Positions 1 to 64,000 of a stretch of DNA of 64,000 bases are shown here, in pieces; position 1 is the first letter of the stretch; the number at the start of each line of letters is the position of its first letter. The stretch comes from Paraconexibacter algicola (lineage in GTDB: Bacteria > Actinomycetota > Thermoleophilia > Solirubrobacterales > Solirubrobacteraceae). A program made the translations under genes and the position numbers. The stretch is taken from positions 2,872,978-2,936,977 of the forward strand of contig NZ_PYYB01000001.1 in assembly GCF_003044185.1 (NCBI RefSeq), read 5' to 3'. Under the pieces are notes generated by a model that was given only the letters and a program-made list of their open reading frames with translations, was not told the DNA's origin and made no database searches.

Positions 1-526
1 CGGTGACGCCCGGCGTGCCCTGGTAGACGCCGACGCGGGTCTTGGAGTACGTGTCGCCGCAGCCGATCTCCTCGCCGAACTCCTTCAGCAGCTGGTCGGC
101 GGCGTCGTCCTTCCAGTAGTCGGTGACCCCGAGCATCCGCTCGGCCTCGTCGTAGTGCTCCTCGAGGTCGACGCCCCAGTTGCCCAGGGAGGACCACTGG
201 CCGTCGTTGTAGAACCGCTCGGGTGCCCGGTAGAGCGTGTTGGCGTAGCCGAGCGACCCGCCGCCGACCCCGGCACCGGAGGCGATGAAGATGTCCTTGA
301 AGATCGACAGGCGCAGGATCCCGCGCATCCCGAGCTTCGGCGCGAAGAAGTAGTTGCGCGCGTCCCAGGTGCTCTTGGGGAAGTCCTTGTCCTCGAACCG
401 GCGGCCGGCCTCGAGCACGAGGACCTTGTAGCCCTTCTGCGCGAGCCGCAGCGCGCTGACGCTGCCGCCGAACCCGGATCCGATGACGATCCAGTCGTAG
501 TCGTACTGCCGCTCCACTCCAGCCAT
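1..526 (-). CDS. GMC-family FAD oxidoreductase, N-terminal part (runs off the left edge)
   Basis: About 175 N-terminal residues are visible and the C-terminus lies outside the window. The protein begins MAGVERQYDYDWIVIGSGFGG, a Rossmann FAD-binding loop (GxGxxG) at about residues 16-21, followed by VLVLEAGRRF, where an acidic residue would bind the FAD ribose. GVGGGSLGYANTLYRAP at about residues 85-101 is the GMC motif that contacts the flavin, in the form seen in cholesterol-oxidase-like actinobacterial GMC enzymes. There is no signal peptide, so it is probably cytosolic. The ATG at 526 is preceded by a purine-rich stretch, and a TAGGCT hexamer lies further upstream, so this gene probably has a leader. 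The substrate (sterol or another alcohol) cannot be told from this half. Confidence 0.85.
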   Translation of the reverse strand, partial: MAGVERQYDYDWIVIGSGFGGSVSALRLAQKGYKVLVLEAGRRFEDKDFPKSTWDARNYFFAPKLGMRGILRLSIFKDIFIASGAGVGGGSLGYANTLYRAPERFYNDGQWSSLGNWGVDLEEHYDEAERMLGVTDYWKDDAADQLLKEFGEEIGCGDTYSKTRVGVYQGTPGVT

Positions 527-600
527 CCGTCCGTCCCTCTCCGTGCTTCGTGACCGTGCGGTCAGCAGCCTAGCGCAGGAACGTGACGCCTGCGTCAGGT

Positions 601-1782
601 TTACGCGGGCATGTGCCGGATCCGGTCGCGCGCCTCCGCGTAGCGCACCGCCTCGTAGGCGATCATCACGACGTACACCGCGGTGATCGCGGTCAGCGTC
701 ACGAGCGCGTCGATCTCGCGGGCGAGCGGGATCAGCGCCAGGCACAGCGCCGCCGCGGCGATCCGCCGCCACGCGACCGTCCGCACGTTGCGCAGCCGGA
801 ACAGCACGTGCCCGACGAGATACAGCGCCGCGCCGCCGCACAGCGCCACCGCCGGGACCGTCTTCAGCGGCTCGTCGACCTCGCCGAGCGTCTTCTTGAT
901 GCCCAGGGCGACGAGCACGATCCCCGCGATCATCAGCAGATGGATGTAGCTGTAGGAGTCGCGCGCCATCGCGTTGCGCACGGCCCCCGTCGCCTCGTGC
1001 AGGTGCCGCTCGGCGACCAGCGCCACCACGTCGAAGTAGACCCACCACAGCGCCGCCGTCAGCGCGGTCCCCAGCACCGCGGCGAGCACGACCGGCCCGG
1101 TCAGCTCCTCCTCCGAGGCGCCGACCCCCAGCGCGACGATCGACTCGCCCAGCGCGATGATCACGATCAGGCCGTGCCGCTCGGCGAAGTGCCCCGCCGA
1201 CACGCGCCAGCCCCCGGTGCCGCTCAGCAGCCCGCCGCCGAAGTCGATCAGCAGCGCCAGCGCCCACAGCGCCCCCTGGAGCGTGCCGTCCGTGAACGCC
1301 GCGGCCAGCAGCAGCCCGCACGAGATCGCCGTGGTCGTCCCCAGCCGCTGGACCGCGTGCCGCAGGTCCACGTCGTCGTCCGACAGCGCGTACAGCCCGA
1401 TCTGCAGGAACCGCACCACCGCGTACGCGCCCGCGAACACGACCGCGTCGTCGTCGAACGCCTCCGGGATCGCCAGCGACACCACGAGCATCGACGCCAT
1501 CACGGCGAAGAACACGAGCCGGGTGACGCCCTCCTCCGGGTCGATGGCGTTCGTCAGCCACGCGTAGCCGACCCACGCCCACCAGACCGCGCCGAGCACG
1601 AGCATGCCGCGCGCCAGCCCCTCCGCCGACGGGTTCGCCGCCATCGCGGCGGTCACCTGCGTGAACGCGAAGACGAACACGAGGTCGAAGAACAGCTCGA
1701 GCGCCGTGACCTTCCGCTCGGCCTCGTCGTGCGTCTGCGGCACGAGCATCGGATCGTCGTCGGGCAGCGTGCGGGTCCCCAT
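601..1782 (-). CDS. LtrA-family (low temperature requirement A) membrane protein
   Basis: This 393-residue, very hydrophobic protein has about eleven predicted membrane segments. The N-terminus contains ELFFDLVFVFAFTQVT at about residues 29-44, which is the LtrA signature, and GLIVIIALGESIVALG in the middle is also typical. LtrA was named from a Listeria mutant that could not grow in the cold, and its biochemical role is unknown. Length matches the family. The ATG at 1782 lies 9 nt after a TAGCAT -10 hexamer on the minus strand, which suggests a leaderless transcript. It is divergent from the alcohol dehydrogenase at 1844. Confidence 0.9.
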   Translation of the reverse strand: MGTRTLPDDDPMLVPQTHDEAERKVTALELFFDLVFVFAFTQVTAAMAANPSAEGLARGMLVLGAVWWAWVGYAWLTNAIDPEEGVTRLVFFAVMASMLVVSLAIPEAFDDDAVVFAGAYAVVRFLQIGLYALSDDDVDLRHAVQRLGTTTAISCGLLLAAAFTDGTLQGALWALALLIDFGGGLLSGTGGWRVSAGHFAERHGLIVIIALGESIVALGVGASEEELTGPVVLAAVLGTALTAALWWVYFDVVALVAERHLHEATGAVRNAMARDSYSYIHLLMIAGIVLVALGIKKTLGEVDEPLKTVPAVALCGGAALYLVGHVLFRLRNVRTVAWRRIAAAALCLALIPLAREIDALVTLTAITAVYVVMIAYEAVRYAEARDRIRHMPA

Positions 1783-1791
1783 CGCCGCGCA

Positions 1792-1797
1792 ATGCTA
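1792..1797 (-). promoter_or_regulatory. Putative -10 element of the LtrA gene
   Basis: TAGCAT on the minus strand ends 9 nt before the ATG, a leaderless arrangement seen repeatedly in this window. No clear -35 box. Confidence 0.4.
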
Positions 1798-1831
1798 CGC
1801 GCAGCCGCGCGACCCGGCCCCGGGCTCCCGG

Positions 1832-1837
1832 TAGGTT
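1832..1837 (+). promoter_or_regulatory. Putative -10 element of the alcohol dehydrogenase gene
   Basis: TAGGTT is followed by 6 nt and then the ATG at 1844, so transcription would begin at or next to the start codon. There is no Shine-Dalgarno sequence between. Confidence 0.45.
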
Positions 1838-1843
1838 CCGCCC

Positions 1844-2956
1844 ATGAAGATCCGAGCAGCTGTCCTGGAGGAGTTCGGCGCACCCCTGGTGGTGCAGGAA
1901 GTCGACCTCGCCGAGCCGAAGGCCGGGGAGGTGCTCGTCCGCGTCGTCGCGTGCGGCGTGTGCCACACCGACATGTACACCGCCTCCGGCGTCGACCCGT
2001 CCGGCTACGCGCCGACCGTGCTCGGGCACGAGGGCGCCGGCGTCGTCGAGCGCGTGGGGGAAGGCGTCAGCTCGCTGAAGGTCGGTGATCACGTCGTCAC
2101 CCTGTTCGCGCCGCAGTGCCGCGAGTGCGACCACTGCACCTCCGGCAAGACGAACCTCTGCATGGCGATCCGCGCCGAGCAGAACAACGGCTACCTGCCC
2201 GACGGGACCACGCGCCTGTCCCGCGACGGCGAGCCCATCCGGCACTTCATGGGCACGTCGACCTTCGCGGAGTACACGGTCATGCCCGAGATCGCGCTCG
2301 CGAAGATCAACCCCGAGGCCCCGCTGGACCGCGCCTGCCTGTTCGCCTGCGGCCTGTCGACCGGGCTCGGCGCGGCGATGAACACCGCCAAGGTCGAGGC
2401 GGGCTCCACCTGCGTCGTCTTCGGCGCCGGCATGGTCGGCCTCGGCGCGGTCGCCGGCTGTCGCCTGCAGAACGCCGGGCGGATCGTCTGCGTGGACCTC
2501 TCCAGCGACCGGCTCGAGCTCGCCAAGGGGCAGGGCGCCACCGACACGATCGTCGCCGACGAGCACACCACCGAGAAGATCCTCGAGATGACCGGTGGCA
2601 TGGGCGCCGACTACACCTTCGAGGCGACCGGGCTCGTCACGGTCATGCAGCAGGCCGTCGAGACCGCCCGCATGGGCTGGGGTCTCGCCACCATGGCCGG
2701 GGTCGCCGGCAAGGGCGAGACGCTCGACGTCATCCCCCGCTGGCTCATCCAGGGCCGCCGCGTCGCCGGCTCCTCGTTCGGCGGCGTCAAGGGCCGCGAC
2801 GAGGTCCCGCAGCTCGTGCAGCGCTACCTCGACGGCGACATCGACGTCGACGCGTTCATGTCGCACCGCATCACCCTCGACGAGGTCAACAAGGGCTTCG
2901 ACCTGATGCACCACCAGGACGGCATCCGCTCGGTCATCGAGATGGGGACCGCCTGA
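1844..2956 (+). CDS. Zinc-dependent alcohol dehydrogenase (MDR family, NDMA-dependent type)
   Basis: This 370-residue medium-chain dehydrogenase should interconvert alcohols and aldehydes with a nicotinamide cofactor. ACGVCHTD at about residue 37 carries the catalytic-zinc Cys, and GHEGAGVVERVGEGV at about 66-80 holds the conserved His-Glu. Four cysteines in CRECDHCTSGKTNLC (about 93-107) bind the structural zinc. VFGAGMVGLGAVAG at about 192-205 is the coenzyme Rossmann loop. Actinobacterial members with this architecture often keep NAD(H) tightly bound and are assayed with the artificial acceptor NDMA; that assignment is an inference from overall similarity. It stands alone, with its own -10 box at 1832 and a hairpin after the stop. 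Confidence 0.88.
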   Translation: MKIRAAVLEEFGAPLVVQEVDLAEPKAGEVLVRVVACGVCHTDMYTASGVDPSGYAPTVLGHEGAGVVERVGEGVSSLKVGDHVVTLFAPQCRECDHCTSGKTNLCMAIRAEQNNGYLPDGTTRLSRDGEPIRHFMGTSTFAEYTVMPEIALAKINPEAPLDRACLFACGLSTGLGAAMNTAKVEAGSTCVVFGAGMVGLGAVAGCRLQNAGRIVCVDLSSDRLELAKGQGATDTIVADEHTTEKILEMTGGMGADYTFEATGLVTVMQQAVETARMGWGLATMAGVAGKGETLDVIPRWLIQGRRVAGSSFGGVKGRDEVPQLVQRYLDGDIDVDAFMSHRITLDEVNKGFDLMHHQDGIRSVIEMGTA

Positions 2957-2967
2957 GCGGTCCGGTG

Positions 2968-2995
2968 GGCGGGGCCTCCCTGCGGGCGCCCCGCC
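2968..2995. terminator. Hairpin between convergent genes
   Basis: GGCGGGGC at 2968-2975 pairs perfectly with GCCCCGCC at 2988-2995 across a 12-nt loop. It lies between the stop of the alcohol dehydrogenase and the stop of the opposing gene, so it could end both transcripts. There is no U-tract. Confidence 0.45.
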
Positions 2996-2998
2996 GCG

Positions 2999-3550
2999 CT
3001 AGATCCCGGCCGCCGGCGGCGGCCAGCCCGGCTCCATCTCGTACTCGTCGTCCTCGCCGAGCGTGATCACCAGCGGGTCGTTGCCGCGGGCCGAGATCGA
3101 GATCGGGGTGTCCGGGTCGTTCGTGCGCCACGTGGCGATCACCGCGTCGCGCGGGCCGATGCGGCGGGTCAGGCCGATCACCGCCTCGGCGTAGTGCTCG
3201 ACGCCGCCGATCATCGCGGCGATCTCCCCGGTCTCCCGGTTGACCTCGAACGGCGGGAGCTGACGGACCTCGGGCACGTCGGGCTCCGGGACGTCGAGCT
3301 CGATCGCGTGCGGGAGCTGGAAGACCTGCTCGTCCACGACCACCTCGATCGGGAGCAGCTGCCCGACGTCGACGAGCGCCGGGCCCTCGCCGACCCCGTG
3401 CTCCATCAGCGCGATCGCGCGGATCGCGCCGCTGCGGTGCAGGAACTCGCGCAGGAGCGCGACGACCGGGTCGAGCGGACCGACGGACGCGACGAGCACC
3501 GCGGGCTCGTCGTCGTCGCGCTGCGGGTCGGGGCCGGGGGCGTCGTCCAT
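2999..3550 (-). CDS. Hypothetical acidic protein
   Basis: I do not recognise this 183-residue protein. It has no signal peptide or membrane segment, is rich in Asp, Glu and Pro, and has no cysteine or metal motif that I can see. A much longer open frame continues upstream to 4018, but that part is antisense to the histidine kinase. I therefore start at the ATG at 3550, which lies just outside the divergent kinase gene. The C-terminal half (about residues 105-175) alternates short hydrophobic runs and turns, as in a small beta-rich domain. Codon bias is normal, and an opposite-strand shadow is unlikely because no other gene covers the region. Confidence 0.65.
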   Translation of the reverse strand: MDDAPGPDPQRDDDEPAVLVASVGPLDPVVALLREFLHRSGAIRAIALMEHGVGEGPALVDVGQLLPIEVVVDEQVFQLPHAIELDVPEPDVPEVRQLPPFEVNRETGEIAAMIGGVEHYAEAVIGLTRRIGPRDAVIATWRTNDPDTPISISARGNDPLVITLGEDDEYEMEPGWPPPAAGI

Positions 3551-3607
3551 GCTCCCATGGTGCCATGTGGCTTCAGTCGGGCGCCCTTCCTGCCGAAGGA
3601 GGTCGGG

Positions 3608-4714
3608 ATGGCGTCTCGCCCCGCCCCGGTTCCCCACCCCGACGAAGCTGCGAAGCAGGTCGCACTTGCCGACCTCTCCGGGGAGCTGCTCGCGCTCCTG
3701 CGCCCGGGTGGCGAGGTCGTCGACGCCAACAGCGCGTGGACGGAGCTGCTCGACTTCGAGCCCGGGATGGGCGTCGACGCCCTGCGGCAGCGGCTGCACG
3801 AGGACGACCGGCTCGCGTTCGAGGAGGCCCGCCGCACGGTCCTCCAGGGCGGCGACGTCCACGGCCAGGTCGTCCGCTTCCTCGCCCCCGACGGCCGCTG
3901 GCTCGAGCTGGAGTGGAGCTGCCGGCTGCTCGCCGACCACGGCCTGCTCGCGATCCGCGGGCGCGACGTCACCGAGCAGCGCCAGCTCGCCCGCGAGCAC
4001 GACCGGCGCGCCCGCCACCTCGAGCAGGTCAACGACGAGCTGCGCGAGTTCGCCTACGTCGCCTCACACGACCTCTCCGAGCCGCTGCGCATGGTCACCA
4101 GCTACCTCGACCTCGTCCGTCGCCGCTACGACGAGCAGCTCGACGACACCGGCCGCGAGTTCATCCACTTCGCCGTCGACGGGGCGCACCGGATGCGCGC
4201 CCTGATCGACGACCTGCTGCGCTACTCGCGCATCGGCGGCGCGCTCCCCGACCACGCGCCCGTCGACCTCGACGCGCTGCTGCGGACCGTCTGCCAGGAC
4301 CTCGAGGAGACGATCGGGGAGGCCGGCGCGACGATCGAGGCCGCGCCGCTCGGCACCGTCGTCGGCGACGCCACCATGCTCGGGCAGCTGCTGCAGAACC
4401 TGCTCGTCAACGCCGTGAAGTTCCGCACCGCCGAGCGCGCCCCGCACGTCACCCTCGGCGCCCGCCGCACCGGCGGCACGCTCGTCCTCGAGGTCAGCGA
4501 CAACGGCATCGGCATCGACGCCACGCAGCTCGAGCGGATCTTCCAGGTGTTCACGCGCCTGCACTCGCGCGACGAGTACGACGGCACCGGCATCGGGCTC
4601 TCGATCTGCCGGCGGATCTGCGAGCGCCACGGCGGCACGATCACCGCCCGCTCGGTCCCCGGCGAGGGCACGACCTTCGTCGTCACCCTCCGCGACGAGG
4701 CGGTCGGCGCATGA
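3608..4714 (+). CDS. PAS-type sensor histidine kinase (phytochrome-like HisKA class)
   Basis: This 368-residue cytosolic kinase has no membrane segment. Residues about 15-130 look like a PAS/PAC fold (ELLALLRPGGEVVDANSAW, then a tail ending RGRDVTEQRQLA). The dimerisation helix carries ASHDLSEPLRMV with the phospho-acceptor at His154. The ATPase domain shows LLQNLLVNAVKF (N box, about 265), DNGIGID (G1, about 301) and GTGIGLSICRRI (G2, about 328). I use the ATG at 3608 because AAGGAGG stands 5-6 nt before it; the open frame extends far upstream only by chance. The stop overlaps the next ATG (ATGA), so the kinase and the REC-GGDEF-EAL protein are probably translated together and form one signalling pair. 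Confidence 0.9.
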   Translation: MASRPAPVPHPDEAAKQVALADLSGELLALLRPGGEVVDANSAWTELLDFEPGMGVDALRQRLHEDDRLAFEEARRTVLQGGDVHGQVVRFLAPDGRWLELEWSCRLLADHGLLAIRGRDVTEQRQLAREHDRRARHLEQVNDELREFAYVASHDLSEPLRMVTSYLDLVRRRYDEQLDDTGREFIHFAVDGAHRMRALIDDLLRYSRIGGALPDHAPVDLDALLRTVCQDLEETIGEAGATIEAAPLGTVVGDATMLGQLLQNLLVNAVKFRTAERAPHVTLGARRTGGTLVLEVSDNGIGIDATQLERIFQVFTRLHSRDEYDGTGIGLSICRRICERHGGTITARSVPGEGTTFVVTLRDEAVGA

Positions 4715-6471
4715 CCATCGTCGTCGGCACCGACGGCCGCCCGCGGCCCGCGCGCGACCACGGGCCCGGCGCCGCCGCGCTGCGGATCCTCGTCATCGAG
4801 GACAACCCCGGCGACGCCGTGCTCGTCCGCGAGATGCTCCGGGAGACCGCGGAGACCGGCTACGTGCTCACCCACACGCGGCGGCTGCGCGACGGGATCG
4901 CCCACCTGCTCGAGGCCGGCGCCGACTGCGTCCTGCTCGACCTCGCGCTGCCCGACGCCACCGGCCTGGACGCCGTCGCGCAGCTGCGCACGGTCGCCGT
5001 CGACCTGCCGATCATCGTCCTGTCCGGCCGCGCCGACGAGACGCTCGCGGTCCGCGCCGTCCAGGAGGGCGCCCAGGACTACCTCATCAAGGGCCAGGTC
5101 GACCCGCGGCTGCTCGCCCGCTCGATCACCTACGCGATCGAGCGCAAGCGCGCGGAGGTGCAGCTCGCCCACCAGGCGCTGCACGACGCGCTCACCGGCC
5201 TGCCCAACCGGGCGCTGTTCCTCGACCGGCTCGCCCAGGCGCTCTCGCGGATGGACCGCCACGAGGCCCAGGTCGCGGTCCTGTTCCTCGACCTCGACCG
5301 CTTCAAGATCGTCAACGACTCGCTCGGCCACGGCGCCGGGGACCGGCTGCTCGTCGACGTCGCCGCGCGCCTCCAGGACGCGCTGCGCGGCGGCGACACC
5401 GCCGCCCGCTTCGGTGGCGACGAGTTCGCCGTCCTGTGCGAGGCGGTCGACGGCGAACGCCAGGCGATCGCGATCGCCGAGCGGATCGCCGCCGCGCTCG
5501 ACGCGCCCTTCCAGCTCGGGGGCGAGGAGGTGTTCGTCCGCACCAGCGTCGGCATCGCGCTCGCCGGCGGACGCGGCGACGGGGGCCCCGACGCGGTCGT
5601 CCGGGACGCGGACGCCGCCATGTACCGGGCCAAGGAGCGCGGCGGCGGCGTCTACGAGGTCTTCGACGACGGGATGCGCGAGCGCGCGCTGCGCCGGCTG
5701 GAGACCGAGAACAGCCTGCGCCGCGCCCTGCTGCACGACGAGTTCGTCCTGCACTACCAGCCGCAGGTGCGCATGGTCACCGGCGCGATCACCGGCGTCG
5801 AGGCGCTCGTGCGCTGGAACCACCCCGAGCGCGGCCTCGTCTCGCCCGCGGAGTTCATCACCAGCGCCGAGGAGACCGGGCTGATCACGACGCTCGGCGC
5901 CTGGGTCCTCGAGGAGGCCTGCCGCCAGTCGGCGGCCTGGAGCGCCGCGCGGCCCGGCCACCCCCCGATCACCGTGTCGGTGAACCTCTCGGCCCGCCAG
6001 ATCGCCCACCCGGACCTCGTCGCCACCGTCGCCGCGACGATCGAGCGCACCGGGGTCGACCCGGCGACGCTGTGCTTCGAGGTCACCGAGACCGCGGTCA
6101 CCGACGACCACGACCGCGCCGCCAGCGTCCTGCACCAGCTCAAGGCGCTCGGCCTGACGCTCGCGATCGACGACTTCGGCACCGGCTACTCGTCCCTGCG
6201 GGCGCTCCAGCGCTTCCCGTTCGACGCGGTGAAGATCGACCGCTCGTTCGTGCGCGGGATCGAGACCTCCGAGCAGGAGGCGGCGATCGTCGCCGCGATC
6301 GTCTCGCTCAGCCACGCGCTGGGACTGCGGACCGTCGCCGAGGGGATCGAGGACGTCCGCCAGGTCCAGCGGCTGCGCGGCCTGGGCTGCGACACCGCCC
6401 AGGGCTACTTCTTCGCGCGGCCCGCGGCGCCCGAGGCGCTCGCCGAGCTGCTCGGCGTCACGCCGGGGTAG
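4711..6471 (+). CDS. Response regulator with GGDEF and EAL domains (cyclic-di-GMP turnover)
   Basis: This 586-residue protein has three domains. The receiver (about 22-140) has acidic residues in LVIEDNPGD, a phospho-acceptor Asp77 in VLLDLALPDATG, and a Lys near LIKGQ. The diguanylate cyclase domain (about 155-320) keeps an intact GGDEF at 235-239. The EAL phosphodiesterase domain (about 335-580) keeps EALVRW from Glu364, plus DDFGTGYSSL and KIDRSFV. An RGGD motif five residues before GGDEF matches the allosteric inhibitory I-site. Both catalytic domains therefore look competent. The start overlaps the stop of the upstream kinase by 4 nt, so phosphorylation by that kinase presumably tips the balance between making and degrading c-di-GMP. 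Confidence 0.92.
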   Translation: MTIVVGTDGRPRPARDHGPGAAALRILVIEDNPGDAVLVREMLRETAETGYVLTHTRRLRDGIAHLLEAGADCVLLDLALPDATGLDAVAQLRTVAVDLPIIVLSGRADETLAVRAVQEGAQDYLIKGQVDPRLLARSITYAIERKRAEVQLAHQALHDALTGLPNRALFLDRLAQALSRMDRHEAQVAVLFLDLDRFKIVNDSLGHGAGDRLLVDVAARLQDALRGGDTAARFGGDEFAVLCEAVDGERQAIAIAERIAAALDAPFQLGGEEVFVRTSVGIALAGGRGDGGPDAVVRDADAAMYRAKERGGGVYEVFDDGMRERALRRLETENSLRRALLHDEFVLHYQPQVRMVTGAITGVEALVRWNHPERGLVSPAEFITSAEETGLITTLGAWVLEEACRQSAAWSAARPGHPPITVSVNLSARQIAHPDLVATVAATIERTGVDPATLCFEVTETAVTDDHDRAASVLHQLKALGLTLAIDDFGTGYSSLRALQRFPFDAVKIDRSFVRGIETSEQEAAIVAAIVSLSHALGLRTVAEGIEDVRQVQRLRGLGCDTAQGYFFARPAAPEALAELLGVTPG

Positions 6472-8008
6472 CGAGCCGCGTCGGGGCGCTGCGGCCGCGC
6501 AGCACGACCGCGTCGCCGAGGGCCCACAGCGCCCGTTCGTCGGCGGCACCCGCCGCCTCCAGCGCCCGCTCGCTCGCGGCGATCAGCCGCGGCTGCTCCT
6601 TGGCCAGCTCGGTCAGTCGCGCCGCCTCGTTCACCGGATCGCCGATCACCGTGTACTCGAAGCGGTCCGCCGCGCCGACGTTGCCCGCCACCACCGTGCC
6701 GTAGGACACGCCGATCGCCGCCCGCACCCCGTCGACCTCGGCGACGAGGCGATCCTGCATCTCCCGGGCCGCGCCGAGCGCCGCGCCCGCTGGGTCGTCG
6801 TGGGCCAGCGGCGCCCCGAACACGCACAGCGCCCCGTCGCCCTCGAACTTGTTCACCAGGCCGCCGTGCGCGCGCGTGACCTCGACGACGACGGCGAAGA
6901 ACGCGTTGAGGATCGTGACGACCTCCGTCGGCGAGCGGTCGCTGGCGAGCGCCGTCGAGCCGACGAGATCGACGAACAGCGCGGCGGCCTGACGTTCCTC
7001 GCCGCCGAGCCGCACCCCCTCCTCCATCGCGCGCTGCGCCACGTCGTGGCCGACGTGACGGCCGAACAGGTCGCGCACCCGCTCACGCTCCCGCAGGCCG
7101 CCGACCATCCGGTTGAAGCCCGCCTGCAGGAACCCGACCTCGCTCGCGTCGTTCACCGGCACGCTGACGTCCAGGTCGCCCTGCTCGACCCGGCCGAGCG
7201 CGTCGCGCAGCTGCGCCAGCGGATCCGCGATCGAGCGCGCGGTCAGCACGATCGCCAGCAGCCCGATCACCAGCGAGATCGCGCTCAGCGCGACCACCGA
7301 CCGCGCGAGCTCGACACGCCCCACGTCCTCCTGCCCGAGCGCGACCGCGCACAGCACCAGCGCCCCGGTGATCGGCACCGCGCTGCCCAGCGCCCAGCCG
7401 AACACCGACCGCACCGCGACACCCGGGACGATCCGGTACCGCTGCGGGGCCGCGTCCTCGAGCGCGCGCGCGACGATCGAGCGGCCGAACCGCACCGCCA
7501 GCAGCGACGCGACCGCCGCGGTCGCCACCCCGGCGAGCAGCACGGTGATGCCGACCTCGAACGCCCACAGCGCGTCGACCGTCAGGTTCAGGCCGCTGAA
7601 GATCACCGCCGCGAGCGCCCACAGGCCCAGCTGCATCGAGAACAGCCGGATCGGCATCGCCACGACCCGGCGCCGCTCGCGCGCGGTCGGCGCCCGGCCC
7701 TCGCGCATCCAGACCGTCGCCCCGTCGCCGATCCGGCGACCGACCCGGACCCCGACCAGCAGCGCGAACGGCACGTAGATCGCGATCGCCACGAAGTTCC
7801 GCAGCGCCGTCTGCGACGCGAACGGGTCGACCGGGAGCGGCAGCACGAGCGTCAGCAGCAGCACGACGATCGCCACGCCGACGAGGCTCGACGTCACGCA
7901 CGCCGCCACGATCGTCAGCGTCGTGATCCGCTGCACCGCGTCGTCGTGCGTCTCCCCGGGCGTGCCCGCGAGGACCGCGCGCAGGACCGCCAGCCGCTCG
8001 CGCAGCAT
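6458..8008 (-). CDS. Membrane adenylate/guanylate cyclase with HAMP domain
   Basis: This 516-residue class III cyclase resembles the actinobacterial HAMP-cyclase family. The first 240 residues hold about six hydrophobic segments, beginning with LTIVAACVTSSLVGVAIVVL. A HAMP-like linker (ARSIADPLAQLRDALGRV to FNRMVGGLRER) precedes the catalytic domain. Metal-binding aspartates are visible in AALFVDLVGSTAL and KFEGDGALCVFG, and the transition-state Asn/Arg pair in GDPVNEAARL. It should make cAMP (or cGMP) at the inner membrane. The start codon directly abuts the stop of the upstream gene at 8009, so the two are co-expressed. Its 3' end overlaps the EAL gene on the other strand by 14 bp. Confidence 0.9.
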   Translation of the reverse strand: MLRERLAVLRAVLAGTPGETHDDAVQRITTLTIVAACVTSSLVGVAIVVLLLTLVLPLPVDPFASQTALRNFVAIAIYVPFALLVGVRVGRRIGDGATVWMREGRAPTARERRRVVAMPIRLFSMQLGLWALAAVIFSGLNLTVDALWAFEVGITVLLAGVATAAVASLLAVRFGRSIVARALEDAAPQRYRIVPGVAVRSVFGWALGSAVPITGALVLCAVALGQEDVGRVELARSVVALSAISLVIGLLAIVLTARSIADPLAQLRDALGRVEQGDLDVSVPVNDASEVGFLQAGFNRMVGGLRERERVRDLFGRHVGHDVAQRAMEEGVRLGGEERQAAALFVDLVGSTALASDRSPTEVVTILNAFFAVVVEVTRAHGGLVNKFEGDGALCVFGAPLAHDDPAGAALGAAREMQDRLVAEVDGVRAAIGVSYGTVVAGNVGAADRFEYTVIGDPVNEAARLTELAKEQPRLIAASERALEAAGAADERALWALGDAVVLRGRSAPTRLATPA

Positions 8009-9052
8009 CTACGGCGTGTACCGGTCGATGCGGCCGCTGCGGTACATCGACACGAACAGGGCGTCACCCGCCGGGGACAGCGCCACGCCGAGCGGGTCGC
8101 GCAGCGCGAACGGGCCCGCCAGCCGGTCCGGCGCCGCGTCGTAGCCGCCGTCGGACCGCGCGGCGAGCCGGATGCGCAGCACGTCGCGGCCGGTCGGGTC
8201 GCGCGGGCGGATCGTCGATCCGTTCTGCGCGACGAACGCGGTCAGGCCGCCGCCGTCCCAGTCGGGGGCCACCGCGATCCCGACGGCGCTGGAGTGCGTC
8301 GGGAGGTCCAGCAGCGGCGCGACCGTGCCCGCGCACGCCGGACCGCCCTGGCCGGCGCAGTCCGGGAAGCCGTAGTCGCGCACCGGGGCGCCCGTGTCGA
8401 CGAGGTTCAGCTCGTCCGGCGGCCGGTCGGGGCCGAGGTCGTCGCGGCCGTTGTCGGTCACCAGCAGCCGGTCGGTGCCGGGGATGAACGCCAGCCCGTA
8501 CGGGTTGCGCAGCCCGCGCGCCTCCGTGCGCAGGCCGCCGCCGTCCGGGGCGAACGACACGATCGAGCCGCTGTAGCGGCGCCGTGAGCGCTCCGCGTCG
8601 AACTCGCTGCCGACCCCGAGGTAGATCCGGCCGTCCGGGCCGACCGCCATCGAGTCGAGCGTGTGACGCCCGATCGGCAGGCTGCGCACGACGACCTCCT
8701 TGCGGTCGAACGAGCGGCCGTTGAAGCGGAAGTAGCGCACGACCCGGCCGGTCCGGCGGCTCGCCGCGTACGAGACGTACAGGCTGCCGCGCAGCCACAC
8801 GAGCCCGAGCGCGACCGGCAGCCGCTTGACGACGTGGCGGGGCGCGCTGACCCCGGGACCCGCCGCCAGCCAGACCCCGTCGTCCGGGGCGGCGGCCCCG
8901 ACCCCGGAGGTCGCCCACAGCCGGCCCTGCCCGTCGAACGCGAGGTTCGTGGGGGAGGGGACCTTCGCGACCGTCGTCCGGCCCGCCTGGGCGGCGGCCG
9001 GGACGGCGAGGGCGGCGAGCAGGAGCAGGCCGAGGGTGGCGATGCGGCGCAC
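8009..9052 (-). CDS. Secreted PQQ-type sugar (sorbosone) dehydrogenase-like beta-propeller
   Basis: This 347-residue protein has a signal peptide (MRRIATLGLLLLAALAVPAAAQA). The mature part follows the glucose/sorbosone dehydrogenase propeller pattern: PTNLAFDGQGRLWAT, DSMAVGPDGRIYLGVG, GLRNPYGLAFIPGTDRLLVTDNG, and a closing LGVALSPAGDALFVSM. The segment RNPYGLAF resembles the active-site region of the family, but the catalytic His is not evident to me, so it may bind sugars or act only as a scaffold. It begins with GTG at 9052. It lies directly upstream of the cyclase with no gap, which suggests an exported sensor or enzyme linked to cyclic-nucleotide signalling. Confidence 0.75.
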   Translation of the reverse strand: MRRIATLGLLLLAALAVPAAAQAGRTTVAKVPSPTNLAFDGQGRLWATSGVGAAAPDDGVWLAAGPGVSAPRHVVKRLPVALGLVWLRGSLYVSYAASRRTGRVVRYFRFNGRSFDRKEVVVRSLPIGRHTLDSMAVGPDGRIYLGVGSEFDAERSRRRYSGSIVSFAPDGGGLRTEARGLRNPYGLAFIPGTDRLLVTDNGRDDLGPDRPPDELNLVDTGAPVRDYGFPDCAGQGGPACAGTVAPLLDLPTHSSAVGIAVAPDWDGGGLTAFVAQNGSTIRPRDPTGRDVLRIRLAARSDGGYDAAPDRLAGPFALRDPLGVALSPAGDALFVSMYRSGRIDRYTP

Positions 9053-9088
9053 GCCGCGACCGTACTCGACCGGGCGGCGCCGCTCCGC

Positions 9089-9721
9089 TCAGGCGACGCG
9101 GCCGCTGATCGGCCGGCCGTCCGCGTCCCACAGGTTCAGCCGGCCGGCGCCGTCCGGGTACTCGCCCATCGCCGCCTTGTAGGCGCCGTCGTCCCCGTAC
9201 AGCTCGAGCGTCGCCGGGCCCTCCGCGCGCTGCCCGACGCGGGTGCGCAGCGTCCCGTCGCCGTCCAGCAGCTCGATGCCCGTCGCCCCGTCCGGCCAGA
9301 CGCCGAGGCCGGCGCGGTAGCTGCCGTCGCGGTCCCAGAACTCGACGCTCGCCTCCCGCTCGGGCTCGGGACCCTGGGCGAGCGCGGCGCGCAGGTGCCC
9401 GGCGGCGTCCCAGACCATCGCGCCCGCCGGACGGCCCGGGGCGTGGCCGACGCTCACGCGGTGGTTGCGGGCCTCGTCGAAGACGTCCAGGCCGCTGGAG
9501 CCGTCCAGCCAGGACCCGACCGCGACCCGGAACGTGCCGGCCCCGTCGGCGAGCTTCAGGGCGCTCGACCCGTTCGGCTCGACCGTCAGCGTGGCGCGCA
9601 CCAGTCCCTGCTCGTCGGCGAGGTCGAGGGACAGCGCGCCGTCGGGCGCGGTGCCCAGCCGGGCGCGGACCCGGCCCTCCTCGTCGACGACCTCGAAGGC
9701 GGTGGCGCGAACGGTCTCCAT
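9089..9721 (-). CDS. Protein built of eight tandem 23-residue repeats
   Basis: I do not know a named family for this 210-residue protein. After 12 residues it consists almost wholly of repeats of the form DxxGxxRAxLGxxPDGxxxLxLx, one beta-hairpin each, ending with a partial ninth copy (DADGRPISGRVA). Unit lengths are 23, 23, 23, 23, 25, 23, 23 and 23, which fill residues 13-198. There is no signal peptide, cysteine or catalytic motif. Such regular short hairpins suggest a beta-solenoid or prism used for binding or structure. The ATG at 9721 is the natural start. It lies 36 bp downstream of the propeller gene start on the same strand and may be transcribed with it. Confidence 0.75.
   Translation of the reverse strand: METVRATAFEVVDEEGRVRARLGTAPDGALSLDLADEQGLVRATLTVEPNGSSALKLADGAGTFRVAVGSWLDGSSGLDVFDEARNHRVSVGHAPGRPAGAMVWDAAGHLRAALAQGPEPEREASVEFWDRDGSYRAGLGVWPDGATGIELLDGDGTLRTRVGQRAEGPATLELYGDDGAYKAAMGEYPDGAGRLNLWDADGRPISGRVA
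9128..9685 (-). repeat. Eight tandem coding repeats of about 69 bp
   Basis: The repeats are clear at the protein level (period 23 residues, one unit of 25) but have diverged in DNA. Conserved positions are the first Asp, the Gly at +3, Arg or Lys at +6, Gly at about +10, and PDG at about +13 to +15. Confidence 0.8.
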
Positions 9722-9752
9722 GCCCGGGGTACGGGCCCGGGCGCGGGCCCGC

Positions 9753-10481
9753 TCAGGCGTGGCCCTTGCGCAGCCGGTCGGCGATCTCGCGCGCCCACGG
9801 CGACCCGACGGCGTCGAGCGCCTGCGCGCTGGCCTCGTGGTCGTAGGGAACGCGGCGCAGCTCGACCCCGTCCGGGTGCACGAGCGCGTAGGCCGCGCGC
9901 ACGTCGCCGTCCAGTGGCATGCCGACGCTGCCCGGGTTCAGCAGCACCAGGCCGCCCGGTCCGGGCCGCTCGAACTGCAGGTGCGTGTGCCCGAACACCA
10001 GGCGCGGCTCCTGCACGCCCGCCGCGTTCTGGGCGTCGTGGTCGGTGTGCGTCGGCAGGAACGACGTCATGTCCGACCCGGCGCTGCCGTGCACCGCGCG
10101 CGTGGCCGTCCCGTCCGGCGGGTCGGGCAGCGCGACCTGCGCGTCGAGCGCGCCGAGCCGCCGCACGACCTCCGCGGGCAGCGCGGCGAGCGCGTGCGCG
10201 GCGGCCCCGCCGACGAGCTCGTTGTCCGGCCGGTCGCGGCTCGGGGTCCCGGCCAGCTCGTCGGCGAGCCAGCGGTCCCAGTTGCCGCGGATCCACGTCG
10301 TCGCGTCGGCGGGCAGCGCGTCGAGCCGGGCGACCGTCTCGACCGGCCAGGCACCGAAGGCGGCGTAGTCGCCGCCCAGCAGGTAGGAGCCCGCGCCCTG
10401 CGCGCTCGCGTCGGCGAGCACCGCCTCCAGCGCGGGCAGGTTGCCGTGCAGGTCGTAGAGCAGGGCCAGCGGCGCGGTCAT
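9753..10481 (-). CDS. Calcineurin-like metallophosphoesterase
   Basis: This 242-residue protein has all motifs of the two-metal phosphoesterase fold: LLYDLHGNLPAL (Asp and His ligands, about residue 9), LLGGDYAAFG (about 35), RGNWDRWL (Asn ligand, about 64), VHGSAGSD (His), and VFGHTHLQF with LLNPGSVGMP near the C-terminus. That order matches the YfcE/MJ0936-type phosphodiesterases and diadenosine-tetraphosphatase-like members, although the first motif has YDLHGN where many have SDIHGN. It is cytosolic and its substrate is unknown. The start is the ATG at 10481; the longer open frame upstream is antisense to the acetyltransferase. Confidence 0.88.
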   Translation of the reverse strand: MTAPLALLYDLHGNLPALEAVLADASAQGAGSYLLGGDYAAFGAWPVETVARLDALPADATTWIRGNWDRWLADELAGTPSRDRPDNELVGGAAAHALAALPAEVVRRLGALDAQVALPDPPDGTATRAVHGSAGSDMTSFLPTHTDHDAQNAAGVQEPRLVFGHTHLQFERPGPGGLVLLNPGSVGMPLDGDVRAAYALVHPDGVELRRVPYDHEASAQALDAVGSPWAREIADRLRKGHA

Positions 10482-10492
10482 GCCCACACGAA

Positions 10493-10498
10493 TACCAT
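10493..10498 (+). promoter_or_regulatory. Putative -10 element of the acetyltransferase gene
   Basis: TACCAT is followed by 7 nt and then GTG at 10506, a leaderless arrangement in the short divergent region shared with the phosphoesterase. Confidence 0.4.
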
Positions 10499-10505
10499 CG
10501 GGCTG

Positions 10506-11099
10506 GTGGAGGTGCGCGGCCCGACACTCACGCTCCGTCCTCCGACCGCCGAGGACGTCCCGGCGCTGCTGGAGCTGGGCAGCGACCCCGAGGTCACCCG
10601 CTGGTTCAGCTGGGGCCCGTACCGCTCCGCCGACGAGCCCGCCGCCTACGTGCGCCGCGCCCGCGCCCGGCAGGACGCGGGCGAGCAGCTCGACCTCCTC
10701 GTGGTGCACCGCGAGGCCGGACCGATCGGCGTCACCGGCCTGTCGGAGTGGAGCCTGCGCGACCGGCGCGCCGTGGTCGGAACGTGGTTCGGCCGCGCGT
10801 GGTGGGGCAGCGGCGTGAACGCGGAGAGCAAGGCGCTCGTGTTCGCGCTCGCCTTCGCCGGCTTCGGGCTCGCGCGCGTCGGCGCGTACGCCGACGTGCG
10901 CCACGAGCGCTCCCAGCGCGCCCTGGAGAAGGTCGGCTTCACGCTCGAGGGCACGCTGCGCGCCTGGCACCGCCACGGCGACACGCAGAAGGACGTCCGC
11001 TTCTACGGCCTGCTGCGCGCCGATTGGGAGACCTCGCCGCTGCGCGAGGTCCCGTGCGACCTGCACGGCGACCTGCCGCCCGCGTTCCTCCCCGGCTGA
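10506..11099 (+). CDS. GNAT-family N-acetyltransferase (RimJ/RimL type)
   Basis: This 197-residue protein begins with GTG and reads MEVRGPTLTLRPPTAEDVPAL, the usual opening of RimJ/RimL-like acetyltransferases. GRAWWGSGVNAESKALVFALAF (about 97-118) is the acetyl-CoA-binding motif A region, in which the family's RGxG loop is replaced by WGSGVN. The closing segment SQRALEKVGFTLEGTLRAW (about 138-156) is typical, as is the following DVRFYGLLRADW. The usual target is an amino group of a protein N-terminus, antibiotic or small amine; which one is not visible. I chose GTG at 10506 because a TACCAT -10 box stands 7 nt upstream; GTG at 10512 is the alternative. Confidence 0.85.
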   Translation: MEVRGPTLTLRPPTAEDVPALLELGSDPEVTRWFSWGPYRSADEPAAYVRRARARQDAGEQLDLLVVHREAGPIGVTGLSEWSLRDRRAVVGTWFGRAWWGSGVNAESKALVFALAFAGFGLARVGAYADVRHERSQRALEKVGFTLEGTLRAWHRHGDTQKDVRFYGLLRADWETSPLREVPCDLHGDLPPAFLPG

Positions 11100-11124
11100 G
11101 CGGCGACCCGTCCCGGCGTCGCCC

Positions 11125-11130
11125 TACGAT
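11125..11130 (+). promoter_or_regulatory. Putative -10 element of the zinc-ribbon gene
   Basis: TACGAT lies 7 nt before the ATG at 11138. This supports that start rather than the in-frame ATG at 11129, which would fall inside the promoter. Confidence 0.4.
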
Positions 11131-11137
11131 GGCGGCG

Positions 11138-11683
11138 ATGAGCGACACGTCGGGGACCCGGGTCGACCTCACCGCACCGCTGCCGGGCGGCGACGCGAGC
11201 GCGGTGCTGCGCTGGCGCGTCGCGCGCGGCGGCCTGCGCGGCGACGGGGACGCCGACCGGCTGTCCGCCACGCACGCGACGCTCGAGACCGTCGACCTCG
11301 ACGGTCGTCGCCGCGAGCGCCGGCTGGACCTCTCCGAGGCCGACGCGTACCTCGCCGAGGCCCGCGCGATCCACGAGCGCGCCCGCACGATCAGCGCGGG
11401 AGCCGCGCAGCGCAAGGACGAGCACCGCGCCGCCCGCGAGCAGCTCGCCGCGACGCTCGACGTCACCTGCGCGCGCTGCGCGCAGCCACGCGAGTACCGC
11501 GGACGGCGACACCTCATGGCGGTGCAGCGACCCGAGCAGTTCGGGCGGCTCGAGGACCTCGGCCTGGCCCGCCCGGGTCTCGTCGTGCACCACGAGTACG
11601 CGTGCCCGCGGTGCGGGTCGATCGAGCTGTTCGCCGACGGCTTCGTCGACCACCCGGTCGCCAGCGCCGCCCCGGTCAGCTGA
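11138..11683 (+). CDS. Hypothetical protein with C-terminal zinc-ribbon-like cysteines
   Basis: This 181-residue cytosolic protein is not one I recognise. The N-terminal 85 residues look beta-rich and end in a charged helix (AYLAEARAIHERARTI). The C-terminal part has two CxxC pairs, TCARCAQP at about residue 109 and YACPRCGS at about 155, about 43 residues apart, which should bind one zinc. A hydrophobic VVHHEYACPRCG lead-in resembles zinc ribbons of nucleic-acid-binding proteins, but no helix-turn-helix is evident. It is followed by the ABC transporter on the opposite strand. Function unknown. Confidence 0.7.
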   Translation: MSDTSGTRVDLTAPLPGGDASAVLRWRVARGGLRGDGDADRLSATHATLETVDLDGRRRERRLDLSEADAYLAEARAIHERARTISAGAAQRKDEHRAAREQLAATLDVTCARCAQPREYRGRRHLMAVQRPEQFGRLEDLGLARPGLVVHHEYACPRCGSIELFADGFVDHPVASAAPVS

Positions 11684-11722
11684 CGAGCTGCGCGAACGCG
11701 CGCCGCAGGCCACCCGGCCCGC

Positions 11723-12472
11723 TCAGCGGCGGTGGGACTCCCAGGAGAAGCCGCGGATCGCGAGCGCGATGCCCGCCACGCCCCAGATCGCCACGACGGC
11801 CAGACCGCTGAGGTGATCCCCGAGCCCGGATCCGTCGACCATCGCCCCGGAGAGCCCGTCGATCAGGTGCGTCAGCGGCAGCGCCTGCGCGATGTCCCGC
11901 AGGAACGTCGGGGCGTTCTCCGCGTCGAAGAACACGCCGGAGATGAAGATCACCGGCAGGAACACGATGTTCACGTACGCGGGCGCGGCGTCGAAGTTCG
12001 GGATCACGTGCGACCACGCGACGCCGAGCGCGGCGAGCGTCACGACCCCGGCGAGCACGAACACGGCGAGCTCGAGGTAGTCCTTCGGCCAGTCGACGCC
12101 GAAGAACGCCTTGCCCGCGAGCACGACGAGCGTCACCTGCACGACGGCGTTCGTCACCGCGTTGGCGAACACGCCCGCGAGGTAGGCGCCGGACGGCAGC
12201 GGCGTGCCGCGCATCCGCTTGAGCACGCCCTGCTCGCGCAGGAACGTGAGGTTCATCGCGAGCGCGCTGAACGTCGTCGACATGACGCTCATGCCGGCGA
12301 TGCCGGGCACGATCACGTCGAGGTTCTCCTGCGAGCCGCTGAAGACCGCGCCGAACAGCATCAGGAACAGCAGCGGCAGCGCGAAGTTGAAGAACGCCGC
12401 CGACGGGTTGCGCCAGAACATGCGGCGCTCGAGGCGGTACTGGTGCCAGGCGAGCGTCACGGCGTCAGCCAC
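11723..12472 (-). CDS. ABC-2 type exporter permease
   Basis: This 249-residue protein has six predicted membrane helices, the first in SAAFFNFALPLLFLMLFGAVF and the last ending about 12 residues before the C-terminus. The sequence LNFLREQGVLKRM-like segment after the second helix (here LTFLREQGVLKRMRGTPLP) is the ABC-2 signature of DrrB/CcmB-type permeases. It starts with GTG at 12472 and overlaps the ATPase gene by 8 bp, so the two form a drug- or lipid-export pair. The substrate is unknown. Confidence 0.9.
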   Translation of the reverse strand: MADAVTLAWHQYRLERRMFWRNPSAAFFNFALPLLFLMLFGAVFSGSQENLDVIVPGIAGMSVMSTTFSALAMNLTFLREQGVLKRMRGTPLPSGAYLAGVFANAVTNAVVQVTLVVLAGKAFFGVDWPKDYLELAVFVLAGVVTLAALGVAWSHVIPNFDAAPAYVNIVFLPVIFISGVFFDAENAPTFLRDIAQALPLTHLIDGLSGAMVDGSGLGDHLSGLAVVAIWGVAGIALAIRGFSWESHRR

Positions 12473-13358
12473 CGGAGCCCACCTCCTCCGCCGCGGTCTC
12501 CGCGGTCAGCTCCAGGTACACGTCCTCGAGCGTCGGCCGGGTGACGCTCAGCTCGCGCAGCGGCTCGTCGCGCGCGAGCGCCGCGCTCGTGAGCTGGTGC
12601 AGCAGGGCGGTGGGGTCCTCGGTCTCGCGCGTCTCGAGGTCGCCCGCCTCCGTCCGCCAGGTGACGCGGTAGCGGGAGGAGCCGACGCCGAGCGCCGCGG
12701 GCGGACCCTGCGCGACGATGCTGCCCTCCTTGAGGATCGCCACGCGGTCGCACAGCGCCTGCGCCTCGTCGAGGTAGTGCGTGGTCAGCAGCACGGTCTT
12801 GCCGAGGTCCTGCAGCGAGCGCACGACGTCCCACGCGGCGCGACGGGCGGCCGGGTCGAAGCCCGTGGTCGGCTCGTCGAGGAAGATCAGCTCCGGGTCG
12901 CCGACGAGCGCGAGCGCGAAGTCCAGGCGCCGGGCCTTGCCGCCGCTGAGCGTGCGGACGCGCTGCTCGCCGACGTCGCCGAGGCCGGCGAGCGCCAGCA
13001 CCTCGTCGACGTCGCGCGGCCGCGGGTAGAGCTTGGCGAAGTGCGCGACCGCCTCGCGGACCCCGATGTGCCGGTACATGCCCGTGGACTGCAGGACGAT
13101 CCCGACGCGGGAGCGCAGCTCGCGGGGCCGCTGCGCGGGGTCGTGGCCGAGCACGGAGACGATCCCGCTCGTGCGCGTGCGGTACCCCTCCAGGATCTCG
13201 ACCGTCGTGGTCTTCCCGGCCCCGTTGGGACCGAGCAGGCCGAAGACCTCGCCGCGGTGGACGTCGAAGTCGATGCCGCGGACGGCCTCGTGCGCACCGT
13301 AGGCGCGCCGGAGTTCGCGGACGAGGATCGCGATGTCTGCCGAGGGGCTGGCCGGCAT
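12465..13358 (-). CDS. ABC exporter ATPase (DrrA-like)
   Basis: This 297-residue ATPase has Walker A LLGPNGAGKTTTVEIL (about 36), the signature LSGGKARRLDFALAL (about 136), Walker B LIFLDEPTTGFDPAARR (about 157) and the switch His in VLLTTHYLDEA. The C-terminal 80 residues are the extra domain found in DrrA-type ATPases. It drives the permease encoded next, with which it overlaps by 8 bp. Its start region is divergent from ppx. An in-frame ATG near residue 11 is not present, so I keep the ATG at 13358. Confidence 0.92.
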   Translation of the reverse strand: MPASPSADIAILVRELRRAYGAHEAVRGIDFDVHRGEVFGLLGPNGAGKTTTVEILEGYRTRTSGIVSVLGHDPAQRPRELRSRVGIVLQSTGMYRHIGVREAVAHFAKLYPRPRDVDEVLALAGLGDVGEQRVRTLSGGKARRLDFALALVGDPELIFLDEPTTGFDPAARRAAWDVVRSLQDLGKTVLLTTHYLDEAQALCDRVAILKEGSIVAQGPPAALGVGSSRYRVTWRTEAGDLETRETEDPTALLHQLTSAALARDEPLRELSVTRPTLEDVYLELTAETAAEEVGSGG

Positions 13359-13389
13359 CAGTGCCCCGCATCATGTCAAGGTGGGGTCC

Positions 13390-14301
13390 TTGCGGTGCGC
13401 CTGCATCGACATCGGCAGCAACACCACGCGGCTCCTCGTGGCCGAGCCGGACGGCTCGACGCTGCGCGATCTCGACGGTGTCCGCGCGTTCACGCGCATC
13501 GGCGCGGCCTGCCGGGAGGACGGCACGATCCCGCGCGAGAAGATCGACGAGGTCGCGCTGACGGTCGCCTCGCAGAAGGCGATCGCGTCCGCCGCGGGCG
13601 CCGAGCGGCTGCGCGCGGTGGCCACCGCGGCGATCCGCCGCGCGCCGAACCGCGACGAGCTGCTCGCGGCGATCCGCGAGCGCAGCGGCGTCGAGGTCGA
13701 GGTGCTCAGCGGGGAGGACGAGGCGCGCCTGGCGTTCCTCGGGGCGACCGGGTCGTGCCCCGGCGCGGTGGTGCTCGACGCGGAGGGCCCGGTCGCGGTC
13801 GTCGACGTCGGGGGCGGCTCGACGGAGATCGTCGTCGGCACCCCGGGCGGCACGGTCGACTGGGTGGTGTCGGTGCCGCTGGGATCGAGCGTCCTGCCGA
13901 TCGAGCGCCCCGAGCCCGACGGGGTCCCCGACCCCGCGTCGGTCGCCGCGGCGCGCGCCGCCGCCCTGCAGGGCTTCGACGGGATCACGCCGCCCGCCGT
14001 GACGCGCGCGGTCGCGGTCGGCGGCAGCGCCACGTCGCTGCGGCTGCTCGCGGGCGAGACGCTGTCCCCCGCGGGGCTCGACCGCGCCCTCGACGTGCTG
14101 CTCGAGCTGCCCGTCGACGCGGTCGTCGAGCGGTTCGCGCTGCACCCCGACCGCGTGCGGATGCTGCCCGCGGGGCTCGTGCTGCTCGGCGCCGCCTCCG
14201 GGGCGCTCGGCGGGCGCCCGCTGGAGGTCGGTCGCGGCGGTCTGCGCGAGGGCGTCGTGCTCGAGGAGCTGGAACGTGGCGGGTGGTCGGCCGCCGGGTA
14301 A
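13390..14301 (+). CDS. ppx: Exopolyphosphatase (Ppx/GppA family)
   Basis: This 303-residue protein should remove terminal phosphates from polyphosphate (or hydrolyse pppGpp). It has the ASKHA ATPase fold: IDIGSNTTRLLVAE at the N-terminus (phosphate-1 loop), VLSGEDEARLAFLG, VAVVDVGGGSTEIVVG (about 134) and AVAVGGSATSLRLL near 210. Its length matches short single-module Ppx enzymes. I start at TTG 13390 because AAGGTGG lies about 6 nt before it and the resulting MRCACIDIGSN fits the family; GTG 13381 and an ATG at 13333 are alternatives. It heads the polyphosphate cluster with two CHAD genes and ppk. Confidence 0.88.
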   Translation: MRCACIDIGSNTTRLLVAEPDGSTLRDLDGVRAFTRIGAACREDGTIPREKIDEVALTVASQKAIASAAGAERLRAVATAAIRRAPNRDELLAAIRERSGVEVEVLSGEDEARLAFLGATGSCPGAVVLDAEGPVAVVDVGGGSTEIVVGTPGGTVDWVVSVPLGSSVLPIERPEPDGVPDPASVAAARAAALQGFDGITPPAVTRAVAVGGSATSLRLLAGETLSPAGLDRALDVLLELPVDAVVERFALHPDRVRMLPAGLVLLGAASGALGGRPLEVGRGGLREGVVLEELERGGWSAAG

Positions 14302-14304
14302 CCT
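14299..14304 (+). promoter_or_regulatory. Putative -10 element before the first CHAD gene
   Basis: TAACCT, which includes the ppx stop codon, lies 6 nt before GTG 14311. The CHAD genes may thus have their own leaderless promoter as well as read-through from ppx. Confidence 0.35.
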
Positions 14305-14310
14305 GGGCTC

Positions 14311-15231
14311 GTGGCCAAGGCACGACCGATCAAGGGCCTCTCCCCGGACATGCGCTTCGGCGACGCGGCCGCGCGCACCGTCCGCGTCCGTGCGCAGGAG
14401 CTGATCGACCACAGCGAGGGCGTCCTCGACACGAGCTCGATCCAGCGCGTCCACGCCATGCGCGTCGCCAGCCGTCGCCTGCGTGCCGTGCTGGAGATCC
14501 ACCGGGCCTGCTTCCCGCCCGAGCTGTTCAAGCCCGTGCTGCGCGAGGTCAAGGACCTGGCCGACGCCCTCGGCGCGCGCCGCGACCCGGACGTGCAGCT
14601 CGCGTCGATCGAGGAGTTCGCCGCCGCGCTCGGCGCGGGCGAGCAGGCCGGGATCGCGCTGTTCGCCGACCGCCTGCGCGCCGAGCAGGAGGAGGGCAAC
14701 CGCGTGCTCGCCGACGCGCTCGCGCGGATGCGCCACAGCGACCTGCCCGCCCGCCTGCAGGAGCTCGCCGACAGCGCTACGACCCCGGAGCCTGCGGTGG
14801 AGGACGTCTCCGCGGAGGCGCCCGAGTCGCCTGCCGCCGAGTCCGTGGACGTCTCCGCGGAGGTGCCGGGCGTCCCGGTCGCCGGCCCTGCAGACGCCTC
14901 CGCGGAGGTGCCGGACGTCCCGGCGGCCGAGCCCGCAGACGCCTCCGCGGAGGTGCCGGACGTCCCGGCGGCCGAGCCCACGGACGTCTCCGCGGAGGTG
15001 CCGGACGCCCCGGCCACCGGCCCGTGGGAGGGGCGGCCGGCGCTCTGGGACCTGCCGGCGCAGCCCGCGGCCGGTCCCGCCGCCACCCCGCTCGGGGAGC
15101 GGCCTCCCCGACCGCCGCGCCCGCCCCGGCCCGCGCCGGCGCGGCCGGACGCCGACCCGGCCACGGGCACCGACCTCGCGCCCGCGCCGACGCGGACCGG
15201 GCTGCTGCGCGTCCTGCGGAGGTCCCGATGA
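14311..15231 (+). CDS. CHAD-domain protein, N-terminal-half type, with tandem-repeat tail
   Basis: CHAD domains are alpha-helical bundles that bind polyphosphate with conserved His, Arg and Lys residues. This 306-residue protein shows only the pattern of the first half of a CHAD domain: QRVHAMRVASRRLRAVLE (about residues 47-64) and LREVKDLADALGARRDPDVQL (about 76-96). The next half is in the following gene. Residues about 165-239 are five 15-residue Pro/Ala/Glu repeats, and the C-terminus is a Pro/Arg-rich tail ending in TGLLRVLRRSR. The first half is cytosolic and basic. GTG 14311 is the start. The stop overlaps the next ATG by 4 nt. Confidence 0.82.
   Translation: MAKARPIKGLSPDMRFGDAAARTVRVRAQELIDHSEGVLDTSSIQRVHAMRVASRRLRAVLEIHRACFPPELFKPVLREVKDLADALGARRDPDVQLASIEEFAAALGAGEQAGIALFADRLRAEQEEGNRVLADALARMRHSDLPARLQELADSATTPEPAVEDVSAEAPESPAAESVDVSAEVPGVPVAGPADASAEVPDVPAAEPADASAEVPDVPAAEPTDVSAEVPDAPATGPWEGRPALWDLPAQPAAGPAATPLGERPPRPPRPPRPAPARPDADPATGTDLAPAPTRTGLLRVLRRSR
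14803..15027 (+). repeat. Five tandem 45-bp coding repeats
   Basis: Each unit encodes 15 residues of the form DxSAEVPDVPAAEPx. Units 3 and 4 are nearly identical in DNA; units 1, 2 and 5 have diverged. They form an acidic, proline-rich and probably unstructured linker. Direct coding repeats with no spacers, so not a CRISPR. Confidence 0.9.
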
Positions 15232-15842
15232 AGGCCCGCAAGGTCGCGGGGCTCGACCCCGACGGCACGCTCGCCGACAACGTCGCGCGGATCGTCCTCA
15301 CCCGCCTCGACGAGCTCTGCGCGTTCATGCCCCGCGCCGAGGACCCCGAGGAGGTCGAGGCGCTGCACGACATGCGCATCGCGGCCAAGCGCCTGCGGTA
15401 CATCCTCGAGCTGCACCACGGGAACTTCGGGCCCTACGCCGCCGACGCGGCCAAGCGCGCCAAGCAGCTGCAGTCCGTCATCGGCGAGATCCACGACTGC
15501 GACGTGACGATCCCCCGCGTCGAGGAGCTGCTGGACGAGGCACGCCGCGCCGACGTCGCCGCGATCCGCGCCCGCGCCGCCGGGCAGGACGACATCGAGC
15601 CCGCGCTCGCCGCCGCGACCCCGCACGCCGAGGCCTACCAGGGTCTCGAGGCGATGCGCTCCTACCTGCAGGCCCGGCGCGAGCTGCTGTTCGAGGGCTT
15701 CCTGCGCACCTGGCTCGAGCTGCAGCGCGAGGGGTTCCGCCCGCGGCTGGAGTTCGCGCTCGGCGAGCGACCCGCGACGATCACACCGTCTTCACAGGAT
15801 GGCAACGTGGCGCGGGAGGAGCCGCACCTACCGTCCGGGTGA
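15228..15842 (+). CDS. CHAD-domain protein, C-terminal-half type
   Basis: This 204-residue helical protein carries the pattern normally found in the second half of a CHAD domain: EALHDMRIAAKRLRYILELHHG (about residues 44-65) and AKQLQSVIGEIHDCDVTIPRVEELL (about 80-104). The first-half pattern is in the gene just upstream, whose stop codon overlaps this ATG (ATGA). The simplest reading is that the two products assemble into one polyphosphate-binding domain. GGAGG stands 6 nt before the ATG, inside the upstream gene. The last 20 codons contain the PHO-box-like repeats and promoter of ppk. Confidence 0.85.
   Translation: MKARKVAGLDPDGTLADNVARIVLTRLDELCAFMPRAEDPEEVEALHDMRIAAKRLRYILELHHGNFGPYAADAAKRAKQLQSVIGEIHDCDVTIPRVEELLDEARRADVAAIRARAAGQDDIEPALAAATPHAEAYQGLEAMRSYLQARRELLFEGFLRTWLELQREGFRPRLEFALGERPATITPSSQDGNVAREEPHLPSG
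15779..15800 (+). promoter_or_regulatory. PHO-box-like direct repeats before ppk
   Basis: Two 11-bp units, GATCACACCGT and CTTCACAGGAT, place TCAC cores exactly 11 bp apart at 15781 and 15792. They abut the expected -35 position of the leaderless -10 box at 15829. They lie inside the end of the second CHAD gene. With only two good units, this is the weakest of the PHO-box calls. Confidence 0.5.
15829..15834 (+). promoter_or_regulatory. Putative -10 element of ppk
   Basis: TACCGT is followed by 9 nt and the ATG at 15844. The PHO-like repeats end about 28 bp upstream, a position suitable for activation. Confidence 0.45.
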
Positions 15843-15843
15843 C

Positions 15844-18009
15844 ATGAACGAGCCGCCCAGCACCCCCGAGGCCGTCCAGGAGCCGATCCGCGCCGTCGAC
15901 ACCACGGCCGTCGAGCAGGCCGTCGCGCCGGCGGTCCCGTCCGACCTCGACGCGCCCGCGCTGTACTTCAACCGCGAGCTGTCCTGGCTGGAGTTCAACA
16001 ACCGGGTGCTCCAGCTCGCCGAGGACGAGCGCCAGCCGCTGCTGGAGCGCGTGAAGTTCGTCGCGATCTTCAGCTCGAACCTCGACGAGTACGTGATGGT
16101 GCGCGTCGCCGGCCTGCACGACCAGATCGACGCCGGGCTCGTCGACCGCGGGCCGGACGGCCTGACGCCGTCCGAGACCGTCGACGCGATCCGCAAGCGC
16201 GTCGTCGAGCTGTGCGAGCGCCAGACCCGCTGCGTCGAGCGCGACCTGCGCCCGGCGCTCGAGCAGCACGGCATCCGGATCGTCGACCACGCGGACGTCG
16301 ACGAGCACGACCGGCGCGATCTCGCCGAGCGCTACCGCCGCCAGATCTTCCCCGTGCTCACGCCGCTGGCCGTCGGGCTCGGGCGGCCGTTCCCGTACAT
16401 CTCCAACCTGTCGCTCAGCCTCGCCGTGCTCGTGCGCGACCCGGTCAGCGGCGTCTCGACCTTCGCGCGCGTGAAGGTGCCCAAGGAGATGCTGCCGCGG
16501 TTCGTCGAGGTCGCCGAGCACGTCTTCGTGCCGCTCGAGCAGGTCATCGCCGCGCACCTCGACGCGCTGTTCCCCGGCATGGAGATCGTCGACCACGGCG
16601 TCTTCCGCGTCACCCGCGACGCCGACTTCCAGGTCTCCGACGAGGCCGACGACCTCCTGCGGGCGGTCGAGGCCGAGCTGCGCCGCCGCCGCTTCGGCGA
16701 GGTCGTGCGCGTCGAGATCGACAGCGCCATGAGCGACGGTCTGCGCGAGCAGCTCGTCGAGGCGCTCGGCGTCGAGCAGCGGCAGGTCTACGTCCAGGAC
16801 GGCCTGCTCGACCTCGGGGACCTCTGGCAGATCGTGAAGCTCGGCGGCTTCCCCGAGCTGCGCGACACCCCCTGGTCCCCGGTCACCCAGCCGCGGCTGC
16901 AAGGGGAGGACGGCCACCGCGCGGACCTGTTCGCCGCGATGCGCCAGGGCGACATCCTCGTCCACCACCCCTACGACTCGTTCAGCTCGTCGGTCGAGCG
17001 ATTCGTCGAGCAGGCGGTCAGCGACCCGGACGTCCTCGCGATCAAGCAGACCGTGTACCGGACCTCCGACGACTCGCCGCTGGTGCCCGCGCTGATCCGC
17101 GCGACCGAGCGCGGCAAGCAGGCGGTCTGCCTCGTGGAGCTGAAGGCGCGCTTCGACGAGCGCGCGAACATCGCCTGGGCGCGCGAGCTCGAGGAGGCGG
17201 GCGTCCACGTCGTCTACGGCCACCCGTCGCTGAAGACGCACGCGAAGTGCGTGCTCGTCGTGCGGCGCGAGGGCGACGGCGTGCGCCACTACGTCCACGT
17301 CGGGACCGGCAACTACCACTCGTCGACCGCGCGGCTCTACACCGACTTCGGCCTCTTCACCTGCGACGAGCAGATCGCCGGCGACGTCGCGGACATGTTC
17401 AACTTCCTCACCGGCTACGCGCGGCCGCGCGCGTCGCGCCGGGTGCTGGTCGCGCCCAACCACCTGCGCGACGGGATCATCGAGGAGATCGACGCGACGA
17501 TCGCCGCGCACCACGACGACGCGCCCGCGCGGATCGTCATGAAGATGAACTCGCTGGTCGACAAGAAGTGCATCCGGGCGCTCTACCGGGCCTCCCAGGC
17601 GGGGGTGCGGGTCGACCTGAACATCCGCGGCATCTGCTGCCTGGTGCCCGGCATCCCCGGCGTGTCGGAGAACGTCCACGTGACCTCGGTCGTCGGCCGC
17701 TTCCTCGAGCACTCGCGGATCTTCGGCTTCGAACGCGCGGGGGAGCTGCGGATCTACATCGGCTCCGCCGACCTCATGCCGCGCAACCTCGACACGCGCG
17801 TCGAGCTCGTCGCACCGGTCGACGATCCGGTGCTGCGCGACGACCTCGCCGACACGCTCGAGCGCTGCTTCGCCGACGACAGCAACGCCTGGGACCTCGA
17901 CGCCGACGGCACGTGGACGCGCCGCACCCCGGGCCCCGAGCCGCGCTCGGTGCACCGCGAGCTGATGCTCGGCCACCAGGCCCGCGCCGCCGAGGGCCCG
18001 GCGGCCTAG
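15844..18009 (+). CDS. ppk: Polyphosphate kinase 1
   Basis: This 721-residue enzyme makes polyphosphate from the gamma-phosphate of ATP. After a 40-residue acidic lead it has YFNRELSWLEFNNRVLQLA, the start of the PPK1 N domain, and AIFSSNLDEYVMVRVAGL. The catalytic phospholipase-D-like modules include LKTHAKCVLVVRR (phospho-acceptor His) and VHVGTGNYHSSTARLYTDFG, and later FLEHSRIFGFE with the second conserved His. Full length for the family. The ATG at 15844 is chosen over an in-frame ATG at 15799, because the latter falls within the promoter. It closes the cluster ppx, CHAD, CHAD, ppk and is followed by a large hairpin. Confidence 0.96.
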   Translation: MNEPPSTPEAVQEPIRAVDTTAVEQAVAPAVPSDLDAPALYFNRELSWLEFNNRVLQLAEDERQPLLERVKFVAIFSSNLDEYVMVRVAGLHDQIDAGLVDRGPDGLTPSETVDAIRKRVVELCERQTRCVERDLRPALEQHGIRIVDHADVDEHDRRDLAERYRRQIFPVLTPLAVGLGRPFPYISNLSLSLAVLVRDPVSGVSTFARVKVPKEMLPRFVEVAEHVFVPLEQVIAAHLDALFPGMEIVDHGVFRVTRDADFQVSDEADDLLRAVEAELRRRRFGEVVRVEIDSAMSDGLREQLVEALGVEQRQVYVQDGLLDLGDLWQIVKLGGFPELRDTPWSPVTQPRLQGEDGHRADLFAAMRQGDILVHHPYDSFSSSVERFVEQAVSDPDVLAIKQTVYRTSDDSPLVPALIRATERGKQAVCLVELKARFDERANIAWARELEEAGVHVVYGHPSLKTHAKCVLVVRREGDGVRHYVHVGTGNYHSSTARLYTDFGLFTCDEQIAGDVADMFNFLTGYARPRASRRVLVAPNHLRDGIIEEIDATIAAHHDDAPARIVMKMNSLVDKKCIRALYRASQAGVRVDLNIRGICCLVPGIPGVSENVHVTSVVGRFLEHSRIFGFERAGELRIYIGSADLMPRNLDTRVELVAPVDDPVLRDDLADTLERCFADDSNAWDLDADGTWTRRTPGPEPRSVHRELMLGHQARAAEGPAA

Positions 18010-18022
18010 CCTCCCGGCGCGG

Positions 18023-18054
18023 CGCGGCGCGGCGCGGCGCCGCGCCGCGCCGCG
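18023..18054. terminator. Perfect 32-bp palindrome between ppk and a convergent TetR gene
   Basis: The two 16-nt arms, made of repeated GGCGC/GCGCC words, are exact reverse complements with no loop. It sits directly between the ppk stop and the TetR stop and could end both transcripts, although there is no T-tract. Confidence 0.6.
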
Positions 18055-18750
18055 TCAGGGGCGGTCGCGCAGCGCCGCCGCGAGGACGTCGACCACGTGC
18101 CGCACGCGCGCGGCGCGCCAGCGCGGCGCGGTCGCGTCGATGCCGAGCCCAGCGAGCATCGTGTCGGCGTGCGCGTCGGGGAAGAAGCACAGCCCGACCG
18201 TGGTGACGAGCAGCTGGCGTCGCGCGGCGGGCGGCCAGGGCACCGCGAGCCCGTCGAGGACGACGTCGAGCGCGTCCTGCACCGCGGTGGAGTGGGGAGG
18301 ACGCGCGGGACCGATCCGCCGCCCCTCGTTGAGCGCCTCCCAGGCCATCAGCCGGACGAACGCGGGCCGCTCGGCCAGGAAGCCGACGTACCCGCCGACG
18401 ATCGCCGCCAGCGCGCGGCGCAGGGTGGCGTCGTCCAGCGGCCGGCGGGCGTCGGCGACGAGCGCCCGCACGCGGTCGGCGACCGGGCGCAGCGCCGCCT
18501 CGCGCGCGTCGAGCTCGCGGCCGACGACGGCCTCGTAGAGCCCGTCCTTGTCCCCGAAGAAGTAGGCGGGCAGGGCCGACGACACGCCGGCGTCGGCGGC
18601 GATCCGTCCCATCGCGGCACCGTCGTAGCCGTCGCGAGCGAACGCGTCGCGGGCCGCGTCGAGGATCGCCTCGCGGCTCGCGTCGGCGTCACGGCGCCGC
18701 CGCGGACCGGATTGCGTACTTCCTGATTGATCAGTAAGTTGCGCGGCCAT
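18055..18750 (-). CDS. TetR-family transcriptional regulator
   Basis: This 231-residue regulator has the TetR DNA-binding domain at about residues 26-75: SREAILDAARDAFARDGYDG, then AAMGRIAADAGVSSALPAYFFGDKDGLYEAV. The remaining 150 residues form the ligand-binding helical domain. The ATG at 18750 overlaps the ATG of the divergent aminotransferase at 18749, and no internal start exists before the HTH. A 22-bp palindrome in its own first codons covers the promoter of the aminotransferase, so it most likely represses that gene. Confidence 0.88.
   Translation of the reverse strand: MAAQLTDQSGSTQSGPRRRRDADASREAILDAARDAFARDGYDGAAMGRIAADAGVSSALPAYFFGDKDGLYEAVVGRELDAREAALRPVADRVRALVADARRPLDDATLRRALAAIVGGYVGFLAERPAFVRLMAWEALNEGRRIGPARPPHSTAVQDALDVVLDGLAVPWPPAARRQLLVTTVGLCFFPDAHADTMLAGLGIDATAPRWRAARVRHVVDVLAAALRDRP
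18712..18740 (+). promoter_or_regulatory. Aminotransferase promoter with TetR operator in the spacer
   Basis: TTGCGT (18712-18717, -35) and TAAGTT (18735-18740, -10) are 17 bp apart, and the ATG follows 8 nt after the -10. The segment 18718-18739 is a 22-bp palindrome with arms ACTTCCTGAT and ATCAGTAAGT (9 of 10 pairs match), which fills the spacer. Binding of the divergent TetR protein there would block RNA polymerase. Confidence 0.65.
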
Positions 18751-19630
18751 GTCCCGAGCATCGCACACCGGCCGGTCGGTCGCCCACGTCGACGGCGTCT
18801 GGTTCGACGACGCGCGCGACGCGACGATCGGGGTCCTGGACCACGGGCTCCTCTACGGCGACGGCGTCTTCGAGGGCATCCGCTTCTACGGGCCGGAGCC
18901 GTTCGCGCTCGACGCGCACCTCCGTCGGCTGCGCGCGAGCGCCCGGGCGCTGGTCCTCGACGTCCCCTGGAGCGACGAGGAGCTGGGCGCGCTCTGCCGC
19001 GAGACCGCCCGGCGCACCGGACTGCAGGACGGCTACATCCGCCTGGTCGTCACCCGCGGGATGGGCGCCCTCGGCGTCTCGCCCGCCTCGTGCGAGCGTC
19101 CGTCGCTGATCCTGATCGGCGCGCCGCTGGCGCTCTACCCGGCGCAGGCGCTGGAGCAGGGGGTGGACGTCGTGACGAGCTCGCTGCGGCGCGCGGCCTC
19201 CGACGCGCTCCCTCCGCAGGTCAAGTCGCTGAACTACCTCACCAACGTGCTCGCCTCGATCGAGGCCCGCCGGCAGGGCGCGCACGAGGCGCTGCTGCTC
19301 GACGCCGAGGGCCGCGTCGCCGAGTGCACCGCCGACAACCTCTTCGTCGTGCACGACGGCGTCGCGCGCACCCCGCCCGCCACCGACGGCGCGCTGCGCG
19401 GCATCACCCGCGACCACGTCGTCGGCCTGCTCGACGCCGCCGGCGTCCCGGTGATCGAGGCCTCGCTCGTGCTCGCCGACGTCTGGACCGCCGACGAGGC
19501 GTTCATGACCGGCACCGGTGCGGAGGTCGTCGCGATCCGCAGCGTCGACGGCCGCCCGTTCCCCGCCGCGCCCGGCCCGCTGACCCGGCGCGCGCAGGAG
19601 CTCTTCGCCGCCTCCGTGCGCGCCGGCTGA
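18749..19630 (+). CDS. Class IV PLP-dependent aminotransferase (branched-chain type)
   Basis: This 293-residue enzyme should transfer amino groups between branched-chain amino acids (or related substrates such as aminodeoxychorismate or D-amino acids) and 2-oxoacids. The N-terminus has WFDDARDATIGVLDHGLLYGDGVFEGIRFYG. The PLP lysine is in QVKSLNYLTNVLASIEA (about 152-168), and the phosphate-binding tail includes EAFMTGTGAEVVAIRSVDG. BCAT members end in a similar manner. It is divergent from the TetR gene, with overlapping start codons, and its promoter carries that family's palindrome. Which substrate it prefers is not clear from sequence alone. Confidence 0.85.
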   Translation: MSRASHTGRSVAHVDGVWFDDARDATIGVLDHGLLYGDGVFEGIRFYGPEPFALDAHLRRLRASARALVLDVPWSDEELGALCRETARRTGLQDGYIRLVVTRGMGALGVSPASCERPSLILIGAPLALYPAQALEQGVDVVTSSLRRAASDALPPQVKSLNYLTNVLASIEARRQGAHEALLLDAEGRVAECTADNLFVVHDGVARTPPATDGALRGITRDHVVGLLDAAGVPVIEASLVLADVWTADEAFMTGTGAEVVAIRSVDGRPFPAAPGPLTRRAQELFAASVRAG

Positions 19631-19697
19631 CCGGGCCGGCGTGGCGTGCGATGCTCGCCGCGCGATGAGTTCCGGCCGCCGTCCCGGTCACACGGGC

Positions 19698-20651
19698 ATG
19701 ACCACCACCACCGAGCCGGACCTCGCCGCGCGGCTGGAGCGCCACCGCCGCGAGATCCACGTCCACTGCTACCGCATGACCGGGTCCTACGAGGACGCGC
19801 AGGACCTCACCCAGGAGGCGTTCCTGCGCGCCTGGCGGCGCCTCGAGGCACCGGACGGCACGCCCGTCGACGCGCTGCGCCCGTGGCTCTACCGCATCGC
19901 CACGAACGTCTGCCTCGACGCGCTCGCCAGGCGGCAGCGCACCCCGGGACCGGAGGGCACCGCCGAGATCACCTGGCTGCAGCCCTACCCCGACGAGCTG
20001 CTCGAGCGTGCCGCGGCGGACGCGGCCGGCGAGCCCGAGGCGGTCGTCTTCGCCAAGGAGACCGTCGAGCTCGCCTACCTCGTCGCCGTGCAGCACCTGC
20101 CGCCGCGCTCGCGCGCCGTGCTGATCCTGCGCGACGTGCTCGGCTGGTCCGCCAAGGACACCGCCGCGCTGCTCGACATCACGGTCGCGGCGGCGAACAG
20201 CGCCCTGCAGCGCGCACGGACCATGCTCCAGGAGCGGCTTCCGGAGCGGCGCGAGGAGTGGTCCGCGGAGGCCGACGAGGCCGAGCGCGCGCTCGTCGCG
20301 CGGTACGTCCGCGTCAGCGAGGAGCACGACACCGAGGGGCTCGTGGCGCTCATCCGCGAGGACGGCGCCTGGTCGATGCCGCCCGAGCCGATGCTGGTCC
20401 GCGGCAACCGGCAGATGATGGCGTGCTGGGAGCAGGGCGGCTGGGGCTCCGCAGAGTTCGGCGACGTCCGTTGCCGCGTCACCCGGGCCAACGGCAGCCC
20501 TGCCGTGGCCGTCTACGTGCGCCGCCCGGGCGACGACGCGCACCGGGCCCTGGCGATCGACGTGCTGCGCATCGAGGACGGGCTCGTCGCCGAGATCGTC
20601 ACGTTCGTGCCCGCCGTCTTCCCCTGGTTCGGACTGCCCGAGACGCTCTGA
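19698..20651 (+). CDS. ECF-type RNA polymerase sigma factor with C-terminal SnoaL-like domain
   Basis: This 317-residue protein has sigma region 2 (CYRMTGSYEDAQDLTQEAFLRAW, about residues 25-47), region 4 (LPPRSRAVLILRDVLGWSAKDTAALLDI, about 135-162), and an NTF2/SnoaL-like C-terminal domain of about 120 residues (VARYVRVSEEHDTEGLVALI onwards). The large extra domain is typical of SigJ/SigG/ECF41-like factors, where it takes the place of an anti-sigma factor. No anti-sigma gene is adjacent, which fits. I start at ATG 19698; the in-frame ATG at 19665 is possible. Its stop overlaps the ATG of a 104-residue protein. Confidence 0.85.
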   Translation: MTTTTEPDLAARLERHRREIHVHCYRMTGSYEDAQDLTQEAFLRAWRRLEAPDGTPVDALRPWLYRIATNVCLDALARRQRTPGPEGTAEITWLQPYPDELLERAAADAAGEPEAVVFAKETVELAYLVAVQHLPPRSRAVLILRDVLGWSAKDTAALLDITVAAANSALQRARTMLQERLPERREEWSAEADEAERALVARYVRVSEEHDTEGLVALIREDGAWSMPPEPMLVRGNRQMMACWEQGGWGSAEFGDVRCRVTRANGSPAVAVYVRRPGDDAHRALAIDVLRIEDGLVAEIVTFVPAVFPWFGLPETL

Positions 20652-20965
20652 TGGCCCGCGACCGGTTCGCGGTGCGCGAGCTGTCGCTGCCCCCGGGGCG
20701 ACCGCTGCCCTACGACCCGGCCGACTGGGAGGACGGGCTCGTGGTCGTCGTCCGCGGCGTGCTCGTGGCCGAGGGACGCGACGGGGAGCGGTGGCGGTTC
20801 GGGCGCGGCGCGGTGCTGTGGCTCGGCGGGCTGCCGTTCGTCGCGCTGCACGCCGGGGTGTGCCGCGACCCGCTGCTGCGGCTGCGGGTCATCACCCCTC
20901 GAGCTGCTCGGAGAGCTCCATCCAGGAGGCCTCCAGCTCCTCCTTCTCCGCCGTCAGGGTGGTGA
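20651..20965 (+). CDS. Small hypothetical protein coupled to the sigma factor
   Basis: The ATG at 20651 overlaps the sigma-factor stop codon, so this 104-residue frame should be translated with it. The first 80 residues (MARDRFAVRELSLPPGRPLP, then WEDGLVVVVRGVLVAEGRDG and GAVLWLGGLPFVALHAG) look like a cupin-like beta-barrel half. The last 25 residues are Arg/Pro-rich and are antisense to the ABC-F gene, an overlap of 74 bp. It could modulate the sigma factor, but that is only inference from position. Confidence 0.55.
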   Translation: MARDRFAVRELSLPPGRPLPYDPADWEDGLVVVVRGVLVAEGRDGERWRFGRGAVLWLGGLPFVALHAGVCRDPLLRLRVITPRAARRAPSRRPPAPPSPPSGW

Positions 20966-22703
20966 GCTCCTCCTGCAGGCCGCGGAGGCGGTCGAAGTCC
21001 GTCGCCGCCTGCGCCATGTCCTCGTGCAGCTGCGCCTCACGGGTCTCGAGCTTCTCGATCGCGCGCTCGAGCCGGGCGACCTCCTTGCGCGCCGTGCGCG
21101 CCTCGCCGCCGGAGAGGCCGGGCTTCTGCGCGGGAGCGCCGGCCCGGGCGGCGGAGGCCACGTCCTTCGCGCCCTCCGCCGCGAGGCGGCGCTGCTCGAC
21201 GTACTGGTCGATGCCGCCCGGCAGGTGACGGACGCGGCCGTTGGTGCCGAGCGCGTAGACGTCGTCGGTGACCCGCTCGACGAAGTAGCGGTCGTGGCTG
21301 ACCACGACGAGCGTGCCGGGCCAGCGGTCCAGCAGGTCCTCGAGCGCCGTGAGCGTGTCGATGTCCAGGTCGTTCGTCGGCTCGTCCAGCAGCAGCACGT
21401 TGGGCTCGTCCATCAGCAGGCGCATGAGCTGCAGGCGGCGACGCTCGCCGCCGCTGAGGTCGCGCACGAGCGTGCGGCCCTTCTCGCCCTTGAAGCCGAA
21501 CCGCTCGGCGAGCTTCCCGGCGGTGAGCTCCTGGCCGTCGGCGGTCGTCGTGCGGCCCCGGACCTCCTCGAGCGCCTCGATCACGCGGAGATGACCGGGC
21601 AGCTCGACGGCGTCCTGGGAGAGGTGGGCGAGCTTGACGGTCGCGCCCCGGATCACCTGCCCGTCGGTCGGCTCCAGGGCGCCGCTGAGCAGGTTGACGA
21701 GCGTCGTCTTGCCCGAGCCGTTGACGCCGACGAGCGCGACGCGGTCGCCGGGCCCGAGCCGCCAGGTCGCGCCGCGCAGCAGGACGCGGTCGCCGTACGC
21801 GAGCGAGACGTCCTCCGCCTCCAGGACCTTGTCGCCCAGCCGCTGCGAGGCGAACCGCAGCAGCTCGACGCCGTCACGGGCCGGGGGCTCGTCGGCGATC
21901 AGGGCGTTCGCGGCCTCGATGCGGAACTTCGGCTTGCTCGTCCGCGCGGGCGGGCCGCGGCGCAGCCAGGCGAGCTCCTTGCGCATGAGCTGCTGGCGAC
22001 GGTCCTCGCGGGCGGCGGCCTGCCGGTCGCGCTCGGCCCGGGCCAGCACGTACGCGGCGTAGCCGCCCTCGTACTGGTGGACGGCCCCGTCGGAGACCTC
22101 CCAGGTGGCGGTGCAGACCGCGTCGAGGAACCAGCGGTCGTGGGTGATCACCACGAGCGTGCCGCGGCGGGAGGCGAGGTGCCGGGCCAGCCAGTCGACG
22201 CCCTCGACGTCGAGGTGGTTCGTCGGCTCGTCGAGCAGCAGCAGGTCGGGGCTGTCGAGCAGCAGCTTCGCGAGGCCGATGCGCCGGCGCTCGCCGCCGC
22301 TGAGCGGGCCGATGACCGTGTCGAGGCCCTGCGGGAACCGGGTGATCGCGACGCCGCCGAGCAGGCCGTCGAGCACGTCGCGGAAGCGGGCGTCGCCCAT
22401 CCACTCGTGGTCGGCGCGGCCGCCGACGAGCTCCTCGCGGATCGTCTTGGTGCCGTCGAGCTCGTCGGCCTGGGCGATCACGCTCGTGCTGACCCCGCCG
22501 GTGCGGGTGAGCTGGCCGGCGTCCGGCTCCTCGATCCCGGCGAGCAGCTTCAGCAGCGTCGACTTGCCGTCGCCGTTGCGCCCGACGATCCCGATCCGCT
22601 CGCCCTCGGCGACGCCGAGCGTGACGCCGTCGAGCACGGTCCGCGAGCCGTAGCCCTTGCGGACGTCCTTGAGGTTGACGAGGTTGCGGGCGGGCGGCGG
22701 CAT
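20892..22703 (-). CDS. ABC-F family ATPase (Uup/EttA-like)
   Basis: This 603-residue soluble protein has two ABC ATPase domains and no membrane helix. Walker A motifs are GRNGDGKSTLLKLL and GVNGSGKTTLVNLL; signatures are LSGGERRRIGLAKLL and LSGGERRRLQLMRLL; both are followed by LLLDEPTNHLD or LLLDEPTNDLD. The last 80 residues form a coiled coil (EVARLERAIEKLETREAQL), as in Uup. ABC-F proteins act on the ribosome or on nucleic-acid structures. I choose the ATG at 22703 (MPPPARNLVNL), since residues before it are low-complexity. A second ABC-F gene is at 30906. Confidence 0.9.
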   Translation of the reverse strand: MPPPARNLVNLKDVRKGYGSRTVLDGVTLGVAEGERIGIVGRNGDGKSTLLKLLAGIEEPDAGQLTRTGGVSTSVIAQADELDGTKTIREELVGGRADHEWMGDARFRDVLDGLLGGVAITRFPQGLDTVIGPLSGGERRRIGLAKLLLDSPDLLLLDEPTNHLDVEGVDWLARHLASRRGTLVVITHDRWFLDAVCTATWEVSDGAVHQYEGGYAAYVLARAERDRQAAAREDRRQQLMRKELAWLRRGPPARTSKPKFRIEAANALIADEPPARDGVELLRFASQRLGDKVLEAEDVSLAYGDRVLLRGATWRLGPGDRVALVGVNGSGKTTLVNLLSGALEPTDGQVIRGATVKLAHLSQDAVELPGHLRVIEALEEVRGRTTTADGQELTAGKLAERFGFKGEKGRTLVRDLSGGERRRLQLMRLLMDEPNVLLLDEPTNDLDIDTLTALEDLLDRWPGTLVVVSHDRYFVERVTDDVYALGTNGRVRHLPGGIDQYVEQRRLAAEGAKDVASAARAGAPAQKPGLSGGEARTARKEVARLERAIEKLETREAQLHEDMAQAATDFDRLRGLQEELTTLTAEKEELEASWMELSEQLEG

Positions 22704-22748
22704 GCCCGCTGCATCTTGCCGGTCCGGCGCCACCGGCCGCCCACCGGG

Positions 22749-23663
22749 CTACGGCGAGGGCAGCGGGCGCGCCCGTGCCGCCGCCGCACGGACGGTGGCG
22801 AGGTTGATCTCCACGCCGTCGTGCACGTCGGGCGGGTAGCCGCCGGCGAGCGTGACGACGACCGGGACCCCGGCGGCCAGCGCCGCGTCGAGGACGAGCT
22901 CGTCGCGCGCAAGCAGCCCGGCCTTGGTGAGCGACAGGCGCCCGAGGTCGTCGCCCTCCCACGGGTCGGCGCCGGCGAGGTAGAGGACGATCTCGGGGCG
23001 CGACTCGCGCACCGCGATCGCCAGCGCCCGCTCCAGCGAGCTGAGGTAGAGGTCGTCGCCGGTCCCGGTGGGCAGCTCGACGTCGAGGTCGCTGGGGATC
23101 CGCGTGAACGGGTAGTTGCGCTCGCACTGGAGGCTGAGCGTGTACGCCTCCGGGTCGGGGGTGAGCAGCTCGGCGGTGCCGTCGCCCTGGTGCACGTCGC
23201 AGTCGACGACGAGGACGCGCCGCAGGCGCCCCTCGCGACGCAGCTCGGTCGTCGTCACCGCGAGGTCGTTGAACAGGCAGTAGCCCCGCGCGCTCGCGCG
23301 GCCCGCGTGGTGCGTGCCGCCGCCGAGCATGACGCCGATCGTCTGGCCGTCCAGCGCGTCGCGGGCCGCGCGCAGCGTGCCGCGTGTCCCGCGCCGGGCG
23401 CGCTCGACGAGCTCCGGCGACCACGGCAGCCCGAGCACGCGCGACTCGCGGCGGTCCAGCGCGCCGGTGCGCATCCGCTCAAGGAACGCGCGGTCGTGCA
23501 CGCGCAGCAGCGCCTCCCAGGAGATCTCCGCGGGGGTGTCCGCGCGCGTCGCGAGGCCGTGCGCCAGCACCGCGTCGCGCAGCAGCGCGTACTTCGCGAG
23601 CGGGTAGCGGTGGCGCTCCGGGAGCGGGAACGGGTGATCGGCGTGGGTCCACACCCGCAGCAC
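22749..23663 (-). CDS. Histone-deacetylase-like metal-dependent amidohydrolase
   Basis: This 304-residue protein belongs to the arginase/deacetylase fold (AcuC/HDAC class IV-like). GGGTHHAGRASARGYCLFND (about 113-132) carries the paired catalytic histidines, VVDCDVHQGDGTAELL (about 148) the Asp-x-His zinc ligands, and YLAGADPWEGDDLG (about 232) the second Asp. LAGGYPPDVHDG near the end holds the Gly-Gly-Tyr. It probably removes acyl groups from a small amide or protein lysine. The GTG at 23663 is the in-frame start; ATG codons just upstream are in other frames. It is divergent from the lipase at 23706. Confidence 0.88.
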   Translation of the reverse strand: MLRVWTHADHPFPLPERHRYPLAKYALLRDAVLAHGLATRADTPAEISWEALLRVHDRAFLERMRTGALDRRESRVLGLPWSPELVERARRGTRGTLRAARDALDGQTIGVMLGGGTHHAGRASARGYCLFNDLAVTTTELRREGRLRRVLVVDCDVHQGDGTAELLTPDPEAYTLSLQCERNYPFTRIPSDLDVELPTGTGDDLYLSSLERALAIAVRESRPEIVLYLAGADPWEGDDLGRLSLTKAGLLARDELVLDAALAAGVPVVVTLAGGYPPDVHDGVEINLATVRAAAARARPLPSP

Positions 23664-23705
23664 CCACCCATCATGGCAAGCACCGGACCCCGGCCCTGTG
23701 GGAGC

Positions 23706-24980
23706 ATGCGCGCCCTGATGAACACGATCGTTCAGGTCCGTCCGCGCCGACGTCCCGCCCGCCGGGCCGCGCTCGCCGCGCTGCTCGCCCTCGCCGCCGC
23801 GCCCGCCGCCGCGTCCGCCGAGCCCGGCCCGGTGATGACCGAGCCGCTGCCGCAGCGCCTGGCCGCGATCAGCTGCCTGGGGGACCCGGCGACCTCGGTC
23901 GCGACGCCCGTCCTGCTCGTGCACGGCACCGGCGTGACCTCGCAGGAGAACTGGCCGAGCAACCACCAGCCCGTGCTGCTGCGCCGCGGCCACGCCGTCT
24001 GCACGGTCACGATGCCCGGCTTCGGCTACGTCGACGTGCAGCGCAGCGCCGAGTACGTCGCGACCGCGATCCGCGAGGTGCACCGCCGCGCCGGCGGGCG
24101 CCGCCTGTCGATCGTCGGGCAGAGCCAGGGCGCGTTCCAGCCCGTGTTCGCACTGCGGATCTGGCCGGACCTCGCCGCGATGGTCGACGACCTCGTCGGC
24201 CTGGTCGGCGCCTACGACCGCGGCTCGACCGCCATCACCGCGGAGTGCGCGCGTCCCGAGGGCTGCGTCCCGGCGTTCCACCAGATCGCCACGGGCTCGG
24301 AGCTCCTCACCGCGCTCGCGCGCCGCGCGCTGCCACCCGGCCCCTCCTACACCGCGATCGGCACGCTCGCCGACGCGACCGTCACGCCGCAGCCGGCCGC
24401 CAACGAGCAGCGCGGCATGACCTCGGTGCAGATCCAGGACCTGTGCCCGGGACGGCGCATGCCCACCGGCCAGGACCACATCCTCATGGCGGGTGACGCG
24501 GCCGCGTTCGCGCTGACCACCGACGCGCTCGGGCACCCGGGACCGGCGGTCGTCGCGCGCGCGGACCGCAGCGCCTGCGGGAAGCTGTTCTTCGACGGCG
24601 TCGACCTCGCCGCGTTCGCGCTCGTCGCGCCGGCGATCCTCACCCGCAGCGGCACGCCGACCCGGGAGATCCCGCCGCTGCGCTGCTTCCTGCGCCCCGA
24701 CTGCGCGGACCTCGACGGCCGCGGCCGCGTCCTCACCGGGGCCACCGCCCGCCGCGCGCGGGACCGCGTGACCGTGACGCTCGCCGCGCAGGCACCCGGC
24801 GAGATCCGGGTGCTGGCCGGGACGCGCCGCGTCGTCCGCCGGGTCGCGCCCGGGACGCGGCGGCTGACGCTGACGGTCGGCCGGGCGGTGACCCGTCTAC
24901 GGATCGACGCCCGGCCGGACGGCTACGTGCCGTGGGTGCGCGAGCGCACCCTGCGGCTCACCAGTGGACGCCCTTCATGA
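23706..24980 (+). CDS. Secreted lipase/esterase of the CalB-like alpha/beta hydrolase type
   Basis: This 424-residue protein has a signal peptide (Arg-rich, then ALAALLALAAAPAAASAEP). LLVHGTGVTSQENWPSNH gives the oxyanion loop, and IVGQSQGAFQPVFAL the nucleophilic Ser in GxSxG. A triad Asp in IGTLADATVTPQ and the His in TGQDHILMAG fall where Candida antarctica lipase B has DEIVQP and its His, so a full triad is present. A C-terminal extension of about 100 residues is Arg/Thr-rich and beta-like (RVTVTLAAQAPGEIRVLAG), possibly for surface binding. It ends by overlapping the opposite-strand reductase by 23 bp. Confidence 0.85.
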   Translation: MRALMNTIVQVRPRRRPARRAALAALLALAAAPAAASAEPGPVMTEPLPQRLAAISCLGDPATSVATPVLLVHGTGVTSQENWPSNHQPVLLRRGHAVCTVTMPGFGYVDVQRSAEYVATAIREVHRRAGGRRLSIVGQSQGAFQPVFALRIWPDLAAMVDDLVGLVGAYDRGSTAITAECARPEGCVPAFHQIATGSELLTALARRALPPGPSYTAIGTLADATVTPQPAANEQRGMTSVQIQDLCPGRRMPTGQDHILMAGDAAAFALTTDALGHPGPAVVARADRSACGKLFFDGVDLAAFALVAPAILTRSGTPTREIPPLRCFLRPDCADLDGRGRVLTGATARRARDRVTVTLAAQAPGEIRVLAGTRRVVRRVAPGTRRLTLTVGRAVTRLRIDARPDGYVPWVRERTLRLTSGRPS

Positions 24981-26946
24981 CCGTCGCCATCGCGACCTGC
25001 TCGATGCTCGCCTTCTCGCTCTCGTCCTTCTCGCCGCGCGCGGCCGCAGAGTCGGGGAAGACCTTGTAGGCCATGTGGAGGATCTGGTCGGAGACCTTCG
25101 GGGCGAGCGCGTAGAGGACCTCGCCCGCCGTCCCGAGCTTCGTGTTGATCTGCTTGGGCCGGGAGCGCGCCGCCTCGCAGATCATGTCCGCCGCCTCCGA
25201 CGGGCTGATCGTCGGGAACGAGTCGTACATCTTCGTCGGGGCGATCATCGGCGTCCGCACGAGCGGCATGTGGATCGTCGTGAAGTGCACGTTGTCGCCG
25301 ATGACCTCGGAGGACACCACGCGCGTCCATCCGTCCAGCGCGCTCTTCGACGCGATGTACGCGCTGAAGCGCGGGGGAGAGGTCTGCACGCCGATCGAGC
25401 TGACGTTGATGACCTGGCCGAAGCGGTTCTCCTGCATCGACGGCAGCAGGCACATGACGAGCTTGATCGCGCCGAAGTAGTTCAGCTGCATCGTCCGCTC
25501 GAAGTCGTGGAAGCGGTCGTGCGAGAGGTTGATCGAGCGGCGGATCGACCGGCCCGCGTTGTTCACGAGGATGTCGACGCGGCCGTGGTCGGCCAGCGCG
25601 CGCTGCGCGAGGTCCTCGATCGAGTCGAGGCTCGTCAGGTCCGCGCTGTAGACGTGGGCGGTGCCACCGGCCCGCACGAGGTCGTCGCGCAGCGCCTCGA
25701 GCTTGTCGAGCGACCGCGCGACGAGCAGCGGGATCGCGCCCGCGGCCGCGAACTTGCGCGCGGCCTCCTCGCCGATCCCCGACGAGGCGCCGGTGATCAT
25801 CACGATCTTCCCCCGGACCGCGGCCTCGAAGGAGCGGTCCTTGAACAGCTCGGGGTCGAGGTGGCGCTCGTAGTACTGCCACAGCACGTCCGCGTAGTCC
25901 TCCAGCGGCGGCACGGCGATCCCGGAGCCCTTCAGCGCCCGCTCGGTGTCGCGCGTGTCGAACTGGCAGCTGAAGCCGACGTGCTCGACGACCTCCGGCG
26001 GGATCCCGACGTCCTTGAGGATGCCGTCGCGGATGCCCTTGAGGGCCGGGAGCTTCAGCAGCATCGAGATCGTGCCCTTGGGCAGCGCGTCGGTGAGCTT
26101 CTTGTCGACGCGGATCGCGAACTGCGGGGCGTGCGCGGTGCGCGCGAAGATGTTCAGCACCTCGCCGGAGCGGATCGACTTCGGCGCCGTCAGGTGGAAC
26201 GCCTGGCCGTCGAGGCCCTTCTGGTGGGCGATGTGGTCCATCGCCTTCGCGACGAAGTCGACCGGCACGATGTTCGTGTGCCCGAGCTCCGGGCCGACCA
26301 GGGGCAGCCACGGCGGCATCGCGTCGCGGAGCTTCTGGATCAGCTTGAAGAAGTAGTACGGGCCGTCGATCTTGTCCATCTCGCCGGTCTGCGAGTGGCC
26401 GACGACGACGGCGGGCCGGTAGACCCGGAACGGGATCTCGGTCTCGGTCCGGGCGATCTTCTCGCTCTCGAACTTCGTGCGGTGGTAGGCGGACGGGAGC
26501 TTCTGCCCCTCGTCGAACATGTCCTCGCGGAACAGGCCGCGGTGCGCGCCCGCCGCCGCGACGCTGGAGGTGTGGTGGAAGATCCCGGCGCCGACCGCGT
26601 TGGCGAACTCGACCGCGTGCCGCGTGCCGCCCGTGTTCAGCAGCTCGTTCGTCGCGTCGTCGGCGGTCATGTCGTAGATGGCCGCGAGGTGGAAGACGTG
26701 CCCGATCTTCCCCTGGTGCTCGGCGATCCACTTCTTCGACACGCCCAGCCGCGGCTTCGCCAGGTCGCCCACGACCGGCTTGACGCGCTTGGCCGCCTGC
26801 GGACCCCAGCCCTCCATCAGCGCGGCGAGCTTCTTCTTCGACCCGCTGCGCACGAGGACGTGGACGTCCCCCTTGCGGTTGGCCAGCAGCTCGGCCACCA
26901 GGTGCCGACCGATGAACCCGGTCGCGCCCGTCACGACGTACGACAT
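24958..26946 (-). CDS. Two-domain SDR protein, AcrA1-like fatty acyl-CoA reductase
   Basis: This 662-residue protein joins two short-chain dehydrogenase domains. The N-terminal extended SDR (about 1-350) starts MSYVVTGATGFIGRHLVAELL and has the catalytic YHRTKFE. The C-terminal classical SDR (about 375-640) has VMITGASSGIGEEAARKFA, VNNAGRSIRR, and the catalytic YIASKSAL. This layout matches mycobacterial AcrA1 (Rv3391), an acyl-CoA reductase that makes fatty aldehydes or alcohols for wax or lipid synthesis. The ATG at 26946 is preceded by GGGAGAGAGAGG; the open frame continues upstream without any domain. It is probably soluble or membrane-associated. Confidence 0.88.
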   Translation of the reverse strand: MSYVVTGATGFIGRHLVAELLANRKGDVHVLVRSGSKKKLAALMEGWGPQAAKRVKPVVGDLAKPRLGVSKKWIAEHQGKIGHVFHLAAIYDMTADDATNELLNTGGTRHAVEFANAVGAGIFHHTSSVAAAGAHRGLFREDMFDEGQKLPSAYHRTKFESEKIARTETEIPFRVYRPAVVVGHSQTGEMDKIDGPYYFFKLIQKLRDAMPPWLPLVGPELGHTNIVPVDFVAKAMDHIAHQKGLDGQAFHLTAPKSIRSGEVLNIFARTAHAPQFAIRVDKKLTDALPKGTISMLLKLPALKGIRDGILKDVGIPPEVVEHVGFSCQFDTRDTERALKGSGIAVPPLEDYADVLWQYYERHLDPELFKDRSFEAAVRGKIVMITGASSGIGEEAARKFAAAGAIPLLVARSLDKLEALRDDLVRAGGTAHVYSADLTSLDSIEDLAQRALADHGRVDILVNNAGRSIRRSINLSHDRFHDFERTMQLNYFGAIKLVMCLLPSMQENRFGQVINVSSIGVQTSPPRFSAYIASKSALDGWTRVVSSEVIGDNVHFTTIHMPLVRTPMIAPTKMYDSFPTISPSEAADMICEAARSRPKQINTKLGTAGEVLYALAPKVSDQILHMAYKVFPDSAAARGEKDESEKASIEQVAMATVMKGVHW

Positions 26947-27111
26947 ACAGCCTCTCTCTCCCGCGGAACCGACGAACTCGGGCGACCCTATCCGGAACGC
27001 CGGTGGTCCCGCCGGGGCCTCGACGCGACGCGCCCCGCAAGCCGGAGGGAGGGGCTTCAGGCGGGGCGCGGAGACTGCAGCGGCGGCCGGGTCGACGGGC
27101 CGCACGACAAA

Positions 27112-27134
27112 GCCTCGCGGAGGATCCGCGAGGC
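27112..27134 (-). terminator. Rho-independent terminator of the small membrane-protein gene
   Basis: A 10-bp perfect stem (GCCTCGCGGA with its complement) closes a 3-nt loop and is followed on the minus strand by TTTGT. It lies 54 bp beyond the stop of the gene at 27188-27457. The interval 26947-27111 upstream of the AcrA1-like gene otherwise holds only its Shine-Dalgarno sequence and no open frame of interest. Confidence 0.7.
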
Positions 27135-27187
27135 CATGTGAAGAACCTGCTGGGGGACGGGCACGCCGGGCGCGCCCGGGGGCCGGT

Positions 27188-27457
27188 CTACCAGCCGCCC
27201 TTCCAGATCTCGTCGTTGGCGCGGCTCTTGGCCGCCGCCTTCTTCTCGTCCTTGCGCTTCTCCAGCTTCCACTGGATCAGCGACATCGTGAGGATGAACA
27301 GCGGGAAGAACGCGATCAGGATGAACCCGGCCTTCGTGACGACCCGGTCGTTGGTCTCGCCGTAGAGCCCCTCGCCGGACGCCTGCGCGAAGGCGGACGG
27401 GGCGAGCAGCGCGAAGGTGACGCAGGTGGTGAGGGCGATGCGGGCGAACGCGGTCAT
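27188..27457 (-). CDS. Small exported membrane protein
   Basis: This 89-residue protein has a signal-like N-terminus (ARIALTTCVTFALLAPSAFAQ), a short loop, one strongly hydrophobic helix (AGFILIAFFPLFILTMSLI, about residues 43-61) and a Lys/Arg/Glu-rich tail (WKLEKRKDEKKAAAKSR). The positive tail suggests that the helix has its C-terminus in the cytoplasm. It has a dedicated terminator. It has no enzymatic motif. I do not recognise a named family. Confidence 0.7.
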   Translation of the reverse strand: MTAFARIALTTCVTFALLAPSAFAQASGEGLYGETNDRVVTKAGFILIAFFPLFILTMSLIQWKLEKRKDEKKAAAKSRANDEIWKGGW

Positions 27458-27467
27458 GGCCCGGCAA

Positions 27468-27478
27468 TCGTATAGAAC
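27468..27478. promoter_or_regulatory. Candidate divergent promoter
   Basis: A rare AT-rich patch contains TATAGA (27471-27476) towards the hydratase gene and its complement TCTATA towards the small membrane protein. Start codons are 11 and 14 nt away, so any transcript would be leaderless or nearly so. Confidence 0.3.
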
Positions 27479-27487
27479 GAGGGGGTC

Positions 27488-28219
27488 ATGTCGTCGCTCG
27501 CCAGAGAACGCCTCGGCGCCGGGATCGAGATCCTGCGCCTGGACCGCCCCGAGGTCCGCAACGCGCTCGACCGCGCGACGCTGCGGGAGCTGCTCGCGGC
27601 GCTCGCCGAGCTGGAGGCCGATCCGGCCCTCCGGGTCGTCGTCGTGTCGACCACCGCGACCCGCGCGCTGTGCGCCGGCGCGGACGTCGGCGAGCAGCTC
27701 ACGCCCGCCGAGGGCGTCGAGCGGATGGAGCTGTTCGCCGAGGTCTACGCGCGGTTCGAGGCGCTCCCGGTCCCGACCGTCGCGGTGTGCGTCGGCAACG
27801 TCGTCGGGGCGGGCGCCGAGCTCGCCGCCGGCTGCGACCTGCGCGTCGGTGGCGACAACCTGAAGCTCGCGTGGGCGGGCGCGCGCCTCGGCGTGCCGGT
27901 CGGTCCGGCGCGGCTCGCGCCGCTCGTCGGCCTGTCGGTCGCGAAGGACCTCGTCTTCACCGGGCGCGTCGTCGGCATGGAGGAGGCGGCCCGCCTGCAC
28001 CTGCTGCACCGCACCGCGCCCGAGGCGCAGGCCGAGGCCGCGGCGATCGAGCTCGCCGAGCAGCTCGTCGCCAACGACGCGGACGGCCTGCGCACGCTGA
28101 AGGCGATGTTCCGCGAGTACGAGGCGCTGCCGCTGCCCGAGCGCGTCGCGCGCGAGAACGCGCGCCTGGTCGCGTTCCAGCGCGACGGCGGCGGCCTGCC
28201 GCAGGCCCCGCGCGGCTGA
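27488..28219 (+). CDS. Enoyl-CoA hydratase/isomerase family protein
   Basis: This 243-residue crotonase-fold protein begins with IEILRLDRPEVRNALDRAT. The oxyanion-hole segments are ALCAGADVGEQL (about 63) and CVGNVVGAGAELAAGCDLRVG (about 102-122). The usual first catalytic Glu of hydratases falls near AGAELAAGCD, but the second conserved Glu after GARLG is not clearly placed (here GARLGVPVGPARLAPLVG), so it could be an isomerase or another crotonase. Likely a role in fatty acid or aromatic acid beta-oxidation. GAGGGGG precedes the ATG. Confidence 0.85.
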   Translation: MSSLARERLGAGIEILRLDRPEVRNALDRATLRELLAALAELEADPALRVVVVSTTATRALCAGADVGEQLTPAEGVERMELFAEVYARFEALPVPTVAVCVGNVVGAGAELAAGCDLRVGGDNLKLAWAGARLGVPVGPARLAPLVGLSVAKDLVFTGRVVGMEEAARLHLLHRTAPEAQAEAAAIELAEQLVANDADGLRTLKAMFREYEALPLPERVARENARLVAFQRDGGGLPQAPRG

Positions 28220-28234
28220 GGACGCCCCCGCCCG

Positions 28235-28240
28235 TAGGCT
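28235..28240 (+). promoter_or_regulatory. Putative -10 element of the PEP-mutase family gene
   Basis: TAGGCT lies 6 nt before the ATG at 28247, with no room for a leader. Confidence 0.45.
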
Positions 28241-28246
28241 GGGGGC

Positions 28247-29014
28247 ATGTCCGATCTCGCCGCCCTCGCCGACACCCTCCGCGCCGCGCACCGCCCCGGC
28301 GACCCGCTGGTCGTCGTCAACGTCTGGGACGGGTGGAGCGCCCGGACCGTCGCCGCGACGCCCGGCTGCGAGGCGCTCGCGACCGCGTCGCACTCGATCG
28401 CGGAGGCGCGCGGCTACGCCGACGGGGAGCAGATCCCGGTCGAGGAGATGCTCGCCGCGGTGTCGGTGATCGCGTCCGCGACCGACCTGCCCGTCACCGC
28501 CGACCTCGAGTCCGGCTACGGGGACACCGGCTCGACCGTCGCCGCCGCGATCGCCGTGGGCGTCGTCGGCGCGAACCTCGAGGACAAGGCGGAGGGGATC
28601 GACGAGCACGTCGCCCGCGTGATGGCCGCCCGGGCCGCGGGCGACGCCGCCGGGGTCGGATTCGTGATCAACGCGCGGACGGACGAGTACCTCAAGGGCG
28701 ACGGGGTCCGGGCCCGCGCGATGGACGCGGGGGTCGCGTACCTCGAGGCGGGCGCGGACTGCGTCTTCGTGCCCGGCGTCCGCGACGCGCAGACGATCGG
28801 GATGCTCGCGCAGGCGTTCGAGGGGCGGCTGTCGGTCGTCGCGGGCCCGGCGTCCCCGTCGCTGGCCGAGCTCGCGTCGCTGGGGGTCGCGCGCGTGTCG
28901 TTCGGCCCGGGGACCATGGGGCTCGCCGCGCAGGCGCTGAGCGACGCGGCCACCACGCTGCACGCGCGCGGCGCCTACCCGCAGGCCCTGGCGTTCCGCC
29001 CGCCGGCACCCTGA
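28247..29014 (+). CDS. Isocitrate lyase / PEP mutase superfamily protein
   Basis: This 255-residue TIM barrel resembles the PEP mutase/2-methylisocitrate lyase-like proteins. LVVVNVWDGWSARTVAATPG (about 22-41) is the family opening, VTADLESGYGD (about 84) holds the metal-binding Asp and Glu, GVVGANLEDKAEG (about 104) the next Glu, and GFVINARTDEYL (about 140) the Arg-Asp pair. The Cys-containing lyase loop (KKCGH) is absent, as it is in most short relatives. The reaction (lyase, mutase or hydrolase on a 3-carbon oxoacid) cannot be decided from sequence. Confidence 0.85.
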   Translation: MSDLAALADTLRAAHRPGDPLVVVNVWDGWSARTVAATPGCEALATASHSIAEARGYADGEQIPVEEMLAAVSVIASATDLPVTADLESGYGDTGSTVAAAIAVGVVGANLEDKAEGIDEHVARVMAARAAGDAAGVGFVINARTDEYLKGDGVRARAMDAGVAYLEAGADCVFVPGVRDAQTIGMLAQAFEGRLSVVAGPASPSLAELASLGVARVSFGPGTMGLAAQALSDAATTLHARGAYPQALAFRPPAP

Positions 29015-29055
29015 GCGACCTCCCTGAACGGTCGCGTTCGTGAGAGGGTGCGCGC

Positions 29056-30231
29056 ATGCGCGCCGTCGTCTGCCAGAACGCCGAGCTCACCGTCGAGGAG
29101 CTGCCCGATCCCGTCCCGCAGCGCGGGCAGGTCCGCCTGGAGGTCCTGCGCTGCGGCATCTGCGGCTCGGACCTGCACGCGCGGCACGGGATCGACGACT
29201 GGGCCGACATGACCGCGGCGTGCGGGTACGACCGCTTCGGCCGCTCCGACCAGCAGGTCGTGTTCGGCCACGAGTTCTGCGGCGCGGTCGCCGAGTACGG
29301 CCCGAAGACCAAGGCCGACGTCCCCGCGGGAACGCCGGTCGTGGCGTTCCCGCTGCTGCGCGCGGGCGGGGCCGGCGGCGGCGTCGACACCCTGGGCCTC
29401 TCCCAGCACGCCCCCGGCGCCTACGCGGAGCAGGTGCTCGTCGAGCGGTCCCTGATGCTCCCGGTCCCCAACGGGCTGGACGTCGAGGTCGCCGCGTTGA
29501 CCGAGCCGATGGCCGTCGCCTACCACGCGGTCCGCCGCGGCGAGGTCGGCAAGGGGCAGGTCGCGATCGTGATCGGCTGCGGTCCCGTCGGCCTCGGGGT
29601 CATCCTCATGCTCAAGGCGCGCGGGGTGCGCACCGTCGTCGCCAGCGACTACTCGCCGGGCCGGCGTGCGCTCGCCAGCCGCTGCGGCGCGGACGTCGTC
29701 GTCGACCCGCGCGAGACGGACCCGTTCGCCGCGGCTCCGTCCAAGGACCACCTCACCACGATCCCCGAGGCGCTCGAGCTCGCCGTCGGCGCGACCGAGA
29801 AGCTCTCGAAGCTGCCGTTCGGCCCCTGGCCCGGCTTCCGCCTCGCCGAGAAGCTCGGCATCGAGCCCAAGCACCCGGTGATCTTCGAGTGCGTCGGCGT
29901 CCCCGGCGTCATCGATCAGCTCGTCTCCAGCGCTCCGATGTACTCGCGCGTCGTGGTCGTCGGCGTCTGCGTCGGCACGGACCAGATCACCCCGGCGATG
30001 GCGATCAACAAGGAGGTCGACCTGCGGTTCGTCATCGGCTACACGCCGCTGGAGTTCCGCGACACCCTCCACCTGCTCGCCGACGGGAAGGTCGACCCCC
30101 GGCCGCTGCTGTCCGCGACGGTCGGCCTCGAGGGCGTCGACGCCGCGTTCACCGCGCTCGCCGACCCGGAGGCGTTCGCGAAGATCCTCGTCGACCCGCG
30201 CAGCGACGCCGCCGAGCCCGTCGCGCCCTGA
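29056..30231 (+). CDS. Zinc-binding alcohol dehydrogenase (MDR superfamily)
   Basis: This 391-residue dehydrogenase has CGICGSDLHARHG (about 33; catalytic-zinc Cys), VFGHEFCGAVAEYG (about 74; His-Glu), and VIGCGPVGLGVILMLKARG (about 174; nucleotide-binding loop). The four-cysteine structural zinc lobe is missing: the region after GTPVVAFPLL is Gly-rich with no cysteines. There is an insertion of about 35 residues between the Rossmann loop and IFECVGVPGV. This fits a subgroup annotated as zinc-binding dehydrogenases of unknown substrate. It lies 41 bp after the PEP-mutase-like gene and may be co-transcribed. Confidence 0.85.
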   Translation: MRAVVCQNAELTVEELPDPVPQRGQVRLEVLRCGICGSDLHARHGIDDWADMTAACGYDRFGRSDQQVVFGHEFCGAVAEYGPKTKADVPAGTPVVAFPLLRAGGAGGGVDTLGLSQHAPGAYAEQVLVERSLMLPVPNGLDVEVAALTEPMAVAYHAVRRGEVGKGQVAIVIGCGPVGLGVILMLKARGVRTVVASDYSPGRRALASRCGADVVVDPRETDPFAAAPSKDHLTTIPEALELAVGATEKLSKLPFGPWPGFRLAEKLGIEPKHPVIFECVGVPGVIDQLVSSAPMYSRVVVVGVCVGTDQITPAMAINKEVDLRFVIGYTPLEFRDTLHLLADGKVDPRPLLSATVGLEGVDAAFTALADPEAFAKILVDPRSDAAEPVAP

Positions 30232-30237
30232 GCGGAC

Positions 30238-30870
30238 TCACCACATCCGGGTCGCGAGCGACTCCACGATCTGGGCCTCGGCATCGTCGAGGTCCACGTC
30301 GTTGCCGTTGCGCGCCGCATGGTCGCGCAGCACCACCGAGAACGGCGCCAGCGCGTCCGGCGCCGGCCAGCCGTCCGGGTCCCAGACGCCGCTGCGCAGC
30401 AGCGCCTTCGCGCAGTGGAAGAACACCTCCTCGGCGACGACGCCGAGCGCCAGCCGCGGGGAGCCCGGGATCCCCTCCAGCGCCTCCGGGTCCCGCGTCA
30501 CGCACGCCGACCCGTTGACCCGCAGCACGTCGCGGCGGCCGGGGACCACGAACAGCAGTCCCGCGCGACCGGTCTGCACGACGTTGCGCAGCGTGTCGAT
30601 CCGGCCGTTGCCGGGAGCGTCCGGCAGCGCGATCCGGTGGTCGTCCAGCACCCGCGCCCAGCCCGCCGGGCCGCCCCGGGGCGACACGTCGCAGCGCCCG
30701 TCCGCGTCGGCGCTCGCGACGAGCACCAGCGGCGACGCGGCGATCCACGCGCGCGCGTGCTCGTCGAGCTCGCGCAGCTCCTTGGACCGCGACAGCCGCG
30801 TCGCCGGCGGCGGGGGCACGAGCTCGCGCAGCCCCTCCTCCGACGTGATCAGCTCCTGGAAGGCGGGCAT
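30238..30870 (-). CDS. Pyridoxamine 5'-phosphate oxidase-family flavin/F420 protein
   Basis: This 210-residue protein has the split-barrel FMN fold. LVLVASADADGRCDVSPRGGPAGW (about 50-73), DAPGNGRIDTLRNVVQTGRAGLLFVVPG (about 85-112) and LRVNGSACVTRDPE are the usual segments of the MSMEG_1061/Rv1155-like group, which use FMN or F420 to reduce unknown compounds. The start at 30870 is supported by a -10 box 6 nt upstream. It is divergent from the second ABC-F gene. Confidence 0.88.
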   Translation of the reverse strand: MPAFQELITSEEGLRELVPPPPATRLSRSKELRELDEHARAWIAASPLVLVASADADGRCDVSPRGGPAGWARVLDDHRIALPDAPGNGRIDTLRNVVQTGRAGLLFVVPGRRDVLRVNGSACVTRDPEALEGIPGSPRLALGVVAEEVFFHCAKALLRSGVWDPDGWPAPDALAPFSVVLRDHAARNGNDVDLDDAEAQIVESLATRMW

Positions 30871-30876
30871 CGCCCG

Positions 30877-30882
30877 ACCCTA
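30877..30882 (-). promoter_or_regulatory. Putative -10 element of the PNPOx-family gene
   Basis: TAGGGT on the minus strand lies 6 nt before the ATG at 30870. Confidence 0.4.
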
Positions 30883-30890
30883 GCGCCGCC

Positions 30891-30896
30891 TACCAT
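30891..30896 (+). promoter_or_regulatory. Putative -10 element of the second ABC-F gene
   Basis: TACCAT lies 9 nt before the ATG at 30906, back to back with the PNPOx promoter. Confidence 0.4.
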
Positions 30897-30905
30897 GGGG
30901 GTCGT

Positions 30906-32981
<2,076 letters not shown>

Positions 32982-33008
32982 GCCTCGAGTCTCCGCCCGG
33001 ACCGGCGC

Positions 33009-34364
33009 CTAGCGCCGCTTCGCCGTCTTCTTCACCTTCAGGGCCTTCGTCACCGCGCCGCCGGAGGTCGCGGCGGTCGAGGCGCGGAACGTCAGCGTCC
33101 CGCCCTTGGCCACCAGCCGCTTGGTCACGGCGCGCGAGAGCTTCACGCTGACCTTCTGGGAGCTGCCCGACAGGACCGCGATCCAGCGCGGCTTGAGGAC
33201 CTTCGTCCCCGCCAGCGAGGCGCTGACCTGCACGACGCAGCCCTTCGCCGCCAGCTTCGGGCAGCTCACCGTGAACGACGCCGACTTGCGGCTCTTCGTC
33301 AGCAGTGCCTTGCCGATCGTGGCCCGGGCCCGCGCGCTCGCGGCCGCGCCGGGCCGCGACGTCGAGCCCGGCGTCGTGGCCGACGGCTTCGTCGTCGTGG
33401 TCGTCGGCTTCAGCGGCGTCGAGCCGGGACGCGAGCCCAGCAGCGACGACAGCGTCGAGGCGAGCGTCGTCAGCGCGGGCGTCGTGCCGCTCGTCGCCTG
33501 GACGCGGGTCACCGACTCCAGCAGCGGTCCGACGACCGGGAGGTCCGCGACGCCGGTCGTCGTCAGCAGGCCGTTGACCGTGCCCAGGAGGCTGTCGAGC
33601 TGCAGCAGGTTCGCCCCGACCGGCAGGCCGGCCAGCAGCGCCTGCAGCTGGGCGAGCGGGTTCGCGAGCCCGGCCGCGCTCGGCGCCGCACCGGAGAGCG
33701 TGCCCGTCAGGCCGGTCACGAGCGAGCCGAGCGGCAGGCCGTTGCCGAGCGCCAGCAGCTCCGTGATCTTCGCCGGGTCCAGCGCGCCGACGAGCGTGGT
33801 GAGGTCACCGCCCGTCGCCCCGCCCAGGACCCCGGCGAGAGGGGCGGGCAGCAGCGTGTTGACGAGATCCCCGAGCTGGGTCGGGTCGAGCGCCCCGAGC
33901 AGCGCGGTCAGGTCGCCGCCCGACGCGCCGGTCAGGAGGTTCGCGACGAGGTTCAGCCCGTCGGTCTGGCCGAGCGCCGTGTCGAGCACGTCCCCGAGCA
34001 GCGGCAGGTCGAGCACGGTCAGCGCCTGGGTGAGCGCGTCGAGCGACAGCCCGTCGAGGATCGTCGTGAGCTGCGTCGGGTTCGCGTTGGCGATGATCGT
34101 GCCGAGGTCGACCGCGGGCAGCGACTCGAGCGTCTGCGCCAGCGGGGCGGGCAGCGTCGAGGTCACCTGCTGGAGGATCGGGGTGAGCACCGGGCCCAGG
34201 ACCGGCAGGCTGCCGAGCCCGAGGATGCGCTGCGTGCCGACCCCCGACGGGGTGACGGGCGCCTGGGCGGCGCTGGCCGCCGAGGCGGTCACGCCGGCGG
34301 TGGCGCCGATGGACAGTGCGGCGATCGCGGCGACCGTGCCGGAGCGCTTGATCTGATGGTTCAT
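33009..34364 (-). CDS. Secreted Leu/Gly-rich repetitive protein
   Basis: This 451-residue protein has a signal peptide (SGTVAAIAALSIGATAGVTASAASA). Residues about 45-300 consist of imperfect repeats of a short amphipathic unit such as GGDLTALLGALDPTQLGDLV, repeated about eight times, with no charged catalytic motif. A Thr/Pro-rich linker (TTTTTKPSATTPG) follows, and then a beta-like C-terminal domain (SFTVSCPKLAAKGCVVQVSASLAG) with two cysteines, ending in a very basic tail (KVKKTAKRR). I do not recognise the family. It may be a cell-surface protein whose helices pack on lipid. Its 5' region contains a hairpin. Confidence 0.75.
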   Translation of the reverse strand: MNHQIKRSGTVAAIAALSIGATAGVTASAASAAQAPVTPSGVGTQRILGLGSLPVLGPVLTPILQQVTSTLPAPLAQTLESLPAVDLGTIIANANPTQLTTILDGLSLDALTQALTVLDLPLLGDVLDTALGQTDGLNLVANLLTGASGGDLTALLGALDPTQLGDLVNTLLPAPLAGVLGGATGGDLTTLVGALDPAKITELLALGNGLPLGSLVTGLTGTLSGAAPSAAGLANPLAQLQALLAGLPVGANLLQLDSLLGTVNGLLTTTGVADLPVVGPLLESVTRVQATSGTTPALTTLASTLSSLLGSRPGSTPLKPTTTTTKPSATTPGSTSRPGAAASARARATIGKALLTKSRKSASFTVSCPKLAAKGCVVQVSASLAGTKVLKPRWIAVLSGSSQKVSVKLSRAVTKRLVAKGGTLTFRASTAATSGGAVTKALKVKKTAKRR

Positions 34365-34500
34365 GGTTGTCGGTGACTCCCCTCACGGGCACCGCGACGC
34401 TGCTGTGGGACGCGGTTCGGTGCCCTTCTCCGGACCCGGTTGCGGGCCCCTACCGGGGAGCGCATCGGCGCCATCCCCGGTGACCTGAAGGGCCCGCTGG
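34365..34500 (-). other. Possible structured 5' leader of the secreted Leu/Gly-rich protein
   Basis: GGGCACCG (34387-34394) pairs with CGGTGCCC (34418-34425), and a second CCGG-rich stem follows further upstream. On the minus strand GGGGAG precedes the ATG. Some words resemble c-di-AMP riboswitches, but not closely enough to name it. Nothing coding is evident. Confidence 0.3.
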
Positions 34501-34551
34501 ACGGATGTCGTGGGGTGCGAGCCCGGTGCGCCCGGCGTCGCGTCCATGGCC

Positions 34552-34595
34552 GGTCACACGATCTTCACCGCACGGTCACCGGCCGGTCACGGCAG
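34552..34595 (+). promoter_or_regulatory. PHO box: four 11-bp direct repeats
   Basis: Four contiguous 11-bp units begin with GGTCAC, CTTCAC, GGTCAC and GGTCAC at 34552, 34563, 34574 and 34585. The block ends 28 bp before the ATG at 34624. The spacing is one helical turn and the core matches the actinobacterial PhoP unit (GTTCACCnnnn). Confidence 0.75.
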
Positions 34596-34623
34596 ACCCC
34601 GGTCCGGGGAGGACGCTCGATTC

Positions 34624-35523
34624 ATGGACCTGCACGCGCGCATGGGGATCAACGTCCATCGCGAGACGTGGCCGACCACGGCCGCCCTGAAGGGCATCGA
34701 GGCCTCCGGCTTCGGCTGGGTGCAGATCCACACGCCCCCGAAGGAGATGCTCTGCGACCGCGAGCGGCTGCGGCTGCACGCCCGCGGCGTCCGCGCCGCG
34801 CTCGAGCCCACCGGGCTGCGGCTGCTGCTGCACGGGCCCGACGACCTCGCGCTCGGCGCCCTGGACCACGACCGTGCCTTCGACGGCCTGCTCGACTACG
34901 CCGTCGAGGCCCGCGCCGAGATCGTCGTCTACCACGGCCTGAACCACCTCGACGCCGACGGCCCCGCGGGCGAGCGCTCGCGGCTGCGCGCCGAAGGGGA
35001 GGAGCGGGCCCTCGCGCGGCTCGGCAAGCGCGCCCACGCGCTCGGCGTCACCGTCGCGGTCGAGAACCTCGCGCCCGTCTTCCCCGGCCCGCCGCGCCTC
35101 ACCCACGACCCGCTGCGCATCCACGACCTCGTGCGGCGGCTGCGCAACCCGTCGGTCGGCATGCTGCTCGACCTCGGCCACGCGCACGTCACCAGCGGCC
35201 TGCACGGCACCGACCTCGAGGCGGTCGTCGCCCGCGTCGCGCCCGAGGTCGTCCTCTTCCACGTGCACGACAACCTCGGCGCCCGCCGTCACGGCCTGGG
35301 CTTCCCCGGCGTCGACCCGCTGCGGCTGGACCTGCACCTGCCGCCGGGGGCGGGCACGCTGCCCTGGGACCGCGTCCGCGACGTCCTGCTCGCCCACCGC
35401 GCCCCGCTGATGCTCGAGATCGAGCCGTCCCACCGGCCCGCCTCGCTGCCGCAGCTGTTCGAGCAGTCCCGCGCCGTGCTGCGCGGCGAGCGGCCCGCGA
35501 GCGTCGGGATCGCCGCCGCGTAG
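34624..35523 (+). CDS. TIM-barrel sugar-phosphate isomerase/epimerase-like protein
   Basis: This 299-residue protein belongs to the xylose-isomerase-like TIM-barrel group (AP endonuclease 2 family). Probable metal ligands are in VAVENLAPVF (Glu, about 142), LLDLGHAHVTSG (Asp and His, about 182), LFHVHDNLGARRHGLGFP (His and Asp, about 214) and MLEIEPSH (Glu, about 264). Such proteins epimerise or isomerise sugars and inositols. Shine-Dalgarno GGGGAGGA precedes the ATG. The four-unit PHO box immediately upstream marks it as a likely phosphate-starvation gene, which is not usual for the family. The next two genes have their own promoters. Confidence 0.82.
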   Translation: MDLHARMGINVHRETWPTTAALKGIEASGFGWVQIHTPPKEMLCDRERLRLHARGVRAALEPTGLRLLLHGPDDLALGALDHDRAFDGLLDYAVEARAEIVVYHGLNHLDADGPAGERSRLRAEGEERALARLGKRAHALGVTVAVENLAPVFPGPPRLTHDPLRIHDLVRRLRNPSVGMLLDLGHAHVTSGLHGTDLEAVVARVAPEVVLFHVHDNLGARRHGLGFPGVDPLRLDLHLPPGAGTLPWDRVRDVLLAHRAPLMLEIEPSHRPASLPQLFEQSRAVLRGERPASVGIAAA

Positions 35524-35526
35524 GCT
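35521..35526 (+). promoter_or_regulatory. Putative -10 element of the MmcQ/YjbR-like gene
   Basis: TAGGCT, which starts at the stop codon of the isomerase gene, lies 8 nt before GTG 35535. Confidence 0.4.
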
Positions 35527-35534
35527 TCGCGGCC

Positions 35535-35906
35535 GTGACGACGGCCGCCGCCCTGCGCTCCGCCTGCCTCGCCCTGCCCGGTGCGCAGGAGACGTTCCCG
35601 TTCGGCCCGCAGACCATGGTCTTCAAGGTCGGCGGCAAGATGTTCGCGCTCGTCCCGCAGGACGGGACGCCACCGACGATGAGCGTCAAGTGCGATCCCG
35701 ACCTCGCCGCGCAGCTGCGCGAGACCCACGAGCAGGTCCGGCCCGGCTACCACCTCGACAAGCGCCACTGGAACACCGTCGTCTGCGACGGGACGCTCCC
35801 GGACCGCTTCCTGCGCGAGCTGCTCGAGGACTCCTACGACCTCGTCGTCGCGAAGCTCCCCAAGCGCGTGCAGCGCGAGCTCGACTGGCCCGGGCTCGCG
35901 GGCTGA
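35535..35906 (+). CDS. MmcQ/YjbR-family protein
   Basis: This 123-residue protein matches the MmcQ/YjbR fold: CLALPGAQETFPFGPQTMVFKVGGKMFAL (about 11-39), MSVKCDPDLAAQLR (about 50) and VRPGYHLDKRHWNTVVCDG (about 70-88), followed by the terminal helix ELLEDSYDLVVAKLPKRVQREL. Members are small cytosolic proteins thought to bind DNA on structural grounds. The function is not established. It uses GTG and may be transcribed both alone and from the PHO-box promoter upstream. Confidence 0.88.
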   Translation: MTTAAALRSACLALPGAQETFPFGPQTMVFKVGGKMFALVPQDGTPPTMSVKCDPDLAAQLRETHEQVRPGYHLDKRHWNTVVCDGTLPDRFLRELLEDSYDLVVAKLPKRVQRELDWPGLAG

Positions 35907-35929
35907 GCGGCCCCGGCACCCGGCGCGGG

Positions 35930-35935
35930 TAGCCT
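35930..35935 (+). promoter_or_regulatory. Putative -10 element of the UbiB-like gene
   Basis: TAGCCT lies 7 nt before GTG 35943, an arrangement expected for a leaderless transcript. Confidence 0.45.
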
Positions 35936-35942
35936 GCGGGAC

Positions 35943-37127
35943 GTGACCGACGATCGTCAGCTCCAGGCCGTCCGCGCGCTGCTCACCGCCGCGCGGACCA
36001 TCGGCCGCGGGACCACCTCGATGCGGGTCGTGCTCGGCCAGGCCCACGGCCTCCTCGCACCAGAGCTGCTGCCGCCCGCGGTGCGCGCGGAGCTCTGGGC
36101 CGAGCTGCAGGAGGCCGCCGACGCCGTGGCGCCGCTGCCCTACAAGGAGGTCGAGAAGCTCCTGCGCGACGCCTGGGGCGGGAAGGTCACCGACGAGCTC
36201 GACCGCCTCGACGAGACGCCCGCGACGGTCGGTCCCGCCACCCAGACCCACCTCGGGGAGCGCGACGGCGAGCCCGTCGCCGTGACCGTGCTGCGCCCCG
36301 GCCTGACCGGGATCGTCCGCGCCGACCTCGCGCTCGCCGACCAGCTCGTCGGGCAGGCCCGCTCCGTGTTCCCCGCCGTCGACGTCCCCGCGATCGTCGG
36401 CGAGGTCCGCGAGCGCGTCATGGACGACCTCGACCTGGAGTCCGTCGCCTCCCAGCAGCGCGGCCTGCACCGTGCGCTGCGCCGCCACGACGACCTCGGC
36501 GTCGCCGCGCCCGTCACCGAGCTCTCGCACCCCGGGGTCCTCGTGCGCGCGCACGTCCCGGGCACCCCGATCCTCGAGACCACCGGGGCCGACCGCGCCC
36601 GCGCCGCCGAGCTGCTCGTCCGGCTGGCGGGGGGCGCCGTGCGCCACGGGACGGTCGCCGCCGACCTGCGGCCCGAGACGCTCGTGCTCGACCGGTCCGG
36701 GCGGCTCGTGCTGCTCGAGGCCGGTGCGGTCGCCCGCATCGACGGGGACCGCGCCGACCACGTGCTCGCCGGGCTCGACGCGCTCGCCGCCGGGGACGAC
36801 GCCGCCGGCGCCCGCGCGCTCCAGGCGCTCGGCGCCCTGCCCGCCGAGCACGCCGCGACCGCGGTCGCGCTCGGCCGCGAGCTGCTCGGCCCGCTCCTCG
36901 CCGGCGGCCCCGTCACGGTCGACGCGGCCGCCGCGACCGCCGTGCTCGAGCGCCTCGACGACCGGATCGGCGACGCGCTCGCGCTCGCGCCGCACGCGTC
37001 GGTCGCCCCCACGGACCTCTGGCCGCTGCGGATGCTCGGGCAGGCCGCGCTGCTCGTCGTGCGTCTCGGCGTCGAGCTCGACTGGCTGACGCTCGCGCGC
37101 GACGCGGTCCGCGACGGCTGGGACTGA
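35943..37127 (+). CDS. UbiB/AarF-like atypical kinase fold, probable pseudokinase
   Basis: This 394-residue protein is recognisable as AarF/UbiB/ABC1 family by the order of its motifs: a short ELWAELQEA region, VAVTVLRPGL (about 111-120), VMDDLDLESVASQQ (about 160) and HGTVAADLRPETLVLDRSGRLVLLEAGAV (about 234-262). The residues that make the family catalytic are changed: the ATP-binding Lys is Thr, the HxDxHPGN loop reads VAADLRPET, and the DFG motif is EAG. It also has no C-terminal membrane anchor, which UbiB often has. It therefore probably binds a ligand rather than phosphorylating. GTG start, own -10 box. Confidence 0.75.
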   Translation: MTDDRQLQAVRALLTAARTIGRGTTSMRVVLGQAHGLLAPELLPPAVRAELWAELQEAADAVAPLPYKEVEKLLRDAWGGKVTDELDRLDETPATVGPATQTHLGERDGEPVAVTVLRPGLTGIVRADLALADQLVGQARSVFPAVDVPAIVGEVRERVMDDLDLESVASQQRGLHRALRRHDDLGVAAPVTELSHPGVLVRAHVPGTPILETTGADRARAAELLVRLAGGAVRHGTVAADLRPETLVLDRSGRLVLLEAGAVARIDGDRADHVLAGLDALAAGDDAAGARALQALGALPAEHAATAVALGRELLGPLLAGGPVTVDAAAATAVLERLDDRIGDALALAPHASVAPTDLWPLRMLGQAALLVVRLGVELDWLTLARDAVRDGWD

Positions 37128-37138
37128 CCCCCGCGCGC

Positions 37139-39400
37139 TCAGCGCTGCGCGGTGCGCACGTCGCGGTCGGGCGGCAGCGTCCAGCCGTCGCGCGCCGACC
37201 AGCGCACCGGGCTGCCGTCCGGCAGGTGCGCCAGCGCGCGCCCGCAGCGCGGCGTGCCCCACAGGGTGGCGACGTGGGGCCGGTCGGCGTCCGCCGCGTC
37301 GCCGAGCCCGCGCGCCACGTGCTCGGCGGGATGCGTGACGACGACGTGCCCGTCGCGCACCCACACCGGGATCGTGTCGAGCGGGGCCGGGACCACGTGC
37401 TCGCGCCCGCCCTTCACCCGCTGTCCGGACCACGTCTCGATCCAGCGCCCGGGCGGCAGCACCACCTCGCGCTCGCGCGCGCCGTCCTCGAGCACCGGCG
37501 CGACCCACAGCGACGGGCCGAGCCCGAACGCGTCGGCGACGGTCCACGCGTCCGCGAAGCCGGGAGCGAGCAGCGACAGCGGCCGCACGATCGGCAGGCC
37601 GGTACGGGCCGCCGTCCGCGCCGCCGCGCGCAGGTACGGGACGAGCATCTCGTGCAGCAGCACGCAGCCGCGGTAGCGCTCGAGCGTCGCGGCGTCGTAG
37701 CTCCAGGGCTCCTGCTGCAGCCGTCCGTGGGCCTGCATGAGCGGCGTGAACGCCCCGAGCTGCGCCCAGCGCAGCAGCAGCTCCGGCGGGCAGCGGTCGA
37801 TCCCCTTGTGGCCGAGGTAGCCGCCGACGTCGTGCGACCAGTTCGAGAAGCCGGAGTGCGCGGCGCTGATCGTCGCGGCGACGAGCGCCTGCAACGACCA
37901 GAAGTCCGACGCCTGGTCGCCGCCCCAGAGGATGCCGTGGGCCTGCTGGCCGCTCCAGCCGCTGCGGCCGAACAGGACGCCCTCGCCGGGGTGGACCTCG
38001 TCCAGCGCGCGCTGCATGCACGCCCGGTACAGCTCGCCCCAGCGCCACGCGGTCGTCGCCCCGGTGCTGCCGTCGGCGAAGCGCACCTCGTCCTCGAGGT
38101 AGTAGCCCTCGCCGTCGTCGGCCTTGATGCCGGCGACGCCCATCCGCAGGACCCGCTGCGCCTGCTCGCGCCACCACCGCTCCGCCTCCGCGGAGGTGAA
38201 GTCGACCGGGGAGCCGGTGCCCATCCACCACTGCCGCACCAGCGGGCGGCCGTCGGCCTCGCGCACGAAGTGCCCGTCGCGCGCGCCTGCCGCGTAGTTG
38301 GAGGCGGGCTCGCGGTGCAGGCGCCGGGAGGCCGGGTCGGGCGGGATCTGGCCGTCGCGCGAGTCCACGTTCGTCCACGGGGTCACCCAGACGACCGTCC
38401 GCACGCCCTGCGCGCGCAGCGTCTGCACCATGCCCGCGAAGTCCGGGAACTGGTGCGGGTTGGGGATCCAGGTGTTGTAGTTCGTCTCCCACGGGGAGTC
38501 GAGGACGACCGCGTCGAGCGGGATGCCGTGCCAGGCGCAGCCGCGCGCGTCCTGCAGCACCTGGTCCTGGTGCTCGTGGACGTCGCGGGACTTCCAGAAG
38601 CCGTACGCCCACGCGGGCAGCAGGCCGGGGAGGCCGGTGCGGCGCAGCTCCGCGCGCAGCCGTGCGGCCGGTCCCGGCCCGGTGAACACGTGCGCGCGAA
38701 GCGGGCCCGAGCGCGCGCGGACGCTGACGATCGTCGTGTCGCGCCGGGCCCCGAGCTCGAAGCGGGTGCCGTTGCCGTGGGTGTCGAGGGCCACCGCGTA
38801 CCCGCGGCTGGACTGCAGGAACGGCACGGGCGCGTAGTCGCCCTGCGGAATGCCGCCGAGCTCGAGCATCTCCGGCGGGCAGTCCGGACCGGTGTACCAG
38901 CGGTCGGCGCCGAGCTGGATCCGGCGGCCGCGATGGTCGACGTCGTGCCCGTGGCGGGCGCCGAGGCCGGCGAAGTGCTCGCCGGTGCGCGTGTCCCACT
39001 CCAGCGCCACGCGCAGCGGGTCGCCGTCGGCGTGGGCCTCGAGGAGCACCTCCTCGTCGGCGGGCAGCGTGATCCGCAGCGTCGCGCTGCGGCCGCCCTG
39101 GAGCGTCAGTCCCAGCAGGACGCCGTCCGCGGTCTCCTCGCGCAGCGCGAACGCGACGGTGCGCTCGGGGAAGCCGGTGCGCTCGTCCGGGATCACGCCC
39201 TCGGTGTGGCGCACGAAGCGGTCGGCGACGGTCCCCGTGCACGCCCAGACGTGCAGGCCGCGCAGCAGCCGGTGCCCGTCGCGGCGCAGGTGGATGCGGA
39301 ACGGTCGGTCCTTGATCTCGAGCCGCAGGTGCGCGCGGGTGAGCACGAGGGCATCGCGCTCCGCGTCGATGCGGACCGCGCCGGGGGACGTCGTGGCCAT
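37139..39400 (-). CDS. Glycoside hydrolase family 31 (alpha-glycosidase)
   Basis: This 753-residue cytosolic protein has the full GH31 layout: N-terminal beta-sandwich (about 1-230), catalytic barrel from AWAYGFWKSRDVHEHQDQV, then C-terminal sheets. VDFTSAEAERWWREQAQRVL leads to the nucleophile loop GIKADDGEGYYLEDE (about 395-409), and FGRSGWSGQQAHGILWGGDQ (about 450-469) holds the acid/base Asp. LDSPWETNYNTWIPNPHQFPD matches the substrate-binding part. GH31 includes alpha-glucosidases, xylosidases and sulfoquinovosidases. With a PHO box 19 bp upstream, a role in glycolipid sugar turnover is attractive but not proven. It ends 11 bp from the convergent UbiB-like gene. Confidence 0.9.
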   Translation of the reverse strand: MATTSPGAVRIDAERDALVLTRAHLRLEIKDRPFRIHLRRDGHRLLRGLHVWACTGTVADRFVRHTEGVIPDERTGFPERTVAFALREETADGVLLGLTLQGGRSATLRITLPADEEVLLEAHADGDPLRVALEWDTRTGEHFAGLGARHGHDVDHRGRRIQLGADRWYTGPDCPPEMLELGGIPQGDYAPVPFLQSSRGYAVALDTHGNGTRFELGARRDTTIVSVRARSGPLRAHVFTGPGPAARLRAELRRTGLPGLLPAWAYGFWKSRDVHEHQDQVLQDARGCAWHGIPLDAVVLDSPWETNYNTWIPNPHQFPDFAGMVQTLRAQGVRTVVWVTPWTNVDSRDGQIPPDPASRRLHREPASNYAAGARDGHFVREADGRPLVRQWWMGTGSPVDFTSAEAERWWREQAQRVLRMGVAGIKADDGEGYYLEDEVRFADGSTGATTAWRWGELYRACMQRALDEVHPGEGVLFGRSGWSGQQAHGILWGGDQASDFWSLQALVAATISAAHSGFSNWSHDVGGYLGHKGIDRCPPELLLRWAQLGAFTPLMQAHGRLQQEPWSYDAATLERYRGCVLLHEMLVPYLRAAARTAARTGLPIVRPLSLLAPGFADAWTVADAFGLGPSLWVAPVLEDGAREREVVLPPGRWIETWSGQRVKGGREHVVPAPLDTIPVWVRDGHVVVTHPAEHVARGLGDAADADRPHVATLWGTPRCGRALAHLPDGSPVRWSARDGWTLPPDRDVRTAQR

Positions 39401-39419
39401 CGCGCGACACGTTCACGGT

Positions 39420-39452
39420 CGCGCGTGACGATCCCGTGACGATCGGGTGAAC
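39420..39452 (-). promoter_or_regulatory. PHO box: three 11-bp direct repeats before GH31
   Basis: On the minus strand the units begin GTTCAC (39452), CGTCAC (39441) and CGTCAC (39430), exactly 11 bp apart. They sit only 19 bp before the ATG at 39400. They also fall in the 57-bp gap after the stop of the WYL regulator, which is transcribed in the same direction. Confidence 0.65.
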
Positions 39453-39457
39453 GGCCG

Positions 39458-40432
39458 TCAGGCGGCGTCGGGGGCGCGCGCGTTGCGGGCGGCGCGCTGC
39501 GCCAGGGCGGCGAGCTCGTCGCGCAGCTCCTGCGGCTCGCGGACGGTGAACGGCACGTCCATGACGCACAGCCAGGCGGCGATCTCGCGGTAGGACGTGC
39601 CGCTGGTGTGCAGCAGGCAGTGGTCGTCGTCGAGCGCCTCGAGCTCGCCCGCGTAGGGGCTCACGCGCGGGCGCAGCTGCTCGAGCGACCCGTCGAGCAC
39701 GAGCGTGCCCGTGACCCGCCGGTAGAGCGTGCCGATGCCCTGCTGGACGTAGGCGGCGAGGTCGCGCGCGGGGGCGGGGCGCGGCGCGCACCGCCGGCCC
39801 GGGACGGGCGTGCGCTGGATCCGGTCGACGCGGAAGGTGCGCCAGTCCTCGCGCGCGCAGTCCCACGCCACGAGGTACCAGCGCCGTCCCGCCGAGACGA
39901 GCCGGTGGGGCTCGACGAGGCGGTCCATCGTCTCGCCGTCGCCGCGCCGGTACTCCAGGCGCAGCTGGGTGTGGTCGCGGCAGGCGGTGGCGATCGCCAT
40001 GAGGACCTCGGCCGCGACGGGCGTCGTGAAGCGGTCGCCCATCGGGACGGTGTACGACTGGAGCACGTTGACGCGGCGGCGCAGATGGCCGGGCAGCACC
40101 TGCTCGAGCTTGACGAGCGCGCGCATCGAGGTCTCGGCGATCCCCTCGACGGAGCCGGAGGTCGCGGCGGTGCGCAGCCCGACGGCGATCGCGACGGCCT
40201 CGTCGTCGTCGAGCAGCAGCGGCGGCAGGTCGGCCCCGGGCTGCAGCTGGTACCCGCCGGCGGCGCCGCGCGTGGCGGTCACGCGGTAGCCGAGCTCGCG
40301 CAGCCGCTCGACGTCGCGGCGGATCGTGCGGTGGCTCACCTCGAGCCGGTCGGCGAGCTCGGAGCCGGGCCACTCGCGACGGGTCTGGAGCAGCGAGAGG
40401 AGGGAGAGCAGCCGGGCGGAGGTCTCGATCAC
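39458..40432 (-). CDS. WYL-domain transcriptional regulator (DeoR-type HTH)
   Basis: This 324-residue regulator starts with GTG (MIETSARLLSLLSLLQTRRE). The winged HTH is at about 5-60 (SELADRLEVSHRTIRRDVERL), followed by LGYRVTATRGAAGGYQL. The WYL domain at about 140-215 has RLVEPHRLVSAGRRWYLVAWD, and a C-terminal WCX-like part ends near RDELAALAQ. Such proteins bind a nucleic acid or small nucleotide ligand and regulate nearby genes. It lies directly upstream of GH31 on the same strand, with 57 bp between, and could regulate it together with PhoP. Confidence 0.9.
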   Translation of the reverse strand: MIETSARLLSLLSLLQTRREWPGSELADRLEVSHRTIRRDVERLRELGYRVTATRGAAGGYQLQPGADLPPLLLDDDEAVAIAVGLRTAATSGSVEGIAETSMRALVKLEQVLPGHLRRRVNVLQSYTVPMGDRFTTPVAAEVLMAIATACRDHTQLRLEYRRGDGETMDRLVEPHRLVSAGRRWYLVAWDCAREDWRTFRVDRIQRTPVPGRRCAPRPAPARDLAAYVQQGIGTLYRRVTGTLVLDGSLEQLRPRVSPYAGELEALDDDHCLLHTSGTSYREIAAWLCVMDVPFTVREPQELRDELAALAQRAARNARAPDAA

Positions 40433-40536
40433 ACCACCCAGGATGACCGGGAAGGCGGTCAGGACCTGTCCTCGTTCGCCCGCCGGACGCCTCCGCGGAG
40501 ACGCATTTCGAGCGGCTGCCCGCCATGTTGGCGCGT

Positions 40537-41760
40537 TCAGGGGAGCTCGACCGAGAACGGGCCGCTCGTGGTCGCGTCCACACCCGCGGCGACGTCGGGG
40601 CAGACGGACAGCCGCAGGCGCAACGTCACGGCGGCGGGGGCGGGGACCGCGAGCGGGATCGCGATCGTGCCCGCGCCGCGGTCCAGCGGCCCCTCCGCGA
40701 GCCCCAGCGGCGTGGTCGACCCCGCGTCGGACAGGACGACGACCTGCACGCCGCAGGCCGGTGCGCGCGGGTCCTCGCCGGGAGCGAACCGCAGCGTGAG
40801 GGTGCGGCGGTCGGCGCTCGTCGTGCGTTCGCGCAGGTCGGCGATGCCGCGCACGCGCTCGCAGTCGGCGTGCAGGAGGTCCCCGACCGCCGGGCCGTCC
40901 ACGGTGTCGGCGCCGGGACCGCAGCCGAGGGCGCTCGTCGCGGTGCGGGGTGCCCCGGGGTCGGCGAGCGTCAGGGCGACGCGGTCGTCGCCGGGACCCG
41001 CGTCGACGCGGGCGCCGGCGGCGGGGCCGCGGACGAGGTCGTCCCCGGCGCCGGCCCGGACCGTGTCGCGTCCCGGGCCGGGGGAGAGGACGTCGTCGCC
41101 GGGGGTGCCGGTGAGCCGGTCGGCGCCCGGTCCACCGTCGAGTCGCGGACCGTGCAGGCGGTCGTCGCCCGCGCCCCCGTGCAGGCCCGCGCCCGTGGCG
41201 GCCGCGCACGCGGGGTCGCAGCGCGGGGAGCGGTCGGCCAGCACGTCGGCGCCCGGGCCGCCGTCGACGGCGCGGACGGCCAGGCCCGCGGCGGCGGTGA
41301 CCGTGAGGGCGTCGTCGCCCCCCAGCAACGCCGCGCGCAGCCGCGACGCCGCCGGGCACGACACGCCGCGCGCGCGGTGACCCGCGGCGCCGGAGACCGC
41401 CCGGCAGCCGTCGCCCGCCGCGAGCCGCCCGCGCGTGGCGGTGACGCGCAGCCGTCCGCCGTGGCGGGTGACCGTCACGGCGTCGCGGCCGGCCGTCCCG
41501 AGGATGCGCAGCTCCCGTCGGCGGACGGCGGCGCCCGGCGCGTCCCCCGCCCCGGCAGGGACGACGACCAGCCGCACGCGCGCGGCGGGCGCCGGTGCGG
41601 CCCGCCGGGCGACGGAGGGGGAGGGCGCGGCGGGGGCGACGACCGGCGACCCCGCCCGCGCGTGCAGCGGGGCGGCGACCGCGTGCGGGGCGCCCGTCCC
41701 GGCCACGAGCCACACGGCCGCCGCGGCGACGGCCCGGGCGAGCGGACGCGGGTGGCGCAC
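40537..41760 (-). CDS. Secreted RTX-like calcium-binding repeat protein
   Basis: This 407-residue protein has a signal peptide (RAVAAAAVWLVAGTGAPHAVA) and a Pro/Ala-rich region. It then has about nine GGxGxDxx nonapeptide-like units, for example GGPGADVLAD, GGAGDDRLHG, GGPGADRLTG and GPGDDRVALT (about residues 165-265), as in calcium-binding RTX proteins. A beta-sandwich C-terminus ends DATTSGPFSVELP. There are about eight cysteines, and one pair (RCDPACAA) may form a disulphide. It uses GTG 41760, directly after the TetR gene start region. Probably a cell-surface or secreted structural protein. Confidence 0.78.
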   Translation of the reverse strand: MRHPRPLARAVAAAAVWLVAGTGAPHAVAAPLHARAGSPVVAPAAPSPSVARRAAPAPAARVRLVVVPAGAGDAPGAAVRRRELRILGTAGRDAVTVTRHGGRLRVTATRGRLAAGDGCRAVSGAAGHRARGVSCPAASRLRAALLGGDDALTVTAAAGLAVRAVDGGPGADVLADRSPRCDPACAAATGAGLHGGAGDDRLHGPRLDGGPGADRLTGTPGDDVLSPGPGRDTVRAGAGDDLVRGPAAGARVDAGPGDDRVALTLADPGAPRTATSALGCGPGADTVDGPAVGDLLHADCERVRGIADLRERTTSADRRTLTLRFAPGEDPRAPACGVQVVVLSDAGSTTPLGLAEGPLDRGAGTIAIPLAVPAPAAVTLRLRLSVCPDVAAGVDATTSGPFSVELP

Positions 41761-41771
41761 CGGCCGGGCGG

Positions 41772-42347
41772 TTACCGCGCGCGGACGGCGTCGGCGAGCA
41801 GGTCGGCGTGCCGCAGCCAGACGGCGACGTCGCGCTCGCCGCGCTCGGTGAGCGCGAGCGTCAGGCCGCGGAAGAGCGTCGCGATCTCCTCGTGGGCGAC
41901 GTCGGCGCGCACCGAGCCGTCCGCCTGTGCGCGGGCGAGCAGCCGCCGGCCCGCGGCGGTCGACTCGGCCTTCGCGGCGACGAGCTCGGGGTCGTCGCAG
42001 TCGCTGATCAGCCCGTGGGTGAGCAGGCCGCGCGCGCGGCTGCCCGCCGCGGCGCGCAGGACCTCCCGCAGCGCGGTCCAGCCGTCGACCGACGCGTCGG
42101 CCGACCACTCGTCGGTCATCGTCGCCATCCACCGCAGCCGCTCGGCGGCGACCGCGGCGACGAGGTGCTCCTTCGTCGGGAAGCTCCGGTAGACCGTCGC
42201 CTTGCCGACCCCGGCGCGCGCGGCGATCGCGTCGACGCCGACGTCCGGGCCCTCGCGCGTGAACAGCTCGGTCGCGGCGCGGACGACGGCCTCGCGGTTG
42301 CGGACCGCGTCGGCGCGCTTGCGGACGGGGGTCGGCGACGTGCTCAT
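41772..42347 (-). CDS. TetR-family regulator of the efflux operon
   Basis: This 191-residue regulator has the HTH at about 17-62 (REAVVRAATELFTREGPDVG, then VDAIAARAGVGKATVYRSFPTKEHLVAAV). The ligand domain follows. Its ATG overlaps the stop codon of the upstream MFS gene (ATGA), so the two are one operon. The two matching palindromes in front of the MFS gene are likely its binding sites, giving autoregulation. An in-frame upstream start at 42452 is antisense-type noise. Confidence 0.9.
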   Translation of the reverse strand: MSTSPTPVRKRADAVRNREAVVRAATELFTREGPDVGVDAIAARAGVGKATVYRSFPTKEHLVAAVAAERLRWMATMTDEWSADASVDGWTALREVLRAAAGSRARGLLTHGLISDCDDPELVAAKAESTAAGRRLLARAQADGSVRADVAHEEIATLFRGLTLALTERGERDVAVWLRHADLLADAVRAR

Positions 42348-43810
42348 GCCCTCGACAGGGTGGCAGGCCGCTCGGCCAGCGGCGCCGTCGCCGCGAGCTC
42401 CTCGGCGAGGCCGACGCCCGCACGGGAGCGCCCGGGCTCCGGGATCACGCACGACACCGCGGTCGCGACGGCCGCCACGCCGCCCATGACGAGGAACGCG
42501 GTGGTGAACCCCGACTCCTGCGGCACGACCGTCCCGGCGAGCGCGCTGCCGGCGAGGATCGACGCCGCGGCCTGCGAGCCCAGCGACGCGCCCGCGGAGC
42601 GCACGAGCGCGTTGAAGCCCGTCGCCTCGCCGGTCTGGTCGGGACGGACAGCGGCGACGATGAGGTTGGGCATCGCCGCGAACGCGAAGCCGATCCCGGT
42701 GAACAGGACGCAGCCGAACAGCAGCACCTGCAGCTCGCTGCCGTGCGCGACGCCGAGCAGCACGAGCCCGAGGGTGGAGAGCGCGCCGCCGATGACGAGC
42801 GGCACGCGCGGCCCGACCCGACCGGCGAGGGCACCGGCGAACGGGCCGGTCACCAGCATCGACAGCGATCCGGGGAGCAGCAGCAGGCCGGCCTGCGTGG
42901 CGTCGAGACCGAAGCCGTAGCCGCTGGACTCCGGGCTCTGCGCGAGCTGCGGCACGAGGATGAACGAGCCGAACATGCCGAAGCCGACGAGGAACGTCGC
43001 GACGTTCGTCATCAGGATCGGCGGGCTGCGCAGCGTCTCGACGTCGGCGAGCGGCTGCGCGGTGCGCGCCTCGACGCGGTACCAGACCGCCAGCACGGCG
43101 AGCCCGGCGAGCACGAGCGCGACGAGGCGGCTGTCGGTCCAGCCCCAGGTCGTCGCGCGCGAGACGGCGAACAGCGGCAGCACGAGCCCGACGGAGAGGA
43201 TCGCGGCGCCGCGCAGGTCCACCTTGCCGGGGCTGCGCACCGGGGACTCGGGGACGAGCAGCTGCGCGCCGACGGCGGAGACGACCGCGAGCGCGGCGGC
43301 GACCCAGAAGATCCAGTGGTAGGAGGCCTGGTCGACGAGCAGGCCGCCGCCGACGATGCCGATGCCGCCGCCGATGCCCGCGATCGAGGCGATGAGGCCG
43401 ATGCTCGACGGCACCTTCTCGCGCGGGAACTCGTCGCGGATGATCCCGAAGCAGAGCGGGAACACCCCGCCGGCGACGCCCTGCAGGACGCGGCCGGCGA
43501 CGACGACCTCGAGCGTCGAGCCGAGGGCCGACAGCGCCGATCCGGCGGCGAACGCGACGAGCGAGATCACGAGCAGGCGGCGCTTGCCGAACATGTCGCC
43601 GAGGCGGCCCATGATCGGGGTGAAGACGGCGGCGGTGACGAGGTAGCCGGTGAGCACCCAGGCGACCCCGGCGGCGTCGGTGCCGAACTCCTCCTGCAGC
43701 GTGGTGAGCGCCGGGATGAGCGTCGACTGGGCGAGCGCGAAGGTCGCGGCGGCCATGCTCAGGACGAGCAGGCTGCGCATGGGCTTGGGGCGGGGGGCGT
43801 GGGGGGACAC
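42344..43810 (-). CDS. MFS drug-efflux transporter (DHA2, EmrB/QacA-like)
   Basis: This 488-residue protein has about fourteen membrane helices. The first reads MAAATFALAQSTLIPALTTL; the motif A loop is MGRLGDMFGKRRLLVIS (about 66-82); the region LQGVAGGVFPLCFGIIRDEF is motif B-like. The layout matches proton-driven multidrug or antibiotic exporters of the DHA2 family. It starts with GTG at 43810 (alternative ATG at residue 11). Its promoter, with two palindromic operators, lies in the divergent region shared with the PHP-GT operon. It is followed at once by the TetR gene. Confidence 0.92.
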   Translation of the reverse strand: MSPHAPRPKPMRSLLVLSMAAATFALAQSTLIPALTTLQEEFGTDAAGVAWVLTGYLVTAAVFTPIMGRLGDMFGKRRLLVISLVAFAAGSALSALGSTLEVVVAGRVLQGVAGGVFPLCFGIIRDEFPREKVPSSIGLIASIAGIGGGIGIVGGGLLVDQASYHWIFWVAAALAVVSAVGAQLLVPESPVRSPGKVDLRGAAILSVGLVLPLFAVSRATTWGWTDSRLVALVLAGLAVLAVWYRVEARTAQPLADVETLRSPPILMTNVATFLVGFGMFGSFILVPQLAQSPESSGYGFGLDATQAGLLLLPGSLSMLVTGPFAGALAGRVGPRVPLVIGGALSTLGLVLLGVAHGSELQVLLFGCVLFTGIGFAFAAMPNLIVAAVRPDQTGEATGFNALVRSAGASLGSQAAASILAGSALAGTVVPQESGFTTAFLVMGGVAAVATAVSCVIPEPGRSRAGVGLAEELAATAPLAERPATLSRA

Positions 43811-43830
43811 GGAGACTCCGAGGGGGGAAG

Positions 43831-43878
43831 CGGACTGCGGAGTCCGGATGTTAACGAGAAGTGGACTCCGGCGTCCGG
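43831..43878 (-). promoter_or_regulatory. MFS promoter with two palindromic operators
   Basis: CGGACTGCGGAGTCCG (43831-43846) and GGACTCCGGCGTCCGG (43863-43878) are related palindromes about 31 bp apart, three helical turns. Between them TAACAT (minus strand, 43848-43853) is a good -10 box. One operator covers the expected start of transcription and the other the -35 region. This fits repression by the co-transcribed TetR protein. Confidence 0.65.
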
Positions 43879-43913
43879 TTCCCCGTCGCGGCGGAACCGT
43901 TCGGGCCCGCCGC

Positions 43914-43957
43914 GTTCACCGCCTGGTCACGGGCTGGTGGCAGCCGCTTCACAAACG
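43914..43957 (+). promoter_or_regulatory. PHO box: four 11-bp repeats before the PHP-GT operon
   Basis: Units begin GTTCAC (43914), GGTCAC (43925), GGTGGC (43936, weak) and CTTCAC (43947), exactly 11 bp apart. TAGCCG at 43965 is a possible -10. The start codon is 63 bp after the box. Confidence 0.7.
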
Positions 43958-44019
43958 CCCTGCGTAGCCGGAGGAACCTGCGCCCCATCACCACCGACCA
44001 GATGACAGGAGACGCACCG

Positions 44020-46320
44020 ATGACGCTCCACCGCACGAGCCGGGCCGACCTCCACTGCCACAGCACCGCCAGCGTGCTGAGCAAGCTCGGGGTCCAGCGC
44101 TCGCTCGGCCTGCCCGAGTGCGCCACGCCGCCCGAGGACGTGCTCGAGCTCGCCACGCGCCGCGGGATGGACTTCGTGACCATCACCGACCACGACACGA
44201 TCGACGGCGCCCTGCAGATCGCCGACGACCCGCGCGTCTTCCTCAGCGAGGAGGCCACGCTCTGGTTCAAGGGCGAGCCGCAGGCCGTCCACGTCCTCTG
44301 CCTCGGGATCACCCCGGACGACCACGAGTGGATCCAGGCCCACAACACGGACGTCGAGCAGGTCGCCGAGTACCTGCACGAGCACGGCATCACCTGCGCG
44401 CTCGCGCATCCCTTCTACGCGGTCGAGGCGCCGCTCACCCCGCGCCACCGCCGCCGCCTCGCCCAGCTCTTCCCGATCTGGGAGACCCGCAACGGCAGCC
44501 GCGCCCGCGAGCTCAACGCGCCCGCCGCCGTCTACATCGAGACGCACGGCGGCACCGGCATCGGCGGCTCCGACGACCACGCCGGCGTCGACATCGGCCG
44601 CACCTTCACCGAGACCCCGTACTGCGCGACCGTCGAGGAGTTCCTCGCCCACATCCGCGCCGGCCGCGCGACCGCCCGCGGCGAGCAGGGCAGCGCCGCG
44701 AAGTGGGCGCACGCCGCGATGGGCCTCGCCACCCGCGCGCTCGGCGTCCCCACCGACGACGAGCCCGCCCCGAACCCGCAGATCGTCCTCACCATGATCG
44801 AGCGGGTCATGCGCGAGGGCGACGCCCGCTCCGGTGCCGCCGTCGGCGCCGACCTCGGCCCCCAGGACGCCCGCGCGCTGCTGCGCGCCTGGCTCGACGC
44901 GATCGAGTTCGACGGCACCGAGGCCGAGTTGCTCGCCACGCTCCAGGACGAGGACTTCAGCCACGCCGACCTGTATCGCAAGGCCCGCCGCGCGCACGAG
45001 CGCAAGCTCGCGCGCCAGGTGGACGCGGTCGTCGCGCTGACGTCGGACCCGTCCAAGCGCGCCGCCGACTACCTCGGTGCGGCGAGCGGGTTCTTCGACG
45101 CGTGCGTCGCCGCGATCCCCTACGCGCCCGCCACCGCGTTCCTCGGCAAGGAGAAGGCCAAGCTCGTCCACCGCGAGAACGAGCCGCTGCGCGTCGCCCT
45201 CGTCGCCGACGCCGTCGGCGGCATGCACGGCGTCACGCACACCCTCGACGAGATCCGCGAGCGCGGCGTCCCCGGCTTCGAGGTCGAGGTCGTCGGCACC
45301 GACCACAACACCGACCGGCGCCTCAGCGCGGTCGCGGAGATCGACATCCCGTTCTACGCCGGCCTCCAGGTCGGGGTGCCGTCGCTGCCCGCGGTCGTCG
45401 AGACGCTCGCCGAGGGCCGCTACGACCTCGTGCACCTCTGCTCGCCCGGCCCGGCCGGGATCGCCGCGGCGCTCGTCGCGCGGATCATGGAGCTGCCGGT
45501 CCTCGGCAGCTACCACACCGAGCTCGCCGCCTACGCCGGTCTGCGGACCGCCGACCCGCTGCTGGAGCACGGCGCCCGCGCCGCGATCGCCGCCTTCTAC
45601 GGGCAGTGCGACCACGTGCTCACCCCGTCGCCCGCCAGCGACGAGGTGCTGCGCGGCATGGGGATCGCCGACGGCCGCATCGGCCGCTGGGACCGCGGCG
45701 TGGACATCGCCCGGTTCGACCCGGCCAAGCGGACCCCGGGCCTGCTCGGCAGCGACGCGATCAACGTCCTCTACGTCGGACGGCAGACGAAGGAGAAGGG
45801 CGCTGACCTCCTCGCCGACGCGTTCCTGCGGGCGCGCGAGACCAACCCGCGGCTGCACCTGAACCTGGCCGGCGGCGGCCCCGAGGAGCACCAGCTGCGC
45901 GCGCGCCTCGGCGAGCACGCGACGTTCCTCGGCTGGCTGGAGGGCGAGGAGCTCGCCCGCGCGTACGCCAGCGCCGACGTCTTCCTGTTCGCCTCGCGGA
46001 CCGACACGTTCGGCCAGGTGCTGCTCGAGGCGCAGGCCAGCGGCCTGCCGGTCGTCGCGGTGAACGAGGGCGGCCCGTGCTCCATCGTCGAGGACGGCGT
46101 CACCGGCCTGCTGCGCGACCACGACGCCGACGCGCTCGCCGCCGCGGTCAACGAGCTCGCCAACGCCCCGCTGATGCGCGAGCGGCTCGCCCGTAACGGC
46201 CTCGCCGCCGTCCGCGAGCGGACCTGGGACGCGGCGCTCGGCCGCCTCGCCGCCGGCTACCACCGCGCGCTGCAGGTCGGCGGCGTCGCCCGCGACGAGA
46301 CCGGCCGCCGTGTCGCCTGA
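44020..46320 (+). CDS. PHP-domain / GT4 glycosyltransferase fusion
   Basis: This 766-residue protein has two parts. Residues about 8-240 are a PHP metallophosphoesterase domain: ADLHCHSTASVLS (HxH), FVTITDHDTIDGA, ALAHPFYAVEAP and IGGSDDHAGVD. Residues about 390-760 are a GT-B family 4 glycosyltransferase: LRVALVADAVGGMHGVTHTL (acceptor lobe), NVLYVGRQTKEKGADLL (donor lobe start) and SRTDTFGQVLLEAQASGLPVVA with the E-x7-E. It is cytosolic and probably peripheral to the membrane. AGGAGA precedes the ATG at 44020. It heads the glycan operon and has a PHO box, so it is probably induced by phosphate starvation, where it may make a phosphate-free glycolipid or glycan. Acceptor and donor are unknown. 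Confidence 0.88.
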   Translation: MTLHRTSRADLHCHSTASVLSKLGVQRSLGLPECATPPEDVLELATRRGMDFVTITDHDTIDGALQIADDPRVFLSEEATLWFKGEPQAVHVLCLGITPDDHEWIQAHNTDVEQVAEYLHEHGITCALAHPFYAVEAPLTPRHRRRLAQLFPIWETRNGSRARELNAPAAVYIETHGGTGIGGSDDHAGVDIGRTFTETPYCATVEEFLAHIRAGRATARGEQGSAAKWAHAAMGLATRALGVPTDDEPAPNPQIVLTMIERVMREGDARSGAAVGADLGPQDARALLRAWLDAIEFDGTEAELLATLQDEDFSHADLYRKARRAHERKLARQVDAVVALTSDPSKRAADYLGAASGFFDACVAAIPYAPATAFLGKEKAKLVHRENEPLRVALVADAVGGMHGVTHTLDEIRERGVPGFEVEVVGTDHNTDRRLSAVAEIDIPFYAGLQVGVPSLPAVVETLAEGRYDLVHLCSPGPAGIAAALVARIMELPVLGSYHTELAAYAGLRTADPLLEHGARAAIAAFYGQCDHVLTPSPASDEVLRGMGIADGRIGRWDRGVDIARFDPAKRTPGLLGSDAINVLYVGRQTKEKGADLLADAFLRARETNPRLHLNLAGGGPEEHQLRARLGEHATFLGWLEGEELARAYASADVFLFASRTDTFGQVLLEAQASGLPVVAVNEGGPCSIVEDGVTGLLRDHDADALAAAVNELANAPLMRERLARNGLAAVRERTWDAALGRLAAGYHRALQVGGVARDETGRRVA

Positions 46321-47479
46321 GGCCGGCAGGCTCCTCGGCGGGGATCACGACGAGGGGCCCCGCCGCCACCTCGCGCTGGTTCCCGACCGGCCGCTGCGCG
46401 TCGTCGACGTCGCGCTCTGGTACGGGGAGCGCAGCGGCGGGATCCGCACCTACCTCGACGCCAAGGTCGCGCAGCTCGCCGACCACCCGGACGTCGAGCA
46501 CCACCTCATCACCCCCGGGCCGGCGGAGCGGCACGCCGGGGGGCGCCACGAGCTGCGCGCGGTGCGCCTGGCCACCTCCAACGGCTACCGGATCCCGCTC
46601 GGCGGCGGCGGGCTGCGCCGCACGCTGCGCGACCTGCGACCCGACGTCGTGCTGCTCCACGACCCGTTCTGGACGCCCCGTGGGGTCAGCGCCGTCGCCC
46701 ACGAGGTCGGCGCGCTCGCCGTGGCCGTGCACCACGGCTCCAGCGAGCTCGACGCCGCCGGCATCCCCGGCCCGCAGAGCGCCTACGTCCCGCTGTTCCG
46801 CGCCTGGCTGCGCCGCGCCTCGCGCGAGGTCGACGCGATCATGTCGGTGGTCGACACCACCGCCGACTGCGGGCGCCCCGCCGACGTGCCGCTGCGGCTC
46901 GGCCTGCACGACGCGTTCCGCCCGCGCCCCGAGGTCCCGCGCGGAGACGAGACCGTGTACGTGGGCCGCCTCGCCCGCGAGAAGGGCGTCTTCGCGCTGC
47001 TGGAGGCCGCCGCCCGCAGCGCCGAGCCGTGGCCGCTGCGGTTCGTCGGATCGGGTCCCGCGCGCGAACGCCTCGCCGCGCGGGCGGCGCGGCTGCGGAT
47101 CGCCGAACGCGTCCACTTCGCGCCGTTCGTCGGCGACCGCGACGAGCTCGCGCGCCTGTACGCGGGCGCGCGCTGCGTCGTGATGCCCGGCGAGCACGAG
47201 ACGTTCGGCCTCGTCGGGATCGAGGCGGCCGCCAGCGGCGCCCGCGCGGTCTGCTGCACGACCGCGCCGTCGGGCCGGCTCTGCGGCACGCTCGTGCACC
47301 GCTACGCGCCCGGGGACGTCGACGGCCTCGCCGCCGCGATCGCCGCCGCGCGCGCCGCGACGCCCGACCACGACGCGTCGGCCGCCCTCGCCCGCCGCCA
47401 CGCCTGGCCGCAGGTCTTCGCCGCCGAGCTCGACACGCTGCGCCACCTCGTCCGTCGCCCCCGCGTCCGGGCGGTCTGA
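46310..47479 (+). CDS. GT4-family glycosyltransferase
   Basis: This 389-residue GT-B enzyme has LRVVDVALWYGERSGGIRTYL (about 30-50), typical of the acceptor lobe, then VVLLHDPFWTPRG, ETVYVGRLAREKGVFALLEA (about 208), and GEHETFGLVGIEAAASGARAV (about 295-315) with the E-x7-E donor motif. The GTG start overlaps the preceding stop by 11 bp, so the two transferases are co-translated. It probably adds a second sugar to the same acceptor. Confidence 0.88.
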   Translation: MSPEAGRLLGGDHDEGPRRHLALVPDRPLRVVDVALWYGERSGGIRTYLDAKVAQLADHPDVEHHLITPGPAERHAGGRHELRAVRLATSNGYRIPLGGGGLRRTLRDLRPDVVLLHDPFWTPRGVSAVAHEVGALAVAVHHGSSELDAAGIPGPQSAYVPLFRAWLRRASREVDAIMSVVDTTADCGRPADVPLRLGLHDAFRPRPEVPRGDETVYVGRLAREKGVFALLEAAARSAEPWPLRFVGSGPARERLAARAARLRIAERVHFAPFVGDRDELARLYAGARCVVMPGEHETFGLVGIEAAASGARAVCCTTAPSGRLCGTLVHRYAPGDVDGLAAAIAAARAATPDHDASAALARRHAWPQVFAAELDTLRHLVRRPRVRAV

Positions 47480-47482
47480 GCG

Positions 47483-48217
47483 ATGGCCCGGGTGACGCGA
47501 CCGCTGCGCCTGGCCGTCGCCCTCCACGACGTCGAGCCCGCGACCTACGAGCGCTGCGCGCTGATCCGCGACTGGCTCGACGACCACGGCGTCGACCGCG
47601 TCACGCTGCTCGTGATCCCGGCGCCCGACCTGCACCCGTTCCACGACCGGCGCCCCGAGATGGTCGACTGGCTCGCCGACCGGCGCCGCTTCGGCGACGC
47701 GATCGCCCAGCACGGCTTCCAGCACCGCCAGACCCAGCCGGGTGCGCCGGGACGGCAGCTGCTCGCCGGCTGGCAGGGGGGCCGCGCCGCCGAGTTCGTC
47801 GGGCTCGACGAGGCCGAGACGCGCCGCGCCGTCCGCGCCGGTCGCCGCGTCCTGCGCCTCGCGGGCGTCGAGCCGCGTGGCTTCGTCGCCCCCGCCTACG
47901 CGTACACGAACGAGCTGCGCACGACGCTCGCCACGCACTTCGAGTGGTGGGCGTCGCTCTCCCACGTCGTCCACGACGGCGGCCGCCGGGCGACGCTCAA
48001 CCCCGCGCTGTGCCTCGGCACGACCTCGGTCACCAAGCGGCTGCTCTCGCCGCTGGTGGTCCGCGCCGGCGCCGGGATCGCCGGGGACGTCCTGCGCCTG
48101 GACCTCCATCCCGCGGACCTCGACCACCCCCGCCACATCGGCGCCGTCGAGGCGGTGCTGCGCGGCGCGCGGCGGCGCGTCGCGGTCACCTACGACGAGC
48201 TGGCCTGCGGGGCGTGA
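47483..48217 (+). CDS. DUF2334 polysaccharide-deacetylase-like protein
   Basis: This 244-residue protein has the DUF2334 pattern: LRLAVALHDVEPATYERC (about 8-25, with His and Asp), VTLLVIPAPDLHPFHDRRPEM, and IAQHGFQHRQTQP (about 75), the His-x3-His deacetylase-type metal motif. The barrel ends with LRLDLHPADLDHPRH. It lacks a signal peptide. It may remove an N-acetyl group from the sugar placed by the adjacent glycosyltransferases. It starts 3 nt after the previous stop and ends with a GTGA overlap. Confidence 0.82.
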   Translation: MARVTRPLRLAVALHDVEPATYERCALIRDWLDDHGVDRVTLLVIPAPDLHPFHDRRPEMVDWLADRRRFGDAIAQHGFQHRQTQPGAPGRQLLAGWQGGRAAEFVGLDEAETRRAVRAGRRVLRLAGVEPRGFVAPAYAYTNELRTTLATHFEWWASLSHVVHDGGRRATLNPALCLGTTSVTKRLLSPLVVRAGAGIAGDVLRLDLHPADLDHPRHIGAVEAVLRGARRRVAVTYDELACGA

Positions 48218-49434
48218 GCCTCGACGCGCTCGCCGAGCGCACGCTGCGCGCCAACTGGCGGACGGGCGTCCGGCGTGGCGTGCCGTACGCCTACACGGTC
48301 CCGGCGACGCCGCGCTACCGCCACATGTGGCACTGGGACTCCTGCTTCCACGCGATCGCCTGGTGCCGCTACGACCGCGGCCGCGCCCGTGCGGAGCTGC
48401 GCACGGTCCTGCGCTCCGGAGACCCGGACGGCTTCCTGCCGCACACGGTGTTCTGGGACGCGCCCGCGGGCTGGCGGCGCGCCCCGTTCTACGCGACCGA
48501 GCGGTCGTGGGGGAGCTGGCGCACGACGACGATCGACCCGCCGCTGCTGCCGCTGGCGTGGGAGCACGTCGCGCGCGCGAGCGCCGAGGAGGACCCGGGC
48601 TTCGCGACCGAGGCGCTGCCCGCGCTCGCCGCGCACCTGGACTGGCTGCAGGCCCGCCGCTCCGTGCGCGACGACGGGCTGCTGACGATCGTCCTCCCGG
48701 ACGAGTCCGGCCTCGACGACGCGCCCGCCTACGACCCGGTGTTCGGTCCGCACGTCCACTACCGGCCCGGCTACTTCCGGCTCGTGCGCCGCTGGCAGCG
48801 GCTGGGCTGGGACGCGCACCGCATCGCCGCGACCACCGACCGCCACTGCGTCGACGTGCTGGTGACGACCGCCTACGCGCTGTCCCTGCACGCGATGGCG
48901 CGGCTCAGCGGCGAGGCGCGGTGGGCGACGCGCGCCGCCCGCGTCGAGCAGGCGCTGTGCGAGCAGTGCCTCGACCCGGCGACCGGGCTGTTCCTGCACC
49001 TCGCGGGTCGCGCGCGCACGCCGGTGCGCGTGTCGACCTGGGCGGCGCTCGCGCCGCTGGCGCTCCCGGGCGTGCCGCTGGACGTCCGCCGGCGGCTCGT
49101 GGAGGAGCACCTGCTCGACCCGCGCCGCTACCGCGCCGCCGTCGGCATCCCGTCGGTCAGCATGGACGAGCCGAGCTTCCTGCCCGGCTTCGACCGCTGG
49201 CGCACGTGGCGTGGCCCGTCGTGGGTCAACACGGCCTGGTGGCTGGTCCCGGCGCTGCGCGACCTCGGGCACGGCGCGGAGGCCGACCGGATCGTGACGG
49301 GCCTGACGGAGGCGGCGCTGCGCGACGGGCTGCGCGAGTACTACGACCCGCGGGACGGGCGCGGGCTCGCGGCCCGCGGGTTCGGCTGGTCCTGCCTCCT
49401 GGCCGGGCTGGTCGAGGTACCCTCGGCGGCATGA
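48214..49434 (+). CDS. (alpha/alpha)6-barrel glycoside hydrolase (mannosyl/glucosylglycerate hydrolase-like, GH63)
   Basis: This 406-residue protein shows RHMWHWDSCFHAIAW (about 29-43), PDGFLPHTVFWD, ESGLDDAPAYDPVF (about 166, probable acid/base Asp), and ARGFGWSCLLAGLVEV at the end. These match the MGH1-like (alpha/alpha)6 hydrolases, of which the Thermus and Rubrobacter mannosylglycerate hydrolases are members. A compatible-solute or glycolipid-sugar hydrolase is possible. The start is GTG 48214, overlapping the previous stop (GTGA). A longer frame beginning 47029 is a shadow of the upstream genes. Confidence 0.82.
   Translation: MSLDALAERTLRANWRTGVRRGVPYAYTVPATPRYRHMWHWDSCFHAIAWCRYDRGRARAELRTVLRSGDPDGFLPHTVFWDAPAGWRRAPFYATERSWGSWRTTTIDPPLLPLAWEHVARASAEEDPGFATEALPALAAHLDWLQARRSVRDDGLLTIVLPDESGLDDAPAYDPVFGPHVHYRPGYFRLVRRWQRLGWDAHRIAATTDRHCVDVLVTTAYALSLHAMARLSGEARWATRAARVEQALCEQCLDPATGLFLHLAGRARTPVRVSTWAALAPLALPGVPLDVRRRLVEEHLLDPRRYRAAVGIPSVSMDEPSFLPGFDRWRTWRGPSWVNTAWWLVPALRDLGHGAEADRIVTGLTEAALRDGLREYYDPRDGRGLAARGFGWSCLLAGLVEVPSAA
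49418..49423 (+). promoter_or_regulatory. Putative -10 element of the 61-residue protein gene
   Basis: TACCCT lies 7 nt before the ATG at 49431, so this small gene may have a leaderless promoter as well as operon read-through. Confidence 0.35.
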
Positions 49435-49616
49435 GCCCGATTCCCGGCGACCCGTACGACCGCAAGCCGTTCGAGCTGAAGACGAAGGACGGCAAGACCA
49501 TCCGGCTGAAGGTCAACGACGCGATCGAGGGCCCGCCCGAGGTGCAGGGGGCGGTCCAGCGCAACGAGGACGGGCCGGTGGCGCCGGACGTCGCGCCGCC
49601 CGAGCCGACCGAGTAG
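49431..49616 (+). CDS. Small acidic hypothetical protein
   Basis: This 61-residue frame begins with an ATG that overlaps the upstream stop codon. It reads PYDRKPFELKTKDGKTIRLK and then an acidic Pro-rich tail (VAPDVAPPEPTE). No known motif, signal or membrane segment. The reading frame and coupling make it a likely real gene, and it is the last of the glycan operon. The convergent pst operon ends 8 bp away. Confidence 0.6.
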   Translation: MSPIPGDPYDRKPFELKTKDGKTIRLKVNDAIEGPPEVQGAVQRNEDGPVAPDVAPPEPTE

Positions 49617-49624
49617 GCGGCCCC

Positions 49625-51148
49625 TCAGCGGTCGCCGTCGGCGGCCGGGGCCGCCAGGACCTTCGGGCCGAAGCCCTGGACGGCCGGGTCAGCGGCGAGC
49701 CCGAGCCGGTCGAGGCCGAACAGGTCCTCGAGCGTGCGGAGCAGCGCGAGGTGGTCGTAGGGCTTGTCCTGCACCGTGCCCGCGGTCACGAACGGGGAGA
49801 GGACGACCGCGCCGGTGCGTCCGCCGCCCGGCACGCCGTCGGGGCGGCCGCTGCAGCACGGGCGGGCGTCGGCGAACGGCCCGGTCGCGGGCGCCTGGTC
49901 CCAGACGACGATCACGAGACCGTCCTTGCGGTGGGCCGCCGTGCCGGTGAGCTTCGGCACGAGCGTCGCGAGGAACGCGTCGGCGGCCGCCGGTCCCGAC
50001 GGGCGCCCGTCCGGGCAGGGGACCTCGATGCCGCTGTCGCAGACGTCGGGCACGACGAGCGAGAAGTCGGGGATCGCGTCGTCGCCGGCGGCGAGGTCGC
50101 GGTCGAGCTGGCCGAGGTCGACGACGCTGCCGCAGTCCGCCCCGGCCGTGACGGAGGCGAACCACAAGGCGGGGACGCGCGCGGTCGCGAACGCGTCCCC
50201 GGGGCGGGGCTGCAGGCCCGCCGGGTCGGGCCGGTCGAGCTCCGGTGCGCGGCACGAGTCCACGCCGGTGGCGCCGAGCGCGCCCGCGTAGACCTTCCAC
50301 GTGCGGCCCGCGCCGGTCAGCTGGTTCAGCAGCGACGGCGTCGCCTCCGGCAGCACGCACGTGCCCGCGGTCGGGGTCGTGCAGCCGGCGAGCTGCTCCG
50401 GGGTGGCGGCGAGGCCGCCGAGCAGCGCGACGCCGTTGCCGATCGCGCCGCGGGTGACCGCGTGGTAGCGCGGCAGGACGAGCCCCTCGGCGGCGAGCGT
50501 CCGCGCGACGTACGGCATCGGGGAGTCGGGGCCGAAGGTGCGCTCCGACCGCCCGTCGGCCATCCACACGACCGTGACCTTGCCGACCGTCGGGAGCGCC
50601 GGGCGCGCCGGGCCGGCGGTGGTCGGAACGTCCCCGGTGGCGGGGTCCTGGTCGGTGGCGGGGGCGTCCGTCGGCTCCTCGTCGGCGGCGGGCTCCTCGG
50701 CCGCCGGGGCCGGCGCGTCCGTCGCCGGAGCGCCGACCGCCGGGGCGGGGGCCGGGTCAACGGTGACCGCGGGCGCGTCCGTGGCGGGCTCCTCCGCGGC
50801 GGTGCCGGGGGCGGGGGTCGGCGCGGGGGCGGGTGCGAGCAGCGGCGCCGGGGCGGGCGCGGCGGCGAGCGGTCCGGCCGCCGGGCCGACCACGACGACC
50901 GGGTCGCCGGTGGCGGCCAGCGAGCTGTCCGGTCCCGGCCCGGAGGCCAGGCCGATCCCGATCCCGAGCGCGAGCACCGCGCCCGAGGCGCCCGCCGCCG
51001 CCCGGGTCGAGAGCGTCAGGCGCGCCGGACGGCCGGCGCCGTCGGGCGCGTCCGGGTCGGTCGTGGGCGCCCAGGGCCAGGCGCGGTCGGGGAAGCGCTG
51101 CTCCGCCCAGGCGCGCACGACATCCAGCGGCGGACGGTCGCGGTGCAT
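49625..51148 (-). CDS. Membrane-anchored phosphoesterase-superfamily protein
   Basis: This 507-residue protein has a cytoplasmic N-terminus (MHRDRPPLDVVRAWAEQRFPD), one membrane helix (AAAGASGAVLALGIGIGLA, about 48-66), a 120-residue Pro/Ala/Asp linker, and a C-terminal domain of the phosphoesterase (acid phosphatase/phospholipase C-like) superfamily. That domain includes VTVVWMADGRSERTFGPDSPMP, RYHAVTRGAIGNGVALLGG, LVIVVWDQAP and VVLSPFVTAGTVQDKPYDHLALLRTLEDLFGL. The last region is strongly diagnostic. It lacks the usual N-terminal metal-binding ENxS/T motif: here the equivalent reads WMADGRSER, so activity is uncertain. It is the last gene of the pst operon, 22 bp after the hydrolase gene. 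Confidence 0.8.
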   Translation of the reverse strand: MHRDRPPLDVVRAWAEQRFPDRAWPWAPTTDPDAPDGAGRPARLTLSTRAAAGASGAVLALGIGIGLASGPGPDSSLAATGDPVVVVGPAAGPLAAAPAPAPLLAPAPAPTPAPGTAAEEPATDAPAVTVDPAPAPAVGAPATDAPAPAAEEPAADEEPTDAPATDQDPATGDVPTTAGPARPALPTVGKVTVVWMADGRSERTFGPDSPMPYVARTLAAEGLVLPRYHAVTRGAIGNGVALLGGLAATPEQLAGCTTPTAGTCVLPEATPSLLNQLTGAGRTWKVYAGALGATGVDSCRAPELDRPDPAGLQPRPGDAFATARVPALWFASVTAGADCGSVVDLGQLDRDLAAGDDAIPDFSLVVPDVCDSGIEVPCPDGRPSGPAAADAFLATLVPKLTGTAAHRKDGLVIVVWDQAPATGPFADARPCCSGRPDGVPGGGRTGAVVLSPFVTAGTVQDKPYDHLALLRTLEDLFGLDRLGLAADPAVQGFGPKVLAAPAADGDR

Positions 51149-51170
51149 CGTGATCTGGCCGGCCCGGGCG

Positions 51171-53717
51171 TCAGCCGTCGTCGCCCGCGCGCACGGGGGC
51201 GACCGGGATCGACACGTCCGACGGCGCCGTGGCGACCGAGGGGTTGTCGAGCTGGCCGAGACGCTCGATGAGCGTGGTCCACTGGTTCGGCTTCAGCACC
51301 GCGTCGATCTGCTGCCCCAGCTGACCGGTGCCCGCCACCTGCGGACGGAAGCCCACGTGGATGTGGTCGGCGTGGTCGGGGAGCGCGAGCGTGTTGTCGG
51401 TGCCCTCGAACGCCATGAGGCTGATGATCTGGTGCGGCTTCATCGTGCCCTGCAGGGTCAGCAGCCGGCGGATCACGAGGTCCGTGACGGACCCTTCGCC
51501 CTGATGCCCGAGAACCGGGATGCCGTTGACCGTCGCGATGTCCATGGCGGTCCCCGTAGTGTGCTCGGAGACGTTGCCGGAGCTTGTGTAATACCCGTGA
51601 CCGCAGCGCAGCGAGGTGATGCCCAGCTCCAGGCCGGAGGCGGCGAGGAACTCGAGCGTCGCCAGCACGCGCCGGTCGACGACCCCGGCGCGGATGTCGT
51701 CGCGACCGCACGGGTAGATGTCCAGCCGCCGGTTGTCCAGGACGCGCCGCTGCAGCGCCTCCTTGCCGAGCAGCAGGATCTGGCCGATCGACGGGGTCTT
51801 GGCGTCCGGGCCGAACAGCGGGTTCTCGCCCTTGGCCCGGTAGACCGCGGTGGACTCCAGGAGCTTCCAGCCGTCGAGGATCGGCTTGGGGTCGATGCGC
51901 GGCGCGCCGCGACCGGCGGGCCGGATCTCGAACCGCAGGTGCGACGCGACCTTCGGCGTCGGACGGGCGAGCACGCCGAGGGTGGAGCCGGCGAGCACGC
52001 GCGAGCCCTCCTTGAGCGCGACGCGGACGAGCTTCGTGCCCTGCGCGACCTGCGGGCCGGTGGCACCGACGACGGCCGGGTCGACCTCGGTCGCGGGCGC
52101 GGCGTCGGCCGGGGACTGGGCCAGCTGGCGCGCGCCGCCGGCGCGGTACGCGGCGGGCCGCTGCGGGTTGGCGAACAGCCGCTCCTTGCCCGCGGCGGCC
52201 TCGGCGCGCACCGGGGCGGCGGGGGCGTCCGCGGTGGCGACGGGCACGTCGGCGGCGGTCGGCGGCAGCGCGGTGGTCGCGACCCCGGCGGCCCGGGCGG
52301 CCCGGAGGTTCTCGGCGAGCTCGGAGCGGGCCGGCGCGACCGGCACCGCCGGGGCGACCGACGCGCCGCGGGTGCGGAACGCGGGGACGGACGCCTTCGG
52401 CCGCGGGGCGGTGCTCGCCGGTGCGGCGGGCGCCGGGTCCAGCGGCAGCGGTCGTGCGCGCAGGCCGGTGCGGCGGGCGGCGTCCTGCTCGCCCTCGCGC
52501 GGCACCAGGTGCGTGGCGGCGACCCGGCCGAGATGCGCATAGGTGTACGTGTTGCCGTAGACGTCGCGCAGCTGCACGAACCGGCCCAGGCGGGCGGACC
52601 GGCCGATGCGGACGATCTCGCCGTCCTGCACCGCGACGGCGGGCGAGCCGGCCTTCGCGAACACGTCGATCCCGCGGCGGCCGGCGGTCGACTCGACGAG
52701 CCGCGCGGCGTTGCGGCCGCGGCGGACGCGCTGCGTCGCCTCGCGCTCGGACAGGTCGTCGGCGTAGGTGGCCTTCGCGGCGACCGGGAACAGCCCCTGG
52801 GTCAGGCCGGTCAGCGAGCCGACGAGGTCGGCGGGCAACCCGCCGATCAGCCGGGCGCGCATCAGGACGCTCTCGACGTACCAGTCGGCGTGGTTGTAGG
52901 CGAAGATCGCCTTGCGGATGTCCTCGTCGGCGCCGGCGGCCTTCAGGTACCGGGCGGCGGCGAAGATCGCGTCGACCGGGTTGTACGGGTCCTTCGCGCC
53001 GTCGCGGTTGGCGTCGACCCCGTAGGCCTTCCAGGTCGCGGGCATGAACTGCATCCAGCCCAGTGCGCCGGCCGTGGAGACGTTGAGGTTGCGGCCGTAG
53101 TCGGTCTCGATCTCGTTGATCGCCGCGAGGATCTCCCAGCGCACCCCGTACTCGATCCCGGCCGCCTGGTAGATCGGCAGCAGGAACGGCGGGATCCGGA
53201 ACTTCTCGATCAGGAAGTTCGGCACGCCCTCGGGCGCGACGCCCGGCAGCGCGAGCGTGAAGGTCGGGTTGTCCGTGGACGGGGAGCCGTCGGCGTTGCG
53301 GCCCTCGCCGGTGAGGCGCTGCTCCTCGGCGGCGCGGTCGGCGGCCTCGTCGGTCTCGTCCTGCGTGCGCTCGTCCTGCTCGGCGGCGTCCTGCGCCGCC
53401 TGCTCGGCCGCCTCGCGACGCTCGGCGGTCTCGCGGCGCGCACGGTCGCGCTCGCGGTCCTTCGCGGTGGGCGTCCCGACGACCGCGGGCCGCTCGTCCT
53501 CGCGCTCCGGGCGCGGGGTGGGCGTCGGGTCGGGCGCGCCGACGACCGCAGGGCCCTCGTCGGGCGTGGCGGTCGGCGAGGGCGCCGCGGACGGCGTCCC
53601 GGTCGGCCCGGTCGGGGCGTCCTGGGCGAGCGACGGCGCGACCCCGGCACCCAGCCCGGCGGCCCCGAGGAGACCGGCCGCGGCGAGGCCTGCGGTGATC
53701 CTGGACCGGTCGCTCAC
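51171..53717 (-). CDS. Three-domain secreted peptidoglycan hydrolase (SLT, LytM-like, M15-like)
   Basis: This 848-residue exported protein has a signal peptide (TAGLAAAGLLGAAGLGAGVAPSLAQ) and an acidic coiled linker. A lytic transglycosylase domain lies at about 185-340 (VRWEILAAINEIETDYGRN with the catalytic Glu, then GALGWMQFMPATWKAYG). An M23/LytM-like domain is split at about 349-400 (GIDVFAKAGSP, NTYTYAHLG) and 562-605 (SHLRFEIRPAG); its usual first His and the HxH pair are missing (HLRF), so it is probably inactive. An M15-like D,D-carboxypeptidase domain lies at about 670-790 (SEHTTGTAMDIAT, DHADHIHVGF), with all His/Asp metal ligands present. The GTG start overlaps the upstream stop (GTGA). 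Cutting peptidoglycan as part of a phosphate operon is unusual. Confidence 0.85.
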   Translation of the reverse strand: MSDRSRITAGLAAAGLLGAAGLGAGVAPSLAQDAPTGPTGTPSAAPSPTATPDEGPAVVGAPDPTPTPRPEREDERPAVVGTPTAKDRERDRARRETAERREAAEQAAQDAAEQDERTQDETDEAADRAAEEQRLTGEGRNADGSPSTDNPTFTLALPGVAPEGVPNFLIEKFRIPPFLLPIYQAAGIEYGVRWEILAAINEIETDYGRNLNVSTAGALGWMQFMPATWKAYGVDANRDGAKDPYNPVDAIFAAARYLKAAGADEDIRKAIFAYNHADWYVESVLMRARLIGGLPADLVGSLTGLTQGLFPVAAKATYADDLSEREATQRVRRGRNAARLVESTAGRRGIDVFAKAGSPAVAVQDGEIVRIGRSARLGRFVQLRDVYGNTYTYAHLGRVAATHLVPREGEQDAARRTGLRARPLPLDPAPAAPASTAPRPKASVPAFRTRGASVAPAVPVAPARSELAENLRAARAAGVATTALPPTAADVPVATADAPAAPVRAEAAAGKERLFANPQRPAAYRAGGARQLAQSPADAAPATEVDPAVVGATGPQVAQGTKLVRVALKEGSRVLAGSTLGVLARPTPKVASHLRFEIRPAGRGAPRIDPKPILDGWKLLESTAVYRAKGENPLFGPDAKTPSIGQILLLGKEALQRRVLDNRRLDIYPCGRDDIRAGVVDRRVLATLEFLAASGLELGITSLRCGHGYYTSSGNVSEHTTGTAMDIATVNGIPVLGHQGEGSVTDLVIRRLLTLQGTMKPHQIISLMAFEGTDNTLALPDHADHIHVGFRPQVAGTGQLGQQIDAVLKPNQWTTLIERLGQLDNPSVATAPSDVSIPVAPVRAGDDG

Positions 53718-54130
53718 GCCGACATGGTGACACCGGTGGGCAGAAGCTGCGCCCCACACTGCCAGCAGAAGGCCGCGCCGTGCGCGTAGAGCCCTCCGCA
53801 GCTGGGGCAGGCGCCCGCGGCGCCGGCGTCCTCGAGCCGCACGAGCCGCTCGGCCTCGGCGAGCTGCGCGTCGACCTCCTGCAGGCGCGCGGCGCGCTGC
53901 ACGAGCACGTCGAGACGGAAGTGGTCGCGGATCGCCATCTCGTAGGTGAGACCGCCGAGGTCCCACTGCAGCTCGGCGACCTCGCGGGCCAGCTCGTCGC
54001 GGCGGGCGACGAGCTCGGGCTGGGTCAGCGCGGCGGTGCCGCCCGGGGGCAGCGGGTCGGGCCCGGCCGGCGGGACGCCGCCGGTGATCCGGTCGCGGAC
54101 GGTGCGCATGGTGTCGGTCAGGGGGCTCAT
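53714..54130 (-). CDS. Small zinc-ribbon protein with coiled-coil
   Basis: This 138-residue protein has no signal peptide. A helical segment (RRDELAREVAELQWDLGGLTYEM, about 42-64) and another (AARLQEVDAQLAEAERLVRL) flank a central basic part. The C-terminus holds ACPSCGGLYAHGAAFCWQCGAQL, a CxxC-x10-13-CxxC zinc ribbon. It is coupled on both sides by 4-nt overlaps (ATGA and GTGA). The zinc ribbon recurs in the next gene upstream, so the two may interact. No named family known to me. Confidence 0.78.
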   Translation of the reverse strand: MSPLTDTMRTVRDRITGGVPPAGPDPLPPGGTAALTQPELVARRDELAREVAELQWDLGGLTYEMAIRDHFRLDVLVQRAARLQEVDAQLAEAERLVRLEDAGAAGACPSCGGLYAHGAAFCWQCGAQLLPTGVTMSA

Positions 54131-55116
54131 CCGAAGGTCTCCGCGTCGCTGCCGCCGCCGGCGGGCTTGCTGTCCTTGGCGGGGGGCGGCCCCTCGCTCT
54201 GGATCTTGTCCGGCAGCTTCTTGCTCTCCTTCTGGAACGTCTCGGGTGCGGCGTTCTCCTGCTGGCCCAGCGTGTCGTCGAGCGGCGCGGCCTCCGGGTC
54301 CGCGGCGGGCGCGTCCTCGGTGGTGTCCTGCTTGTCGTCGGCCGTTCCCCCGGCGGCCTGAGCCGCGGAGGCCGAGACCCGGACGACCGTCGCATCGGGG
54401 AACGATGCGGTGACGGCGTCGAGCGCGGCCTGCGCGTCCTTGCGCGCATCGTAGACGCCGCTGTAGACGAGATAGGCACCCGGGTCCAGCGACGGGTAGG
54501 CGTCGGTGTCCAGCGCCCCGACGGACGGGGCGCCCTTGGCGGTCGCGTCGGCCTTCGCGGCGGCGACCGCCGCCGGGGTCGTGCCGTCCTTGGGCAGCGT
54601 CTGCAGCCGGATCGTCCAGCCCTCGGTGCCCGCGGGCCAGTCGGCGGTGAACGTGGCGGGCGCCGCGGTCCCGGTGGGGGCGGCCGCGACGGCCGCGGCG
54701 GGCGCGGCGACGCCACCGACGGTGATCACGGTCGGCCGCTTGCCGTCGCCGTCGCCTGCGTTGCCGATCGCCACGCCGACCCCGAGGGCCAGGAGCATCG
54801 TCGCCGCCGCGGCGACGAGCGTCACCGGGCGGTCCGACGAGGCGAGGACCCCGCCGCGCCGCGCGGCGGGCGGCGGCACGGCGGCGGCGGCGAGCCGCAG
54901 CGTGCCGGGCGGGTCCGGGGGCACGGGCGGTGAGGCGTGCCCGCCGACCGCCGCGGCGGTGCCGGGCTCGTCGAGGAACCGCAGCGGCGCGTCGGCGCGA
55001 CGGGCCCCGCAGTTCAGGCAGTAGCGCTGGTCGGTCGCCAGCGGCGCCGAGCAGGACCGGCAGGTCTCGCCGGGACGGCCCAGGCGCGGCTGGTGCAGGA
55101 GGTGGGTGTCGGTCAC
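54127..55116 (-). CDS. Zinc-ribbon membrane protein with SPOR-like periplasmic domain
   Basis: This 329-residue protein has an N-terminal zinc ribbon (GETCRSCSAPLATDQRYCLNCGARRAD, about 15-41), a membrane helix (TLVAAAATMLLALGVGVAI, about 98-116) and an extracytoplasmic region. There, WTIRLQTLPKDGTTPAAVAAAKADATAKG and AYLVYSGVYDARKDAQAAL look like the beta-alpha-beta repeats of a SPOR peptidoglycan-binding domain (about 168-245). The C-terminus is acidic and Pro-rich. It could link a cytoplasmic zinc ribbon to the cell wall, and sits between the pst lipoprotein and the hydrolase. GTG start. Confidence 0.78.
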   Translation of the reverse strand: MTDTHLLHQPRLGRPGETCRSCSAPLATDQRYCLNCGARRADAPLRFLDEPGTAAAVGGHASPPVPPDPPGTLRLAAAAVPPPAARRGGVLASSDRPVTLVAAAATMLLALGVGVAIGNAGDGDGKRPTVITVGGVAAPAAAVAAAPTGTAAPATFTADWPAGTEGWTIRLQTLPKDGTTPAAVAAAKADATAKGAPSVGALDTDAYPSLDPGAYLVYSGVYDARKDAQAALDAVTASFPDATVVRVSASAAQAAGGTADDKQDTTEDAPAADPEAAPLDDTLGQQENAAPETFQKESKKLPDKIQSEGPPPAKDSKPAGGGSDAETFG

Positions 55117-55841
55117 GGGAGCACGGTGGGGAGGACGGAGGTCTCGAGCTCCGCGCCGGCGGGATCGCCGACGAAGAACACCTGGTAGGCGACGGTCGCC
55201 CGCGCGCGCAGGCGCGGCACCTGGCCGCGTCCGGCGGCGACGATCCGCCCGCCGCGGCGCGCGGCCACGGTCACGATGAGGTTGCGCTGCTCGACGGTGG
55301 ACTCGTTCGTCACGCGGCCGATCGCGGACGCGCCGCTGGAGGGGTCCTGCTCCAGGCCGCCGGGCGTCAGCCGCAGCCGCGGGATCTCGCCGCTGCGGGG
55401 GCGTGCCTCGCCGGCCTTCACGGTGGCGGCGGCGGCCTTGCCGTCGGTGAGCAGCTGGTCGTTGACCCACAGGACGGGCTCGCCCGCGGGCAGCACCGGC
55501 AGGCCGGTGAGGGACGGGTCGAGCCCGGGCGCGTCGTTGGCGCCGATCGCCCGCCCGGCCCGGTCGGTGACGGTCACGGCGAGCGGGACGCGGGCGAGCG
55601 CGCGGCTGCCGCGGGCGCGGATCTCGACGGCGACCGCGGTCCCGTTCTCGTCCTGCAGCACGGTCGGCTCGCCGAGCCGGACGTCCGGGTTGGACGCGCC
55701 GGTCACGGTGACGCCCTGCTGGTTCAGCAGCGTCGCCCTGGACTCCTTCTCGAGCCGGGCGGACACGCTCTGGGTGGACTCGCAGCCCGCCGCGAGGACG
55801 GCGAGCGCGAGCGCGCACGACCCCACGACGGTCCGTCTCAT
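55113..55841 (-). CDS. Lipoprotein of the pst operon
   Basis: This 242-residue protein has a lipobox (ALALAVLAAGCES, Cys at about residue 20), so it is probably anchored outside the cytoplasmic membrane. The rest is beta-rich: EPTVLQDENGTAVAVEIRARG, ARVPLAVTVTDRAGRAIGAND, VTNESTVEQRNLIVTVAARRGGRIVAAG. The last segment looks like an Ig-like or CARDB-type sandwich. It has no phosphate-binding PstS motif. It begins with an ATG overlapping the pstB stop and ends overlapping the next GTG. The function is unknown, but its place suggests a role at the PstSCAB complex or the cell wall. Confidence 0.8.
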   Translation of the reverse strand: MRRTVVGSCALALAVLAAGCESTQSVSARLEKESRATLLNQQGVTVTGASNPDVRLGEPTVLQDENGTAVAVEIRARGSRALARVPLAVTVTDRAGRAIGANDAPGLDPSLTGLPVLPAGEPVLWVNDQLLTDGKAAAATVKAGEARPRSGEIPRLRLTPGGLEQDPSSGASAIGRVTNESTVEQRNLIVTVAARRGGRIVAAGRGQVPRLRARATVAYQVFFVGDPAGAELETSVLPTVLP

Positions 55842-56749
55842 CCGAACTCCCCGCTGACGTAGTCCTGGGTGCGGCGGGCCCGCGGACGGTGGAAGACCTG
55901 GTCGGCGGTGCCGTACTCGACGAGCTCGCCGAGGTACATGAAGCCGACGTGGTCGGCGATCCGCTGCGCCTGCTGGAGGTTGTGGGTGACGATCACGACC
56001 GCGACCTCCTCGCGCAGCTGCACGATCAGGTCCTCGATCGTCGCGGTCGACTGCGGGTCGAGCGCCGAGCACGGCTCGTCGAGCAGCAGCACCTCGGGGC
56101 GCGCGGCGAGCGCACGGGCGATGCAGAGCCGCTGCTGCTGGCCGCCGGAGAGCCGCAGCGCCGGGTGGTCGAGGTCGTCCTGCACCTCGCGCAGCAGGCC
56201 CGCGCGGCGCAGCGCGTCCTCGACGGGCTCGCGCAGCTCCTTCTTCCCGGGCCGCTTGGAGCCCTGCTCGCGCAGGGCGTAGGCGACGTTGTCGAAGACG
56301 CTCATCGGGAACGGGTTGGGCTGCTGGAAGACCATGCTGACGCGGCGGCGCAGCCGCGTGACCTCGAGCAGGTCGACGTCCTCGCCGTCGAGGAGGATGC
56401 GCCCGGAGCGCGTGGCGGTCGCGGTCAGCTCGGTGAGCCGGTTCAGCGACCGCAGCAGCGTCGTCTTGCCGCAGCCCGACGGGCCGATCAGCGCGAGCAC
56501 CTCGCCCTGACGGACGGGGATCGTCACGTTGTTGACCGCGACCTTCTCGCCGTAGGCGATCGTCAGGCCGTCGACGCGCATGCGCTCGCGCCCGTAGGCG
56601 GGCGCGCTCGGCGTGCCGGTCGCGGTCGCCTCGCCCGGGAGGGCGGGGACGACGCCGCGGTCGGCGGGCGCCGCCGGCCCGCGCGGCACGACGTCCGCGT
56701 CGGGGGTCGTGCCGATGCGGCGGATGGGCGGGGGAATCAGCGGATCCAC
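55838..56749 (-). CDS. pstB: Phosphate ABC transporter ATP-binding protein
   Basis: This 303-residue ATPase powers phosphate import with PstA and PstC. GPSGCGKTTLLRSLNRL (about 89-105) is the PstB Walker A, LSGGQQQRLCIARALA (about 200) the signature, and LLLDEPCSALDPQSTATIE (about 220) the Walker B, with FQQPNPFPMSVFDNVAY as the PstB-specific Q loop. The ATPase itself starts at about residue 56 (ERMRVDGLTIAYG); the preceding Pro/Ala-rich stretch is an extension not usual in PstB. If translation really begins at GTG 56749, the extension is present; an internal start would remove it. Overlaps pstA by 13 bp. Confidence 0.95.
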   Translation of the reverse strand: MDPLIPPPIRRIGTTPDADVVPRGPAAPADRGVVPALPGEATATGTPSAPAYGRERMRVDGLTIAYGEKVAVNNVTIPVRQGEVLALIGPSGCGKTTLLRSLNRLTELTATATRSGRILLDGEDVDLLEVTRLRRRVSMVFQQPNPFPMSVFDNVAYALREQGSKRPGKKELREPVEDALRRAGLLREVQDDLDHPALRLSGGQQQRLCIARALAARPEVLLLDEPCSALDPQSTATIEDLIVQLREEVAVVIVTHNLQQAQRIADHVGFMYLGELVEYGTADQVFHRPRARRTQDYVSGEFG

Positions 56750-57720
56750 GATGGCGACTCCGCGCGGCCGCGCGTGATGCGCGTGACCGCGGCGTTCAGG
56801 AACAGGACGATGAGCAGCAGGACGAACGCGGCGGCGTAGGCCTTCTCCGGTGCGTTGCCGTCCCCCGCGGGGGAGTTCGTGTAGACGTAGCTCGTGAGCG
56901 TCGACCCGGTGCCCTGGAGGAACGAGATCACCGGCGTCTCGCCGGCGGGGTCGAACTCCAAGGACGCGCCGAGCAGCACGACGACGATGGCGGTGTCGCC
57001 GATGATCCGGCCCATGCCGAGCGTCGCGCCGGCCGCGATGCCCGGGCGCGCGGCGGGCAGCAGGACCCGGCGGATCGTCGCCGCGCGGGTCTTGCCGAGC
57101 GCGTAGGACGCCTCGCGCACGTGCGACGGGATCTGCTGCAGCGCCTCCCGGGTCGTGCCGACGACGAGCGGCAGCGCGATGAGGCTCATCATCAGCCCGG
57201 CGATGATGAAGCTGCGGCCGAACACGCCGCCGCCCTCGGAGGTGAAGCTCAGCGGCGCGAAGATCCCGTTGCTGAACACGGTCAGGCCGAACAGCGCGAG
57301 CACGATGCTCGGGGTTCCCGCGATGACCTCGACGCCCGACTCGACGGCGCGCGCGAGGCCCGCGGGGCGTCCGTACTCGCTGAGCCAGATGCCGACCGCG
57401 GCGCCGAGCGGCGCGGCGATCGAGATGCCGATCGTCGTCAGCAGCATCGTGCCGACGAGCGGGTCGAAGAAGCCACCGGACTTCGCCTGGTCGTTGTCCG
57501 CGACCGGCGACTCGACGAACAGCCGCGGCTCGAGGTATTGGGCGCCGCGCACGGCGAGGTAGACGAGGATCGTCGCGGTGATCAGCAGCAGGCCGATCCC
57601 GGCGACGTAGCAGGCGGCGAGGCCGAGCCGGTCGATCAGCGGCCAGGAGGCGCTGGACTCGACCGGGCGGGTGCGGCGCGCGGGCGGCCGCTGCGAGGGG
57701 GGCGGGGAGGCGACGGCCAT
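56737..57720 (-). CDS. pstA: Phosphate ABC transporter permease PstA
   Basis: This 327-residue permease has about six membrane helices, starting with GLAACYVAGIGLLLITATILVYLAV. The binding-protein-dependent transport motif is EASYALGKTRAATIRRVLLPAARPGIAAG (about 207-235), and VEVIAGTPSIVLALFGLTVF is typical of PstA. The ATG at 57720 overlaps the pstC stop codon. It forms the channel with PstC. Confidence 0.95.
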   Translation of the reverse strand: MAVASPPPSQRPPARRTRPVESSASWPLIDRLGLAACYVAGIGLLLITATILVYLAVRGAQYLEPRLFVESPVADNDQAKSGGFFDPLVGTMLLTTIGISIAAPLGAAVGIWLSEYGRPAGLARAVESGVEVIAGTPSIVLALFGLTVFSNGIFAPLSFTSEGGGVFGRSFIIAGLMMSLIALPLVVGTTREALQQIPSHVREASYALGKTRAATIRRVLLPAARPGIAAGATLGMGRIIGDTAIVVVLLGASLEFDPAGETPVISFLQGTGSTLTSYVYTNSPAGDGNAPEKAYAAAFVLLLIVLFLNAAVTRITRGRAESPSWIR

Positions 57721-58697
57721 CAGGACCGGATCCCGTACTTGCGCATCGGCAGCTTCGCGGCGTACCCGGCCATCGACAGGAGCGCGCTGGAGATCAGCAG
57801 CAGGGCCCCGAACGCGTAGAGCGTGTCGCCGAGCGTGCCGCGCGAGAGGCCCTCGGAGTTGTCGACGATCGTCGCGGCGAGCGGGCGGACCGGCTCGAAG
57901 AAGAAGGTGAGGCCGTCGAGCGGGTTCGGCGCGAACCCGCGCGACCCGGAGACCATCGAGAGCATGATCGCCTCGCCCAGGGCGCGGGCGGTGGCGAGCA
58001 CGGCGGCGGCGACGATCGCGGGGCGGATCGTCCGCAGCCCGATCTTCGTGATCGTGCGCCAGCGGTTGACGCCCAGCGCGGCGGAGCCCTCCAGCCACGA
58101 CTTCGGGACGCCGCGCAGGGCCTCCGCGATGATCGCGATCATGATCGGCGAGATCATCACGACGAGCACGAGCGTCCCGACGAGCAGCGAGTTGCCGTTG
58201 AGCTGCACGACGAACCCGACGCTCTCGCGGCGCTCGTCGCCGATGAGGTCGTTGACGAACGGGACGAGGATGAGCAGGCCGAGCAGGCCGTAGACGACGG
58301 ACGGGACGGCGGCCAGGAGCCGGATCGCCGGCTCCATCACGCGCCGCACGCGCTCCGGGGCGAACTCGACGAGGAAGATCGCGGCGAGCGTCGAGAAGAC
58401 GATCCCGATCAGCATCGCGAACCCGGTCGTCAGCAGGGTCCCCCACAGCAGCGGCCACGCGTGCAGCGTGTACTCGCCGTCGACGGAGCCGTCGAAGATC
58501 GCCTGCAGCTCGACGTCGACGTCGTGGCCGCCCGCGAACCAGGAGAGGCCGTTCTCGCTGAACGACGGCCACGCCTTCGCGAGGACGAAGATGATCATCC
58601 CGGCGATCAGCGCGAGCACCAGCGACGAGACGCCGCCGAGGATCGCGCCGACGCGCCGGTCGGACCAGCGGCCCAGCTGTCGGTCCCCCGACGACAA
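57720..58697 (-). CDS. pstC: Phosphate ABC transporter permease PstC
   Basis: This 325-residue permease has six membrane helices, the first in AILGGVSSLVLALIAGMIIFVLA. It has the PstC hallmarks IRLLAAVPSVVYGLLGLLILVPF and GSAALGVNRWRTITKIGLRTIRPAIVAA (about 209-236). The start is TTG at 58697, 1 nt beyond the pstS stop; there is no ATG or GTG in a better place. Confidence 0.95.
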   Translation of the reverse strand: MSSGDRQLGRWSDRRVGAILGGVSSLVLALIAGMIIFVLAKAWPSFSENGLSWFAGGHDVDVELQAIFDGSVDGEYTLHAWPLLWGTLLTTGFAMLIGIVFSTLAAIFLVEFAPERVRRVMEPAIRLLAAVPSVVYGLLGLLILVPFVNDLIGDERRESVGFVVQLNGNSLLVGTLVLVVMISPIMIAIIAEALRGVPKSWLEGSAALGVNRWRTITKIGLRTIRPAIVAAAVLATARALGEAIMLSMVSGSRGFAPNPLDGLTFFFEPVRPLAATIVDNSEGLSRGTLGDTLYAFGALLLISSALLSMAGYAAKLPMRKYGIRS

Positions 58698-58698
58698 G

Positions 58699-59529
58699 CT
58701 AGGCCCCGGCCTTCAGGGGGACCCACTCGGACGCGATGATCCGCTGCGCGGCCGCGTTGCCCTTGACCCAGCGCAGGAACTTGCCGGTCGCGCCGGTCGC
58801 CTTGCCGCGGGTGACCATCCAGAAGTTGCGGACGCCCGGGTAGGTCTCGGCCTTCGCGTTGCGCAGCGTGCAGGCGACGCCCTTGTAGGGGACGGCGTGC
58901 GTGCCGGCGGTGGCCTCGAAGGTCAGGTAGCCGATGCCGCGCTCGTCGCTGGCGACCGCCTGCTGGACGAGGCCGGTCTCCTTCTTCTGCTGGGCGCCCG
59001 CGGAGACGCGGAGGTTCTGGCCCATGAAGATGTTCTGGAACGCGTCCTGCGTACCCGAGGAGGGCGTGCGCGCGTAGAGGCTGATGATCCCGGTGACCGT
59101 GCTGCCCGGGACGTCCTCCCAGCGCTTGACCTTGCCGGAGAAGATCGCCTGCACGTCGGCCTGCGAGAGGTTCGGCAGCGGGTTCTTGCGGTTCGTGACG
59201 ATGCACAGGCCGTCACGGGCGATCTTGTTGAAGACGAGGCCGCCCGGGTCGGAGCGGACCGGGTCGCGCGAGACGTTGCCGATCGACACGCGGCCCTTCG
59301 CGACGTCGGTGACGCCGATGTCCGAGCCGCCCTGCAGGAGGCTGAACTGCGCGGCGCCGGGGAAGGCCTTGAGGTAGCCCTGGATCAGCTTCTTGGCGAG
59401 CGGCTTGATCGAGGTCGAGCCGCTCATCGTGATCTTCGGCTTGGCCGCCGGGGCGGTCGCCGGGACGACGGCGGCGGGCACGGCGCACGCGGCGGTCGCG
59501 AGCAGGACGGCGGGGAGGGGACGGCGCAC
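58699..59529 (-). CDS. pstS: Phosphate-binding protein PstS
   Basis: This 276-residue exported protein has a signal peptide (PLPAVLLATAACAVPAAVVPA) with a Cys at position 13; no good lipobox follows (AACAV), so it may or may not be a lipoprotein. The mature part begins KPKITMSGSTSIKPLAKKL (phosphate-binding Ser/Thr), with SLLQGGSDIGVTDVAKGRVSIGN and ARTPSSGTQDAFQ (SGT phosphate loop). At 276 residues it is shorter than the usual 320-370. The GTG at 59529 follows AAGGAG. A four-unit PHO box lies 119 bp upstream. First gene of the nine-gene operon. Confidence 0.92.
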   Translation of the reverse strand: MRRPLPAVLLATAACAVPAAVVPATAPAAKPKITMSGSTSIKPLAKKLIQGYLKAFPGAAQFSLLQGGSDIGVTDVAKGRVSIGNVSRDPVRSDPGGLVFNKIARDGLCIVTNRKNPLPNLSQADVQAIFSGKVKRWEDVPGSTVTGIISLYARTPSSGTQDAFQNIFMGQNLRVSAGAQQKKETGLVQQAVASDERGIGYLTFEATAGTHAVPYKGVACTLRNAKAETYPGVRNFWMVTRGKATGATGKFLRWVKGNAAAQRIIASEWVPLKAGA

Positions 59530-59647
59530 GGTGCGGTGACTCCTTCGTCGGACGGGGGATGGCGCTGGATGGCTGGACCGGACGGCGCGCACGGGCGACG
59601 GCGCTCCGGGCGGCACGGCTGCGGAAGTCTGGGACGGCCCGGGGTGG

Positions 59648-59691
59648 CGGTCGTGAACAACGGGTGGCCGTCTGGAGAAGAACTGGTGAAC
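59648..59691 (-). promoter_or_regulatory. PHO box: four 11-bp repeats before pstS
   Basis: On the minus strand units start GTTCAC (59691), CTTCTC (59680), GGCCAC (59669) and GTTCAC (59658), exactly 11 bp apart. It directs the pst operon. A second box for the divergent gene is 20 bp away. Confidence 0.8.
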
Positions 59692-59711
59692 GTCCGCGAT
59701 CCGGTGCGTCG

Positions 59712-59744
59712 CTTCACCAGAACTTCCCCAGTCGTTCACACCGG
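59712..59744 (+). promoter_or_regulatory. PHO box: three 11-bp repeats before the secreted propeller operon
   Basis: Units start CTTCAC (59712), CTTCCC (59723) and GTTCAC (59734), exactly 11 bp apart on the plus strand and ending 32 bp before the ATG at 59777. Confidence 0.75.
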
Positions 59745-59776
59745 ACCGGCGGTGGCGCTCCAAGGTCCCGCGTCGC

Positions 59777-61762
59777 ATGCGTGCCGGTCAGCACCGCACC
59801 GCCCGCCGGGCGGCCCTCACCCTCGGCTGCGCCCTGCTCGCCCTCCCGGCGACGGCGCCGCCGCGCGCCGACGCGCGGATCACGCCCGTCACCCCGATCG
59901 CGGGGCCGAGCACCGCGATCGTCGAGCTCGGCGGCGTCGCCATGGCACCCGACGGCACCGGCGGTCTCGTCTTCCGCCGCCGCGACGAGGACGGGCGCAC
60001 GCACATCTACGCGTCGCGGTTCGACGGGGTCACGTGGGCCGCGCCCGTGCGCGTCGACCGCGGCCAGCGGTTCGACTCCTCCTGGCCGGCGATCGCCGCC
60101 GCGGGCGGCGGCCGGCTCGTCGTCGTCTGGGTGCAGGAGTTCGGCGTCGCCACCGACCGCCTGTTCGCGGCCACGCTCGACCCCGGCGCCACCGGCTTCC
60201 AGGCCCCGGTCCCCGTCGACCTCAACGTCGGCGAGGCGATCGCGACCTATCCCACGGTCGCGATGAACCGCGCGGGCACCGCCTACGTCGTCTACCGGGT
60301 CGTCAACGCCACCCCGCAGCAGAACACGTCGCTGCCGTCGGACACGGTCGACGCCGACGTGCGCGTCGCCCGCACCAGCGGCCAGTTCTGGTCGGTGCTG
60401 GGCGCCCCGATGGACCGCGACATCGCCGTCCCCGTCGCCACCCCGACCGCGCTGAACGCTCCGCGCATCGGCGTCGACGTCGCGGGCAACGCGGTCGTCG
60501 CCTGGCAGGAGCCCGACGCCACCCAGACCGATCGCGTCTTCGCGCGGCGCCTGTTCGGCGGGACGATGGGCATCGCGCTCCAGGTCTCCCCGTCGGAGCG
60601 CGACGGCCGCCCGGTCCGCGGGCGGACCGACCAGCTCGCGCTCGCCGTCGCGGGCTTCGGCCAGGCGGTCGTCGGCTACCGCGAGCTCGGCGAGGGCGAC
60701 GAGGCCGCCGCCGACGCCCGCGTCTGGACCAACGCCATCCCCGAGTCCTTCAGCGACAAGGCCGCGGCGTTCGCGGGCCCGCGCCTGGCTGACGGCGGAC
60801 CGGCCGCCCCCGACCAGCCGCTCTCCGCCCCGCCCGGACCGGTGAGCGTCGCGACGACCCCCGCGGGCGCGGTCGCCGCCGGCGTGGCCGTCGGGCCGGC
60901 GTCGCTCGTCGTCTCCGGGGACGACCGCAGCGTCGGCGCCCCGGTGCGCCTGGACGACGGCACCTCGACGGCCTCCGGCGACCCGGTCGTCGGGCTCTCC
61001 TCCGCCGACGCGGCCGCCGCCTACGCCTGGCGGGTGCAGCAGGGCCGGGTCGGGGCGGTCGCCGCGCGCGAGGTCCGCGCCGACGGCGTCCCGACGACGC
61101 GCGTGCTCTCCGCACCGCGCGGCGGCCGCGTCACCGACCTGCGCCTCGCGGGCTCCGGCGTCGGGGACGCCGCGATCGCCTGGGTGCAGGGGGAGGGGGA
61201 CGGGACCCAGATCGCCGCCGCGGTGATCGACGCGCCGCCCGCCCAGTTCGCGGCGCAGGCGCCGCTCACCTGGGTCCGCACCCCGACCGCGAAGCTCGCC
61301 TGGGACACGGCGCCGCACGCGATCGGCGGCGTCAGCTACGACCTCACCGTCGACGACGAGCAGGTCGCGACCGGCCTCACCCGCACCCGCACCGAGCTCC
61401 CGCTCGCCGATGTCGAGGACGGCCGCCGCACGCTCGTGGTCATCGCGCGCGACAGCGCCGGCCAGGAGACCGAGAGCATCCCGACCGAGCTGCGCGTCGA
61501 CCGCACGGCGCCGACCGTCACGGTCGGCCGCAGCGGCCGCCGCGGCGTGCGCGTCGCGATCACCGACGGCGCGGCGGGGGAGTCCTCCGGCCCGAGCGCC
61601 GCGGGCACCACCGTCCGCTTCGGGGACGGCCGCGGGACCCGCGGTCGCGTCAGCCGGATCGTCCACACCTACCGGAAGGCCGGGCGCTACCGCGTGACCG
61701 TCACGACCCGCGACCGCGTCGGCAACCGGCGCGTCCTGCGCCGCACGGTGGTGGTTCGGTGA
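59777..61762 (+). CDS. Secreted beta-propeller-like protein with C-terminal Ig/PKD-like domain
   Basis: This 661-residue exported protein has a signal peptide (RRAALTLGCALLALPATAPPRADA). Residues about 40-480 contain repeating blades (LGGVAMAPDGTGGLVFRRRD, AAAGGGRLVVVWVQEFGV, ARIGVDVAGNAVVAWQEPDA-type), where a VVVWQE or VVAWQE-like strand recurs. The C-terminus is two Ig/PKD-like repeats (AGRYRVTVTTRDRVGN). No catalytic motif is seen. It stands under a PHO box divergent from pstS and may bind or act on phosphate-containing material at the surface. I have no family name. Confidence 0.75.
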   Translation: MRAGQHRTARRAALTLGCALLALPATAPPRADARITPVTPIAGPSTAIVELGGVAMAPDGTGGLVFRRRDEDGRTHIYASRFDGVTWAAPVRVDRGQRFDSSWPAIAAAGGGRLVVVWVQEFGVATDRLFAATLDPGATGFQAPVPVDLNVGEAIATYPTVAMNRAGTAYVVYRVVNATPQQNTSLPSDTVDADVRVARTSGQFWSVLGAPMDRDIAVPVATPTALNAPRIGVDVAGNAVVAWQEPDATQTDRVFARRLFGGTMGIALQVSPSERDGRPVRGRTDQLALAVAGFGQAVVGYRELGEGDEAAADARVWTNAIPESFSDKAAAFAGPRLADGGPAAPDQPLSAPPGPVSVATTPAGAVAAGVAVGPASLVVSGDDRSVGAPVRLDDGTSTASGDPVVGLSSADAAAAYAWRVQQGRVGAVAAREVRADGVPTTRVLSAPRGGRVTDLRLAGSGVGDAAIAWVQGEGDGTQIAAAVIDAPPAQFAAQAPLTWVRTPTAKLAWDTAPHAIGGVSYDLTVDDEQVATGLTRTRTELPLADVEDGRRTLVVIARDSAGQETESIPTELRVDRTAPTVTVGRSGRRGVRVAITDGAAGESSGPSAAGTTVRFGDGRGTRGRVSRIVHTYRKAGRYRVTVTTRDRVGNRRVLRRTVVVR

Positions 61763-63822
61763 GGCGGGCAATCCTCGCCGGCCTCGGCCTCGCGCTGCTG
61801 CTCCCCGGCAGCGCCGGCGCCGCCACCGGCTTCCAGGCCGGCGCCGACCTGCTCAGCAGCTCGCTCGCCCGGCTCGAGCAGGCCGACGACACCACCACGA
61901 ACGTCGCCCTCACCCGCGACGCCCGCTTCGCGCTGATCACGACCCGCGCGACGAACCTGTTCGCCGACGACGACCCCGACCCGCCCGGTCGCACCCGCGC
62001 CGGGGGCGTCTTCCGGCGCGACCTCGCCAGCGGCGCGCTCGAGCTGGTCGCCGCCGGGGACGAGCTCGACGAGGCCACCCGCGAGCTCGTGATCCGCGGC
62101 GCGCGCGGCGCGTCGATCTCCGACGACGGCCGCCTCGTCGCGTTCACCACGAACGCGCCGCTGGTCGCCGCCGACCGCAACGGCAACGCCGACGTGTACG
62201 TGCGCGACCTCGCCGTGCCCCGGGGCGCCCCGGGCGCCTACGAGCTGATCAGCGCCCGCGACGGCGGGGACGTGCCGGCGACCTACGGGGTGCGCGATCC
62301 GGATCTGCCGGGCCGCAACCCGGGCACCGAGACCTACCCGGGCGGTGCGATCTCCGCCGACGGGCGCTTCGTGGTGCTCCGCACGGGCTCGGTGACCTCC
62401 GACCTGCCCGACCGCGCGACCACGGACACGCCCCCGGGCACGCTGCTCGTGCGCGACCGGGCCGAGCGCCGGACGATCCTCGTCACCCGCGAGAGCGAGA
62501 CCGGCGAGCCGGTCGGCGGCGCCACCGGGCCGGCGACGATCAGCGCCGACGGCAGCACCGTCGCGTGGGTGGGGATCCGCGCCGCGCAGCAGACGCGCTT
62601 CCAGCCCGGGGAGAACCGCAACCCGCTCACCGAGCACTACCTGTGGCGGCGCATCGCCGACGGTGCGGCCGCGCGCACCCGGCGCATCACCGGTGCGGTC
62701 GACACCGACGACCCCGCGTGCGACCCCGAGACCACCGTCGAGCCGTCCCCGACGGCCACCGGGCCCTGCTACGGGCCGCTGGCCGACCAGGAGGCGGGCC
62801 GCGTCGGGATCGGGGCGCGCGCCCCCCAGCTCTCCGCGGACGGGCGCACGGTCGTGTTCCTCGCGGCGGGCGCGTTGCGGCCGGACAGCACCGGCTTCGA
62901 GGGCGTCGAGGTCTTCACGACCTCGATGGCGCCCGGGGCCACGCGCAAGGACGCGACCACGCAGCTGACGCGCGGCGCGCTCTCCGGCGACCCCGCGGCC
63001 GCGGCCACGATCGACGACCTCGCCTGGTCGGCGGACGGCCGCTGGCTGGCGCTGCTGACCAACCGCACCCGCTTCACGTTCCCGGCGCTCACCCCGATCG
63101 GCACGTTCCGGCGCACCCCGGACACCCGCGAGCTGCTGCTCGCCGACCTGCAGCGGCGGACGGTCGAGCGCGTCGTGACCGACCGCGGCGGGGGCGACAT
63201 CGACGCCGACATCGGCCGCCAGCCCGCGATCGCCGCGGACGGCGCCACGCTCGCGTTCGTGTCCAGCACCCCGGACCTGTTCTTCGGCGACGCCAACGAG
63301 CAGGCCGACGCCTGGCTCGTGCGCCGCGCGCCCCCGGTCGTGGCGGAGCCACCGCCCCCGGAGGAGAACCAGGGCCAGATCGTCGTCACGCAGACCGCCG
63401 AGCCCGACGAGCCCGACCTGGGCCTCGGCGTCCGCGACCGCCGGGACGGAACCGTCCGCGTCTCGGTCCGCGCCCCGGAGCCTGGCGCGTTCACCGTCTT
63501 CGCCCGGGCCGGCAAGCCCCTGCGCACAGTGGCGCGCGCGACGCGCACGGTCCGCAAGGCGGGGCGCGCCGCGTTCCTGCTGAAGCTCACGGCGGCCGAG
63601 CGCCGACGCCTGGCGCGCAGTCGCCGTCTCAGCGCCACGGTCCGCGTGCGCTTCGTCCCGACCGCTCCCGGAGCGCGTGCGCTGACCGAGGTCGGCAGCG
63701 TCCGCTACACGCTGCGCCGCGCCGCCTCGAAGACGAGCAGGACCCCGCCGAAGACCAAGACCCGGGCTCGTGGTGCATCGAACTGGAGAACTTCTGGTGA
63801 ACGCGATGGGGCCGACCTGTGA
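61759..63822 (+). CDS. Secreted TolB/WD40-like beta-propeller protein
   Basis: This 687-residue exported protein has a signal peptide (AILAGLGLALLLPGSAGAAT). Blades contain the TolB-like pattern xSxDGRxVAFxS: ASISDDGRLVAFTTNAP, AISADGRFVVLRTGS, TISADGSTVAWVG, QLSADGRTVVFLAAG, AWSADGRWLALLTNR and AIAADGATLAFVSSTP. A charged C-terminal region and a beta-domain (VRVSVRAPEPGAFTVFARAGK) complete it. It begins with GTG overlapping the previous stop (GTGA), so the two secreted propellers are one operon. The last codons carry PHO-like repeats of the next promoter region. Confidence 0.78.
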   Translation: MRRAILAGLGLALLLPGSAGAATGFQAGADLLSSSLARLEQADDTTTNVALTRDARFALITTRATNLFADDDPDPPGRTRAGGVFRRDLASGALELVAAGDELDEATRELVIRGARGASISDDGRLVAFTTNAPLVAADRNGNADVYVRDLAVPRGAPGAYELISARDGGDVPATYGVRDPDLPGRNPGTETYPGGAISADGRFVVLRTGSVTSDLPDRATTDTPPGTLLVRDRAERRTILVTRESETGEPVGGATGPATISADGSTVAWVGIRAAQQTRFQPGENRNPLTEHYLWRRIADGAAARTRRITGAVDTDDPACDPETTVEPSPTATGPCYGPLADQEAGRVGIGARAPQLSADGRTVVFLAAGALRPDSTGFEGVEVFTTSMAPGATRKDATTQLTRGALSGDPAAAATIDDLAWSADGRWLALLTNRTRFTFPALTPIGTFRRTPDTRELLLADLQRRTVERVVTDRGGGDIDADIGRQPAIAADGATLAFVSSTPDLFFGDANEQADAWLVRRAPPVVAEPPPPEENQGQIVVTQTAEPDEPDLGLGVRDRRDGTVRVSVRAPEPGAFTVFARAGKPLRTVARATRTVRKAGRAAFLLKLTAAERRRLARSRRLSATVRVRFVPTAPGARALTEVGSVRYTLRRAASKTSRTPPKTKTRARGASNWRTSGERDGADL

Positions 63823-63846
63823 CCGACCGGTGGCCGTTCGGTGAAC
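63781..63846 (-). promoter_or_regulatory. Six-unit PHO-box-like array upstream of the right-edge gene
   Basis: Read on the minus strand, units with 11-bp spacing start GTTCAC (63846), GGCCAC (63835), GGTCAC (63824), GGCCCC (63813, weak), GTTCAC (63802) and GTTCTC (63791). The nearest downstream gene is on the plus strand at 63930, so the array is in the opposite orientation to the others relative to its gene. Confidence 0.6.
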
Positions 63847-63929
63847 ACCCCTGGTGCGCGGGCCGCCGGTCCGCTCCTCTACCCGGCGCCAACCACCACC
63901 ACGAGTCGTTGAAAGGACCCGTCACCACG

Positions 63930-64000
63930 ATGGCACTCCCCACGACGGCGAAGGCCCGGGGCGCGCGCATGCTCGCCACGGTCCTCGCCGGGTCAGCAGC
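63930..64000 (+). CDS. N-terminal fragment of an exported protein (runs off the right edge)
   Basis: The first 23 codons read MALPTTAKARGARMLATVLAG, a twin-basic, hydrophobic signal-like start. AAAGGA precedes the ATG by 15 nt. It is 84 bp after the PHO-like array. A phosphate-regulated exported protein such as a second PstS or a phosphatase is possible, but the sequence does not show it. Confidence 0.6.
   Translation, partial: MALPTTAKARGARMLATVLAGSA

Follow-up and report, generated by a model that had tools for sequence, protein, structure and literature searches.

Do the two overlapping reading frames that lie between a ppx and a ppk gene of Paraconexibacter algicola encode two proteins that together make up a single CHAD domain? 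CHAD, a polyphosphate (polyP)-binding module, occurs in all domains of life. Its two four-helix bundles are arranged about a pseudo-twofold axis, and polyP occupies the pore between the bundles (Lorenzo-Orts et al. 2019, PMC6537752). An initial annotation of the 64,000-nucleotide stretch of DNA analyzed here (the window) had read the two frames, here called chadN and chadC, as one such domain split over two genes and assembled as a heterodimer. On the evidence below, we consider it highly likely that chadN and chadC form an obligate, translationally coupled heterodimer constituting one polyP-binding CHAD, with dimerization, translational coupling and binding being the parts that we infer.

Gene organization of the locus

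The following features, all on the forward strand, are referred to throughout (coordinates of the window):

13333–14301 (+), ppx, exopolyphosphatase of the Ppx/GppA family (PF02541, E 9.3e-38; start codon approximate)
14311–15231 (+), chadN, N-terminal CHAD half plus tail, 306 aa, GTG start, TGA stop (PF05235)
14452–14484 (+), N-half motif HAMRVASRRLR with H48, R51 and R55 (alignment to 6qv7)
14569–14595 (+), N-half motif LGARRDPDV with R91 (alignment to 6qv7)
14773–15228 (+), variable Pro/Ala-rich disordered tail of chadN (pLDDT mostly 50–60; length differs among relatives)
14802–15024 (+), 45-bp tandem repeat in five copies within the chadN tail (repeat analysis)
15218–15222 (+), GGAGG, Shine-Dalgarno-like site inside chadN, 5 nt before the chadC start (sequence)
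15228–15231 (+), ATGA, stop/start overlap of chadN and chadC (sequence)
15228–15842 (+), chadC, C-terminal CHAD half, 204 aa, ATG start (PF05235, half-domain tree)
15366–15401 (+), C-half motif HDMRIAAKRLRY with R57 and Y58 (alignment to CtCHAD)
15480–15506 (+), C-half motif IGEIHDCDV (sequence, alignment of pairs)
15844–18009 (+), ppk, polyphosphate kinase 1 (four PPK Pfam domains, E 1e-40 to 1e-71)

The gene order is thus ppx, chadN, chadC, ppk, with ppx ending 9 nt before chadN and ppk starting 1 nt after the chadC stop codon. Both reading frames and their ATGA overlap were found in the sequence as the initial annotation had described them, as were the first-half motifs in chadN and the second-half motifs in chadC. 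Its placement of the pair between ppx and ppk was borne out by the PF02541 match upstream and by all four PPK domains downstream; TIGR03706 also matched ppx (E 1.6e-47), at a score below the cut-off of that model. The claim that each gene carries one CHAD half agrees with the PF05235 profile (228 positions), of which positions 7–137 matched chadN (E 1.1e-23, 84.9 bits) and positions 144–224 matched chadC (E 2.2e-18, 67.5 bits), at a curated cut-off of 25.6. A whole-genome profile search returned no CHAD matches besides these two, and the genome encodes one ppk1 and three Ppx/GppA homologs. Elsewhere in the window, an ORF at 9089–9721 on the reverse strand contains short internal repeats and adjoins an ORF resembling a beta-propeller sugar dehydrogenase.

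The tail of chadN diverges from the fold where the second half of a canonical CHAD would begin. It is rich in Pro, Ala and Glu and ends in a short basic helix (residues 296–304). Among relatives, its length ranges from absent, in many, to about 145 aa; in genus g13, the N tails share a conserved KSGWLRRR motif at their ends.

Division of the predicted polyP site

Residues H253, R256, R260, R296, R418 and Y419 of CtCHAD matter for polyP binding (PMC6537752). HMMER alignment to 6qv7 (offset 204) equated the first four with H48, R51, R55 and R91 of chadN, and HMMER alignment equated R418 and Y419 with R57 and Y58 of chadC. All six were invariant in 88 of 88 aligned rows of split pairs, which represent 87 distinct pairs, L193 repeating L177. 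Because the contact residues are spread over chadN and chadC, the predicted polyP site is divided between two proteins, neither of which holds the complete set.

Covariation between N and C, calculated as APC-corrected mutual information over the 87 pairs, yielded apparently clade-driven signals only. In mirror-tree comparisons, the partial correlation of N with C (r = 0.50) was slightly above that of C with ppk (r = 0.45) and is weakly supportive.

Structure models of the single and joined halves

Modeled alone with AF2, chadN adopted one four-helix half followed by the disordered tail, with pLDDT above 90 over most of residues 11–160. Compared with CtCHAD, this model matched about 155 of 316 residues (TM 0.44, normalized to the target). 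By this model for chadN, and by the profile match confined to positions 144–224 for chadC, neither protein alone holds two bundles in one polypeptide. The whole CHAD fold was reached when N and C were modeled as one chain, for which we used the relative L209 (Thermoleophilaceae), whose N and C frames are in phase and separated by TGA plus 18 nt; reading the TGA as tryptophan gives a continuous N+C chain. Its AF2 model was confident (pLDDT 91.7, pTM 0.87), with low values at the junction and tail only, although linkage in a single chain may have helped its assembly and canonical fused CHADs were present in the alignment. A search of this model against the PDB gave six significant matches, all of them CHAD (TM 0.66–0.81 on target length), the best being 3e0s_B with TM 0.81 over the whole target. 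A half fold for chadN and a whole fold for the joined chain are what a split domain, as initially annotated, predicts.

Distribution, pairing and gene junction

We searched 299 genomes from the class, Thermoleophilia, and 397 genomes from the phylum with a profile of the concatenated N and C cores. By manual count, both halves occurred in separate frames in 63 class genomes belonging to five families (f1, f2, f3, f5 and f10), and no lone half was found in this class-wide search. Those class genomes with a single match that were re-tested carried an ordinary canonical CHAD in a single ORF. Within the family of the window, the pair was present in about 40 of 101 genomes and absent altogether from some members; all 40 loci fetched encoded N and then C on the same strand, with ppk next, and the single halves met in this family survey were located at contig ends. 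Outside the class, split pairs were found in Candidatus Poribacteria, Armatimonadota (L212, L237), Chloroflexota (L250) and an unclassified bacterium (L266). Recurrence of the split in dozens of genomes excludes both chance and a local accident. It is very likely that N and C function as an obligate pair.

Most class loci are adjoined by ppk, ppx or both. In most of L175–L190 (Miltoncostaeaceae, f5), about 1.1 kb, with one intervening gene, separates the pair from a ppx-like gene and no ppk is nearby, and in L191 and L192 (f10) the order is ppk–N–C instead of N–C–ppk.

Read at base level and counted manually, the junctions between the two genes ranged from a 4-nt overlap to a 4-nt gap in all 73 class loci: 48 showed a 4-nt overlap, 13 a 1-nt overlap and the rest a gap of 0 to 4 nt. 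This range suggests that translation of N and C is coupled across the junction. The widest N–C gaps reach 99 nt (L208). In five loci (L193, L209, L210, L212 and L213), the N and C ORFs occupy one frame, interrupted by a single stop codon; this arrangement may be left over from fission through a stop mutation or could permit readthrough.

Homology of the halves, fusion and fission

To place the two proteins relative to canonical domains, a tree was built from 110 halves (55 N and 55 C) of split, re-fused and canonical CHADs. One branch separated all N halves from all C halves (SH-aLRT 97), with split N proteins grouping with canonical N halves and split C proteins with canonical C halves. This division indicates that each protein is orthologous to one canonical half and did not arise by a fresh duplication. 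A topology uniting split N and split C as one clade was rejected (p-AU 2.4e-8). The two halves are homologous to each other, chadN and chadC being 36% identical over 101 aa, and both split proteins start with a similar MxKARxVxGL segment.

Fused homologs, which the initial annotation had suggested looking for, were found in genus g29 (family f2), where both halves occupy one ORF at the same ppx–CHAD–ppk site (eight genes fetched). On the N+C tree, these proteins are nested within the split lineages (support 99), which identifies them as naturally fused N and C. In the sequences inspected, they have lost the H48 and R51 equivalents, perhaps because their function has changed or because they have degenerated since the fusion; that fusion here accompanies altered binding residues tells against the heterodimer reading. 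L153–L160 of this genus (for example L154, reverse strand, frame 2683–3753) have also lost the Lys of the second-half KRLRY motif, and one g29 genome (G322) carries two re-fused CHAD loci.

The N+C tree implies at least six changes between the split and one-ORF states. Among CHADs outside the split lineages, those nearest to the pair in sequence are ppk/ppx-linked single-chain proteins. The split probably arose more than once, since the split pair L237 clusters with canonical Armatimonadota. A single origin gave p-AU 0.245 with N halves and 0.062 with N+C, and is thus no more than marginally disfavored, on N+C.

Proposed assembly and alternative explanations

We propose that one CHAD domain has been split at its pseudo-twofold axis, leaving one four-helix bundle per protein. 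Coupled translation across ATGA would yield the N and C proteins together, and these would assemble 1:1 into a heterodimer recreating the canonical CHAD. PolyP would then run across the pore and the basic surface between the bundles, with H48, R51, R55 and R91 provided by N and R57 and Y58 by C. Within the ppx–N–C–ppk operon, the pair could act as the phosin-like polyP-binding module of the cell, docking the enzymes or organizing polyP granules.

The main rival holds that each half homodimerizes, so that N2 and C2 would be two separate pseudo-CHADs encoded in one operon. This is conceivable because chadN and chadC are homologous, and the CHAD fold is nearly perfectly pseudo-twofold symmetric (PMC6537752). 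We nevertheless regard it as unlikely: the halves are strictly paired in the class-wide search, N and C each retain the residues, N-type or C-type, that distinguish the halves of canonical single-chain CHADs, and the g29 refusion joined them in N–C order. Programmed frameshifting or stop readthrough, which would yield one fused protein and make the split only formal, could draw on the five relatives with a shared frame and one intervening stop, but in the window chadC lies in a different frame from chadN and is preceded by its own Shine-Dalgarno-like site and start codon. By eye, we saw no slippery heptamer at the window junction (CGG AGG TCC CGA TGA). Across phyla, C has retained a start codon and an N-terminal motif of its own, junction sequences are unconserved and gaps extend to 99 nt, and we give this explanation very little credence.

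Even less probable is an independent duplication of a half-CHAD that would leave N and C merely analogous to the canonical domain; the similar start of the two proteins is what one would cite for it, and the tree speaks against it, both in the branch that groups each protein with its canonical counterpart and in the rejected joint clade. A recently broken canonical gene, whether pseudogene or assembly error, has nothing in its favor except the split itself and is refuted because dozens of genomes from five families and several phyla share the split and keep the functional residues invariant, so that we assign it practically no probability. A further idea concerns the role of the split, taken as functional and not neutral. 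The half-CHADs might individually be weak or monomeric, with polyP (or the N tail) joining them, and so act as a bipartite sensor or glue for polyP; its assembly would signal polyP between ppx and ppk. A functional split of this kind would explain why the break falls at the symmetry axis and recurs in several phyla, and why every polyP residue is invariant in pairs whereas some are lost in the one re-fused lineage; we offer it as a speculative extension that we consider rather unlikely.

Comparison with known CHAD proteins

The portions of the CHAD literature available to us describe single-chain domains, and within this incomplete coverage we found no split, heterodimeric or Thermoleophilia CHAD. 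A conserved two-gene CHAD shows that pseudo-symmetric bundles can be independent proteins. The pair lends itself to asking how each half takes part in polyP binding and points to a split reporter for polyP as a practical application; in addition, CHAD counts derived from whole-domain matches will miscount or miss split pairs.

The solved CHAD (PF05235) structures, namely CtCHAD (6qv7, 6qva, 3e0s), RcCHAD (6qv5) and PptA (6rn5), have the same fold as the joined pair (TM to target 0.66–0.81), and PF05235 domains share with the pair their motifs, polyP-contact residues and ppk/ppx neighborhood. In the solved structures found, both bundles lie in one chain, whereas the split pair consists of two gene products with no peptide bond between them and its N product bears a variable tail at the break. 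Phosins such as PptA likewise tie CHAD to polyP metabolism (PMC8003754), but carry the complete domain in one gene. CYTH/TTM-CHAD fusions of the E. coli YgiF type share CHAD homology with the pair, are single chains and form a branch distinct from the ppk-linked and split CHADs (support 99); in some relatives, long single-ORF proteins that are probably of this type occur alongside the split pair. Methanogen loci (L215, L217, L231 and other archaeal loci) contain clusters of ppk and a single-ORF CHAD, some followed by ppx, that are close to the split family. The single-chain proteins nearest to the pair in sequence, from methanogens, Synergistota and Planctomycetota (for example L215, L247, L224), often adjoin ppk and ppx as the pair does, but are encoded by one ORF.

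What the first reader, a model, noticed from the sequence alone, without database searches (positions are those of the whole stretch)
49625..59529. A nine-gene pst operon couples phosphate import to cell-wall and zinc-ribbon proteins, without phoU
On the minus strand, pstS, pstC, pstA, pstB, a lipoprotein, a zinc-ribbon/SPOR membrane protein, a zinc-ribbon protein, a three-domain peptidoglycan hydrolase and a phosphoesterase-superfamily protein follow each other. The junctions are 4-nt (ATGA or GTGA) overlaps or gaps of at most 22 bp. The usual phoU is missing. The arrangement suggests that phosphate starvation induces local cell-wall opening or wall-polymer recycling, for example to reach wall teichoic acid-like phosphate.
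Basis: partly seen in the sequence, partly recalled or inferred. Interest (0 to 1): 0.72.

Follow-up and report, generated by a model that had tools for sequence, protein, structure and literature searches.

The report
Second phosphate importer with zinc-ribbon partners
This soil-type actinobacterium carries a second, phosphate-starvation-controlled phosphate importer that is inherited across its order together with a dedicated lipoprotein, two zinc-ribbon proteins and an apparently dead phosphatase, an accessory set I found no description of; the wall-degrading enzyme in the same operon is a local addition.

Summary
The nine genes are real and tightly packed. The cluster is a second Pst system (Pst2). 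The genome also has a canonical pstSCAB-phoU operon about 21 kb to the right, so phoU is absent only from this cluster.

The core pstS-pstC-pstA-pstB-lipoprotein-zrSPOR-zr is conserved across at least two families of the order. The zinc-ribbon protein zr is found in four families. In a named-genome scan, 65 of 76 zr loci carry pst genes; most exceptions are cut contigs.

A four-unit GTTCACC/11-nt PHO box lies upstream of pstS2. The same motif in this genome precedes phoD twice, phoX, a SapM-type phosphatase, a PhoB-type regulator and pstS1. Starvation control is therefore well supported.

Corrections:
- The peptidoglycan hydrolase is an order-wide family, in the operon only in this strain among those examined; its M23 part has lost its zinc ligands.
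- The "phosphoesterase" has the AcpA/phospholipase C fold but has lost nearly all catalytic residues.
- SPOR is sub-threshold and present in only 5 of about 16 orthologs.
- PstS2 is not lipidated, whereas the canonical PstS is.

Best reading: a Pho-regulated accessory Pst whose soluble PstS is served by a dedicated lipoprotein and zinc-ribbon membrane proteins. The mechanism is inferred. The wall-opening idea is weakly supported.

The parts
59648..59691 (-). PHO box: four 11-nt direct repeats GTTCACCAGTT CTTCTCCAGAC GGCCACCCGTT GTTCACGACCG, 119-162 bp upstream of the pstS2 start
   Evidence: Best four-unit score (23 of 28) in the whole window, above all 3000 random 250-bp windows (maximum 22). 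The motif marks the Pho regulon of this genome. Consensus GTTCACC with 11-nt units: PMC4415409.
59712..59744 (+). Divergent three-unit PHO-like box CTTCACCAGAA CTTCCCCAGTC GTTCACACCGG facing the surface-protein gene 59777-61762
   Evidence: Joint best three-unit score (17 of 21) on the + strand of the window
58699..59529 (-). pstS2: phosphate-binding protein, secreted and not lipidated
   Evidence: PF12849 E=1.2e-30; best PDB match 4gd5, a phosphate-binding protein, 4.7e-24; no lipobox in any orthologue shown, lipobox in PstS1
57720..58697 (-). pstC2: permease
   Evidence: TIGR02138 207.5 bits, cut-off 196.45
56737..57720 (-). pstA2: permease
   Evidence: TIGR00974 194.8 bits, cut-off 193.45; 53-65% identical to a distinct Pst2 clade, about 33% to the genome's own PstA1
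55838..56749 (-). pstB2: ATPase with a Pst2-specific N-terminal extension (PPPIRRI motif in most orthologs)
   Evidence: TIGR00972 333 bits, cut-off 343.2; extension seen in most orthologs, the motif absent from own PstB1
55113..55841 (-). lipoprotein, lipobox LAAGC20, helix plus beta-sandwich (Ig-like) region
   Evidence: Cys20 invariant in 18 orthologs; AlphaFold2 mean pLDDT 89.6; hits to Ig-like modules only, low TM-scores
54127..55116 (-). zrSPOR: N-terminal zinc ribbon, one predicted membrane helix, extracytoplasmic tail ending PPxKDxKPxGGG; SPOR-like insert not core
   Evidence: Zn_Ribbon_1 19.0 bits, cut-off 25; SPOR 15.3 bits, cut-off 21; alignment
53714..54130 (-). zr: coiled-coil-like segment (LGGxxYEMAxRDH) plus C-terminal zinc ribbon
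   Evidence: Best conserved accessory gene; CxxC/CxxC nearly invariant in 14 orthologs; strong hits only in four families of the order
51171..53717 (-). pgh: lytic transglycosylase + degenerate M23 + M15/extensin-like C-terminal domain
   Evidence: SLT_2 2.5e-16, M23 1.8e-11; M23 ligands lost in all aligned orthologs, C-terminal H..D..HxH kept; order-wide paralog family
49625..51148 (-). pde: membrane-anchored pseudo-phosphoesterase of the AcpA/SapM/phospholipase C fold
   Evidence: PF04185 1.8e-15, matching profile positions 111-355; catalytic residues lost; fold match 2d1g AcpA, TM 0.69

Best explanation
The cluster is a second, PhoB/PhoP-regulated Pst importer (Pst2). SHOWN: (a) The genome has a canonical pstSCAB-phoU operon elsewhere. 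(b) A PHO box of the type that marks this organism's Pho regulon lies upstream of pstS2. (c) pstSCAB2 is inherited as a unit with a lipoprotein and two zinc-ribbon proteins (zrSPOR, zr), usually also with a PF04185-fold protein. (d) PstS2 is secreted and not lipidated. (e) The PF04185-fold protein has lost the residues needed for catalysis. (f) The wall hydrolase is a local addition.

INFERRED: under phosphate limitation PstS2 binds phosphate in the wall space. The lipoprotein, and perhaps the extracytoplasmic tail of zrSPOR, hold PstS2 at the membrane, replacing the lipid anchor that canonical PstS has. zrSPOR, zr and the pseudo-phosphoesterase form a membrane-spanning accessory complex next to PstB2 that senses phosphate or a phosphate ester outside and adjusts transport inside, or supports assembly. 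PhoU from the canonical operon may act in trans or may not be needed. The hydrolase, co-expressed here, would at most loosen the wall locally.
For: Second system and phoU. PHO box: (best four-unit score in the window; also high in homologous loci of about four other lineages). Validation of the motif: searches (12 genome matches against 1 for the reversed control; phoD twice, phoX and the SapM-type phosphatase), with two further sites 85-150 bp upstream of a PhoB-type regulator domain (2953177) and of pstS1 (2953525). Conserved cluster. Zinc-ribbon pair next to canonical pst in a variant set. Lipidation contrast. Pseudo-phosphoesterase; essential residues from PMC6635428. Phosphate-binding motifs of PstS2 kept (GSTS, SRD, RTPSSGT).
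Against: No experiment shows transport, regulation or complex formation. Some Pst2 paralogs have lost the SGT loop of PstS, so the ligand may not be phosphate everywhere. Many deeper homologous loci show no box matching the GTTCACC consensus. Zinc binding is inferred from cysteine spacing; the Pfam scores are below cut-off. The fold of the lipoprotein does not identify a ligand.
Confidence: 0.55

Rival explanations
1. One reading: phosphate starvation induces local wall opening or wall-polymer recycling; the hydrolase and phosphoesterase release wall phosphate that Pst2 imports.
For: Both genes lie in the same unit behind a PHO box. The lytic transglycosylase glutamate and the C-terminal peptidase motif look intact. 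pgh relatives lie within about 10 kb of pst genes in several genomes.
Against: The phosphoesterase lacks catalytic residues. The hydrolase family is order-wide and mostly unlinked to pst, and only 5 of 76 zr loci have it nearby. A lytic transglycosylase does not release phosphate.
Confidence: 0.1
2. Pst2 imports or senses a different oxyanion or phosphate-like ligand, and the accessory proteins serve that ligand.
For: PstS2 is far below the PstS family cut-off (138 against 206.6 bits). The acidic residue of the RxxGSGT loop is replaced. Several paralogous copies have lost SGT (RTSASSLPP, RTSVAGVL) while keeping the module.
Against: The window copy keeps GSTS, SRD and R..SGT and aligns best to phosphate-binding proteins of known structure. 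Its PHO box ties it to phosphate limitation.
Confidence: 0.15
3. Ordinary duplicate high-affinity Pst; the conserved neighbours are general envelope proteins carried along without functional coupling to transport.
For: Two Pst systems in one genome are known, for example in Mycobacterium tuberculosis (PMC4996455) and Streptococcus pneumoniae (PMC4913102).
Against: zrSPOR and zr stay with pst genes across the order, often with translational overlaps, and are also found beside canonical pst genes when Pst2 is not in the locus.
Confidence: 0.2

Closest known systems
Canonical PstSCAB-PhoU (E. coli; also this genome at C1:2953525-2958125)
   Same: PstS, PstC, PstA and PstB in the same order; PHO box; presumed high-affinity phosphate import
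   Different: No phoU in the cluster; PstS not lipidated; PstB N-terminal extension; extra lipoprotein, two zinc-ribbon proteins and a pseudo-phosphoesterase
Second Pst systems of Mycobacterium tuberculosis (PMC4996455) and Streptococcus pneumoniae (PMC4913102)
   Same: Two complete Pst systems in one genome
   Different: The pneumococcal operons each end in a phoU (PMC4913102 abstract); no zinc-ribbon/lipoprotein module found described
SapM / AcpA / phospholipase C superfamily (PF04185)
   Same: Fold (2d1g, TM 0.69 to the query), order of motifs; an apparently intact paralog sits elsewhere in the same genome behind a PHO box
   Different: Metal ligands, nucleophile and substrate histidines lost in the operon copy; membrane-anchored, with a zinc ribbon in most relatives
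YejM/PbgA
   Same: Membrane-tethered extracytoplasmic domain of the alkaline-phosphatase superfamily whose main known role is regulatory; appears among the fold hits (6vat)
   Different: Different family, membrane architecture and process; whether YejM is itself an enzyme is disputed (PMC7576196). Analogy only.

Membership tests
Pst phosphate ABC importer | PstC and PstA permeases at equivalog level | tested here: met
   TIGR02138 207.5 against 196.45; TIGR00974 194.8 against 193.45
Pst phosphate ABC importer | PstB ATPase at equivalog level | tested here: inconclusive
   TIGR00972 333 against 343.2; still its best family by far
Pst phosphate ABC importer | PstS at family cut-off with phosphate-binding motifs | tested here: inconclusive
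   TIGR02136 138 against 206.6; motifs GSTS, SRD and RxxSSGT present
Pst phosphate ABC importer | Phosphate transport | not testable with these tools
   Needs binding and uptake assays
Canonical pst-phoU operon | phoU in the operon | tested here: not met
   phoU only behind the canonical pst operon; in the 76 loci phoU appears only with canonical pst
Pho regulon | PHO box of 11-nt direct repeats at the promoter | tested here: met
   consensus from PMC4415409
Pho regulon | Induction by low phosphate through the PhoB/PhoP-type regulator | not testable with these tools
   Needs RT-qPCR and regulator binding
PF04185 phosphoesterase (enzyme) | Fold of the AcpA/phospholipase C superfamily | tested here: met
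   PF04185 1.8e-15; Foldseek 8k3g 7.8e-15, 2d1g TM 0.69
PF04185 phosphoesterase (enzyme) | Metal ligands E, N, D, E, nucleophile S and substrate-binding H (SapM E59 N60 D238 E239 S95 H160 H204) | tested here: not met
   By alignment to the intact paralog: EN to AD, S to A, DE to DQ, CRHP to CRAP, FHS to FAS in the window copy; the N and the second acidic ligand lost in every ortholog where the column is present
M23 endopeptidase | Zinc ligands HxxxD and HxH | tested here: not met
   RxxxD-type and HxR in the window copy; lost in the other aligned orthologs as well
Lytic transglycosylase SLT/MltB | SLT domain with its glutamate | tested here: met
   SLT_2 60.2 against 24.3 bits; INE(I/V)ETDYGR motif in all aligned orthologs covering it
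SPOR-domain protein | PF05036 at gathering score | tested here: not met
   15.3 against 21 bits; best ortholog 18.9

The most novel reading that the evidence does not exclude
A phosphate-control module that replaces or supplements PhoU: two zinc-ribbon proteins and a membrane-tethered dead phosphatase form a transmembrane complex that reads phosphate or a phosphate ester outside the cell and gates a PhoU-less Pst importer from inside, with PstS docked by a separate lipoprotein instead of its own lipid anchor.
Probability: 0.2. Interest if true: 0.8.

Novelty: new variant of a known kind. Interest (0 to 1): 0.52.

Why it matters
Pst importers are usually paired with PhoU. Here a whole bacterial order keeps a second Pst with a different, uncharacterised partner set that stays with pst genes almost without exception. 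If the partners sense or gate transport, this is a PhoU-independent way to control phosphate import, and a clear case of a dead phosphatase recruited to phosphate physiology. It also names specific unknown proteins for study in a common, poorly studied soil group. The literature searches made here found no description of the module, within an open-access library only.

Tried and rejected
Cell-wall coupling as the core function: rejected as the main reading, because pgh is order-wide and mostly unlinked to pst and near only 5 of 76 zr loci. Missing phoU as a genome feature: rejected. Active phosphoesterase: rejected on residues; no sequence match to solved structures for the operon family or for the intact paralog, so the structure link rests on the AlphaFold2 model and fold search. 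Function of the lipoprotein from fold: only remote Ig-like matches with low TM-scores, no ligand clue. A simple TTCAYC count was too blunt; the four-unit 11-nt score worked. No Rfam family in the region. One search's start-codon choices in homologous loci are automatic, and some ORF ends (for example L046 zr, L045 zrSPOR) are wrong; the tblastn maps do not depend on them.

Full report
1. What is there. The nine minus-strand ORFs exist at the stated place and follow each other with overlaps or gaps of at most 22 bp. Junctions: S-C +1, C-A -1, A-B -13, B-lipo -4, lipo-zrSPOR -4, zrSPOR-zr -4, zr-pgh -4, pgh-pde +22. PstS, PstC, PstA and PstB are recognisable. PstC and PstA pass the curated equivalog cut-offs; PstB and PstS fall short, PstS by far.

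2. phoU. A search of the whole genome finds a two-domain PhoU at C1:2957499-2958050. It stands behind a canonical pstS (2953525), pstC, pstA and pstB, and is followed by a PhoB-type response regulator. A second PhoB-type winged-helix domain lies at 2953177, just before the canonical pstS, and a DUF47/PhoU_div gene at 2952342. The window's cluster is therefore a second Pst system, with pstS2 about 21 kb from the canonical pstS. Its PstA is about 33% identical to the canonical one but 53-65% identical to a separate Pst2 clade.

3. Conservation. Among 60 relatives the Pst2-type PstA (E below 1e-60) occurs in a subset, 17 relatives plus the own genome. Loci from these genomes show S-C-A-B-lipo-zrSPOR-zr in the same order and strand, with many 4-nt overlaps: B-lipo 11 of 20, zrSPOR-zr 10 of 14. 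A class-wide profile search finds strong zr matches (E below 1e-27) only in four families of the own order; other families give matches no better than 1e-19, probably another zinc-ribbon family. A scan of named genomes gave 76 zr loci, nearly all titled Solirubrobacterales or relatives (Solirubrobacter, Conexibacter, Patulibacter, Svornostia). zrSPOR precedes zr in 71 of them. All four pst genes lie upstream on the same strand in 42, and some pst gene in 65. Most of the other 11 are contigs cut next to zr; L074 is a clear exception and L132/L133 possible ones. In a variant set the zinc-ribbon pair sits beside canonical pst genes (for example L083, L084, L090, L105). The pde gene is found in 47 of 76 loci, behind zr or divergent from pstS2; pgh in 5.

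4. Control. A search for tandem 11-nt units matching GTTCACC, the Streptomyces PHO-box motif (PMC4415409), puts the best four-unit array of the window at 59691-59648, upstream of pstS2. Its score of 23 exceeds all of 3000 random 250-bp stretches. Homologous pstS2 genes of roughly four other lineages carry such arrays at a similar place; many deeper homologs do not. A three-unit array on the other strand (59712-59744) faces the divergent surface-protein gene. To test whether this motif is the PHO box of this organism, an exact pattern TTCAC-N6-TTCAC was searched in the genome: 12 matches, 1 with the reversed control. They include two overlapping sites before a PhoB-type regulator and one before the canonical pstS, and sites before two PhoD, one PhoX and one PF04185 phosphatase. 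That is a recognisable Pho regulon. The pstS2 box has TTCTC in its second unit and is not in this exact list. Starvation control is thus well supported by sequence but not measured.

5. The parts. PstS2 has no lipobox in any orthologue listed, whereas canonical PstS (own genome and the listed relatives) has one. The operon encodes a separate lipoprotein with an invariant Cys20, modelled as a helix followed by a beta-sandwich region (pLDDT 89.6). zrSPOR is a zinc ribbon, a hydrophobic helix and a tail with a conserved end; the SPOR-like stretch is optional. zr is the best conserved accessory protein. PstB2 has an N-terminal extension with PPPIRRI in most copies, a motif not seen in the canonical PstB. 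In most relatives the pde protein also begins with a zinc ribbon and a membrane helix, which the window copy has lost at the ribbon.

6. The phosphoesterase. All orthologs tested match PF04185 only from profile position 105 or later. The AlphaFold2 model of the domain matches fungal and bacterial phospholipase C, AcpA (TM 0.69) and, lower down, YejM. A paralog in the same genome, itself behind a PHO-like site, keeps ENKDYED, SHASLGN, CRHP, FHS and TWDE. The operon copy reads ADGRSER, TRGAIGN, CRAP, FAS and VWDQ. In SapM the corresponding E59, N60, S95, H160, H204, D238 and E239 were each essential (PMC6635428); the correspondence is by motif order. The operon copies vary but none keeps the set. 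It is most likely a pseudoenzyme.

7. The hydrolase. The transglycosylase motif and the C-terminal H..D..HxH look intact, while the M23 domain lacks its ligands in every aligned ortholog. Its C-terminal domain has relatives in 56 of 61 genomes, mostly far from pst genes, and the own genome has a second full-length copy on C2. In this operon it is a local acquisition. The other same-strand cases behind zr (G016, G036) have gaps of several hundred bp.

8. Mechanism. Shown: a second Pst, PHO box, conserved partner set, unlipidated PstS, pseudo-phosphoesterase. Inferred: docking of soluble PstS2 by the lipoprotein; a membrane-spanning zinc-ribbon complex that senses or gates. Some paralogous operons have lost the SGT phosphate loop of PstS yet keep the module, which leaves room for a different ligand or a sensing role.

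9. Verdict. Observation partly confirmed, interpretation partly supported. The interesting content is the conserved, PhoU-less, zinc-ribbon-linked Pst2 module, not wall opening. I found no description of it in the searches made, but those cover only an open-access library.

Noticed in passing
59777-61762 (+) and PHO-like box 59712-59744: Divergent PKD/Ig-like surface protein gene that shares the PHO-box region with pstS2 and may be co-regulated.
   Followed up: partly
L003:202-1794 (genome C1:2937201-2938793, just past the window end): Another protein with a PstS-like PBP domain (PF12849, 30.7 bits), 530 aa, in the direction of the divergent genes.
   Followed up: partly
63780-63846 (-); 34541-34595 (+); 43892-43957 (+); 39452 (-): Further PHO-like 11-nt arrays: at the end of a PD40-repeat gene, before a sugar-isomerase-like gene, before a PHP_C + glycosyltransferase gene and before a GH31 gene. 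A few are expected by chance.
   Followed up: partly
L149, L151, L152, L142 (own genome): PHO-type repeats directly before two PhoD, one PhoX and one PF04185 phosphatase: a ready-made view of this organism's Pho regulon.
   Followed up: yes
L051, L052, L053, L058, L060: PstS2 paralogs that lost the SGT anion-binding loop while their operons keep pstCAB and the lipoprotein.
   Followed up: partly
L064, L066, L080, L081 (titled Bifidobacterium breve MAG) and L132, L134 (titled Chlamydiae): Public contigs carrying Solirubrobacterales Pst2 clusters under titles of unrelated organisms; the titles or bins are probably wrong.
   Followed up: no
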